Below, one piece after another: positions 1 through 32,241 of a stretch of DNA of 32,241 nt. The notes under the pieces are model-generated. The model did no database searches and had not been told where the DNA came from. It saw only the letters and a list, made by a program, of their open reading frames with translations. Location of the stretch: positions 1 through 32,241 of the forward strand of contig JACCXM010000464.1 in assembly GCA_013697005.1 (NCBI GenBank). The letters are read 5' to 3'. The translations under genes were made by a program, and so were the position numbers. The number at the start of each line of letters is the position of its first letter. Within the stretch, counting starts at the first letter, position 1. The stretch comes from Chloroflexia bacterium (GTDB lineage: Bacteria > Chloroflexota > Chloroflexia > Thermomicrobiales > UBA6265).

Positions 1-109
1 CGCCGGTGCTGATAAGCACGATTGGCTTGGCGCCCGATTCGGCAAGCGCCTTCGCGAGGTCGCTTTCGGGATCGATGTTCACCGTGATTAATTCTCGTTC
101 TTTGACCAT
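1..109 (-). CDS. Small hypothetical protein, N-terminal part only
   Basis: The gene runs off the left edge, so only about 36 residues are visible, beginning MVKERELITVNIDPESDLAK and continuing to PIVLISTG. The ATG at 109-107 follows a good ribosome binding site (GAGGAG, about 8 bases upstream), which supports the start. The pattern of a short strand, a 'DPESDLAKALAES' helix and a 'KPIVLI' strand resembles small antitoxin-like or prevent-host-death-like proteins that end in a 'GxRYRL' segment, but the deciding C-terminal half is outside the window. Function is unknown. It was missed by the ORF track because it is partial. Confidence 0.55.
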   Translation of the reverse strand, partial: MVKERELITVNIDPESDLAKALAESGAKPIVLISTG

Positions 110-191
110 CGTGAGCACTCCTCGAACACACGGAGTTTAGCCGAGGGTGCCTTGTGCAGAGAATCGAAGCTGTGAAATGAGGATGGTGCGG

Positions 192-1109
192 CTAAACCCG
201 ATTTCGCACCCGCGGATTGGCGATTTCGTCCAGCCCTACCGCGACGAGAAACAGCCCGATGAACAGGATCGCGATGACGATGATCGGCGGTACCCACCAC
301 CACCACCAGCCGTTGATGATCGCCGCGTTGTAATTGACCCAGTAAATCGTCATCCCCAACGTCGGCGCCTCAAACGGACCGAGTCCAAGCACTTCCAACC
401 CGATCGAGGCCAGGATGGCGGCCGAGACCGAGCCGACCAGCGACGCCCCCAGATACGGCAGCAAGTTCGGCAGCAGCTCTTTGGCGATTACCTCGGGGTT
501 ACTCATGCCGGAGAGCCGGGCCACCTGGACGTAGCCGCGTTGCTTGAGGGTCAGCACCTGGGAGCGGATCGTGCGCGCCGGATAAAGCCAGGCCAGCAGT
601 CCCACCACCAGCGCCATCTGATCGACCGTCAAGCCCCCGCGCACCCGCATGGCGATGATGATCAGGATCAACAAGCCGGGGATCGTCAAACCGACGTCGA
701 CGACGATGCGGATGACGTTGTCGGCCCAGCCACCGTAGTACCCCGCGATGAACGCCAGCGTCGCGCCGAGCGTTACCCCGATCACCCCGGCCAGGAGGCC
801 AATACGCAAGGTCAGCGGTGTCCCCTCGACCATCACCGCGTAGAGATTGCGTCCCTGCTTGTCGCTGCCGAAGGGGAGCTCCCACGAGGGCGGCTGCAAC
901 GGTCTCGTCGAGAGCGGGCGAAACTGAACGGTATCGACCGTGAGATGCCCGATCACCACGAAGAGCACCAGCGTCAGGAGCAACATCAAGCCGATCCCAA
1001 GTGACGGATTGCGCCGCAGATAGCCGAGTCCGGCGCGGGCGGAAGCCCGGCGTGTTCCTTCGGCACGGCTCCCTTCCGGCGCGGTGAGCACCTGAGCGGC
1101 GCTGCTCAT
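192..1109 (-). CDS. ABC transporter permease, DppC/OppC type
   Basis: This is the second membrane subunit of an oligopeptide/nickel/oligosaccharide-type ABC importer. The 305-residue protein has a cytoplasmic N-terminal tail, a first membrane helix (GIGLMLLLTLVLFVVIGHL), a periplasmic segment with the family hallmark 'PFGSDKQGRNLYAVMVEGTPLTLRIGLLAG', then five further helices. The loop contacting the ATPase is visible around 'LPNLLPYLGASLVGSVSAAILASIGLEVLGLG'. Length is usual for DppC. Its ATG directly abuts the TAG stop of the upstream permease, so the two are one transcription unit. No ATPase gene (DppD/DppF) lies within the window; it may lie beyond the left edge or elsewhere. The substrate cannot be read from the permease; nearby sugar-acid enzymes make an oligosaccharide or sugar acid as plausible as a peptide. 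Confidence 0.93.
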   Translation of the reverse strand: MSSAAQVLTAPEGSRAEGTRRASARAGLGYLRRNPSLGIGLMLLLTLVLFVVIGHLTVDTVQFRPLSTRPLQPPSWELPFGSDKQGRNLYAVMVEGTPLTLRIGLLAGVIGVTLGATLAFIAGYYGGWADNVIRIVVDVGLTIPGLLILIIIAMRVRGGLTVDQMALVVGLLAWLYPARTIRSQVLTLKQRGYVQVARLSGMSNPEVIAKELLPNLLPYLGASLVGSVSAAILASIGLEVLGLGPFEAPTLGMTIYWVNYNAAIINGWWWWWVPPIIVIAILFIGLFLVAVGLDEIANPRVRNRV

Positions 1110-2114
1110 CTAAGCCCTCCGGTAGGTGATGCGGGGATCGAACAGCGGGTAGATAAGATCGAGGAAGAGCGTCACCAGCCCGATGGAGACGATCAAGATA
1201 AAGATGATCCCCTGCACGACGTAAAAATCGCCGCTGCGGATGCCCTCGTACAGGGTGTTGCCGATGCCAGGGTAGGAGAAGACCACCTCCACGAGCACGG
1301 CCCCGGAAACGATCTGACCGAGCACCAGCGCCAGCGCCGTCGCCTGGGGCAGGAGGGCATTGCGGATCGCGTACTTGAGAAAAATCGTGCGGTCCTTGAG
1401 CCCCTTGGCATCCGCGTACGTGACGAAGTCTTCGCCCTGGGTGGTGACCATCATCGCCCGCATGCCCAGCGCCCACCCGCCTAACGAGACGAGAACGATC
1501 GAGAGCGCGGGCAGAATCGAGTGATACAACGCGTCTTTGAGAAACGACGGGGTGAACGCGGGAAAGGTTCCGGGCGTGTACCCGCCGAAAAGCGGAAAGA
1601 TCCGCCAGTTGAACGCAAACAGGTAAATCAGTACCAGACCAAGCAAGAAAAAGGGAATAGCGTTGAGGGAAAGCAACGGCGGCAGCAAGAACTTCAAGAA
1701 TCTCGGCGATCTCGGCCAGGCCATGAAGGCGCCAAGGAGCGTTCCCACCACCCACGAAAACAACGTCGTCGTCGTGAGCAGGAGCAATGTCCACGGCAGT
1801 GCGCGCCCGATGATGTCGCTGACGCGCGCGGGATATTTGGTGATAGAGTAATTGAAATCGAGCCGGCTCATGTCTCCCAGATAGTTCCAGTACTGCTGCA
1901 ACAGTGGTGTGTTCAGTCCAAACTTGTCGTTATAAATCTGAATCATCTCTTCGAGTCCGCTCTGCGCGTTGCCGCCCAGCGCAGCCTGCTGGATCATCAT
2001 TTCCCGGACCGGGTCTTGCCCGCCCAGGCGCGGCAGGAAGAAGTTGATCGTCGCCGCCAACCAGACGACCAGAAAGAACATACCCACGCGTTTGGCCACG
2101 TAATCGAGCGGCAC
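1110..2114 (-). CDS. ABC transporter permease, DppB/OppB type
   Basis: First membrane subunit of the same importer, 334 residues. It begins with the typical DppB N-terminus (MPLDYVAKRVGMFFLVVWLAATINFFLPRL), then a long periplasmic loop containing 'DKFGLNTPLLQQYWNYLGDMSRLDFNYSI', and the remaining helices with the ATPase-contact segment near 'DAKGLKDRTIFLKYAIRNALLPQATALALVLGQIVSGAVLVEVVFSYPGIG', a very conserved family stretch. The start is a GTG at 2114 preceded by AGGAG at 7 bases. Transcription order is binding protein, this gene, then the DppC-type gene with no gap. The 110-base spacer upstream carries an octamer-repeat stem-loop. Confidence 0.94.
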   Translation of the reverse strand: MPLDYVAKRVGMFFLVVWLAATINFFLPRLGGQDPVREMMIQQAALGGNAQSGLEEMIQIYNDKFGLNTPLLQQYWNYLGDMSRLDFNYSITKYPARVSDIIGRALPWTLLLLTTTTLFSWVVGTLLGAFMAWPRSPRFLKFLLPPLLSLNAIPFFLLGLVLIYLFAFNWRIFPLFGGYTPGTFPAFTPSFLKDALYHSILPALSIVLVSLGGWALGMRAMMVTTQGEDFVTYADAKGLKDRTIFLKYAIRNALLPQATALALVLGQIVSGAVLVEVVFSYPGIGNTLYEGIRSGDFYVVQGIIFILIVSIGLVTLFLDLIYPLFDPRITYRRA

Positions 2115-2129
2115 AGGGATCTCCTACGG

Positions 2130-2218
2130 ATGGGTGATGGGGTGATGGGGTGTTAGGGTGATAGGAGTACGGGCGTCATCGACCCGTTCCCCCTATCACC
2201 CCATCACCCTATCACCCG
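2130..2218. repeat. Octamer-repeat inverted arms forming a long stem-loop
   Basis: The left arm (about 2130-2166) is built of 8-base units GGGTGATG, GGGTGATG, GGGTGTTA, GGGTGATA. The right arm (about 2188-2218) is the reverse complement, CCCTATCA, CCCCATCA, CCCTATCA. They are separated by a short loop and could fold into a stem of about 30 base pairs. The element lies between the binding-protein gene and the permease genes, where intercistronic hairpins often stabilise the upstream message or lower downstream expression; that role is inferred. Related octamers occur at 9921-9953 and 18124-18252. Confidence 0.75.
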
Positions 2219-2224
2219 AATGAG

Positions 2225-4087
2225 CTACGCCCCGGCGGGCTTCAACGTATGCACCACCAGCGGCCATGTCAGGTGCCAGTGGGCGGTGTTGACGTAGGGG
2301 TTTTCCGCGTCCGGCCAACCTGTCCAGTAGTTCGTGTTGGTCGGCAGGCGGTGCAGACCCTGCGAAATCTGGATGTCCGGGTACTCTGGCAGCCAGAGCG
2401 CCAGCGCCTTCTTCCAGATGTCCATCACCTTTTCCGTCTCGGTCGGACTGATGCCGTAGAGTTCGTCGACCAGCGCGTCATACTCGTCGTTGTGCCAGCG
2501 CGAGAAGTTGACGAGGTGGCCACCGGGGATCTTCGTCGATCCGGTCTGGTACAGCCGCAACGAGTAGTAGACGTCGGAGCTGTAACTTCCGCCGTGACCG
2601 AAGAGGGCGCCGGTGTATTCGCCCGCGGAGAAGCGGGTGAACATGTTTGGCGGCTCGGAGTAGCTCGAATCGATCCCCGCCTGCCGGAGCTGCTCGACGA
2701 GGACCGGTCCGACCGCCGTGAAGTCGAAGAAGCTGATGATCTCGAGCGAGATCGGCTGCCCGGACTCGTCGAGCCACATCCCATTGCCGTCTTTCGTCCA
2801 GCCCTTGGCCGTCAGCAGCTCGTCGCCCTTGGCCGGGTTGTGTTCCAGGTACGGGTACTCGTCGATCAACGGCTGCACCGCTTCCAGGAACGGCTGCAGC
2901 GGCGGGTAGTCGGGCACGAACAGCGTCGAGGGCAAGCTGGCGCCCATCCAGGCGATGTCGATGATCTGCTCGCGGTCGATGTAGCTACTGATCGCCCAGC
3001 GCACATTGGGGTCGCTCCACGGCTCCACCTCGTTGTTGAGATAGAGGGAATGCGGCCACCAGTCGGTGTAGCCGAACGGCGATTCCTGCCCGGTCCAGGT
3101 CGAGACTTTGTCGTTGCCGGAGAAGACGGTGGCAAAGCCCGCCGGTTGAATCCCGGTGTCGATGTCGTACTGGTTGGCGATGATGCCGGAGATGAGCCCC
3201 TGCTCCCCAGGATCGGGCAGATAGATGAAACGCCGCGGCGCCGGCAGCTCGGCGACCCCCGCTTCCACACCCCACCACTCGTCGGCCCGGTCGAGCACCT
3301 TCTGCTCTTCCGAGGAGAAGACGACCCGCCACGGGCTGGTCGTCACCGGCCAGCCCTTCTCGATGTCGAAGAAATTGAACGTCGCGAAGTCCTGATCCTG
3401 GAAGATGTGCTGCGGCATGATGTAGACGCCGATGTCGAACTTGTAGGCCACGAAGTCGAAAAAGCGCTGCGCCGGCACCTTGAAGTTGCAGACCACCGTG
3501 TTCTCGTCGCTCGCCTCCGCCGCGTCCAGGAACTGCTGGACATCGGCGCCCCACTTCACCGCCGCGCCGACCTCGACCAGCTTGTTGAAGGTGAAGACGA
3601 CGTCCTCGGCCGAGAACGGCTCGCCGTCGCTCCAGGTGACGTTCGGCCGCGTCTTGATCGTCAGCGTCTGGTAATCGTCCGCGTACTCGTAGCTCTCCGC
3701 GAGCCACATCGTCGTCTTGTCGATGAAGGCGCTGTAGAACGCCAGCGGCTCGCTCGTCATGTGCGAGCCGAGCTGATGGTTGGCCAGCGGCAGGAAGGGA
3801 TTCCACAGGTTGTATTCGACGTATTTGCCCTCGGCTGGGCTGCGCACGGCGACCAGCGTCTCCTCGCGCGGCACCTCGGCCACCTGCGCCGCCGCCCGCT
3901 GCGCGATCATCTCCGGGGTGAACGCGGCGGCGGTCGCCGCGGCCGTGCCAGCCTGGTTGGCGAGGGCGCTGCCCGCCCCCGCGACCGAAAGTCCGACCGC
4001 GGCGGCCCGCTTCATGAATTCGCGGCGGCTAACCTCCCCGGCGATGAATTGCTGGGCAAGCGATGGAACGGGGTCGTGCTTGGTCAC
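2225..4087 (-). CDS. ABC transporter substrate-binding protein, SBP_bac_5 family, Tat-exported
   Basis: Extracytoplasmic ligand-binding protein of the Opp/Dpp-type importer, 620 residues, normal for the family. The N-terminus carries a twin-arginine export motif, SRREFMKRAAAVGLSVAGAG, at about residues 20-39, so it should be folded before export and then anchored or retained outside the membrane. The body shows the family blocks 'TIKTRPNVTWSDGEPFSAEDVVFTFNKL' near residue 145 and 'WSDPNVRWAISSYIDREQIIDIAW' further on. The start is GTG at 4087, preceded by GAGGAGG about 8 bases upstream, the best ribosome site in this operon. It is the first gene of the unit with the two permeases. The ligand is unknown; the family binds peptides, nickel, or oligosaccharides. 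Confidence 0.95.
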   Translation of the reverse strand: MTKHDPVPSLAQQFIAGEVSRREFMKRAAAVGLSVAGAGSALANQAGTAAATAAAFTPEMIAQRAAAQVAEVPREETLVAVRSPAEGKYVEYNLWNPFLPLANHQLGSHMTSEPLAFYSAFIDKTTMWLAESYEYADDYQTLTIKTRPNVTWSDGEPFSAEDVVFTFNKLVEVGAAVKWGADVQQFLDAAEASDENTVVCNFKVPAQRFFDFVAYKFDIGVYIMPQHIFQDQDFATFNFFDIEKGWPVTTSPWRVVFSSEEQKVLDRADEWWGVEAGVAELPAPRRFIYLPDPGEQGLISGIIANQYDIDTGIQPAGFATVFSGNDKVSTWTGQESPFGYTDWWPHSLYLNNEVEPWSDPNVRWAISSYIDREQIIDIAWMGASLPSTLFVPDYPPLQPFLEAVQPLIDEYPYLEHNPAKGDELLTAKGWTKDGNGMWLDESGQPISLEIISFFDFTAVGPVLVEQLRQAGIDSSYSEPPNMFTRFSAGEYTGALFGHGGSYSSDVYYSLRLYQTGSTKIPGGHLVNFSRWHNDEYDALVDELYGISPTETEKVMDIWKKALALWLPEYPDIQISQGLHRLPTNTNYWTGWPDAENPYVNTAHWHLTWPLVVHTLKPAGA

Positions 4088-4249
4088 GCTGATCCTCCTC
4101 GACTATCCGGGTAGCTGCTCCGCCACCACTGACACCATTGGCGCCAAACCGCGGACACTTGGCCGCTGCCTCTGCCCGGCGTTGGGCACTGAGAGAGGTT
4201 CCCTATGACAGGCGGCCTCCTCGACCACCGTTTGTCCTAACCGGCCAGA

Positions 4250-4282
4250 CCTATATTCTTCCCGATTGCGGAATTTTGTCAA
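4250..4282 (-). promoter_or_regulatory. Candidate promoter of the ABC importer operon
   Basis: Reading the minus strand, a consensus -35 TTGACA (4282-4277) is followed by GAATAT (4258-4253) at 18 bases or TATAGG (4255-4250) at 21 bases. The -35 is perfect but either -10 is a compromise. It sits about 165 bases upstream of the GTG of the binding-protein gene. The long leader between them shows no riboswitch I can recognise. Confidence 0.45.
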
Positions 4283-4334
4283 CACGGGGTAACGCCCAGT
4301 CGCGTGTTTTGGTCAACTATCGGAGCGCCGGTGA

Positions 4335-4544
4335 CTACTTGAACGCGAGGACATCGACGCGTATTTCCAGCGGGTGAAAGACGCTGGCGCCACGATCATC
4401 CAGGAGCCGACGGATCAGTTCTGGGGCAACCGTGACTGGATCATCGCCGATCCGGATGGCTACATGCTCTGGATCGGGAAAGAGATGCGCCCGGTCTCCG
4501 CCGAGGAAATGCAAGAGGCGGCAATGGCCGGCGCGCCAGCGTAA
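4335..4544 (+). pseudogene. Relic of a VOC-family (glyoxalase/bleomycin-resistance-like) protein, C-terminal half
   Basis: An open stretch of 69 codons ends in TAA at 4542 and reads EDIDAYFQRVKDAGATIIQE, then QFWGNRDWIIADPDGYMLWI. This is the typical second half of a VOC domain, with the 'DPDGxxW' signature just before the C-terminus. There is an in-frame TGA at 4332 and no ATG, GTG or TTG start that would give a complete domain; the N-terminal half is missing. The ORF track lists only antisense or other-frame shadows here. I read it as the remnant of a deleted gene lying between the ABC operon and the sugar-acid genes. Function of the parent gene is unknown beyond the fold. Confidence 0.7.
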
Positions 4545-4556
4545 CTCGCACCCCGC

Positions 4557-4622
4557 CACAGCCCCTCTCCCCGCGCACAGGGAGAGCGGTTGGGGTGAGG
4601 GTTTCTCAGGGAGAGGGGGATC
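4557..4622. repeat. REP-like palindromic element (CCCCTCTCC / GGGAGAG / GGGGTGAGGG type)
   Basis: The sequence has a CCCCTCTCCC-like arm, a short loop, a GGGAGAG arm, then GGGGTGAGGG and a second GGGAGAGGGGG. The same order of blocks recurs at 15956-16008 inside a coding region, which marks it as a dispersed element rather than a chance hairpin. It lies in the gap after the VOC relic and could also act as a transcription barrier for the relic, though there is no T-run. Confidence 0.6.
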
Positions 4623-4780
4623 CACCCGTTCTTGGCGGTCGCGATCCCGCCTCCCGCCCTCCGACCACGTCTCTGTAGACAGCCCACATCGAGACCGTTA
4701 CCATCACCCGGCGCTTCGGATCAGCGAAGATCGGCTCGGTTGCCGGCAATCCAGCCAGGATCAGTCGGGAGGGGATGGAC

Positions 4781-6022
4781 GTGCGGATCACGGATGTACG
4801 GCTGCGGCAGCTTACCGGCATCATGGAGCACGAAGCGCCGTTCTGGGAAGAGCGGCTGCAACGCCCGATCGATGTCTACCCGGAGTACAAGTCGCAACGG
4901 GCGCGGCCCGGCTTCTGGATGCCGCAACCGATCGATGCCCATCGCTCGCGCGTGATCTCCATTTTCCTCGAAATCGACACGGACGAAGGGGTTTCCGGTC
5001 TGGCGGGGCCGATTCCGCACGAGGTCGCCTACATCGTCGATCGCGAGTTCCGGAGCGTGCTCGAGGGGGCCGATCCCCTGGCCACCGAGCGCCTCTGGGA
5101 CATCATGTATCGCGAGGCGGTGCACGGCCGCAAGGGAGCGACGATGATGGCCATCAGCGCCATCGACTGCGCCCTCTGGGATCTCAAGGGGCGCTGGCTG
5201 GCCCAGCCGGTCTATCGCCTCCTCGGCGGACCGGTGCGGCCCTCCGCCCCCGCCTATGCCTCCATGCTCGGCTATAGCATCGAGCCGGAGATGGCCGCCC
5301 AACGCACCCGCGAAAAGGTTGCCGAGGGGTTCACCGCGGTGAAATGGTTCCCGCTGTGGGGTCCGACCGACGGCCGCGACGGGATGCGGCGCAACATCGC
5401 GCTGGCGGAGGCGTTGCGCGAAGCGGCCGGACCCGACGTCGATATCATGCTCGATGCCTGGATGAGCTGGAACAAACCCTACACGCTCGAGTTCGCCCGG
5501 CGCGTCGCCCATCTCGACCTCAAGTGGATCGAAGAGCCGGTGATGCCGGACAAGATCGCCCTCTGCGCCGAGATCAACGCCGCCTCACCCGTTCCCATCG
5601 CTACTGGGGAGCACGAATACACCCGGTGGGGCCAGAAAGAGCTCCTCGACGCAGGCGCCTCCGAATACCTGCAAGCGGATACCTACTGGGCCGGCGGGCT
5701 CTCCGAGATGGTGAAAATCTGCACCCTGGCCTCGACTTACGACATCCCGGTGATCGCCCATGGTCACTCCGTACCGAGCAACGTGCACCTCACCCTGGCC
5801 ATGCCGGAGCTGCTCTGCCCGCTGGTCGAGTACCTGGTGAAGTGGAACGAGCTGCTGCAATTCTTCTGGACGGAACCCGTCGTGCCGGTCAATGGCACGA
5901 TCACCGTCTCCGACCGGCCCGGGTTCGGGATGGACATCGACCCGGCGAAAATCGAAACCGACGAAGCGTTGCGCTGGGAAGAAGGCTCGAATATGGCCGG
6001 CAGCATTCAGGATCGAAGCTAG
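4781..6022 (+). CDS. Enolase-superfamily sugar-acid dehydratase, L-rhamnonate dehydratase-like
   Basis: Mandelate racemase/muconate lactonizing family enzyme, 413 residues from the chosen start. It should remove water from a sugar acid to give a 2-keto-3-deoxy acid, using Mg2+. Visible blocks: the lysine-bearing strand 'GFTAVKWFPLWGPTDGRDGMRRN', metal ligands Asp in 'DIMLDAWMSW', Glu in 'LKWIEEPVMPD', and Glu in 'IATGEHEYTRWG', and the catalytic His region 'VIAHGHSVPSN'. The 'GPxDGxxGMRRN' and 'KWIEE' blocks match L-rhamnonate dehydratases best. The ORF track starts at ATG 4775, only 2 bases after GGAGG; the GTG at 4781 has an 8-base spacing and gives the usual start 'MRITDVRLRQL', so I prefer it. 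The next gene encodes a fitting 2-keto-3-deoxy acid aldolase. Other aldonate substrates are possible. Confidence 0.88.
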   Translation: MRITDVRLRQLTGIMEHEAPFWEERLQRPIDVYPEYKSQRARPGFWMPQPIDAHRSRVISIFLEIDTDEGVSGLAGPIPHEVAYIVDREFRSVLEGADPLATERLWDIMYREAVHGRKGATMMAISAIDCALWDLKGRWLAQPVYRLLGGPVRPSAPAYASMLGYSIEPEMAAQRTREKVAEGFTAVKWFPLWGPTDGRDGMRRNIALAEALREAAGPDVDIMLDAWMSWNKPYTLEFARRVAHLDLKWIEEPVMPDKIALCAEINAASPVPIATGEHEYTRWGQKELLDAGASEYLQADTYWAGGLSEMVKICTLASTYDIPVIAHGHSVPSNVHLTLAMPELLCPLVEYLVKWNELLQFFWTEPVVPVNGTITVSDRPGFGMDIDPAKIETDEALRWEEGSNMAGSIQDRS

Positions 6023-6048
6023 GCGAGAAACGGGAAAGGACCGCTCCC

Positions 6049-6879
6049 ATGCGCGCAAACCATGTCCGGCGCCGGCTGAAGGCCGGCGAGCCATCGATTG
6101 GCACCTGGCTCTCTCTGCCCTCGCCCGAGGCCGCGGAGTATGTCAGCCGTCTCGGCTTCGACTGGCTGGTCATCGACGCCGAGCACAACCCGATCGACAT
6201 CCGCACCCTGGCCCAGATGTTCGCGGCGATGGCCGCCAGTGACACCGCGCCGATGGTACGCATCCCCTGGAACAGCCCGGAGAACTTCAAGCGGGTGCTC
6301 GACGCCGGAGCCTGGGGCATGGTCGTACCGATGGTGAACACACGGGAAGAAGCAGAGCAGGCTGTCAGCGCGGCGCGCTACTACCCGGATGGCACCCGCA
6401 GTGTCGGCGGCGGCCGCTTCCCGATGTCCTTCGAGACCGGCGCCGAGGAGTATTTCCGCAACGCCAACGAGCACATCCTGGTCGTGCTCCAGATCGAGCA
6501 CATCCAGGGAGTGGAAAACGCCGACGCCATCCTCAGTGTGCCAGGGGTCGATGCCTGCTTTATCGGTCCCAACGATCTCGCCGCCTCCATGGGAATGGGT
6601 CTTGGTGTCCCCCTGGAAAGCGATGATCCCCGGCTGATGGAGGCCATCGCCGAGATTCGGCACGCCTGCGTCCGCAACGGTGTCGCGCCAGGGATCCACT
6701 GTTCCGGCGCAGCCGGTGTCAACCAACGCATCGGCGAGGGCTTCCAGTTCTGCGCCCTCGCTAGCGAACTGCGCTACATGCTCTCCGGGCTGCGCGAGGA
6801 CATGGCCGAACTCAACTGGACCCGCGCCGATGCGGCAGAAATCGGCGAAGGCCTCGCCGGCGCCGCGGTGCGATATTAG
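6049..6879 (+). CDS. HpcH/HpaI-family aldolase, 2-keto-3-deoxy-L-rhamnonate aldolase-like
   Basis: Class II (metal-dependent) aldolase of 276 residues. It should split a 2-keto-3-deoxy sugar acid into pyruvate and an aldehyde (lactaldehyde if the substrate is 2-keto-3-deoxy-L-rhamnonate). Family landmarks: 'GTWLSLPSPEAAEYVSRLGFDWLVIDAEHNPID' with the catalytic His, Arg in 'MVRIPWN', the metal-binding Glu in 'LQIEHIQGVEN', and Asp in 'FIGPNDLAASMG'. The ORF track runs it from 5344, but that extension is an overlapping frame of the dehydratase; the ATG at 6049 follows GGAAAGGA and gives the standard N-terminus MRANHVRRRLKAGE. It starts 26 bases after the dehydratase stop, so the two form one unit performing consecutive steps. 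Confidence 0.92.
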   Translation: MRANHVRRRLKAGEPSIGTWLSLPSPEAAEYVSRLGFDWLVIDAEHNPIDIRTLAQMFAAMAASDTAPMVRIPWNSPENFKRVLDAGAWGMVVPMVNTREEAEQAVSAARYYPDGTRSVGGGRFPMSFETGAEEYFRNANEHILVVLQIEHIQGVENADAILSVPGVDACFIGPNDLAASMGMGLGVPLESDDPRLMEAIAEIRHACVRNGVAPGIHCSGAAGVNQRIGEGFQFCALASELRYMLSGLREDMAELNWTRADAAEIGEGLAGAAVRY

Positions 6880-7064
6880 GGAACATCCTAAAACGTCAGT
6901 GCCTGTTACGCATGTGCGCGGAGACGCGGACGAGCCGACGCACGTATGAAGCAGACAAGTGCCAGGAAATGGAGTTCCGCTGCCACTTCTGGCGCCGGAC
7001 GTTGGGAGGCTCTTTGGTATCGGCGCCCCGTGCCGCATCGTGCAGGCGCCCGGTCTGATCTGCC

Positions 7065-7400
7065 GTGTCGTCTCGCGGACCCGCCGCTGTAGAGTACGAA
7101 GATGCGCTCGACGAATCCGCCCAGGAGTGGCGGCGCGTGCGCATCTGGATTGAGGCCGGTCGGGTGCGGCGGTTCGTGGTTCAATACGAGACGATGATCG
7201 GCGGGCAGCGCGTGCCAGTCGTGCGTTACGACACGGCGCACGGGTACGCGCACCGGGAACAGATGTTTCGGGACCGCGAGCTGATCAAGACACGCCGGAG
7301 CGACCGTCTCTCGCTCGACGAGGCGTTGCAGTTCGCAGGTGATGATGTCCGGCGCCACTGGCGGACCTACCGCCGCCAGTTCATGAGGAACCAGCCATGA
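7065..7400 (+). CDS. Small conserved-looking hypothetical protein
   Basis: A 111-residue soluble protein beginning at GTG 7065. The middle reads as paired strands: 'RVRIWIEAGRVRRFVVQYE' then 'VPVVRYDTAHGYAHREQM'. The 'VRYDTAHGxxHRD/E' phrase is like that of a family of small unknown proteins (DUF7718-like, from memory). No catalytic motif or membrane segment is evident. Its stop overlaps the next start by four bases (ATGA), so the two genes are translationally coupled, in the manner of paired toxin/antitoxin or partner genes, though nothing proves such a role. The GTG start has no strong ribosome site. Confidence 0.65.
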   Translation: MSSRGPAAVEYEDALDESAQEWRRVRIWIEAGRVRRFVVQYETMIGGQRVPVVRYDTAHGYAHREQMFRDRELIKTRRSDRLSLDEALQFAGDDVRRHWRTYRRQFMRNQP

Positions 7401-7804
7401 GCGAGCGCGAGCTCCTGCCCGAGATCGACGACGAGCAGGCGGAAGCGATCGACCGCAATCTGGCGCTGGGCTTCGCCTTCCTGCGCGACGTACTGCATCG
7501 CCCGGAAATCGTCGACGAAATTCCCAGCGGCTCGACGCTGGCGTACCGCGCGATTCTCCTGCCCCCTTTCGAGTTGGACGTGCGTCTGACCGCGTTCCGC
7601 CCTCGCCGGGCCCGGCGCTGGGGGGTGCGCGTCACGGGCGTTGGCGATGTTCATTCGCCCCCCCTTGAGCGCCCGGCGGCGCGCTGGCTGTATTCGATCC
7701 TCCCGTTAGTCGAAAACGCGACCTGGGCCAGCGCGGACGAGGCATTCGCGGCCGTCGAGCGCTCGCTGAAAAACGCCAACGATGCTCATCTCCTGGCCGG
7801 GTAG
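7397..7804 (+). CDS. Small hypothetical protein, partner of the upstream gene
   Basis: A 135-residue soluble protein starting at the ATG of an ATGA overlap with the preceding gene. The N-terminal part, 'NLALGFAFLRDVLHRPEIVDEIPSGSTLAYRAI', resembles the short 'hold a helix, PEhaLexIP, then strand' pattern of DUF5647-like proteins. The C-terminal part ('WLYSILPLVENATWASADEAFAAVERSLK') looks helical. No enzymatic motif is visible. Overlap and co-orientation indicate a two-gene module with the 7065 gene. Confidence 0.65.
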   Translation: MSERELLPEIDDEQAEAIDRNLALGFAFLRDVLHRPEIVDEIPSGSTLAYRAILLPPFELDVRLTAFRPRRARRWGVRVTGVGDVHSPPLERPAARWLYSILPLVENATWASADEAFAAVERSLKNANDAHLLAG

Positions 7805-7879
7805 CCCTGCGCGATGTTCGTGGTTGCCCGTTGCGCCCGCAGTCGCCAGCTCCATAGGGCTCCATGCCCCAGACATCGT

Positions 7880-8689
7880 TCAACTCCTATCGATCTCCGC
7901 GGCAGCGAGCCCCGCAATCGCCAAATCCAATGCCGGCTCATCCCCATCGTCCAGAATCCACACCGCCGAAAGCCCGCTGAACGCCAGGGTCCATTGCAGC
8001 AGCCGCACGCGATCCACACCCGCGGCCCCGGCGATCACCGTCGCCTGCCGCGCCAATCGCCCGGGCGTGAGTGCGGTCTCATCATCTGGATTGCGCAGGC
8101 TATTGACGAAGTCAAAGGTTCGCTCCCCCAGCAGCCCCTTGGGATCGATCGCCAGCCAGCCGCGATCGCCAAAATCCAGGATGTTGCCATGGTGGATATC
8201 GCCATGCAGCACGACGATATCCTGGGGTTCCGCCAGCAACGCACGCGCCGTTGCCGCCGCTCGCTCCAGCAGTCCTCCGTAGCGGGCGGCGCCGGGTTCG
8301 AGCGGGGCAAACCAACGCGATAACGGCACGAGCGACGGGGGAAGTGGCCGATCGCGGGAGGCGTGCAATCTGGCCGCCGCGGCGCAGATGATCCGGGTCG
8401 CTTCAACGTCGCGATCGCGGTCACCGCGCGCCATCTCGGCCAGCGATGTTTCGCCCAGGGCGCGTTCCATGAGCAGGGCATCGCCGTCGTGGGCGAGCGC
8501 CCGTGCCGCACCCTCCCCGTTCCACCAGACCATGGTTTCCGCGCCGCGGCGCTCTTCATCTTCAGTGGCGATCTTGAGCATCGCTGCTACGCCGTCCTGG
8601 CGAACCGGCAGCACGGTACTGGTGGGCGTGATGATCGGCTCACCGTCGGGGGTGAGATGCCACCGCGTAAAATAGTCGCCCCATGCCAC
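7880..8689 (-). CDS. Aminoglycoside/streptomycin 6-phosphotransferase-like kinase (APH(6) type)
   Basis: A 269-residue protein of the aminoglycoside phosphotransferase fold, closest in pattern to the streptomycin 6-kinase group. The ATP-site lysine is likely in 'VAAMLKIA', the acidic helix partner in 'EDEERRGAETM', and the catalytic loop is 'VLHGDIHHGNILDFG' followed by the metal motif in 'WLAIDPKGLLGERTFD'. These are the hallmark HGDxHxxN and DPKG elements. The start is GTG at 8689; an in-frame TGA lies two codons upstream, so no longer start exists. It stands alone on the minus strand, convergent with the 7397 gene. It may phosphorylate streptomycin or hydroxyurea-like substrates, or be a housekeeping kinase with a different target; resistance cannot be claimed from sequence. 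Confidence 0.85.
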   Translation of the reverse strand: MAWGDYFTRWHLTPDGEPIITPTSTVLPVRQDGVAAMLKIATEDEERRGAETMVWWNGEGAARALAHDGDALLMERALGETSLAEMARGDRDRDVEATRIICAAAARLHASRDRPLPPSLVPLSRWFAPLEPGAARYGGLLERAAATARALLAEPQDIVVLHGDIHHGNILDFGDRGWLAIDPKGLLGERTFDFVNSLRNPDDETALTPGRLARQATVIAGAAGVDRVRLLQWTLAFSGLSAVWILDDGDEPALDLAIAGLAAAEIDRS

Positions 8690-8806
8690 GATTCAGCACG
8701 TTCTTTCGGCTGGAGCAACGACCGCAAGTCGTGTCATGATGCGTAATCATGTCCCAATGCGGCGCCACCACGGCATCAACAAGCGCTTCCGCCACGCGGC
8801 CCCGGT

Positions 8807-8832
8807 GTCATTCCGACGAACGAGGAATCTCG
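8807..8832. repeat. Short dispersed-type element with ATTCC/GGAAT arms
   Basis: The block GTCATTCCGACGAACGAGGAATCTCG resembles a small non-coding repeat often met in Chloroflexota and metagenome contigs (TGTCATTCTGAGCGAAGCGAAGAATCTC type, from memory). The ATTCC and GGAAT arms can pair around a 9-base loop. It lies in the 276-base gap between the APH-like gene and the dehydrogenase gene. Only one copy is in the window. Confidence 0.35.
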
Positions 8833-8965
8833 ACCGCGGGCCGCGTCCGAACACGGTTTCCGCACCAGATGCGTTGTTCCCCAGCATGACACAATTCCTG
8901 CACGCCGCTCTAACCACTCGCGTCGCGGCATTGGCCAGGAAAGGCAAAGGAGAAAGCAACGTCCT

Positions 8966-9922
8966 ATGAAAGTGGTGCTGACGCAGACGGAAGGCTCCCC
9001 GCACTTTGCGCTGCTGGATGACCTCGATCTCCCCGATGTGCAGATCGTGCAGGTTTCGACACCGGACGAGCTGGCCGCGGAGATCGTCGATGCCGATGTG
9101 CTCTACGGATTCCCCACCGCCGCTCTCTTGCGGTCGGGAAAGGCGCTGCGCTGGATTCAATCGCCCAGCGCGGGAGTCAATTACCTGCAAGACCTGACCG
9201 AGCTGGTCGAAAACGACATCGTGCTGACCAACACCCGTGGCGCGCATGGGCCGTCGATTGGCGAGCACACCTTCGCCCTGCTGTTTGCGCTGACCCGCCA
9301 CATCCCGGCCAGTATCCAGGCCCAGCGGGACCGCTACTGGGCGCGCCCGGAGCTCTACCGCACCAGCCGCGAGGTGCGCGGGTCGACGATGGGCGTCATT
9401 GGCTTCGGCGCCATTGGCCGCGCCGTTGCCCAGCGGGCCAAGGGGTTCGACATGGAGGTGCTCGCCGTCGATCCGCACCCCGAGCCGGGCGCGCCATTCG
9501 TCGTCGAGACCTGGGGCATGGAGCGCCTCCCGGACCTGCTCCAGCAATCGGACGTGGTCGTCGTCGCCGCGCCGTTGACCACCGGGTCGTATCACCTCCT
9601 GGACGCGGCCGCGTTGGCCCATATGAAACCCAATGCCTATCTGATCGTCGTCTCCCGTGGCGGGATCGTCGACGAAGACGCATTGGTCGATGCCCTCCAG
9701 AACGGCAAATTGGCCGGTGCCGGAATCGACGTCACCGAAATTGAGCCGCTATCGCCAGAAAGCCGGCTCTGGGACGCACCGAACCTCATCATCACCCCGC
9801 ACACCGCGGGCGATTCGAGCGAGAAAGAGCGGCGCTGCATCGAGATTCTGCGCGAGAACCTGGTCCGGTTCTCTCAGGGAGAAACGTTGCTCAATGTGGT
9901 CGACAAGCAGCGCGGGTACTGA
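8966..9922 (+). CDS. D-2-hydroxyacid dehydrogenase family protein, NAD(P)-dependent
   Basis: A 318-residue dehydrogenase of the D-isomer-specific 2-hydroxyacid family, which interconverts 2-keto acids and D-2-hydroxy acids. The nucleotide-binding Rossmann motif is 'GVIGFGAIGRAVAQRAKGFDMEVLAVDPHP', near residue 140. The catalytic triad is visible as Arg in 'LIVVSRGGIVDEDAL', Glu in 'DVTEIEPLSPESRLWDAPN', and His in 'LIITPHTAGDS'. Length is normal. The acidic residue after the second strand (VDPHP) favours NAD over NADP. The ATG at 8966 is preceded by AAAGGAG at a longish spacing of about 13 bases. The gene stands alone, so the substrate (glyoxylate, hydroxypyruvate or other) is open. Confidence 0.93.
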   Translation: MKVVLTQTEGSPHFALLDDLDLPDVQIVQVSTPDELAAEIVDADVLYGFPTAALLRSGKALRWIQSPSAGVNYLQDLTELVENDIVLTNTRGAHGPSIGEHTFALLFALTRHIPASIQAQRDRYWARPELYRTSREVRGSTMGVIGFGAIGRAVAQRAKGFDMEVLAVDPHPEPGAPFVVETWGMERLPDLLQQSDVVVVAAPLTTGSYHLLDAAALAHMKPNAYLIVVSRGGIVDEDALVDALQNGKLAGAGIDVTEIEPLSPESRLWDAPNLIITPHTAGDSSEKERRCIEILRENLVRFSQGETLLNVVDKQRGY

Positions 9923-9953
9923 CGACCCGATCACCCCATGACCCCATCACCCT
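9921..9953. repeat. Octamer repeats, single orientation
   Basis: Just after the dehydrogenase stop the sequence reads CCCGATCA CCCCATGA CCCCATCA CCC, the same 8-base units that build the inverted arms at 2130-2218 and 18124-18252. Here only one arm is present, so no long hairpin forms. Confidence 0.6.
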
Positions 9954-10154
9954 TGTCGTCGCCAGCCTGACTCGTCCGGCGCGGTCGCGCGCCACTTCGC
10001 GGGGAGTCATGGACTAGCCGCGCTGGTCAGACCAGACGGCTATCTGGGATACCGTGGATGTCCCAACCAGCCGGGAACGTTGGTCTCCTACCTGGCGCGC
10101 GTGTTTGCCATGCAGATGCGGGGCGTGGTCGAGCATGATGACGGGAATCGCTGA
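9942..10154 (+). pseudogene. Relic of a flavin-dependent monooxygenase, C-terminal tail
   Basis: An open frame ending in TGA at 10152 encodes 'GLAALVRPDGYLGYRG' followed by 'LVSYLARVFAMQMRG'. The phrase LVRPDGYxxYRG plus a final helix of the form YLxRVF is the standard C-terminal end of aromatic-ring FAD monooxygenases, which are normally about 500 residues. Only about 70 codons are open, bounded upstream by an in-frame TGA within octamer repeats, and no suitable start is seen. I read it as the stub of a deleted gene; the octamer array marks the break point. The ORF track does not list this frame. Confidence 0.6.
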
Positions 10155-10172
10155 CCGTCGGGGGCGATGGAC

Positions 10173-10892
10173 ATGACGACCTACGACCTCTTTCTCGAAT
10201 CCGGACCGCGCCATCGCAAGACGATGGTCCACGTCCTGGCCCTACTGGGCTGCGTCGCCGTTGGTCCCACGACCGCGGAGGCGCTCGCCGCCACGCCCGA
10301 CGCGATTCGCGCCTTTCGTCGCTTTCTCAATCGCCTGGGCGAGGACATCGACACCGATTCACCGTTCGCGACGCGGATTGCGGAGCACATCACCAAGGGC
10401 GACTTCATCGGCAACGGCTCGCCCTACATCCTCTTCGCTCCGGACAACGCACCCCTGAACGATACCGAAATCGCTCTGCTGCTAGGACGGATCGTGGGAA
10501 TCGGCGAAGCGCTGGCGGCATGGTCGGCAACGCGGACTACCGCCGCATTGGACGAATCGCCGCCAAACGGAGGGCGACCAACCCGCGAAATCCTGCGACA
10601 CGTCCTTGCCGCGCGGGGAAGTTATCTGGCGGCGGCGTTAGGCAGCGCCCCCGGGTTCGGCCCTATCGCCAGCGCCTTCGAGCGCGGCGAGATCTCGTTT
10701 CCGGAAGCCCTGGCCAGGAGCACGGCCCGCATCGTCACCATCCTCCAGGCAACGACACCGGAGCAACGAACGACGGCCCGCCAGCTTCCCTCGGGACCCA
10801 AAACCCTCCGTCAAGCCCTTCGCCGCATCCTGGAGCACGACTGGGAGCATCTCGCCGAGCTATCCCGGCGGCCTGGCGGCCCGCTGCTCTGA
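10173..10892 (+). CDS. Hypothetical protein with HicB-like N-terminal and DinB-like C-terminal halves
   Basis: A 239-residue protein (241 if the ATG six bases upstream is used; the second ATG has the better spacing to GGGGG). The first half, 'GPRHRKTMVHVLALLGCVAVGPTTAEALAATPDAIRAF', follows the HicB-like RNase-H-fold plan, where strand-'LxGCxAxGxTxxEAL'-helix is characteristic. The second half has amphipathic helices 'REILRHVLAARGSYLAAALG' and ends with 'LRRILEHDWEHLAELSRR', which resembles the DinB/YfiT helical bundle with a late His-x-x-x-His region. Both readings are by eye and the fusion has not been verified. No partner toxin (HicA) is adjacent. Role unknown; a metal-binding DinB-like fold is possible. 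Confidence 0.7.
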   Translation: MTTYDLFLESGPRHRKTMVHVLALLGCVAVGPTTAEALAATPDAIRAFRRFLNRLGEDIDTDSPFATRIAEHITKGDFIGNGSPYILFAPDNAPLNDTEIALLLGRIVGIGEALAAWSATRTTAALDESPPNGGRPTREILRHVLAARGSYLAAALGSAPGFGPIASAFERGEISFPEALARSTARIVTILQATTPEQRTTARQLPSGPKTLRQALRRILEHDWEHLAELSRRPGGPLL

Positions 10893-10960
10893 TCCGAGCG
10901 ATTCTCAACCGCGCTCCGCGTCCTATTTGCGATGCCCATCCCTCTGCCGCAGCAGCGGGC

Positions 10961-10988
10961 TTGACCTCCGCCCGAAGCGGTGTAGCCT
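10961..10988 (+). promoter_or_regulatory. Candidate promoter of the ScyD-like gene with internal dyad
   Basis: TTGACC (10961-10966) and TAGCCT (10983-10988) are separated by 16 bases. The spacer contains CCGC-CCGAA-GCGG, a small inverted repeat sitting between -35 and -10, the position used by MerR-type activators. The -10 is weak, so regulation by a bound factor would make sense, but this is speculative. Confidence 0.35.
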
Positions 10989-11065
10989 GTGTTACACATG
11001 TTCAGCTCATCGCTCGGAGGCCGTGAAGGAGACTCGCCAGTCTCGTTGACTCGAAGGAGGCGTCG

Positions 11066-12238
11066 ATGTACCGCTCATTGCTGCTGGGTATTGCGCTCGC
11101 CATCGCCTTGATATTTCCGGTGGCCGCGCAGGAAGCCACGCCTGCCGGCGGGCCGACCGATGGGCTTACTGTCGTCGCTTCCGGGTTGACCAATCCACGC
11201 GGCTTCCTCTGGACCGCGGATGGATCGCTCTGGGTGGCCCAGGCCGGGAATGGCGGCGCCAACGAAGCAACCGAAGAAGCGCCGACAACCGAGGCGATCG
11301 GCCCCTGGACGGGCGGTCCCAGCGCCAGCGTCGTCCGCATCGAAGCAGGATGCCCCGTGCTCGTCGCTGGCGGTCTGCCGTCTTCCGCGGACACCATCGG
11401 TGGCGTGCTCGGTGCGGAAGACGTGGCGATTCTGGGGGGACAACTGTATGCGTCGGTCGACGGTGGCGGCGCGGTCCACGGCAACGCCGCGCAGCCTTCC
11501 GGCGTGTATCGCATCCTCGCCGACGGCGCCGCGGAGCTCGTCGCCGATCTCTCGGCCTGGGTGCGCGCCAACCCCGTTGCGAACATTCCGCCCGATTTCG
11601 ATCCCGACGCCGCCGGATACAGTCTGGTTGCCGACGAGGTGACGGGAACGTTCTGGGTGGTCGATCCCAACAGTGGTCAAATCCTGCAGGTTGGGCTGGA
11701 CGGGTCGGTATCCCGCATCGCGGACCTGTCCGAAGGGCATCCGGTGCCGACTGGACTTGCCGCCGCGCCGGAAGGTGGGGTCTACGTCGGCTTCTTGACC
11801 GCCGCCCCATTTCCGGATAACGCGTCCCGTGTCGTTTATGTTGCTCCAGACGGCGCCTTGACGGAAGTCTGGACGGGTCTGACGATGGTTACGGATGTCG
11901 CCGTCGGACCCGACGGGACGCTCTACGCCGCCGAGATGTCGACCGGCAATCTCACGGAGCCACCCTTCTTGGTGCCGGGCAGCGGCCGCATCGTCCGCCA
12001 ACGGGGAGAAAGCGCGGAAGTGGTCGCATCCGGTTTGATGTTCCCGGTTTCCCTGGCATTCGGACCCGATGGAGCGCTCTATAGTGCCTCGCCGGCGCTC
12101 GGCTCCAACCAGGGAGAGGGCGTCATTGCGCGCCTCGACGTGCCGGAGGGATCGGTGATGGCGACCCCGGTGGCGATGCTGGAGGCGGAGCAGGCGGCCG
12201 AATGCGCGCCGGTCGCGGCGGCAACGCCTGTGGCATAG
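11066..12238 (+). CDS. Secreted ScyD/ScyE-like beta-propeller protein
   Basis: A 390-residue exported protein. The signal peptide is MYRSLLLGIALAIALIFPVAAQ. The mature part is a repeating propeller: 'VVASGLTNPRGFLWTADGSLWVAQAGNGG', 'YSLVADEVTGTFWVVDPNSGQILQV', 'MVTDVAVGPDGTLYAAEMSTGN' and 'VVASGLMFPVSLAFGPDGALYSAS' are blades of the NHL/SMP-30 kind. The opening 'ASGLxNPRG' and the overall order match the ScyD/ScyE family, named after cyanobacterial scytonemin genes but widespread elsewhere with unknown function. A strong ribosome site (GAAGGAGG, 5 bases) fixes the ATG. The C-terminus is Ala/Pro-rich (PVAAATPVA), like the 'EATPA' segment after the signal peptide. It is followed by a secreted VWA protein in the same direction. 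Confidence 0.85.
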   Translation: MYRSLLLGIALAIALIFPVAAQEATPAGGPTDGLTVVASGLTNPRGFLWTADGSLWVAQAGNGGANEATEEAPTTEAIGPWTGGPSASVVRIEAGCPVLVAGGLPSSADTIGGVLGAEDVAILGGQLYASVDGGGAVHGNAAQPSGVYRILADGAAELVADLSAWVRANPVANIPPDFDPDAAGYSLVADEVTGTFWVVDPNSGQILQVGLDGSVSRIADLSEGHPVPTGLAAAPEGGVYVGFLTAAPFPDNASRVVYVAPDGALTEVWTGLTMVTDVAVGPDGTLYAAEMSTGNLTEPPFLVPGSGRIVRQRGESAEVVASGLMFPVSLAFGPDGALYSASPALGSNQGEGVIARLDVPEGSVMATPVAMLEAEQAAECAPVAAATPVA

Positions 12239-12286
12239 GACGCATGGCGCGCCTTGTGCCCCGCCACCGCCCGTCAGGAGGAGCAC

Positions 12287-13273
12287 ATGATTCCTCGTTT
12301 CATCACCTTCGCCACGGTCATTCTCTTGCTCTGCGGGGTTGTCATCGCCGCCCCGGAGCGCGAACCGGTGCGGGCCCAGGATGACGATTACGAATGGCCG
12401 GAGATTGGCACCATTCAGATTCCGGGATCGATCCAGGTTCCCGGCACCATCGAGACCGCCGGCACCGTGGCCAATGTGCGGGGGGCGATCAGCATCGTCG
12501 CGGGTGGCGAGGGGCAGAGCACACTGGCAACCGACGTCGGGGTCGATCTGATACTCGACAACTCTGGCAGCATGCTCCAGTCGCTCGGCAGCGAGCGGCG
12601 TATCGACGTAGCCAAGCAGGTGCTCACCGAGTTGGTGCAGGACACCTTGCCGCAAGGAATTCCGCTCGCCCTGCGTGTCTTCGGGAACGAACCCGATTCG
12701 TGCGAGACCGGCCTCGCCATCCAAACGGGTCCGCTCGACCGGGGATCCGCCGTGCAGCAGATCGCCGCGATCGATTCCATCGACGGGGTGAAAACCCCGC
12801 TTGGCGCCGCGCTGGACCAGGTTGCCGCCGATCTCAGCGCCATCGAGGGCCCGAAAATCGTCGTTCTGGTCACGGACGGCGAGGAGACCTGTGGCGGCAA
12901 TCCACAACGCTCCATTCGCCAACTGGTCAACCAGGGAATCGACGTGCGGGTCAACATCGTTGGCTTTGCCGTCGCCGACGACAATCTCAAGGAGCAATTC
13001 GCGGAGTGGGCACGTATCGGCGGCGGCCAATACTTTGATGCCACGGGAGCCGACGACCTGGGCGAAGCCATCGCGGCGGCGCTGCAGCCACCGTTCGCGG
13101 TACTGGATGCCAATGGCGACGTCGTCGGCATGGGTGTCGTCGGCGGGCAAGCGGTGCGGGTGGAACCCGGCGCCTACATGGTGGAAGTCCTTTCCGACCC
13201 GGAAGTGGTGTACGAGGTGGTCGAGGTCGGCAATGGCGAGGAGGTCGTACTCTCGCTCGCCGACGCCGGCTGA
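12287..13273 (+). CDS. Secreted von Willebrand factor A (VWA) domain protein
   Basis: A 328-residue exported protein. The ORF track begins 33 bases earlier at 12254, but the ATG at 12287 follows AGGAGGAG and opens directly into the signal peptide MIPRFITFATVILLLCGVVIAA. The VWA domain begins near residue 85 with 'VGVDLILDNSGSMLQ', the MIDAS metal site (DxSxS), continues with the Thr in 'VKTPLGAALDQV', and the Asp in 'VVLVTDGEETCGG'. So all MIDAS elements are present. A short beta-sandwich-like C-terminal domain follows ('VVGGQAVRVEPGAYMVEV'). Cysteines at 'SCETG' and 'TCGG' could form a disulfide. It probably binds a protein or surface partner outside the cell. Its 3' end overlaps the convergent EcfA gene by 100 bases. 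Confidence 0.88.
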   Translation: MIPRFITFATVILLLCGVVIAAPEREPVRAQDDDYEWPEIGTIQIPGSIQVPGTIETAGTVANVRGAISIVAGGEGQSTLATDVGVDLILDNSGSMLQSLGSERRIDVAKQVLTELVQDTLPQGIPLALRVFGNEPDSCETGLAIQTGPLDRGSAVQQIAAIDSIDGVKTPLGAALDQVAADLSAIEGPKIVVLVTDGEETCGGNPQRSIRQLVNQGIDVRVNIVGFAVADDNLKEQFAEWARIGGGQYFDATGADDLGEAIAAALQPPFAVLDANGDVVGMGVVGGQAVRVEPGAYMVEVLSDPEVVYEVVEVGNGEEVVLSLADAG

Positions 13274-14931
13274 CCACGCGCCATACCGAGTCCGCTCAAA
13301 ACGTCGCCCGGCGTGAGAAACCCGTCGCCGTAAAGCGTGTTGATGGCGGTGGCGAAGGTCAGCGACCCGGAGAGGACCGTGCGCGGACCGCCATCGCCGA
13401 TGATGCGGCCATCGCCGAGGAGAACGACGCGGGACGCAATCTCGGCCACCAACTCCACGTCGTGAGTGGCGAGCACGATCGCCACCCCGTCGCTACGCAG
13501 CCGGGTCAGAATCGTCGCCAGCTCCCGCTTGCGGGCGGCGTCCATCCCGCGGGTCGGTTCGTCGAGGAGGAGAACCCGTGGATTGCCGACCAACACCGCG
13601 GCCAGCGCCGCGCGCTCCCGCTCGCCGCCGCTGAGGTCGCGTGGGTTGCGTCCCGCGGCGTGGCCGAGCCCGAGCGCGGTCAGCGTCTCCTCGGGATCGA
13701 GTCCGGGGCTGCGGTGGTGTTTCCGGGTGAACGCCAGCTCGGCTTCCAGCGTTTCGGCGAAGAAGAGAGCGGAAGGGTTCTGCGGGAGGTAGCCAACCGT
13801 CTGCGCGATCTCGGCGGGATGCAGGTGTGCGGCATCCTGACCGGCGATCAGGACGCGTCCCGTGGCTGGCCGGTGCAAGCCGGCGATCGCGCGCAGCAGG
13901 GTAGTCTTGCCGGAACCGTTCCGCCCCATCAGCGCCACCAACTCGCTCTCACGGATTTCGAGGTCGATCTCGCGCAAAACCCGCCGGTCGTCCCAGCCGG
14001 CGCTCACCTGGCGAAGGACGACGACCGGGTCACCTCCCGCGGGAGAGGGGTCCGGTGGCGGGGCATCGGGCACGCGCCCCGCCGCGCTGTCGCGGCGCTG
14101 GGCGGCACGTCCCTCTTTGATCGAAAGTGGCAGCGGTTCCCACCCCAGGCGTCGCCCGAGTGCGAGCAGCGCGGGCAGATTCCCGACATCGACATGCGGC
14201 AATACATCGCGTGGTGCACCGGCAAACGCCACGGTTCCTCCCGTGGCGAGCACCGTGAGCCGATCGCTTTGGGAAACGACGCGCGCCAGGCGGTGCTCGG
14301 CGAGCACGATCGTCAATCCGAGATCCTCGTTGAGCCGGGTCAGCGCCGCGATCACCTCCTCCGCGCCCCAGGGATCGAGCTGGCTGGTCGGCTCGTCGAG
14401 GGCCAGGATCGCCGGCTGCAAGGCGAGCGCGGCGGCCACCGCCACCCGTTGCCGCTCGCCACCTGACAGGGTCGCGATCTCCCGGTCCCGTAAGGCAGCG
14501 ATACCGAGCAGATCGAGCACCTCTTCCACGCGCTTCCGCATCGTTAGTGGTGGTACGCCGAGCTGCTCCATCCCGAACGCCAGCTCGTCGTCGACACGGC
14601 CCGTGACGAACTGCGCTTCCGGATCCTGAAAGACGAAGCCGGTTGTGCGTGCCAGCACGCGCGGGTGGTACCGCCGCGTGTCATGGCCGGCGACGGTAAC
14701 CATTCCGTCAAATGTGCCACCGCTGAAATGCGGAGTCAGTCCGTTCAGGCAGCGCAACAACGTCGATTTGCCGCTTCCGGAAGGACCGGTGACGGTGACG
14801 AACTCGCCTGGCGCCACGAGCCAATCGAGCCTATCGAGTGCCGGAACGTCACGCTCCGGATAGCAATACGTCAACCCGGAAAACTCAATGACCGGAGCGT
14901 CACGCGAGGCGAGCGGAAGACGCTCGTTCAT
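13174..14931 (-). CDS. ecfA: Energy-coupling factor transporter ATPase, two ABC domains fused (EcfA-EcfA')
   Basis: A 585-residue protein holding both ATPase subunits of an ECF vitamin importer in one chain. Domain 1: Walker A GPSGSGKST near residue 50, Q-loop 'FVFQDPEAQFVTG', signature LSGGERQRVAVA, Walker B 'ILALDEPTSQLD'. Domain 2: Walker A GRNGSGKTT near residue 335, 'GYLPQNPSALFF', signature LSGGERERAALA, Walker B 'VLLLDEPTRGMD'. The 'QNP/QDPE' Q-loops are typical of cobalt/vitamin EcfA proteins. The ATG forms an ATGA overlap with the EcfT-fusion gene upstream. The last 35 or so residues (Ser/Thr-rich, ending TSTM) are encoded antisense to the VWA gene and look like read-through past an ancestral stop. 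It energises the transporter encoded by the two upstream genes. Confidence 0.94.
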   Translation of the reverse strand: MNERLPLASRDAPVIEFSGLTYCYPERDVPALDRLDWLVAPGEFVTVTGPSGSGKSTLLRCLNGLTPHFSGGTFDGMVTVAGHDTRRYHPRVLARTTGFVFQDPEAQFVTGRVDDELAFGMEQLGVPPLTMRKRVEEVLDLLGIAALRDREIATLSGGERQRVAVAAALALQPAILALDEPTSQLDPWGAEEVIAALTRLNEDLGLTIVLAEHRLARVVSQSDRLTVLATGGTVAFAGAPRDVLPHVDVGNLPALLALGRRLGWEPLPLSIKEGRAAQRRDSAAGRVPDAPPPDPSPAGGDPVVVLRQVSAGWDDRRVLREIDLEIRESELVALMGRNGSGKTTLLRAIAGLHRPATGRVLIAGQDAAHLHPAEIAQTVGYLPQNPSALFFAETLEAELAFTRKHHRSPGLDPEETLTALGLGHAAGRNPRDLSGGERERAALAAVLVGNPRVLLLDEPTRGMDAARKRELATILTRLRSDGVAIVLATHDVELVAEIASRVVLLGDGRIIGDGGPRTVLSGSLTFATAINTLYGDGFLTPGDVLSGLGMARGQPASASESTTSSPLPTSTTSYTTSGSERTSTM

Positions 14932-16679
14932 GGCCGCACCGCCGCCGGGGCCAGCAGCAGGCCGAATGCTGCGAGCAGCGGCAGTGCGATCGCCGGGGCG
15001 GTGAGCGTCGGGTATGGCTCATAGCGGAAGGCGGCGGGATCGAGCGCCAGAATCACGATTTCGACGGTGAGCACGGCGATCGCGGCGCCGCTGACGATCC
15101 ATTCCGGCCGCTCCCACAGGGGATCGCGGTAGCGGGTGCGGCGGAGCGCTCTTCCCCCCCTGCTCCGCAGCCCCGCCGCGAAGGTCAAAACCGCCAGCGC
15201 CAGCAGCGCCGCCGAGGCCGCCATCTGACCGAGCGCGAGACAGAAGGCTCCCGTCAGCGCCGCGATCAGACCTACCAGCAGCGAGACGACCTGCCATGGC
15301 CGCGGGATCAGCTCGGGGGCGAGCGGCGCGCCGAAGGCGCGCGCCTCGAGTGCCTCGGCGGTGATCATGGATCGTTCCAGACCCCCAGCCAGGAGCGGCA
15401 TCACCAGCGGAGCGACGTCACGAATGCCACGCGGCCGGTAGCCACGCGCCATCTGCGCTTCCCGGATTTCGGAGAAGGCGACGACCGTGCGCGGCAGATA
15501 GGACCAGGCAATCGATCCGGCCACCGCCAACGGCGCCATCCGCTCGGGGAGGAGCCGCATCATCGCGCTCCAATCGAGCGTTGCGCCAAGCGTGGCGCTG
15601 ACCGCGACGAGGGCGAAAATTGCCATCGCGCTCAGCAGACCGTAGATCAGCGCGTTGAACGTTAGCGGACCGCCCACGATCGGCCAGGACTCCGGCATAG
15701 TGCCGACGATGATGTCGCCGACATGAACCGTGAGCAGATTGAACAGCACGCTCACCGCGCCAAAGACGAGCGCCAGCCGCAACAACGGCCGCCAGCGCGC
15801 CCCCGCGGCCCCTCTGCTCCCTGCCGCCCAGACACCGAGCACCGCGAGCAGCGTGGCCGCAAGCACCCAGGGGTTGCGCCCGAGCAGCAGCGGTAAACTG
15901 GCGGCGATCGCCCAAATCAGCCAGGCCCGCGGATCGAGCGGCCGCGCGCGCATCAATCCCCCCTCTCCCGGCTCGACGGGAGAGGGGGGTAGGGGGGTGA
16001 GGGTCAGCCGCAACAGCACAGAACACCCAATGACCACCAGAATGACAATCGCCACTGCCGTCGTACCCATGTCCGGCGCGGGCGGAGCCGCAAACGCGGC
16101 GACCCCGTCCGGCAGGAAGATGCGCACGCTTGGCGCGTTTCCCTCGCCATCGCTGGCGCCGGCCAGACTCGCGATCTCGGCCACGGGGAGCGCTGGCAAT
16201 TCCGGTTCGTCCGCCGTCCAGCTCCACCCAAAGACGTCGCCGTCCTGGACGTCGGTGGTGCTGGCGCCGAGCGGCTGCCAGGTCCAGATGGCGGGATTGG
16301 CAGCGTCTTGCTGAAAATACTGCCAGTAGGGGGCGTCGGCAGCGGAAGCCTGGCACACGGTGCGCCGGCATTGGCTCACGCCGCAACCCTGCCCGCCGAT
16401 CGCGCAGACTCCCTCGCCGAGTGCACCGAACCCGACGGTAACGACCGGGATACCGCTCCGCTTCAACAGCGCGATGCCGTCGATCTCCTCTTCCGCAAAC
16501 GGCACCCAGGCATACGTGACGCGCCCTTCGGCATCGCGCACGACGAGCCCGGCGTGATTGAGGTGGTCATCCGCCAGGACCGTTCGCGGCGCGAGGAGCA
16601 GACCCAGCAGCAACGCCGCCAGGGAAAGCAGCAGCCAGAGGCGGATGATGTGCCAGGGCATCGCCAACCGCGAGGTCAC
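14928..16679 (-). CDS. ecfT: DUF4430-like extracytoplasmic domain fused to EcfT membrane subunit
   Basis: About 583 residues from the chosen GTG at 16679, which forms a GTGA overlap with the upstream gene; ATG at 16661 is the alternative, and the track's start at 16883 lies inside that gene. Order: signal segment 'IIRLWLLLSLAALLLGLLLAPRTVLA'; an outside domain with 'NHAGLVVRDAEGRVTYAWVPFAEEEIDGIALLKRSG', cysteines in 'CAIGGQGCGVSQCRRTVC', aromatic 'APYWQYFQ' and 'DGDVFGWSW', matching the DUF4430 (transcobalamin beta-domain) plan; a membrane helix 'AVAIVILVVIGCSVLLRL'; then EcfT with coupling motifs 'AQMARGYRPRG' and 'ALEARAFGA'. It links ligand capture outside with energy coupling inside. Between the helix and EcfT, 'PLPPSPVEPGEGGL' is encoded by a REP-like palindrome. 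The cobalamin riboswitch upstream suggests a corrinoid ligand. Confidence 0.88.
   Translation of the reverse strand: MTSRLAMPWHIIRLWLLLSLAALLLGLLLAPRTVLADDHLNHAGLVVRDAEGRVTYAWVPFAEEEIDGIALLKRSGIPVVTVGFGALGEGVCAIGGQGCGVSQCRRTVCQASAADAPYWQYFQQDAANPAIWTWQPLGASTTDVQDGDVFGWSWTADEPELPALPVAEIASLAGASDGEGNAPSVRIFLPDGVAAFAAPPAPDMGTTAVAIVILVVIGCSVLLRLTLTPLPPSPVEPGEGGLMRARPLDPRAWLIWAIAASLPLLLGRNPWVLAATLLAVLGVWAAGSRGAAGARWRPLLRLALVFGAVSVLFNLLTVHVGDIIVGTMPESWPIVGGPLTFNALIYGLLSAMAIFALVAVSATLGATLDWSAMMRLLPERMAPLAVAGSIAWSYLPRTVVAFSEIREAQMARGYRPRGIRDVAPLVMPLLAGGLERSMITAEALEARAFGAPLAPELIPRPWQVVSLLVGLIAALTGAFCLALGQMAASAALLALAVLTFAAGLRSRGGRALRRTRYRDPLWERPEWIVSGAAIAVLTVEIVILALDPAAFRYEPYPTLTAPAIALPLLAAFGLLLAPAAVRP
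15956..16008. repeat. REP-like palindrome inside a coding region
   Basis: CCCCCCTCTCCC, loop GGCTCGAC, GGGAGAGGGGGG, then GGGGGGTGAGGG. Same block order as the element at 4557-4622. Here it falls in frame inside the DUF4430-EcfT gene and is translated as 'LTPLPPSPVEPGEGGL', a linker between the membrane anchor and the EcfT domain. Confidence 0.7.
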
Positions 16680-17866
16680 GCCGCGCGCGCGAGCGGAAGA
16701 CATCCTGCAGGAAGCGTGTCGTCGCCCGCCGCGCACCCCGTGGCCACGGGGAGAGGCAGACCGGCCATCGCCGGAATCGCTTGCAGGGTCGCCAGCAGAT
16801 TCGGCTCCTCGTCGCTCACCAGGTAGCGCAACCCGCCATCGGGCGTCTGGAACCGCGCCAAAGCGAGCGGCGCGTTGCCCCATTCGCGTGCCGCGGGATT
16901 CTCGCCAGCGGCAATCAGTGCCTGCGCGACGAGCGCGGTCGAGTTGGCATCGGCGACGAGGGGATCGCTGGGTCCATAGGCGAATCCACTTCCGTCCGGA
17001 GCGGACAGCGACGCCAGGAACGCCAGGCCACGCTCGACCATCGGGTCATCGCCGTGACCGCTCGCGGCCAGCGCCTGGACAACGAGCGCGGTCGTGTTCG
17101 AGTCCGCGCTACCGGGCGCGGTCGAGCCGTCGAACGCCCACCCACCATCCGGCCCCTGGCTGGCGCGCAATGGATCGATCGCGGTCTCGGGAATCGTCTC
17201 GCCCGCGGCAACCAGGGCAATGAGCACCAGCGCGTGGTCGTAGAGATCGTCGCCATAGATACCGGCGACCCCGTCCGGAACCGGGGTGGCCAGCGGCGCG
17301 GTCATCGCCGCGACGAGATCGAGACCGCCGAAATCGCGTGGATCGCGCCCACCGGTGACTGCCGCCAGGGCGAGTTTCGCCGCCTGCCCGGGCCCGGTCT
17401 GAGCATAGGGCGCCCCGTTCTGCTCCAGATACGCGATCGCCGCAGCGAGCGATGCGGCCGCGGCAGGATCGCTCTCCTGAGCGGCGAAGAGCGCCATCGC
17501 GGCGTCGGTCGTCACCCCCGGATCGAGCACGCCATCGAATCCAGGGAACCCCCCGCCGGGATCCTGCTGTGCCCGCAACCAGCGCGACGCCGCCTCGATC
17601 GGCGACATCGCGGTGCTCTCCGAAACTGCTTCGGGTGTCGCCTCCTGCGCAAGCGCGGGTGCCGGAATGAACGGACCAACGTGAAGCGCCACGATGAGAC
17701 TGACGATGAAAATGAGCGGAGCACGGGGGGGATCGGCTGTAGGGGCGACGCCCGCGTCGCCCGCCTTACCCCACGGCGATGCGACGGAGTTCCAGAACCC
17801 GGTCCCCAGCCTTGAAGTTGAGAGATCGGCTATCGACGTGAGCTCGGCCCGCGGCGCGCGCGGCAT
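16676..17866 (-). CDS. Secreted alpha/alpha-barrel repeat protein (prenyltransferase/transcobalamin-alpha-like)
   Basis: First gene of the riboswitch operon, 396 residues from ATG 17866, which follows AAAGGA at 7 bases. The track's start at 17950 lies inside the riboswitch and is rejected. After a long N-terminal stretch comes a signal-like helix 'LIFIVSLIVALHVGPFIPAPALAQEATPEA'. The body repeats helix pairs: 'AASRWLRAQQDPGGGFPGFDGVLDPGVTTDAAMALFAAQ', 'QGPDGGWAFDGSTAPGSADSNTTALVVQALAA', and 'SGFAYGPSDPLVADANSTALVAQALIAAGE', the pattern of squalene-cyclase/prenyltransferase barrels and of the alpha domain of intrinsic factor and transcobalamin. The cyclase DxDD acid motif is not seen, so a binding role fits better than catalysis. 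Its stop overlaps the next start (GTGA). Probable extracytoplasmic corrinoid binder, by context. Confidence 0.82.
   Translation of the reverse strand: MPRAPRAELTSIADLSTSRLGTGFWNSVASPWGKAGDAGVAPTADPPRAPLIFIVSLIVALHVGPFIPAPALAQEATPEAVSESTAMSPIEAASRWLRAQQDPGGGFPGFDGVLDPGVTTDAAMALFAAQESDPAAAASLAAAIAYLEQNGAPYAQTGPGQAAKLALAAVTGGRDPRDFGGLDLVAAMTAPLATPVPDGVAGIYGDDLYDHALVLIALVAAGETIPETAIDPLRASQGPDGGWAFDGSTAPGSADSNTTALVVQALAASGHGDDPMVERGLAFLASLSAPDGSGFAYGPSDPLVADANSTALVAQALIAAGENPAAREWGNAPLALARFQTPDGGLRYLVSDEEPNLLATLQAIPAMAGLPLPVATGCAAGDDTLPAGCLPLARAA
17743..17762. repeat. Palindrome GGGCGACGC-CC-GCGTCGCCC in the N-terminal coding part
   Basis: Two perfect 9-base arms separated by two bases, inside a GTAGGGGCGACGC context that resembles a dispersed element of Chloroflexota-type genomes (from memory). 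It lies between the ribosome site and the signal helix of the barrel protein and encodes part of an otherwise odd N-terminal extension (GDAGVAPTADPP). Confidence 0.5.
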
Positions 17867-17899
17867 CGGCTGTCCTTTCCCTTTCGCGCGAAGGGCGTC

Positions 17900-18080
17900 G
17901 GACGCGGTCGGCTGGGTGATCTGACTTCGCCGCCGGAGTGTTTCCGGCAAGCGTCACAGTTGCGGGACAGTGCCGGTTTTGCACCGGCTTCCCCCAGATC
18001 AGCCCAACGGCGCATCGCGCCCTGGGCTTTCTCTCCGCATGAACGCTCTTGAATTTTCAGCGCCAGTAGCGACACCGGCG
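17900..18080 (-). promoter_or_regulatory. Cobalamin (B12) riboswitch
   Basis: Reading the minus strand, the core contains GGGAAGCCGGTGCAAAACCG, then GGCACTGTCCCGCAACTGTG, the conserved B12-box region, and the 3' part CGAAGTCAGATCACCCAGCC. A 5' GGTG segment and AAAATTCAAGAG joining region precede it. Together these are the diagnostic parts of the cobalamin aptamer in the right order, ending about 35 bases before the ATG of the barrel protein. It should lower expression of the three-gene ECF operon when adenosylcobalamin or a related corrinoid is plentiful, probably by hiding the ribosome site, as no terminator T-run is seen. Exact ends are approximate. Confidence 0.9.
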
Positions 18081-18123
18081 CGTCGCGAGTGTGGCACTCG
18101 CCTCATGGAGTGTCAATCAGGAA

Positions 18124-18252
18124 AGGTGATAGGGTGGTAGGGTGATAGGGTGACGGAGATGGGACACGGGATGAGAACTCGGCAACCGTCGGCGATTCGT
18201 TCCCATGACCCCAGCACCCTATGACCCTATCACCCCATGACCCGATCACCCT
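18124..18252. repeat. Octamer-repeat inverted arms upstream of and into the TauE gene
   Basis: The left arm (about 18124-18155) has GGTGATAG, GGTGGTAG, GGTGATAG, GGTGACGG. The right arm (about 18202-18252) has six units such as CCCATGAC, CCTATCAC, CCCATGAC, CCGATCAC. The arms can pair, and the right arm runs across the start codon of the TauE/SafE gene. Same family as 2130-2218 and 9921-9953. Confidence 0.75.
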
Positions 18253-19084
18253 CATCGCGATTGGCGTGGTGGCCGCGGTGGCCGCCATCCTCGGGTCGAT
18301 GCTCGGGTTGGGTGGCGGGGTGTTTCTCGTTCCGATCCTCACCCTCTTCTTTGGCATCGATCCCAAATTCGCCGTCGGCGCCAGCGCGGTGGTCGTCGTC
18401 ACCAACTCGGTGGTCGGCTCGACTAACCACCTGCGCATCCGCTTCACCAATCCCCGCTTGGCGATGCTGCTCCAGATCGCCACCGCCGCGGGAGCGATCG
18501 CCGGCGCGCTCTATGGTGTCGTCGCCGATCCGCGGGTCATCTATGGTGTCTTCGGCGGGGTATTGATCTATGCCGCCGTCTCGATGGTGATCCGCCGCGA
18601 GCGGAGTGTTTCCGCACCGCCGATCGACACCCCCGATCCCCTGCGCCTGGGCGCCGCCTTCCGCGATCCCGCCATTGGCTCGGATGTCGGATACATTCCG
18701 GGCAACGCCGGCTGGGGAATGGGCGTCGGCGTCGGCGCGGGTGTCATCTCGGGCATGCTGGGGGTCGGGGGCGGGGTGGTGATGGTGCCGGCGATGAACC
18801 TGCTGATGCGGGTACCGGTGAAAGCCGCGGTGGGCACCTCGACCTTCATGGTCGGCATCACCTCGGTGGCGACTGCCTTCGTCTTCTATTCGCAAGGCTT
18901 CATCGATCCAACGCTAGTCGTACCGGCCATCGTCGGGGTCTTCCTCGGGGGCCAGATCGGATCGCGCCTCACCCGCCGCATCCGGGCGCAGCGGCTATCG
19001 CTGCTCTTCTCGCTGATCCTGCTCTACCTGGGTGTCTCGCTGCTGTTCCGGGCCTTGGAGATTCCGGCGCCGTGGCAAGCATGA
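18221..19084 (+). CDS. TauE/SafE family sulfite/organosulfur exporter-like permease
   Basis: A 287-residue inner-membrane protein with about eight helices in two homologous halves. Each half has the family's glycine-rich loop: 'ILGSMLGLGGGVFLVPILTLFFGI' near residue 23 and 'GVISGMLGVGGGVVMVPAMNLLMRVPVKAAVGTS' near residue 180. The family moves small anions such as sulfite, sulfoacetate or related compounds, usually outward. The start at ATG 18221 lies inside octamer repeats and the first eleven residues (MTLSPHDPITL) are repeat-encoded; no ribosome site is visible, so the repeat seems to have supplied the start. Its stop overlaps the next start (ATGA). Followed by DUF1634, its usual partner, and an MTA/SAH nucleosidase-like gene, which suggests sulfur metabolism. 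Confidence 0.92.
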   Translation: MTLSPHDPITLIAIGVVAAVAAILGSMLGLGGGVFLVPILTLFFGIDPKFAVGASAVVVVTNSVVGSTNHLRIRFTNPRLAMLLQIATAAGAIAGALYGVVADPRVIYGVFGGVLIYAAVSMVIRRERSVSAPPIDTPDPLRLGAAFRDPAIGSDVGYIPGNAGWGMGVGVGAGVISGMLGVGGGVVMVPAMNLLMRVPVKAAVGTSTFMVGITSVATAFVFYSQGFIDPTLVVPAIVGVFLGGQIGSRLTRRIRAQRLSLLFSLILLYLGVSLLFRALEIPAPWQA

Positions 19085-19500
19085 ATCACCAAACGGCGGA
19101 CGAACCCGGGATGGAGCATCCAGAGGTGACGGCAACGGGACTCCTGGCCGCGCGCACCGAGCGGTTGTCTCCTTTGTATGACGCCGCGATCTGGACCTTC
19201 ACCTGGGGGTTCCGGCTTGGTGCGGCGCTCCTGTTGCTCGGTATCGTGATGGCGCTCGTCAAACAGGAACCACTCGGCCGCGAGGCCGATCCGTTCGCTG
19301 AGGTCATCGGTCAGGTGCGGGCTGGGCATGCCTCGGGGGTCATCGACCTGGCGATCCTCTGGTTCATGTTCACCCCGGTAGTCACCGTGATCGTGGTCGC
19401 CGCCACGTTCTGGCGCTTGGGCGACCGGCGCTACGCCCTCCTCTCGCTGGTCGTGCTGGCCATTCTCGGCGCGAGCATCGCCCTTGCCCTCAACCGATGA
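19081..19500 (+). CDS. DUF1634 family membrane protein
   Basis: A 139-residue protein with three predicted membrane helices: 'FRLGAALLLLGIVMALV', 'LAILWFMFTPVVTVIVVAATFW' and 'ALLSLVVLAILGASIALAL'. Size, helix spacing and position right after a TauE/SafE gene fit DUF1634, which is commonly paired with that permease and of unknown function. The ATG at 19081 lies in an ATGA overlap with the permease stop, so I prefer it to the GTG at 19072 used by the track. The stop is again overlapped by an ATGA at 19497. Confidence 0.85.
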   Translation: MNHQTADEPGMEHPEVTATGLLAARTERLSPLYDAAIWTFTWGFRLGAALLLLGIVMALVKQEPLGREADPFAEVIGQVRAGHASGVIDLAILWFMFTPVVTVIVVAATFWRLGDRRYALLSLVVLAILGASIALALNR

Positions 19501-19535
19501 CCCGCAACCCGAAACATCACAATGGAGGTCGTGCC

Positions 19536-20354
19536 GTGGGAATGAATGACGCTTCCCCCGACGTCGCGCCGATCGCCGTCGTCGTCGCCATGGAATCGGA
19601 GCTGCAGCACTTGCTGCATCTGACGACTCCGGTGCGCGAGGCGCGCGAGGGACCGTGGCGGGACCGCTTCGTCATGGCCGGCGATGTGCCGCTGATCGCA
19701 CTCTGTTGTGGGATCGGGATGGTCAATGCCGCCGCCGGGACCGAGCATATCGTCAGCCGCTACGCGCCGCGCGCGGTGCTCAACTATGGCTGTGTGGGCG
19801 CCCACCGGCGCGACATCCTGCCCGGTGACGTCATCATCGGCGATGGCGCGGTCAACCACGGCGCGGTGCATATTCTCGCCAACGGCGACGAGTATTTTCC
19901 GGGGCAGGAATATCAGTTCGCCGGTGAAGAGGTGGCCCAGACCGAGCTCGCCACCGATCCCGTCCTACGCGACCTAACCATCGCAGCCGCCCGCGACTGG
20001 GCTCCAGACCCATGGCCGCAAGGACTCAATCTCCCGCCCGGTATCGAACAGCGCCCGCCCCAAACGCACGTCGGCCGCGTCGGCTCGGCCGATCAATGGA
20101 ACCAGGCCCACACCCGCATCGACACCCTCCACGCCCGCCACCGCACACTCTGCGAAGACATGGAAGCGGCCGCCATCGCCCAGGTCTGCGCCCGCCACGG
20201 CGTGCCCTTCATGACCGTCAAAGACGTCTCCAATAACGAGTACCACGTCCTGACCGAGCTCGTCGGCGAGATCGACGTCCTCCCGGCTGAAGAAGTCGGA
20301 CGCCGGGCGGCAGAGCTGCTGGTGCGGACAATCGCGCGGATCGGGATGGGCTGA
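19536..20354 (+). CDS. Phosphorylase-superfamily nucleosidase, MTA/SAH nucleosidase-like
   Basis: A 272-residue enzyme that should cleave the glycosidic bond of 5'-methylthioadenosine or S-adenosylhomocysteine. Motifs: 'VVVAMESELQHLL' with the early catalytic Glu region, 'LIALCCGIGMVNAAAGTEHIVSRYAPRAVLNYGCVGA', 'LPGDVIIGDGAVNHGA', the ribose-binding 'LCEDMEAAAIAQVCARHGVPFMTVKDVSNN', where Met-Glu and the late Asp are the key residues. An ATG at 19497 overlaps the preceding gene, but GGAGG at 19524 sits 7 bases before GTG 19536, giving the family-like start; the first ATG would add 13 unlikely residues. It is longer than typical bacterial Mtn (about 230) due to an insert near 'WAPDPWPQGLNLPPGIEQRPPQTHVG'. 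A purine or other nucleoside substrate is possible. Confidence 0.85.
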   Translation: MGMNDASPDVAPIAVVVAMESELQHLLHLTTPVREAREGPWRDRFVMAGDVPLIALCCGIGMVNAAAGTEHIVSRYAPRAVLNYGCVGAHRRDILPGDVIIGDGAVNHGAVHILANGDEYFPGQEYQFAGEEVAQTELATDPVLRDLTIAAARDWAPDPWPQGLNLPPGIEQRPPQTHVGRVGSADQWNQAHTRIDTLHARHRTLCEDMEAAAIAQVCARHGVPFMTVKDVSNNEYHVLTELVGEIDVLPAEEVGRRAAELLVRTIARIGMG

Positions 20355-20357
20355 TTC

Positions 20358-20386
20358 TTGACACCGTATGCGAGTATTGGGATAAC
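20358..20386 (+). promoter_or_regulatory. Promoter of the toxin-antitoxin pair
   Basis: A perfect -35 TTGACA (20358-20363) and GATAAC (20381-20386) are separated by exactly 17 bases, four bases after the nucleosidase stop. Expected transcription start is about 20393, leaving almost no leader before the conserved part of the toxin. Confidence 0.6.
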
Positions 20387-20395
20387 GAGGTCTAC

Positions 20396-20755
20396 CTGGC
20401 GCGGCGGCGGCTGGAGTATGTCGGCAGAAGCCAACATGACCTCTGCAGGTTTCCCGAGGATGTGCAGGAAATCGTCGTCTTCGCCCTCCTCGAGGCGCAG
20501 GATGGACATAAGCACAAGAACGCGAAGCCGCTCGCTCGGTTTCATGGCGCGGGCGTTCTCGAAATCGCCCTCAGGTACAAGTCGGATGCGTATCGCGTGA
20601 TCTATACCCTCGATTTGGCGGGAGTTGTCTATGTCCTTCATGCGTTCAAGAAAAAGTCAGTGAGGGGTATTGCGACGCGTCGCGAAGACATCGCATTGAT
20701 CGAGCAGCGCCTCAGGACCGCGGCGCAAATCCATGAGCAAAGGAGAAACACATGA
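20396..20755 (+). CDS. HigB/RelE-type toxin, phage-derived Gp49-like family
   Basis: An mRNA-interferase-type toxin of about 119 residues. The track begins at GTG 20462, which cuts the conserved N-terminus. In the same frame upstream lie 'RRRLEYVGRSQHDLCRFPEDVQEIV', equivalent to the family's 'VxWxGSSxxDLRxFPxxVR', so translation must start earlier. No ATG, GTG or TTG occurs in frame after the promoter; CTG 20396 is the most likely start, on a nearly leaderless message. Other family blocks: 'AKPLARFHGAGVLEIALRYKSDAYRVIYTL' and 'VYVLHAFKKKSVRGIATRREDIALIEQRL', where the Lys/Arg-rich segment carries catalytic and RNA-binding residues. It overlaps the antitoxin start by four bases (ATGA). Toxin-first order is usual for higBA. 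Confidence 0.82.
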   Translation: MARRRLEYVGRSQHDLCRFPEDVQEIVVFALLEAQDGHKHKNAKPLARFHGAGVLEIALRYKSDAYRVIYTLDLAGVVYVLHAFKKKSVRGIATRREDIALIEQRLRTAAQIHEQRRNT

Positions 20756-21087
20756 TCGGTGAGCCAGCGTCGACGAGCAGCTCGGGCAATCCATTTGCCG
20801 ATCTTGGGATGTCCGATGCAGACACCCGGCTCGCCAAAGCCAGGATCGCCCAGAAGATCACCGCCATCATGAGAGACCGCGGCCTCACGCAACGGGAGGT
20901 GGCGAAGGTCCTGGACATCAGCCAGCCAAGAGTCTCCGAAATCACCCGCGGCCAACTGAAGGACGTTTCGCTGCAGCGGCTGATGGAGCTGGTGAAGAGT
21001 CTCGACATGGACGTGGAGATCACCGTCATCCCGAACCCCGAGCCGGCTCAACGAAGTGCGCGCCTGGTCGTTCGGGAAATGGCGTAG
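20752..21087 (+). CDS. XRE-family antitoxin, HigA-type
   Basis: A 111-residue DNA-binding antitoxin partnered with the preceding toxin. The helix-turn-helix is 'RGLTQREVAKVLDISQPRVSEITRG' at about residues 44-68, followed by 'LMELVKSLDMDVEITVIP', the standard end of the HTH_37 group found beside Gp49-like toxins. The N-terminal 'NPFADLGMSDADTRLAKARIAQKI' is likewise typical. The ATG sits in an ATGA overlap with the toxin stop and an AAAGGAG ribosome site lies inside the toxin gene. It should neutralise the toxin and repress the promoter at 20358. Confidence 0.92.
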   Translation: MIGEPASTSSSGNPFADLGMSDADTRLAKARIAQKITAIMRDRGLTQREVAKVLDISQPRVSEITRGQLKDVSLQRLMELVKSLDMDVEITVIPNPEPAQRSARLVVREMA

Positions 21088-21118
21088 GAATCCTGGTCCC
21101 CACCCGGTACGGACCATT

Positions 21119-21163
21119 TGAAGAGATCGGCCGCCGGGCGGCGGAGCTGCACGATCGCGCGGA
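21119..21163 (+). repeat. Partial second copy of the nucleosidase 3' end
   Basis: A 32-base stretch (TGAAGAGATCGGCCGCCGGG and on) matches 20288-20319 in the nucleosidase gene at 28 of 32 positions, then after a short gap shares ATCGCGCGGA. The copy encodes EEIGRRAAEL against EEVGRRAAEL in the intact gene. It brackets the toxin-antitoxin pair on the far side. Confidence 0.6.
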
Positions 21164-21190
21164 GTGGCCGAGCGCGGACGCTGCTATCTC

Positions 21191-21691
21191 CTACTCGCCG
21201 TAGTAGCTGAGCGGACGAACCACGATGCGCCCGGCGGCAGGCTCCATGGCGATGACGACGTCCGGGTGGCTCGGGAGCAGGATATCCGCGCCGCCATCGT
21301 CCGGAGCGATCACCAACACGTCATTGGCTCCCGTCTCCATGAGATCAGCGACACGGCCCAACCGGTTGCCGGCCTCATCGAACACCTCGAGCCCGATGAC
21401 CTGATAGAGGAAATACTCGTCCGCCGCCAGCGGGCGCGTGTCCGCCCCCCGGATGCGGAGGGGAACACCGCGGAAGCGCTCCACGCTTTCGGGCGTCGAG
21501 ATGCCTTGCAGGCGCATCAGGGCATGCCCCGCATGCAGCCGCACCCCCAGCACCGTACGCGGCGAAGACTCATCGCCGAGGTAGACGCGTGTGACGCTCA
21601 ACAGATGCTCGGGGTCGTCGGTCTGCAAACGAACCTTGAACTCGCCACGCACGCCATGGGCAGCGAGGATCGTGCCGATGGTGAGGCGCAC
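21191..21691 (-). CDS. rimM: Ribosome maturation factor RimM
   Basis: Assists 30S subunit maturation, binding S19 near the 16S head. The 166-residue core has 'LTIGTILAAHGVRGEFKVRLQTDDPEHLL' at the start, the first beta-barrel ending 'RGVPLRIRG', and the PRC-barrel with 'DEYFLYQVIGLEVFDEAGNRLGRVADLMETGANDVLVI' and 'VIAMEPAAGRIVVRPL'. The track extends the frame to GTG 21934, adding about 81 Pro/Arg/Thr-rich residues, encoded in part by a 7-base tandem repeat, and overlapping khpA by 26 bases without a ribosome site. I prefer GTG 21691, right before the conserved core, though the longer form cannot be excluded. It belongs to the rpsP-khpA-rimM unit. trmD, its usual next gene, is absent. Confidence 0.88.
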   Translation of the reverse strand: MRLTIGTILAAHGVRGEFKVRLQTDDPEHLLSVTRVYLGDESSPRTVLGVRLHAGHALMRLQGISTPESVERFRGVPLRIRGADTRPLAADEYFLYQVIGLEVFDEAGNRLGRVADLMETGANDVLVIAPDDGGADILLPSHPDVVIAMEPAAGRIVVRPLSYYGE

Positions 21692-21765
21692 GCGCTCCGG
21701 CGGAACTCCCGGATCGGGACCGGCGGTATCGGCGAGACGCGGCGGGGTTGGGGGGCGGGCGGCGT

Positions 21766-21816
21766 TGGTTGGGTTGCGGGTTGCGGGTTGTGGGTTGCGG
21801 GTGTTGGGTTGCGCCG
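21766..21816. repeat. Heptamer tandem repeat (GGGTTGC)n
   Basis: Seven-base units GGGTTGC, GGGTTGC, GGGTTGT, GGGTTGC, GGGTGTT, GGGTTGC follow each other between khpA and the rimM core. In the extended rimM frame they read as 'NTRNPQPATRNPTN'. Distinct in period from the 8-base repeats elsewhere in the window. Confidence 0.75.
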
Positions 21817-21908
21817 GGCCGCTGGCGGCGACGTCGGGAATCGGGACGACGCGTCCGTCCGGCTCGGGTGGCGGTGATTGCGGTTGGATGCGGCGCCGGT
21901 GGGGGCGC

Positions 21909-22316
21909 TCAGTCCTCGATGTCGAGCGAGACACGAAGGTTGTACCGGGAACCCGAAATCATCAACGCCGTGCGCATGGCGCGGGCGATGCGCCCGCCGC
22001 GCCCGATGACCTTGCCCAAATCCTCTTCCGGGACGCGCAGGCTGATGAAAACGCTGCCGCCGCGCTGCCGGGCTTCGACTTCGACCCGCTCCGGGTCATC
22101 GACGAGGTTCGCCGCCAGGTAGGCGACCAGGACGCGCAACCGTTCTGCGGCATCGTCCGTGAGCGCATACGACCCGTCGTCGTCAATGTCCACATCCGCA
22201 TCGTCGTCGTAGACGTCGTCCAAGCCGTTCTCAGCGATCGCGGCGACCGGCTCGGCGCTGTCGCCGCTGCCGTCGTCAGCGATGTCGTCGGTCTCGGCGT
22301 GGGGATCTACGTGCAT
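21909..22316 (-). CDS. khpA: KH-domain RNA-binding protein KhpA with acidic N-terminal extension
   Basis: A 135-residue RNA-binding protein. The C-terminal 80 residues are the KhpA KH domain: 'LRVLVAYLAANLVDDPERVEVEARQRGGSVFISLRVPEEDLGKVIGRGGRIARAMRTAL', with the GxxG loop as 'GRGG'. KhpA works with KhpB/Jag in RNA handling and cell-division control in many Gram-positive-type bacteria. Usual length is 75-80 residues; here about 50 extra residues are added in front, very rich in Asp (for example DDVYDDDADVDIDDDG). The ATG follows AGGAG at 8 bases, so the extension is really translated. The gene lies 41 bases after rpsP, the usual order. Confidence 0.9.
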   Translation of the reverse strand: MHVDPHAETDDIADDGSGDSAEPVAAIAENGLDDVYDDDADVDIDDDGSYALTDDAAERLRVLVAYLAANLVDDPERVEVEARQRGGSVFISLRVPEEDLGKVIGRGGRIARAMRTALMISGSRYNLRVSLDIED

Positions 22317-22357
22317 CCTCGTCGCTCCTGAGGCGCCGCGGCGCGCGGGCGCTGGAG

Positions 22358-22612
22358 CTACTCAGCCGCCTCGGCGAAGACCCCGGCGCGGGTGAGAATC
22401 GAGCGCACGGTCTCCGTCGGTTGCGCGCCGTTACTGATCCAGTACCGCGCGCGATCGATATTGACCGTGACCGTTGCGGGGTCGGTAATGGGATCGTAGA
22501 AACCGACGTTTTCGATGAACGCCCCATCACGGGGCGAGCGGCTGTCGGCGGCGACGATGCGGTAGCTGGGCCGTTTCTTGGCGCCCATACGCCGCAGGCG
22601 AAGTTTAACCAC
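22358..22612 (-). CDS. rpsP: 30S ribosomal protein S16
   Basis: An 84-residue ribosomal protein of the small subunit. The N-terminus '[30 protein letters not shown]' and the following '[42 protein letters not shown]' are the S16 signature from end to end. The start is GTG at 22612 with AAGGGAG at 9 bases. It is the first gene of the rpsP-khpA-rimM operon and has a clear promoter about 60 bases upstream. Confidence 0.98.
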
Positions 22613-22675
22613 GCGAATAGGCTCCCTTGGATAGACACAACACTAAAGTCCCGCGCCAGAGCGTGAGAAGGCCAG

Positions 22676-22705
22676 ACTATAGCATTCGCCGCGAAAGATC
22701 GTCAA
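22676..22705 (-). promoter_or_regulatory. Promoter of the rpsP operon
   Basis: On the minus strand TTGACG (22705-22700), an 18-base spacer and TATAGT (22681-22676). Both hexamers differ from consensus at one position. It lies 64 bases upstream of the rpsP start. Confidence 0.75.
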
Positions 22706-22746
22706 CGAAAAGTGACGTAATTAATCGCGAGATGCGGAACGCGGCG

Positions 22747-22959
22747 TCACTCGGCTGCCTGGCGCCGCGTTCCGGGTCCGCTGACATCGAGCGCACATGC
22801 GCCACAGGCCACGATCAGAGCCCGGGTCAATACTGGGGAAAGACCGAGACGCGTGGCTCGGGTGACAATCCGGCGGGGGCCCTGGCGTCGAACCAGGGCT
22901 TCGGCGATGACGCGGCTGACTCGCGGGGACATCTCCTCGGCGGGGTACGGGGCGCGCAT
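22747..22959 (-). CDS. Possible small protein of unknown function
   Basis: A 70-residue frame beginning MRAPYPAEEMSPRVSRVIAE, basic, with a mildly hydrophobic stretch 'LSPVLTRALIVACGACAL'. I do not recognise it. In favour: codon third positions are GC-rich as in neighbouring genes, it reads toward the rpsP operon on the same strand, and a plausible promoter (TTGCAA-17-TACGAT, 23091-23063) lies upstream. Against: no clear ribosome site and no known family. It fills part of the roughly 520-base stretch between the rpsP promoter and the ATPase pseudogene; I see nothing else there. Confidence 0.35.
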   Translation of the reverse strand: MRAPYPAEEMSPRVSRVIAEALVRRQGPRRIVTRATRLGLSPVLTRALIVACGACALDVSGPGTRRQAAE

Positions 22960-23062
22960 AGCAAGCCTGCCCTTTCCAGTGTGCTTGGGCTGTCCCGGCC
23001 AACGCCGGTTCCGCCTCCGAAATGCGAGACGATTTCAGTATCGACCCGCCCATCTGCCTTCG

Positions 23063-23091
23063 ATCGTATCGGTCTGACGCCGATTTTGCAA
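23063..23091 (-). promoter_or_regulatory. Weak candidate promoter for the 22747 frame
   Basis: On the minus strand TTGCAA (23091-23086), 17-base spacer, TACGAT (23068-23063); each hexamer matches consensus at four of six positions. It points toward the 70-residue frame and the rpsP operon. Confidence 0.3.
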
Positions 23092-23262
23092 TACCCTTTT
23101 CAGATAATGCGCGACATTGGCGCGATTTTGGGACGGGTGTTGCAGAGACAAGAAGCATATTTATGACGAGTCGTCCCGCGGACTTGGGTGTCGTGGCTCG
23201 TGTCACGCCTCCCCCTCGCTAAACTGAGGTCGGCGGAACTCTCACCGTGCGTGTTTGGAGAG

Positions 23263-25460
23263 ATGGCGTTGGCACGATTGCCGGAAACGCCTCTTGACCC
23301 GTCGTTCCCCATCCCGCGCACCCGTCTCATCGGACGCGAGAATGAGCGTGCCGCGGCGCGGGCGCTCGTGCTGGACGAGGGCGTCGCTTTGCTCACCCTG
23401 ACCGGTCCCGGCGGGGTCGGCAGGACGCGGCAAGCGCTCGCCGTCGCCGCGGCCCTGGCGGACTCCTTCGCCAACAGTGTCGTGTGGGTCGATCTCGCCC
23501 CCTCGCCGACCCGGCACTCGTTCCCGATGCTGTCGCGCGCGCGATCGGACTTGCGCCGTCACCCGGTCAGACTGTCCCGGCGGCCTTGGCCGGTACCTGC
23601 GCACGCGTCAGATGCTGCTGCTGCTCGATGACTGCGAGCATCTGCTGACCGCCGTCGCGGACCTCCTGGCGCCGCTCATCGCCCAGTGCCTCGCCGTGCA
23701 AGTGCTTGCCACCAGCCGCGCCCCGCTCCACCTGCGCGGCGAGTACGAGCTCACGATCGATCCCTTACCGTTGCCGCTGGCGGCGGATGATTCCGGTGGA
23801 AACGGGGATGTAGCAGAAAACCCCGCCGTGCAATTGTTCTTGGAGCGATCCCGTGCCGCCGGTTCGGTATGGGTCGGAGATACCGGCGCCCTGGCCGACG
23901 TCGTGGAAATCTGCCAGCGCCTCGATGGCTTGCCATTGGCCATCGAGCTGGCCGCGGCGCGAACCCGCGTGCTCGCGCTGCCAGCGTTGCGCGACCGTCT
24001 CGAGCACGTTCTCCCACTTCTCGAGGGTGGCCCGCGCGACGCCCCGGCGCGCCAACGAACGATCCGCGACACGATCGCCTGGAGTTACGATCTGCTCACC
24101 CCGGACGAGCAAGTGCTCTTCCGCTCGCTTTCCGTCTTCAGCGGTGGTTTCACCCTCGACGCGGCGAACGCGGTTGCCGCCGATGGCGGAACCGACCTCC
24201 TCCCCCGGATCGAGCGCCTTGCCGAGCAGCATCTCATTCGCCCATTGCCGGACAAGGGCGCGCTTCGCTTCACCATGCTGGAGACCATCCGCGAGTTCGG
24301 ACTGGAGCGATTGCACCAGAGCGGAGAGGCAGACGAGACGCGACACCGCCACGCGGCCTATTTCCACGATCTGGTCATCACCCTCGATGCCTGGGTTGCC
24401 GCCTGCCTTCCCGAGGCGCAACAGATTCTCACCAGGCTGGAGACCGAGTATCCGAACCTGCGGGCGGCGTTGCAGTGGCAACGCGATACGGGAGACGTCT
24501 CGGGACTGCTGGAGCTCGCTGGCGCGCTTTTCTTTTTCTGGCAGTTGCGCGGTCATCTGCGCGATGGCCGCGCGTGGCTGGAATGGGGACTCGCGCAAGA
24601 CGCGGAGGTCACGCCTCCCGCGCTCGCCATGGGACAGCTCGGGCTCTCAGGCATCTTGTACGTCCAGCACGAGATCGCTGAGGCGCTGACATTGGGCGAG
24701 GCAAGCGTGCGCTACTACCGGGCCATCGCTGATACCGCCGGCATCGCCCGGGCCGCCGATCACGCCGCCTGGGCCTCGCTGGACGCCGGAGATGTGGATC
24801 TCACCGCGGGCTACATCGATGAGTCGCGCGCCGCCTTGTCCGCGCTTGGCGATGCCCCGTGGGCAGGCCGCCTCAGCAGTCACCTGGGGAATTGCCAGGG
24901 CTGGCTGGTTTGGAAAAACGATGGGGGGCCGCCGCCGAGCAGCTCATGCGCGAGGTTGTCCACCAGCAGGAGACCATTGCTCGCGAGGATGGCGCGGAGC
25001 ACACCTACGCCTGTTGGCCCCTCCTCGGATTGGGAGTGGCTATCTAGACGCGCGGAGCACGGCAGGAAGCCCTGCCCTACTCCCAGGCTGCATTGGATCA
25101 CGCCTGGCGGCACGGAGAGGCGCGCTGCATCGCGATGGCGCTCGTCGACGTGGCGAGCATGCTCGCGGAAATGCACCGCTGGCAGGAAGCGGCCCGGCTC
25201 TTCCGTGCCGCCGAGGCGTACTGCGAACGGACCGGCCTGTTGTTTTTCGGGAATATCTGGCAGTGGGAGATGATCGGCGTACCCGAACCTTGGCGCCGCA
25301 CCCTCGTGTCCGCCGCGGATTTCGAGGAGAACCGGATTGCTGCTTTGGCCAGCGGGAGAGCGGTCGTCCCCCTTATCCCACTCGGGCGGCGGAAGTCTGG
25401 GCGGCTGGCCGCGCGCTACCGATCGAAGACGCCGTTGGCGTCAGGCTCGCGCTGGTCTAA
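23263..25460 (+). pseudogene. Decayed ATPase/TPR regulator (AfsR/LuxR-like, COG3903 type)
   Basis: The parent was a signal-transduction ATPase: 'PIPRTRLIGRENERAAARALV', P-loop 'TLTGPGGVGRTRQAL', Walker B 'MLLLLDDCEHLL', then 'GLPLAIELAAAR', winged-helix part, and TPR-like helices to 'AAEVWAAGRALPIEDAVG'. It is broken in several places: frame 1 to 3 near the C-run at 23498-23502, 3 to 2 near 23590, 2 to 1 near the G-run at 24923-24928, an in-frame TAG at 25045, and 1 to 3 near the C-run at 25368-25372. Each shift equals the loss of one base. The P-loop lysine is also replaced by arginine (GVGRT for GVGKT). The coding potential is otherwise well kept. No C-terminal LuxR helix-turn-helix remains. 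Start ATG 23263 gives the usual 'MALARLPETPLDPSFPIPRT'. Confidence 0.85.
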
Positions 25461-25650
25461 CGCCGCATCTCGCGCGGCCGCGCCATCCACTCGCCCAAAC
25501 GCGTACCGCGATACGTACTCCATCACGTACTCCCTACGGATGGCGGCGCTCTCTGGTGAACGCATCCTGCAGGCATGGCGCTGAACCGGCAACCGGCATG
25601 AGCTGGGCGCCGGTGGCGCAGGGCCGGAACACCGGCTCGGGAGACATGCC

Positions 25651-26100
25651 ATGCCAGGCCAGCAGCAGTCATTGCGCATCGCCCATGACCTGCTTCTCGT
25701 GGTTGCCGTGGCCCTGGGCACGATCGGTCTCGGCGTGATCGCCGCCGGCGTTCTCCACCTGGACGAATCGCCGCGGCCGGACCCGTCGCTCGCGGGCCAC
25801 ATCATCACCGCAATATTGCCCACCAGCGGCGGAACAGCCTGGCCGGCAACTCGGTCCAGTCCAGAACCGGAAAACCAAACAGCACAAAACGCGCCCCCAC
25901 CCATCGCGAATCCGGAGTTGTCGCGACCCAGGGGCGATGACCCAACGGAGCCCTTGGCTCCGATCGAGCCCGCCGCGCGGCGTACCTACCTGCTGGGAAG
26001 CTCGGCCGTGGCACACCGTGGCGTCTGGGTGCACGAGTACGTGGCCACACCACCCGCCTCGGAGCTCACGGCGCTTGCCGCGGGCTCCTGGCAGCCATGA
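25651..26100 (+). CDS. Hypothetical single-pass membrane protein
   Basis: A 149-residue frame with one N-terminal membrane helix, 'LLLVVAVALGTIGLGVIAAGVL', and a Pro-rich extracellular-looking tail with no known domain. The ATG has a weak, close ribosome site (GGGAG, 2 bases). Its 3' end overlaps the convergent DhaK-DhaL gene by 35 bases. I do not recognise a family; the frame may be real because the hydrophobic segment is well formed, but it could also be chance in this high-GC DNA. Confidence 0.4.
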   Translation: MPGQQQSLRIAHDLLLVVAVALGTIGLGVIAAGVLHLDESPRPDPSLAGHIITAILPTSGGTAWPATRSSPEPENQTAQNAPPPIANPELSRPRGDDPTEPLAPIEPAARRTYLLGSSAVAHRGVWVHEYVATPPASELTALAAGSWQP

Positions 26101-27859
26101 CCGGCACGAACGTTGAAAACCCCTTCCCGAACGCAAGCAACACATGGTACATCGACGTCGCTCCGGCATCCTGGATCCCGCGCGAGCGTTCCCCCAGCCG
26201 CGAGGCCCGGCCGCGCCGGCTGATCATGTCGATCGTCGCCAGCATCCCGGCCGCGGCCGCAGGCAACGCCGCCGCCCAGGCCTGGGGGATGGTGGCCCCA
26301 CTCGCGGCGGACTCATTCAGCGCCACGCCGAATGGCGCGAGGGTGTCGATCATCGTTTTGTCCCCCGCTTGGGCCTGACCGAGGCGTTGCAGGGTCGCCA
26401 GCGCCCCATCGAGCGCTTCTGCCAGCGCGGCGGCATCGACCGCCTCGTCCCGCTCCGGCAAACCGGTGCCGATGGCAATCAACCACGCCCCAACCAGCGC
26501 TCCGGACGCGCCGCCCGCCGCGTCCTGAAACGCCGTACCGCCGTTGATGAACGTCTGGCGCGCCGTCCCCTCAAAATCGTCAGTCGCGGCGACGGCGGCG
26601 CGCAAGCCACGCACCATCCCCGCGCCGTGATCGCCGTCGCCCGCGGCGGCGTCGAGCCGCCCCAGTTCCGCCTCCATCTCCGCGATCGCGGTGAGCGCGT
26701 TGCGCAGCGCGGCGCGAGCGCGCGCTCCCGTCTCGCCGCCGGGAATGCTGTCGTCACCCTGAGCGGTGGTTGCCTCAGGAGCGGATGGCGCGACCGCCGC
26801 CGCGGCGGACACGGTCTCCCGCCCCCCGCCCACCGCCTCCCGCCTTCGCGTCACCTCGGGACCGATATTGGTGAACGCGGGCGAGGAGGCCGTGGCGTCG
26901 AGCAGTGTTTTCAGATCGTCGTCGAGCCAGAACAGCGAGAGTGAAAACCCGGTCATATCGAGCGAGGTGACGAATTCGCCGATCAGCGGTTTGTACGGGT
27001 GCAGCCCGGCGGCCTCCAGCAGCGGGGCGACGTCGTTGTACAACACGAACAACTCTTCGTATTTGGTGCCGCCGAGTCCGTTGACGAGCACGGCGACCTC
27101 GCTGCCGGCCCCGGCTGGCGTCTCCGCGAGCAAGGTCTCGACCAGCATCGCGGCGATCTCGCGCGCCGGTCTCTGCTCGCCGATACGCACCCCTGGCTCG
27201 CCGTGGATACCGAGCCCGATCTCCATCTGACCGGGAGCGACGCTGAACAGCGGTTCCTCCTGCCCGGGGACGGTGCAACCGGCGAAACCGACCCCTGCTG
27301 TGCGCACGCGCTCATTCGCGTGGCGGGTGAGCGCTTCGACGTCGCCCAGACTGTCCCCCCGCGCCGCGGCCGCGCCGGCGCTTTTGAACACGTAAAAACC
27401 ACCCGCGATGCCGCGGCGGAGATCGGCTTCCGCGGGACTGGCGGAGAGAACGTCGTCGGTAATCAGCACCGTCCGCGCGTCGATCCCTTCGTCACGCAGG
27501 CGGGTCTCGGCCATCGCAAAGTTCATGACGTCGCCGCTGTAGTTACCAAAGGTAAAGAGGATGCCGGCGCCACCGTCGACCGCTTTTGCCACCCGGTAGC
27601 ACTGCTCGCCAGGGGGCGAGGTAAAGATATCGCCAATGGCGGCCCCGGAGGCCAGACCCTGACCGACCAGACCGTAGAACGCCGGATAATGGCCCGAACC
27701 GCCACCGACGACGACCGCGACCCGGCCGGGCGCGGGCGAGCCGTTGGCCATCACTCCTGAGGCGCCAGGTACGCACTGCAGATAGCGGCCGAAAGCGGCG
27801 GCATAGCCCCCGATCATCTCCTCGCGAAAGGACGGTGCCTCGTTGAGCATCCGCTTCAC
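26066..27859 (-). CDS. Dihydroxyacetone-kinase-family protein, DhaK-DhaL fusion
   Basis: A 597-residue ATP-dependent kinase of short ketoses. The DhaK half has 'VVGGGSGHYPAFYGLVGQGL', 'FTFGNYSGDVMNFAMA' and the substrate-linking His in 'GLGIHGEPGVRI'. After a linker rich in Ala/Gly, the DhaL half has the ATP/Mg motif 'AAAGDGDHGAGMVRG' and 'GGTAFQDAAGGASGALVGAWL'. Fusion of K and L is normal for ATP-using enzymes. The start is GTG 27859 with GAGGAG at 8 bases. It is the last gene of a unit with a PdxA2-like dehydrogenase, which yields dihydroxyacetone phosphate, and a DUF1537 kinase. In such loci the fusion may phosphorylate erythrulose or another C4 ketose rather than dihydroxyacetone; sequence alone does not decide. 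Confidence 0.9.
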   Translation of the reverse strand: MKRMLNEAPSFREEMIGGYAAAFGRYLQCVPGASGVMANGSPAPGRVAVVVGGGSGHYPAFYGLVGQGLASGAAIGDIFTSPPGEQCYRVAKAVDGGAGILFTFGNYSGDVMNFAMAETRLRDEGIDARTVLITDDVLSASPAEADLRRGIAGGFYVFKSAGAAAARGDSLGDVEALTRHANERVRTAGVGFAGCTVPGQEEPLFSVAPGQMEIGLGIHGEPGVRIGEQRPAREIAAMLVETLLAETPAGAGSEVAVLVNGLGGTKYEELFVLYNDVAPLLEAAGLHPYKPLIGEFVTSLDMTGFSLSLFWLDDDLKTLLDATASSPAFTNIGPEVTRRREAVGGGRETVSAAAAVAPSAPEATTAQGDDSIPGGETGARARAALRNALTAIAEMEAELGRLDAAAGDGDHGAGMVRGLRAAVAATDDFEGTARQTFINGGTAFQDAAGGASGALVGAWLIAIGTGLPERDEAVDAAALAEALDGALATLQRLGQAQAGDKTMIDTLAPFGVALNESAASGATIPQAWAAALPAAAAGMLATIDMISRRGRASRLGERSRGIQDAGATSMYHVLLAFGKGFSTFVPVMAARSPRQAP

Positions 27860-27981
27860 GACAGGACTCCTCGCCGCCGGTGCATCCCGGCTGGGCTACG
27901 ATGCCCATCAGCACCGCATGCGGAGCGTGTTCTGGGATGATCGCACAGGCGCCTGCGCCCAGGGCGAGCGACGCGCACGGC

Positions 27982-29220
27982 TCAGGATTCCGGGCGGCGA
28001 AGAAGGATGCCCTTCACGTGGTCGATGCCGGCCAGCAACGCGTGATCGTCGCCGAAGCTCCCCGCTTTCGTCGCCACTGGGATGCCGGGGAGCGCGCCCC
28101 CTGCGAGCCAACCCAACGGTTGTCCCGGCGTGATCTCGCCACCAAGCCACAATGCCGTGGCGCGCAGCGCGGCGCAGACCGCCGTCGCGACATCGCCCCC
28201 GGTCAGCACCAGACCACCGATGTGGGGGCGCACCTCCGGTGCCGCGGCGATTTCGGCCAGACGCGCGGCGACGGCGCCCCCGCCATACGGCGAGGTCTTC
28301 ATGCCAACCGTCGTCAGCACGGTCGAGTGCCCCGCGGCGAGGTGCGAAGCGATCTCGGCAACGATGCCGTCGCTGGCAACGTCCCGATCGTCGATGACTT
28401 CCTGCGCCGGCACAACGATCGGGGTACCCGCCGCTCGCAACACCGCGATCTGGCGCGCGGTGGCGTCGTGCTGGCTCCCGGCCACGACCAGAATCGGACC
28501 AAACCTTTCTTGCCTGCCGATCGGTACCCGCACCGAATGGCGCAACGGCAGCGCCAGGGACAGTTGACGGGCAAATCCAGCCGCGCCACAGAGTACGCGC
28601 AACGGACTCCCACTCGCGGCGCGGGCCAAGGCCAGGAGATCGTCGTCCGTTTCCGCGTCGGCAACGACGATGCCCGGCTCCGGATCGTCGAGGTGGCGCC
28701 GGATCACATCCGGCGTACCGCGAATCGTCGCCAGGTCGAGGTGGGACACCGGCCATCTCCGTTCATCCTGAAACAGGGTCACCAGGTCGGAGACAGCACC
28801 GGGTTCCCCCAACCGGCTCCCCGCCAATGGAACCCCGTCGACACGCTGCTGACCGTCCCGAGTCGTCCGCCCCTCGGCGGGAAAGGCGGGCGCCACCAGG
28901 GCGCGCGTCGCGTCCAGGGCCGTCATTACCGCCAACAGTTCATCGCGCGGGTGGCCGCGCAGGGCGGAGTCGATTTTCTTGTAGACCCAGCGTGGATTGG
29001 CGGAATCGCCGGCGACGATCCGCTCTGTCGCCGCGAGGACGATGTCCGCGGCGTCCGCGGCGGCGAGATCGCGGGTCTCGGTCGAGAGCACGACGACGTC
29101 CACCGCTGGAACCGGCGCGCCGCCGAATGGGATGACGGTTGCCAGACCGGCGCTGGCGAAACAGGCGCCGGTATCGGCGGCGCCGGTCAGATCGTCGGCG
29201 ATGATGGCGAGTTGCGGCAT
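27982..29220 (-). CDS. Four-carbon sugar-acid kinase (DUF1537, OtnK/DtnK type)
   Basis: A 412-residue kinase that should phosphorylate a four-carbon acid such as D-threonate, D-erythronate or 3-oxo-tetronate at the terminal hydroxyl. N-terminal signature 'LAIIADDLTGAADTGACFASAG'; C-terminal nucleotide-binding part 'IGGLVLTGGDVATAVCAALRATALWLGGEITPGQPLGW' and 'VATKAGSFGDDHALLAGI', the family's 'KAGGFG' end. Three ATG codons follow a G-run; the third (29220) has a 6-base spacing and is chosen, and the track's 29409 start is rejected because it lies inside pdxA. It begins 13 bases after the PdxA2-like gene, whose product would oxidise the phosphorylated acid. Confidence 0.92.
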   Translation of the reverse strand: MPQLAIIADDLTGAADTGACFASAGLATVIPFGGAPVPAVDVVVLSTETRDLAAADAADIVLAATERIVAGDSANPRWVYKKIDSALRGHPRDELLAVMTALDATRALVAPAFPAEGRTTRDGQQRVDGVPLAGSRLGEPGAVSDLVTLFQDERRWPVSHLDLATIRGTPDVIRRHLDDPEPGIVVADAETDDDLLALARAASGSPLRVLCGAAGFARQLSLALPLRHSVRVPIGRQERFGPILVVAGSQHDATARQIAVLRAAGTPIVVPAQEVIDDRDVASDGIVAEIASHLAAGHSTVLTTVGMKTSPYGGGAVAARLAEIAAAPEVRPHIGGLVLTGGDVATAVCAALRATALWLGGEITPGQPLGWLAGGALPGIPVATKAGSFGDDHALLAGIDHVKGILLRRPES

Positions 29221-29233
29221 CATCATCCCCCCA

Positions 29234-30271
29234 CTACGCGGAGGCGTCGTTGTCGTCGTCCTCGTCCTTTTCGCGGGCATGAACCATCTGCAACGCCACG
29301 TCAATGGCCGCCAGCATGCTCGATTCGCTCGCGATCCCCTGCCCGGCGATATCGAAGGCGGTGCCGTGATCGACCGAGGTACGGATGATGGGAAGCCCGT
29401 AACTGACATTCACCCCGGAATCGAAGGCCAGCAGCTTCATCGGGATATGCCCCTGGTCGTGGTATTGGGCGACGACGATGTCGTAGGCGCCTTTGGTCGC
29501 GCGCAGAAAGACGGTATCGGGTGGTTGCGGATCGCTGACATCGAGACCGCGCTCGCGCGCGGCGCGAATTGCCGGTTCGATGCGGAGAGATTCTTCGTTT
29601 CCAAAGAGCCCGCCCTCACTGGCGTGCGGATTCAGACCGGCGACCGCGATGCGCGGCCGCGCGATCCCGAGCGCACGGCAGGCATCGTGCGCGATCTGGA
29701 TGACGTCCCCGACCCGCTTCGGTGTCACCCGCGCGATCGCTTCGTCCAACGCGACGTGGGTACTGACATGGACAATGCGCAAATTCGGCCCGACGAGGAG
29801 CATGCTCACCCGCGTTGCGTCCGTTCGCTCGGTCAAGAGCTCGGTGTGCCCGGCATAGTCGTATCCCCCGCGGTGCATGGCGGCCTTGTTCAGTGGCGCG
29901 GTGACCACGGCGTCCACCGCGCCTGCCAGGGCCAAGTCGCAGGCGCGAAAGACGTACTCGACCGCGGCCGCGCCGGCGGCGGCGCTGACCTCCCCGATCG
30001 GGATGTCCTCGGGCGGTGCGTTTTCCAGATCGAGGAGGGTGAGCCGGCCAGGCGCGTAGGCTCCCTGGGCGGGTTCGCGCACGACGTCGAGATCGAGGGC
30101 CAGACCGAGCCAACCCGCGGCTCGGTCCAGGATGCGCCGGTCGCCAATGACGAGCGGCCGGCAGCGCGCGAAAACATCCTCATGGGCAAGGGTTTTGAGG
30201 ACGACCTCGGGACCGATCCCGGCTGGGTCGCCGATCGTGATCGCCAGGAGCGGCCGTGCCGCGCCGTTCAT
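29234..30271 (-). CDS. pdxA2: PdxA-family dehydrogenase, probable PdxA2 (four-carbon acid 4-phosphate dehydrogenase)
   Basis: A 345-residue NAD-dependent, metal-using dehydrogenase. Landmarks: 'AITIGDPAGIGPEVVLKTLAH' at the N-terminus, 'TAPLNKAAMHRGGYDYAGHTELL' with the first metal His, 'VAGLNPHASEGGLFGNEE' and 'VAQYHDQGHIPMKLLAFDSGVNVSYGLPIIRTSVDHGTAFDIAG' with the other two. The ATG 30271 follows GGAGG and replaces the track's longer start. Family members act on 4-hydroxythreonine 4-phosphate in B6 synthesis (PdxA) or on D-threonate/D-erythronate 4-phosphate (PdxA2), giving dihydroxyacetone phosphate and CO2. The DUF1537 kinase next door argues for the PdxA2 role. An Asp/Glu-rich C-terminus (KDEDDDNDASA) is unusual. 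Confidence 0.9.
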   Translation of the reverse strand: MNGAARPLLAITIGDPAGIGPEVVLKTLAHEDVFARCRPLVIGDRRILDRAAGWLGLALDLDVVREPAQGAYAPGRLTLLDLENAPPEDIPIGEVSAAAGAAAVEYVFRACDLALAGAVDAVVTAPLNKAAMHRGGYDYAGHTELLTERTDATRVSMLLVGPNLRIVHVSTHVALDEAIARVTPKRVGDVIQIAHDACRALGIARPRIAVAGLNPHASEGGLFGNEESLRIEPAIRAARERGLDVSDPQPPDTVFLRATKGAYDIVVAQYHDQGHIPMKLLAFDSGVNVSYGLPIIRTSVDHGTAFDIAGQGIASESSMLAAIDVALQMVHAREKDEDDDNDASA

Positions 30272-30442
30272 CGGACCTCCATAGTTCGCTCGCCTCTCTC
30301 TGCCCGGCGATGATCGCACAGCCCAACCCGGTTGTGACCGCGGTGTGTTTGGCGCGGGAGCGATCGTCCACATTGCCCCGGTTGGAGCACCGCGCTACGC
30401 TCTGTGTGCTACGCATCGATTCAGATTGGATGACCGTCCCGC

Positions 30443-31231
30443 ATGACTGGCCCGCTTGCCAATTTTGCTATCACCGCCGGGGTCGTCGTCCTGGCGCTGC
30501 TTGGTCTGACGCTGGTGCGGCGCACCGTTCCGCACGACCGGTTGGCGCAGCACACCGATGTCGCGGGTTATGTCTATGCGGTGATCGGCGTCATCTACGC
30601 CGTCATTCTGGCCCAGGTCGTCATTGCCGCCTGGGAAGAGTACCGGGATGCCCGCGCCGTGGCGGCCGACGAGGCCAACGCGGTGCTCAACCTGGCGCGC
30701 TTGGCCCAGGTCTGGCCCACCACGGACCGGGTCCCCGTCGAAAACGCGCTGTCCGCCTACGCCGGCCATGTCGTCGACGTCGAGTGGCCGGCGATGGCGC
30801 GGGATCAGTTCGATCCGGATTTACACACCTCGATCGTGCACACCCTCTGGCAGGCCGTCAACCAGGCCGGAGCGCGCGCTGGCAACCGCGATCCGGTCTA
30901 CGCCGCGTCCTTGCAACAACTCGATGCGCTGGACGGAGCCCGGCGCAGCCGGGTTCTTCTCGGCGAAGACGGGCTGCCGGCGGCAATGACGATCACCCTG
31001 ATCGTCGGCGCCGTCGTTACGGTTGGGTTTACCTATCTCTTCGCCGTCGACGATGGCTGGATTCATGGGCTGATGACCGCCAGTCTGGCCACGATGGTGG
31101 CGCTCCTGCTCCTGCTGGAATACCAGCTCCAGACGCCGTTTGCCGGAATTTCGGCGATCGAGCCGGCGGCCATGGAGCTCGTCCGCGCGGAGATCGATGG
31201 TGGTTTGGCCCCGAATGGAAGTGCGCCGTGA
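30443..31231 (+). CDS. DUF4239 (bestrophin-like) family membrane protein
   Basis: A 262-residue membrane protein. Helices: 'FAITAGVVVLALLGLTLV', 'VAGYVYAVIGVIYAVILAQVVIAAWEEY', then a long soluble region with 'ADEANAVLNLARLAQVWP' and 'VEWPAMAR', and two C-terminal helices 'AMTITLIVGAVVTVGFTYLFAV' and 'LMTASLATMVALLLLLEYQL', ending 'PFAGISAIEPAAMELV'. The 'YAVIGVxYAVILAxVVxxxWE' block and the closing 'PFxGxxxIxPxAM' are distinctive of DUF4239. The fold relates it to bestrophin-type anion channels, but function is unproven. The downstream gene overlaps by GTGA. No good ribosome site was found. Confidence 0.87.
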   Translation: MTGPLANFAITAGVVVLALLGLTLVRRTVPHDRLAQHTDVAGYVYAVIGVIYAVILAQVVIAAWEEYRDARAVAADEANAVLNLARLAQVWPTTDRVPVENALSAYAGHVVDVEWPAMARDQFDPDLHTSIVHTLWQAVNQAGARAGNRDPVYAASLQQLDALDGARRSRVLLGEDGLPAAMTITLIVGAVVTVGFTYLFAVDDGWIHGLMTASLATMVALLLLLEYQLQTPFAGISAIEPAAMELVRAEIDGGLAPNGSAP

Positions 31232-31461
31232 GTGACGATATCGTGTTTCTGATGTCGGCCCCGAACGAACCAATGGCCCGTTTCTGGGAGCAGGTCCTCG
31301 GTGACGAGGGTATCCCGGCGCTGGTGCGTCCGGGTGGTCCTGGCGCCGGCGGTTGGGGATCAGTGGCCACCTTTAGCCACGATCTCCTGGTGCGACAGAG
31401 CGATCTGGAACGGGCCCGCGAGATTGTCGCCGACGACGACGAGGAACCGAAGGATTCATAG
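31228..31461 (+). CDS. DUF2007-like small putative signal-transducing protein
   Basis: A 77-residue soluble protein starting at GTG 31228, inside a GTGA overlap with the DUF4239 gene; the track's 401-residue frame from 30256 is a shadow upstream of this point. It reads 'IVFLMSAPNEPMARFWEQVLGDEGIPALVRPGG' then 'HDLLVRQSDLERAREIVAD', the DUF2007 plan of 'APNExEAxxxxxxLexxGIPallr...lVpexdlerArell'. Function is unknown. Translation coupling suggests it acts with the membrane protein. Confidence 0.82.
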   Translation: MSDDIVFLMSAPNEPMARFWEQVLGDEGIPALVRPGGPGAGGWGSVATFSHDLLVRQSDLERAREIVADDDEEPKDS

Positions 31462-31466
31462 GCGCT

Positions 31467-31925
31467 TCAGGAGCGGCGGAACGTCACCTGAATTGTGACG
31501 TGTTGTCCGTCTTCGTTCACCACCGGGACGGCATCGATTCGCGGTATTGCGGTCGCGGCCGCTGGTGCGAGCGTACCGGTGGCGTAACCCCAGGCGATAT
31601 ACCCTCCCCCTTCGCGCCGCAGCACGCCGTCGACCGTCAGGTCATGCAGACCGTGACCGAATTCGGCGATCTGGTCCAACAGCTCGTCCACCATGTCGGC
31701 GAAGAGCGCCGCCAGATCTTCGCCCTCGCCGCGAATCGGCGACGCGCGGTCAGCCTCGGCATGGACCGGCGCGGACCCCAGCGCCAGCGCCAGCGTGCCC
31801 CGCAGAGCCGCCTCCAGCGCGGACCGGGGATCGAGCCCGCTGGCGTCGAGCGTGGCCACCCCGTCTGGATTCCAGGAGCTAATGGCAAACCCTGAAGCCG
31901 GAGGATCATGGTTCTCGATCATCAT
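31467..31925 (-). CDS. Hypothetical protein, weakly archease-like
   Basis: A 152-residue soluble protein; the ATG at 31925 has GAGG at 6 bases, while the track's start at 32201 would run through the palindromic non-coding region. The order 'SALEAALRGTLALAL', 'RGEGEDLAALFADMVDELLDQIAEFG', a Gly/Thr-rich strand pair and 'DAVPVVNEDGQHVTIQVTF' loosely follows archease, which activates the RtcB RNA ligase, where a 'GeDleeLLvdwLnellyl' helix is central. The usual archease 'H/DxxADxG' opening is replaced by 'NPDGVATLDASG'. No rtcB gene is in the window. I give the family only as a possibility. Confidence 0.6.
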   Translation of the reverse strand: MMIENHDPPASGFAISSWNPDGVATLDASGLDPRSALEAALRGTLALALGSAPVHAEADRASPIRGEGEDLAALFADMVDELLDQIAEFGHGLHDLTVDGVLRREGGGYIAWGYATGTLAPAAATAIPRIDAVPVVNEDGQHVTIQVTFRRS

Positions 31926-32066
31926 TAGCATCCTCGCGTTCTCGTGTTCTGCTCCTCGCCGCTTTCGGCACGATACCGTTTTGGCACTCCTCCGCGGTGG
32001 GCCCAGGCGACAGGCGGCGCTCTGGTGCTGCGCGTCGATGGTGTCCACCCAGGTGGACGGCGAACC

Positions 32067-32080
32067 GTTCCACGTGGAAC
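32067..32080. promoter_or_regulatory. Perfect 14-bp palindrome resembling a ParB-binding parS site
   Basis: GTTCCACGTGGAAC is a perfect inverted repeat. It differs from the widespread parS core (GTTTCACGTGAAAC) by one symmetric change. Eight bases before it lies a second dyad, GTCCACC-CA-GGTGGAC (32043-32058). The surrounding stretch, 31926-32241, has no convincing gene, which fits a control or segregation site. No parA or parB is visible in the window. Confidence 0.55.
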
Positions 32081-32241
32081 CCTTGGCAGGCGCCGCTTCC
32101 GCGGCCGGACGCACCATTCCGCCGATCTGGTATCCTCCGCTCGATCCCGGCGACCCCGCTCCGCCACTCCACCCCCATGCGGCGAAACGGATGCCGCGCA
32201 TGGAGCGTTGGAACGTGCGGAAAGGAGCGTCGGATCGCCGG

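Follow-up and report, generated by a model that had tools for sequence, protein, structure and literature searches.

Gene content and organization of the operon

The window, by which we mean the whole 32,241-nucleotide stretch analyzed (contig JACCXM010000464.1 of assembly GCA_013697005.1, from a Chloroflexia bacterium of the order Thermomicrobiales), carries on its minus strand an operon built around the core of an ECF importer. Read in the direction of transcription, it begins with the aptamer of a cobalamin riboswitch (17918..18023) and a hairpin that includes the ribosome-binding site (17869..17905). These are followed by the gene for a secreted α/α-toroid protein (16676..17866), by a single open reading frame (GTG start at 16679, end at 14928) that combines an extracellular small β domain (16185..16574), a hydrophobic segment (15999..16055) and an EcfT transmembrane subunit of the CbiQ family (14928..15953), and by a gene for an EcfA-EcfA double ATPase (13174..14931). 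The toroid and the small domain are thereby encoded by separate genes. The hydrophobic segment (hydropathy 2.71) is the predicted membrane anchor of the small domain, and an unstranded copy of a dispersed palindromic repeat (15957..16006; core, 15961-15986) lies at the junction of the small domain and EcfT.

The initial annotation, made from the sequence alone, had placed a cobalamin riboswitch at the head of the operon and described a secreted α/α-barrel protein, a double EcfA and genes joined by 4-base overlaps, all of which were borne out. The aptamer matches RF00174 with 36.2 bits (gathering threshold, 31.5) in a cmscan search, the barrel is recovered by structure prediction (see below), and the overlaps are read directly as GTGA (16676-16679) and ATGA (14928-14931). 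The ATPase matches TIGR04520 with 340 bits (cut-off, 315) and contains two ABC_tran stretches, and EcfT lies well above the Pfam CbiQ (PF02361) cut-off (45.9 versus 25 bits; E, 6.8e-12). Elsewhere in the window there are clusters of 8-base repeats, e.g., GGGTGATA/TATCACCC, at 2133-2223, 9924-9958 and 18125-18257; they are partly mutually inverted, and the last lies just upstream of the cobalamin riboswitch.

The riboswitch and its leader

The aptamer contains the B12 core GGGGAAGCCGGTGCAAAACCGGCACTGTCCCGCAA, a motif that is conserved across 20 aligned relatives. Because the core hardly varies, RNAalifold scores little covariation over the whole aptamer, and two-sided changes are confined to one variable stem. 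The aptamer is followed by a hairpin of the form GTCC...CCCTTCGCGCGAAAGGG-AA-GGAC, which holds the ribosome-binding site and recurs directly before the start codon in relatives. In the minimum free energy fold of the leader, GUCC pairs with GGAC, and the fold of this single sequence is little more stable than those of shuffled sequences (z, -1.64). We regard the hairpin as the probable expression platform, through which the operon would be placed under translational control.

A survey of the co-occurrence of the riboswitch and the domains, proposed as a check along with the initial annotation, found a B12 riboswitch or its core motif upstream in 37 of the 38 named relatives with upstream sequence. 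The B12 riboswitch is matched by Rfam in 22 of these loci, and the core motif was found in 15 more by a search that allowed 3 substitutions and had no null model. The one locus lacking the core motif, L064, was searched by motif and not by Rfam. Two further loci (L060 and L071) have no upstream sequence and lie outside this count.

The toroid protein

The toroid gene ends with a stop codon at 16676 and likely starts at ATG 17866, after GGAAAGGA. Its first approximately 48 residues (window 17723-17866) resemble an inserted dispersed sequence, with residues 19-46 matching G000:C420:3983-4066 at 64%, and the true start codon is uncertain. A hydrophobic segment at residues 49-67, followed by ALAQ-EA, is read as a secretion signal. 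In sequence searches, the protein is related to the NCBIfam family SCO2321_fam (NF053823; 2.8e-26, 92.4 bits), far below the curated cut-off of 300. Long C-terminal repeats were seen by eye on the toroids of several Thermomicrobium loci, and two toroids apparently occur in one chain in L074:3389-5722 and L068:3487-6381.

Comparison of the AF2 model (pLDDT 91.8) with transcobalamin structures, another of the checks proposed, gave a mixed outcome. The toroid does adopt the α/α barrel seen in transcobalamin and intrinsic factor, and a Foldseek search of the PDB retrieves transcobalamin (3e-5 to 7e-5), but squalene-hopene cyclases rank above it (8e-9). The fold is also common to cyclases, prenyltransferases and glycosidases.

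The small domain and its relationship to DUF4430

The small domain has conserved cysteines and a WSWT end, and the order of strands and helices predicted in its AF2 model (pLDDT 90.2) fits the expected fold. The initial annotation had called it DUF4430-like. As a direct family assignment this does not hold, since Pfam DUF4430 (PF14478) gives no match at E < 1 with the window domain, and searches with the Pfam and NCBIfam models detect DUF4430 neither in it nor in 26 relatives. The domain instead matches NCBIfam SCO2322_fam (NF040672) with 1.8e-5 and 25.1 bits, below the cut-off of 85, as do 24 of 27 aligned members. As a statement of remote homology, however, the designation survives profile-profile comparison. 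Aligned with DUF4430 by hhalign, the small domain scores 30.1 (E about 1e-4; probability, 50-57%), against a best score of 20.0 among 200 column shuffles and of about 10 for the reversed profile.

Other structural and profile searches were less telling. A profile search of the PDB with the small domain returned nothing credible. Foldseek returned nothing below E 0.15 for the model, with weak β-grasp matches only and no transcobalamin among the 50 matches listed, so that the structural comparison proposed for this domain did not tie it to transcobalamin. With cyclases above transcobalamin for the toroid and transcobalamin missing for the small domain, structural resemblance alone is insufficient for the claim. 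A further link comes from G117, a relative from the same phylum, where a DUF4430 lipoprotein occupies the slot of the small domain. The profile of this same-slot DUF4430, searched against the PDB, retrieves haptocorrin as its top match (E, 0.0069), with transcobalamin-2 in third place (E, 0.37). On the basis of the profile score, the DUF4430 protein in the G117 slot and its retrieval of haptocorrin, the small domain appears at the profile level to be a remote homologue of DUF4430 and of the transcobalamin-like SLBB domain.

The two modules can also be found in one polypeptide, as toroid plus small domain in L068 and L072 and as toroid plus DUF4430 in L094-L096. The idea that the bacterium follows the two-domain logic of the animal B12 carriers, split over two proteins, is strengthened by these one-chain fusions in five relatives and by the chain of remote homology from the small domain through DUF4430 to haptocorrin. 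The toroid and the small domain are each probably related to one half of the animal carriers. In plasmid searches, we recovered no toroid and two weak DUF4430 matches, one of which (L098) is without toroid or ECF annotation. A second small-domain protein, with a PEP-CTERM end, was observed in Anaerolineae operons (L066:4246-4827 and L069:5032-5598).

Conservation of the operon in relatives

Searches with the toroid found matches in 46 of 61 relatives. A scan of genome contigs for the small domain yielded 40 named loci, mostly from Thermomicrobiales and other Chloroflexota; the taxa include Thermomicrobium, Thermalbibacter, Sphaerobacter, Chloroflexus, Oscillochloris, Chloroploca, Anaerolineae, Dehalococcoidia and Ardenticatenales, along with single contigs labeled Gemmatimonadales and Gracilibacteria, which could reflect misbinning. 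At 29 loci, the genes for the toroid, small domain, EcfT and EcfA share a strand, and at 28 of these they also keep the same order. Thermomicrobiales carry the operon across the whole order, and it recurs in other Chloroflexota. In the Chloroflexus loci L062 and L065, genes that by eye resemble phosphoglycerate mutase and CobS lie between the small domain and EcfT.

The small domain-EcfT fusion is a local event

The initial annotation had further described the capture domain as fused to EcfT and built into the transporter itself. The fusion is real insofar as one reading frame is open across both parts. Its junction, however, falls on the dispersed repeat. In the same-genus relative L004, the stop codon of the small domain overlaps the EcfT start (TGATG), whereas in the window the counterpart of that stop is occupied by about 50 bases built on the palindrome CCCTCTCCCG..CGGGAGAGGG, and the separate stop is gone. 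The palindrome CCCTCTCCCG(7)GGGAGAGGG occurs in about 143 copies in the 4-Mb genome, against 0 for a backwards control. An SLBB/EcfT fusion occurs in none of the 34 named related loci in which EcfT can be seen, and in other loci the small domain forms a protein of its own. The fusion is therefore a local event traced to the insertion of a repeat and not a matter of design, and we reject the notion of a designed receptor-transporter. EcfT retains its own ATG at 15953 and can also be reached by read-through from the small domain. The fused chain may be functional; its topology would be workable, because the hydrophobic segment would bring the chain inside before EcfT. The palindrome at 15961-15986 resembles a REP family and appears able to fuse genes. 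EcfT and EcfA share one open frame in L047 and L060.

The S-component

The operon of the window has no gene for an S-component. The host genome codes for one on another contig (G000 C448:4225-5034), which matches PF12822 with 42.6 bits (cut-off, 30.7) and lies directly upstream of nrdJ, the gene for a B12-dependent ribonucleotide reductase; no cobalamin riboswitch was found before it. Given that this is the only PF12822 S-component in the host and that the EcfT of the window is its only CbiQ/EcfT, the two most likely pair.

Relatives provide the physical linkage. In G117, the toroid, DUF4430 lipoprotein, EcfT and EcfAA are accompanied by a 260-residue S-component (PF12822). Counting this one, 11 loci (L035, L060, L066, L069-L072, L074-L076 and L081) carry a homologue of the host S gene within the operon or immediately beyond it, from which it follows that the complete importer consists of the toroid, the small domain, S, EcfT and EcfAA. 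Among S-components linked to the operon, the matches are to ECF_trnsprt or ECF-ribofla_trS and not to CbiM; no NCBIfam model matched the family. Of 61 genomes, 42 have both the toroid and S, 10 have neither and 9 have one of the two (Fisher 2e-5, without correction for kinship or genome incompleteness). In the host and most Thermomicrobiales, S is unlinked from the operon, and its neighbors vary. Among other S neighborhoods, in some Thermomicrobium-type genomes (L102, L104, L106 and L115) S follows a BtuF-like Peripla_BP_2 protein that begins with MRIVSLLPS and has no obvious signal peptide, and in L035 a cobinamide kinase gene of the CobU family (L035:594-1211) adjoins S downstream of the operon.

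B12 physiology of the host

CbiC is required by both corrin pathways. It is absent from the host genome, a draft of 479 contigs that is 98% complete, so that single gene absences are not proof, and it exceeds the cut-off in only 1 of 61 genomes (G038), which itself has neither toroid nor S. The host match to FecCD is below the cut-off, and there is no convincing BtuC; an adenosyltransferase is present. A second B12 riboswitch of the host (L037, G000:C307; 91.7 bits) precedes the class I ribonucleotide reductase genes nrdA-nrdB, an arrangement that has been reported in Streptomyces (PMC4991794). The host thus seems unable to make corrin; it would import it instead and, in the presence of B12, repress its B12-independent reductase. 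The corrinoid uptake envisaged from the outset is supported by this combination of adenosyltransferase, B12-dependent reductase and missing CbiC, as well as by the riboswitch in nearly all relatives.

A proposed transcobalamin-like capture device for an ECF importer

Taken together, these observations point to the window as the site of the main operon for an ECF importer of corrinoids (vitamin B12), equipped with an extracellular, transcobalamin-like device for capture, a reading that we consider likely and in which the nature of the ligand is itself deduced from context. When cellular B12 is low, the riboswitch would let the operon be translated, and B12 would presumably switch it off. Outside the membrane, the secreted toroid and the membrane-anchored small domain could clasp a corrinoid between them, much as transcobalamin does, each providing a probable half of the capture site. 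They might then hand it to the S-component encoded next to nrdJ, and EcfT with the EcfA pair would drive S to release the corrinoid inside.

Alternatively, the system might import cobalt (Co2+) in the manner of CbiMNQO under a B12 riboswitch, with the toroid and small domain as accessory surface proteins. The Pfam family matched by EcfT is indeed named for cobalt transport, and cobalamin riboswitches are known to control cobalt transporters too (PMC3766115). We consider this improbable, in view of the affinities of the linked S-components, which are to families other than CbiM, and the position of S beside a B12-dependent reductase; further, with CbiC missing, there would be no corrin pathway for imported cobalt to supply. 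A system without any S-component, in which the extracytoplasmic modules replace S and one is built into EcfT, was implied by the initial annotation and would suit the composition of the window operon, the open fused frame and its feasible topology. It is rejected as very improbable on the strength of the 11 loci in which S accompanies the operon, the single S and single EcfT of the host, and a fusion that is unique and seated on a dispersed repeat. Least credible of all is the interpretation of the toroid as a terpene-cyclase-like enzyme whose product its neighbors import: squalene-hopene cyclases are its best matches in both sequence and fold, but the DxDD motif is found in 0 of 27 toroids, and the secretion signal and regulation by B12 also speak against such a role.

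A subtler departure would keep corrinoid import and dispense with the joint B12 site, e.g., with one module binding B12 while the other serves as a cell-wall anchor or acts upon corrinoids once they are bound. The generic nature of the toroid fold, the C-terminal repeats of several Thermomicrobium toroids and the lack of transcobalamin among the structural matches listed for the small domain are all compatible with it. We nevertheless judge it rather unlikely, as the toroid is fused to the small domain or DUF4430 in five relatives, the two modules almost always sit side by side, and the small domain is distantly related to DUF4430, itself a match to the transcobalamin β domain.

Relationship to known B12 uptake systems

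In 2007, Burroughs et al. proposed that bacterial transcobalamin-like SLBB proteins beside CbiO/CbiQ, often fused to α/α toroids, act as B12 scavengers (PMC1796856), which makes the operon of the window a variant of a predicted system. The section of that study on B12 scavenging shares with our case the surface toroid and SLBB modules, the CbiO-like ATPase, the CbiQ-like membrane protein and hosts mostly short of B12 synthesis genes. It stresses fused toroid-SLBB proteins, whereas in our case each module has its own gene, and Pfam misses the cysteine-rich small domain. Our analysis adds the S-component, which that section does not name, and the riboswitch, a word nowhere mentioned in the paper. 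The open-access literature searched contains no experiments on this predicted system.

The animal proteins transcobalamin, haptocorrin and intrinsic factor likewise combine an α/α barrel with a small β domain, but they are single polypeptides taken up by endocytosis, whereas here two polypeptides are coupled to an importer of a putative corrinoid ligand. ECF-CbrT, the cobalamin/cobinamide importer of Lactobacillus delbrueckii, is similarly an ECF system with its S gene near nrdJ; there the S-component itself binds, and the parts of the report that describe it mention no toroid or SLBB module (PMC5997447). The Streptomyces counterparts are the SCO2321 and SCO2322 families, to which the toroid and small domain correspond, and the literature searched holds nothing relevant on SCO2321-SCO2324. 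Judged against the open-access literature, the apparently new elements are the split form as a rule in Thermomicrobiales, its control by a riboswitch, a divergent small domain rich in cysteines, the S-component and the repeat-borne fusion.

Implications

In ECF importers, it is the membrane S-component that is taken to bind the substrate directly. Tentatively, we propose that a two-part transcobalamin-type receptor loading S would constitute a further kind of Chloroflexota B12 importer beside BtuFCD and ECF-CbrT, that the animal B12 carriers may descend from such an ECF-coupled receptor, and that in the present genome a repeat insertion welded its small domain to EcfT. Thus, both the use of extracellular binding proteins by ECF transporters and the origin of the animal B12 carriers from the receptor of a bacterial importer become testable. 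For the B12 uptake predicted in 2007, the toroid, small domain, S-component, EcfT, EcfAA and riboswitch provide a concrete parts list, complete and widely conserved, which includes thermophiles whose proteins may suit structural work. The importer would also explain how bacteria seemingly unable to make B12 could supply their B12-dependent ribonucleotide reductase.
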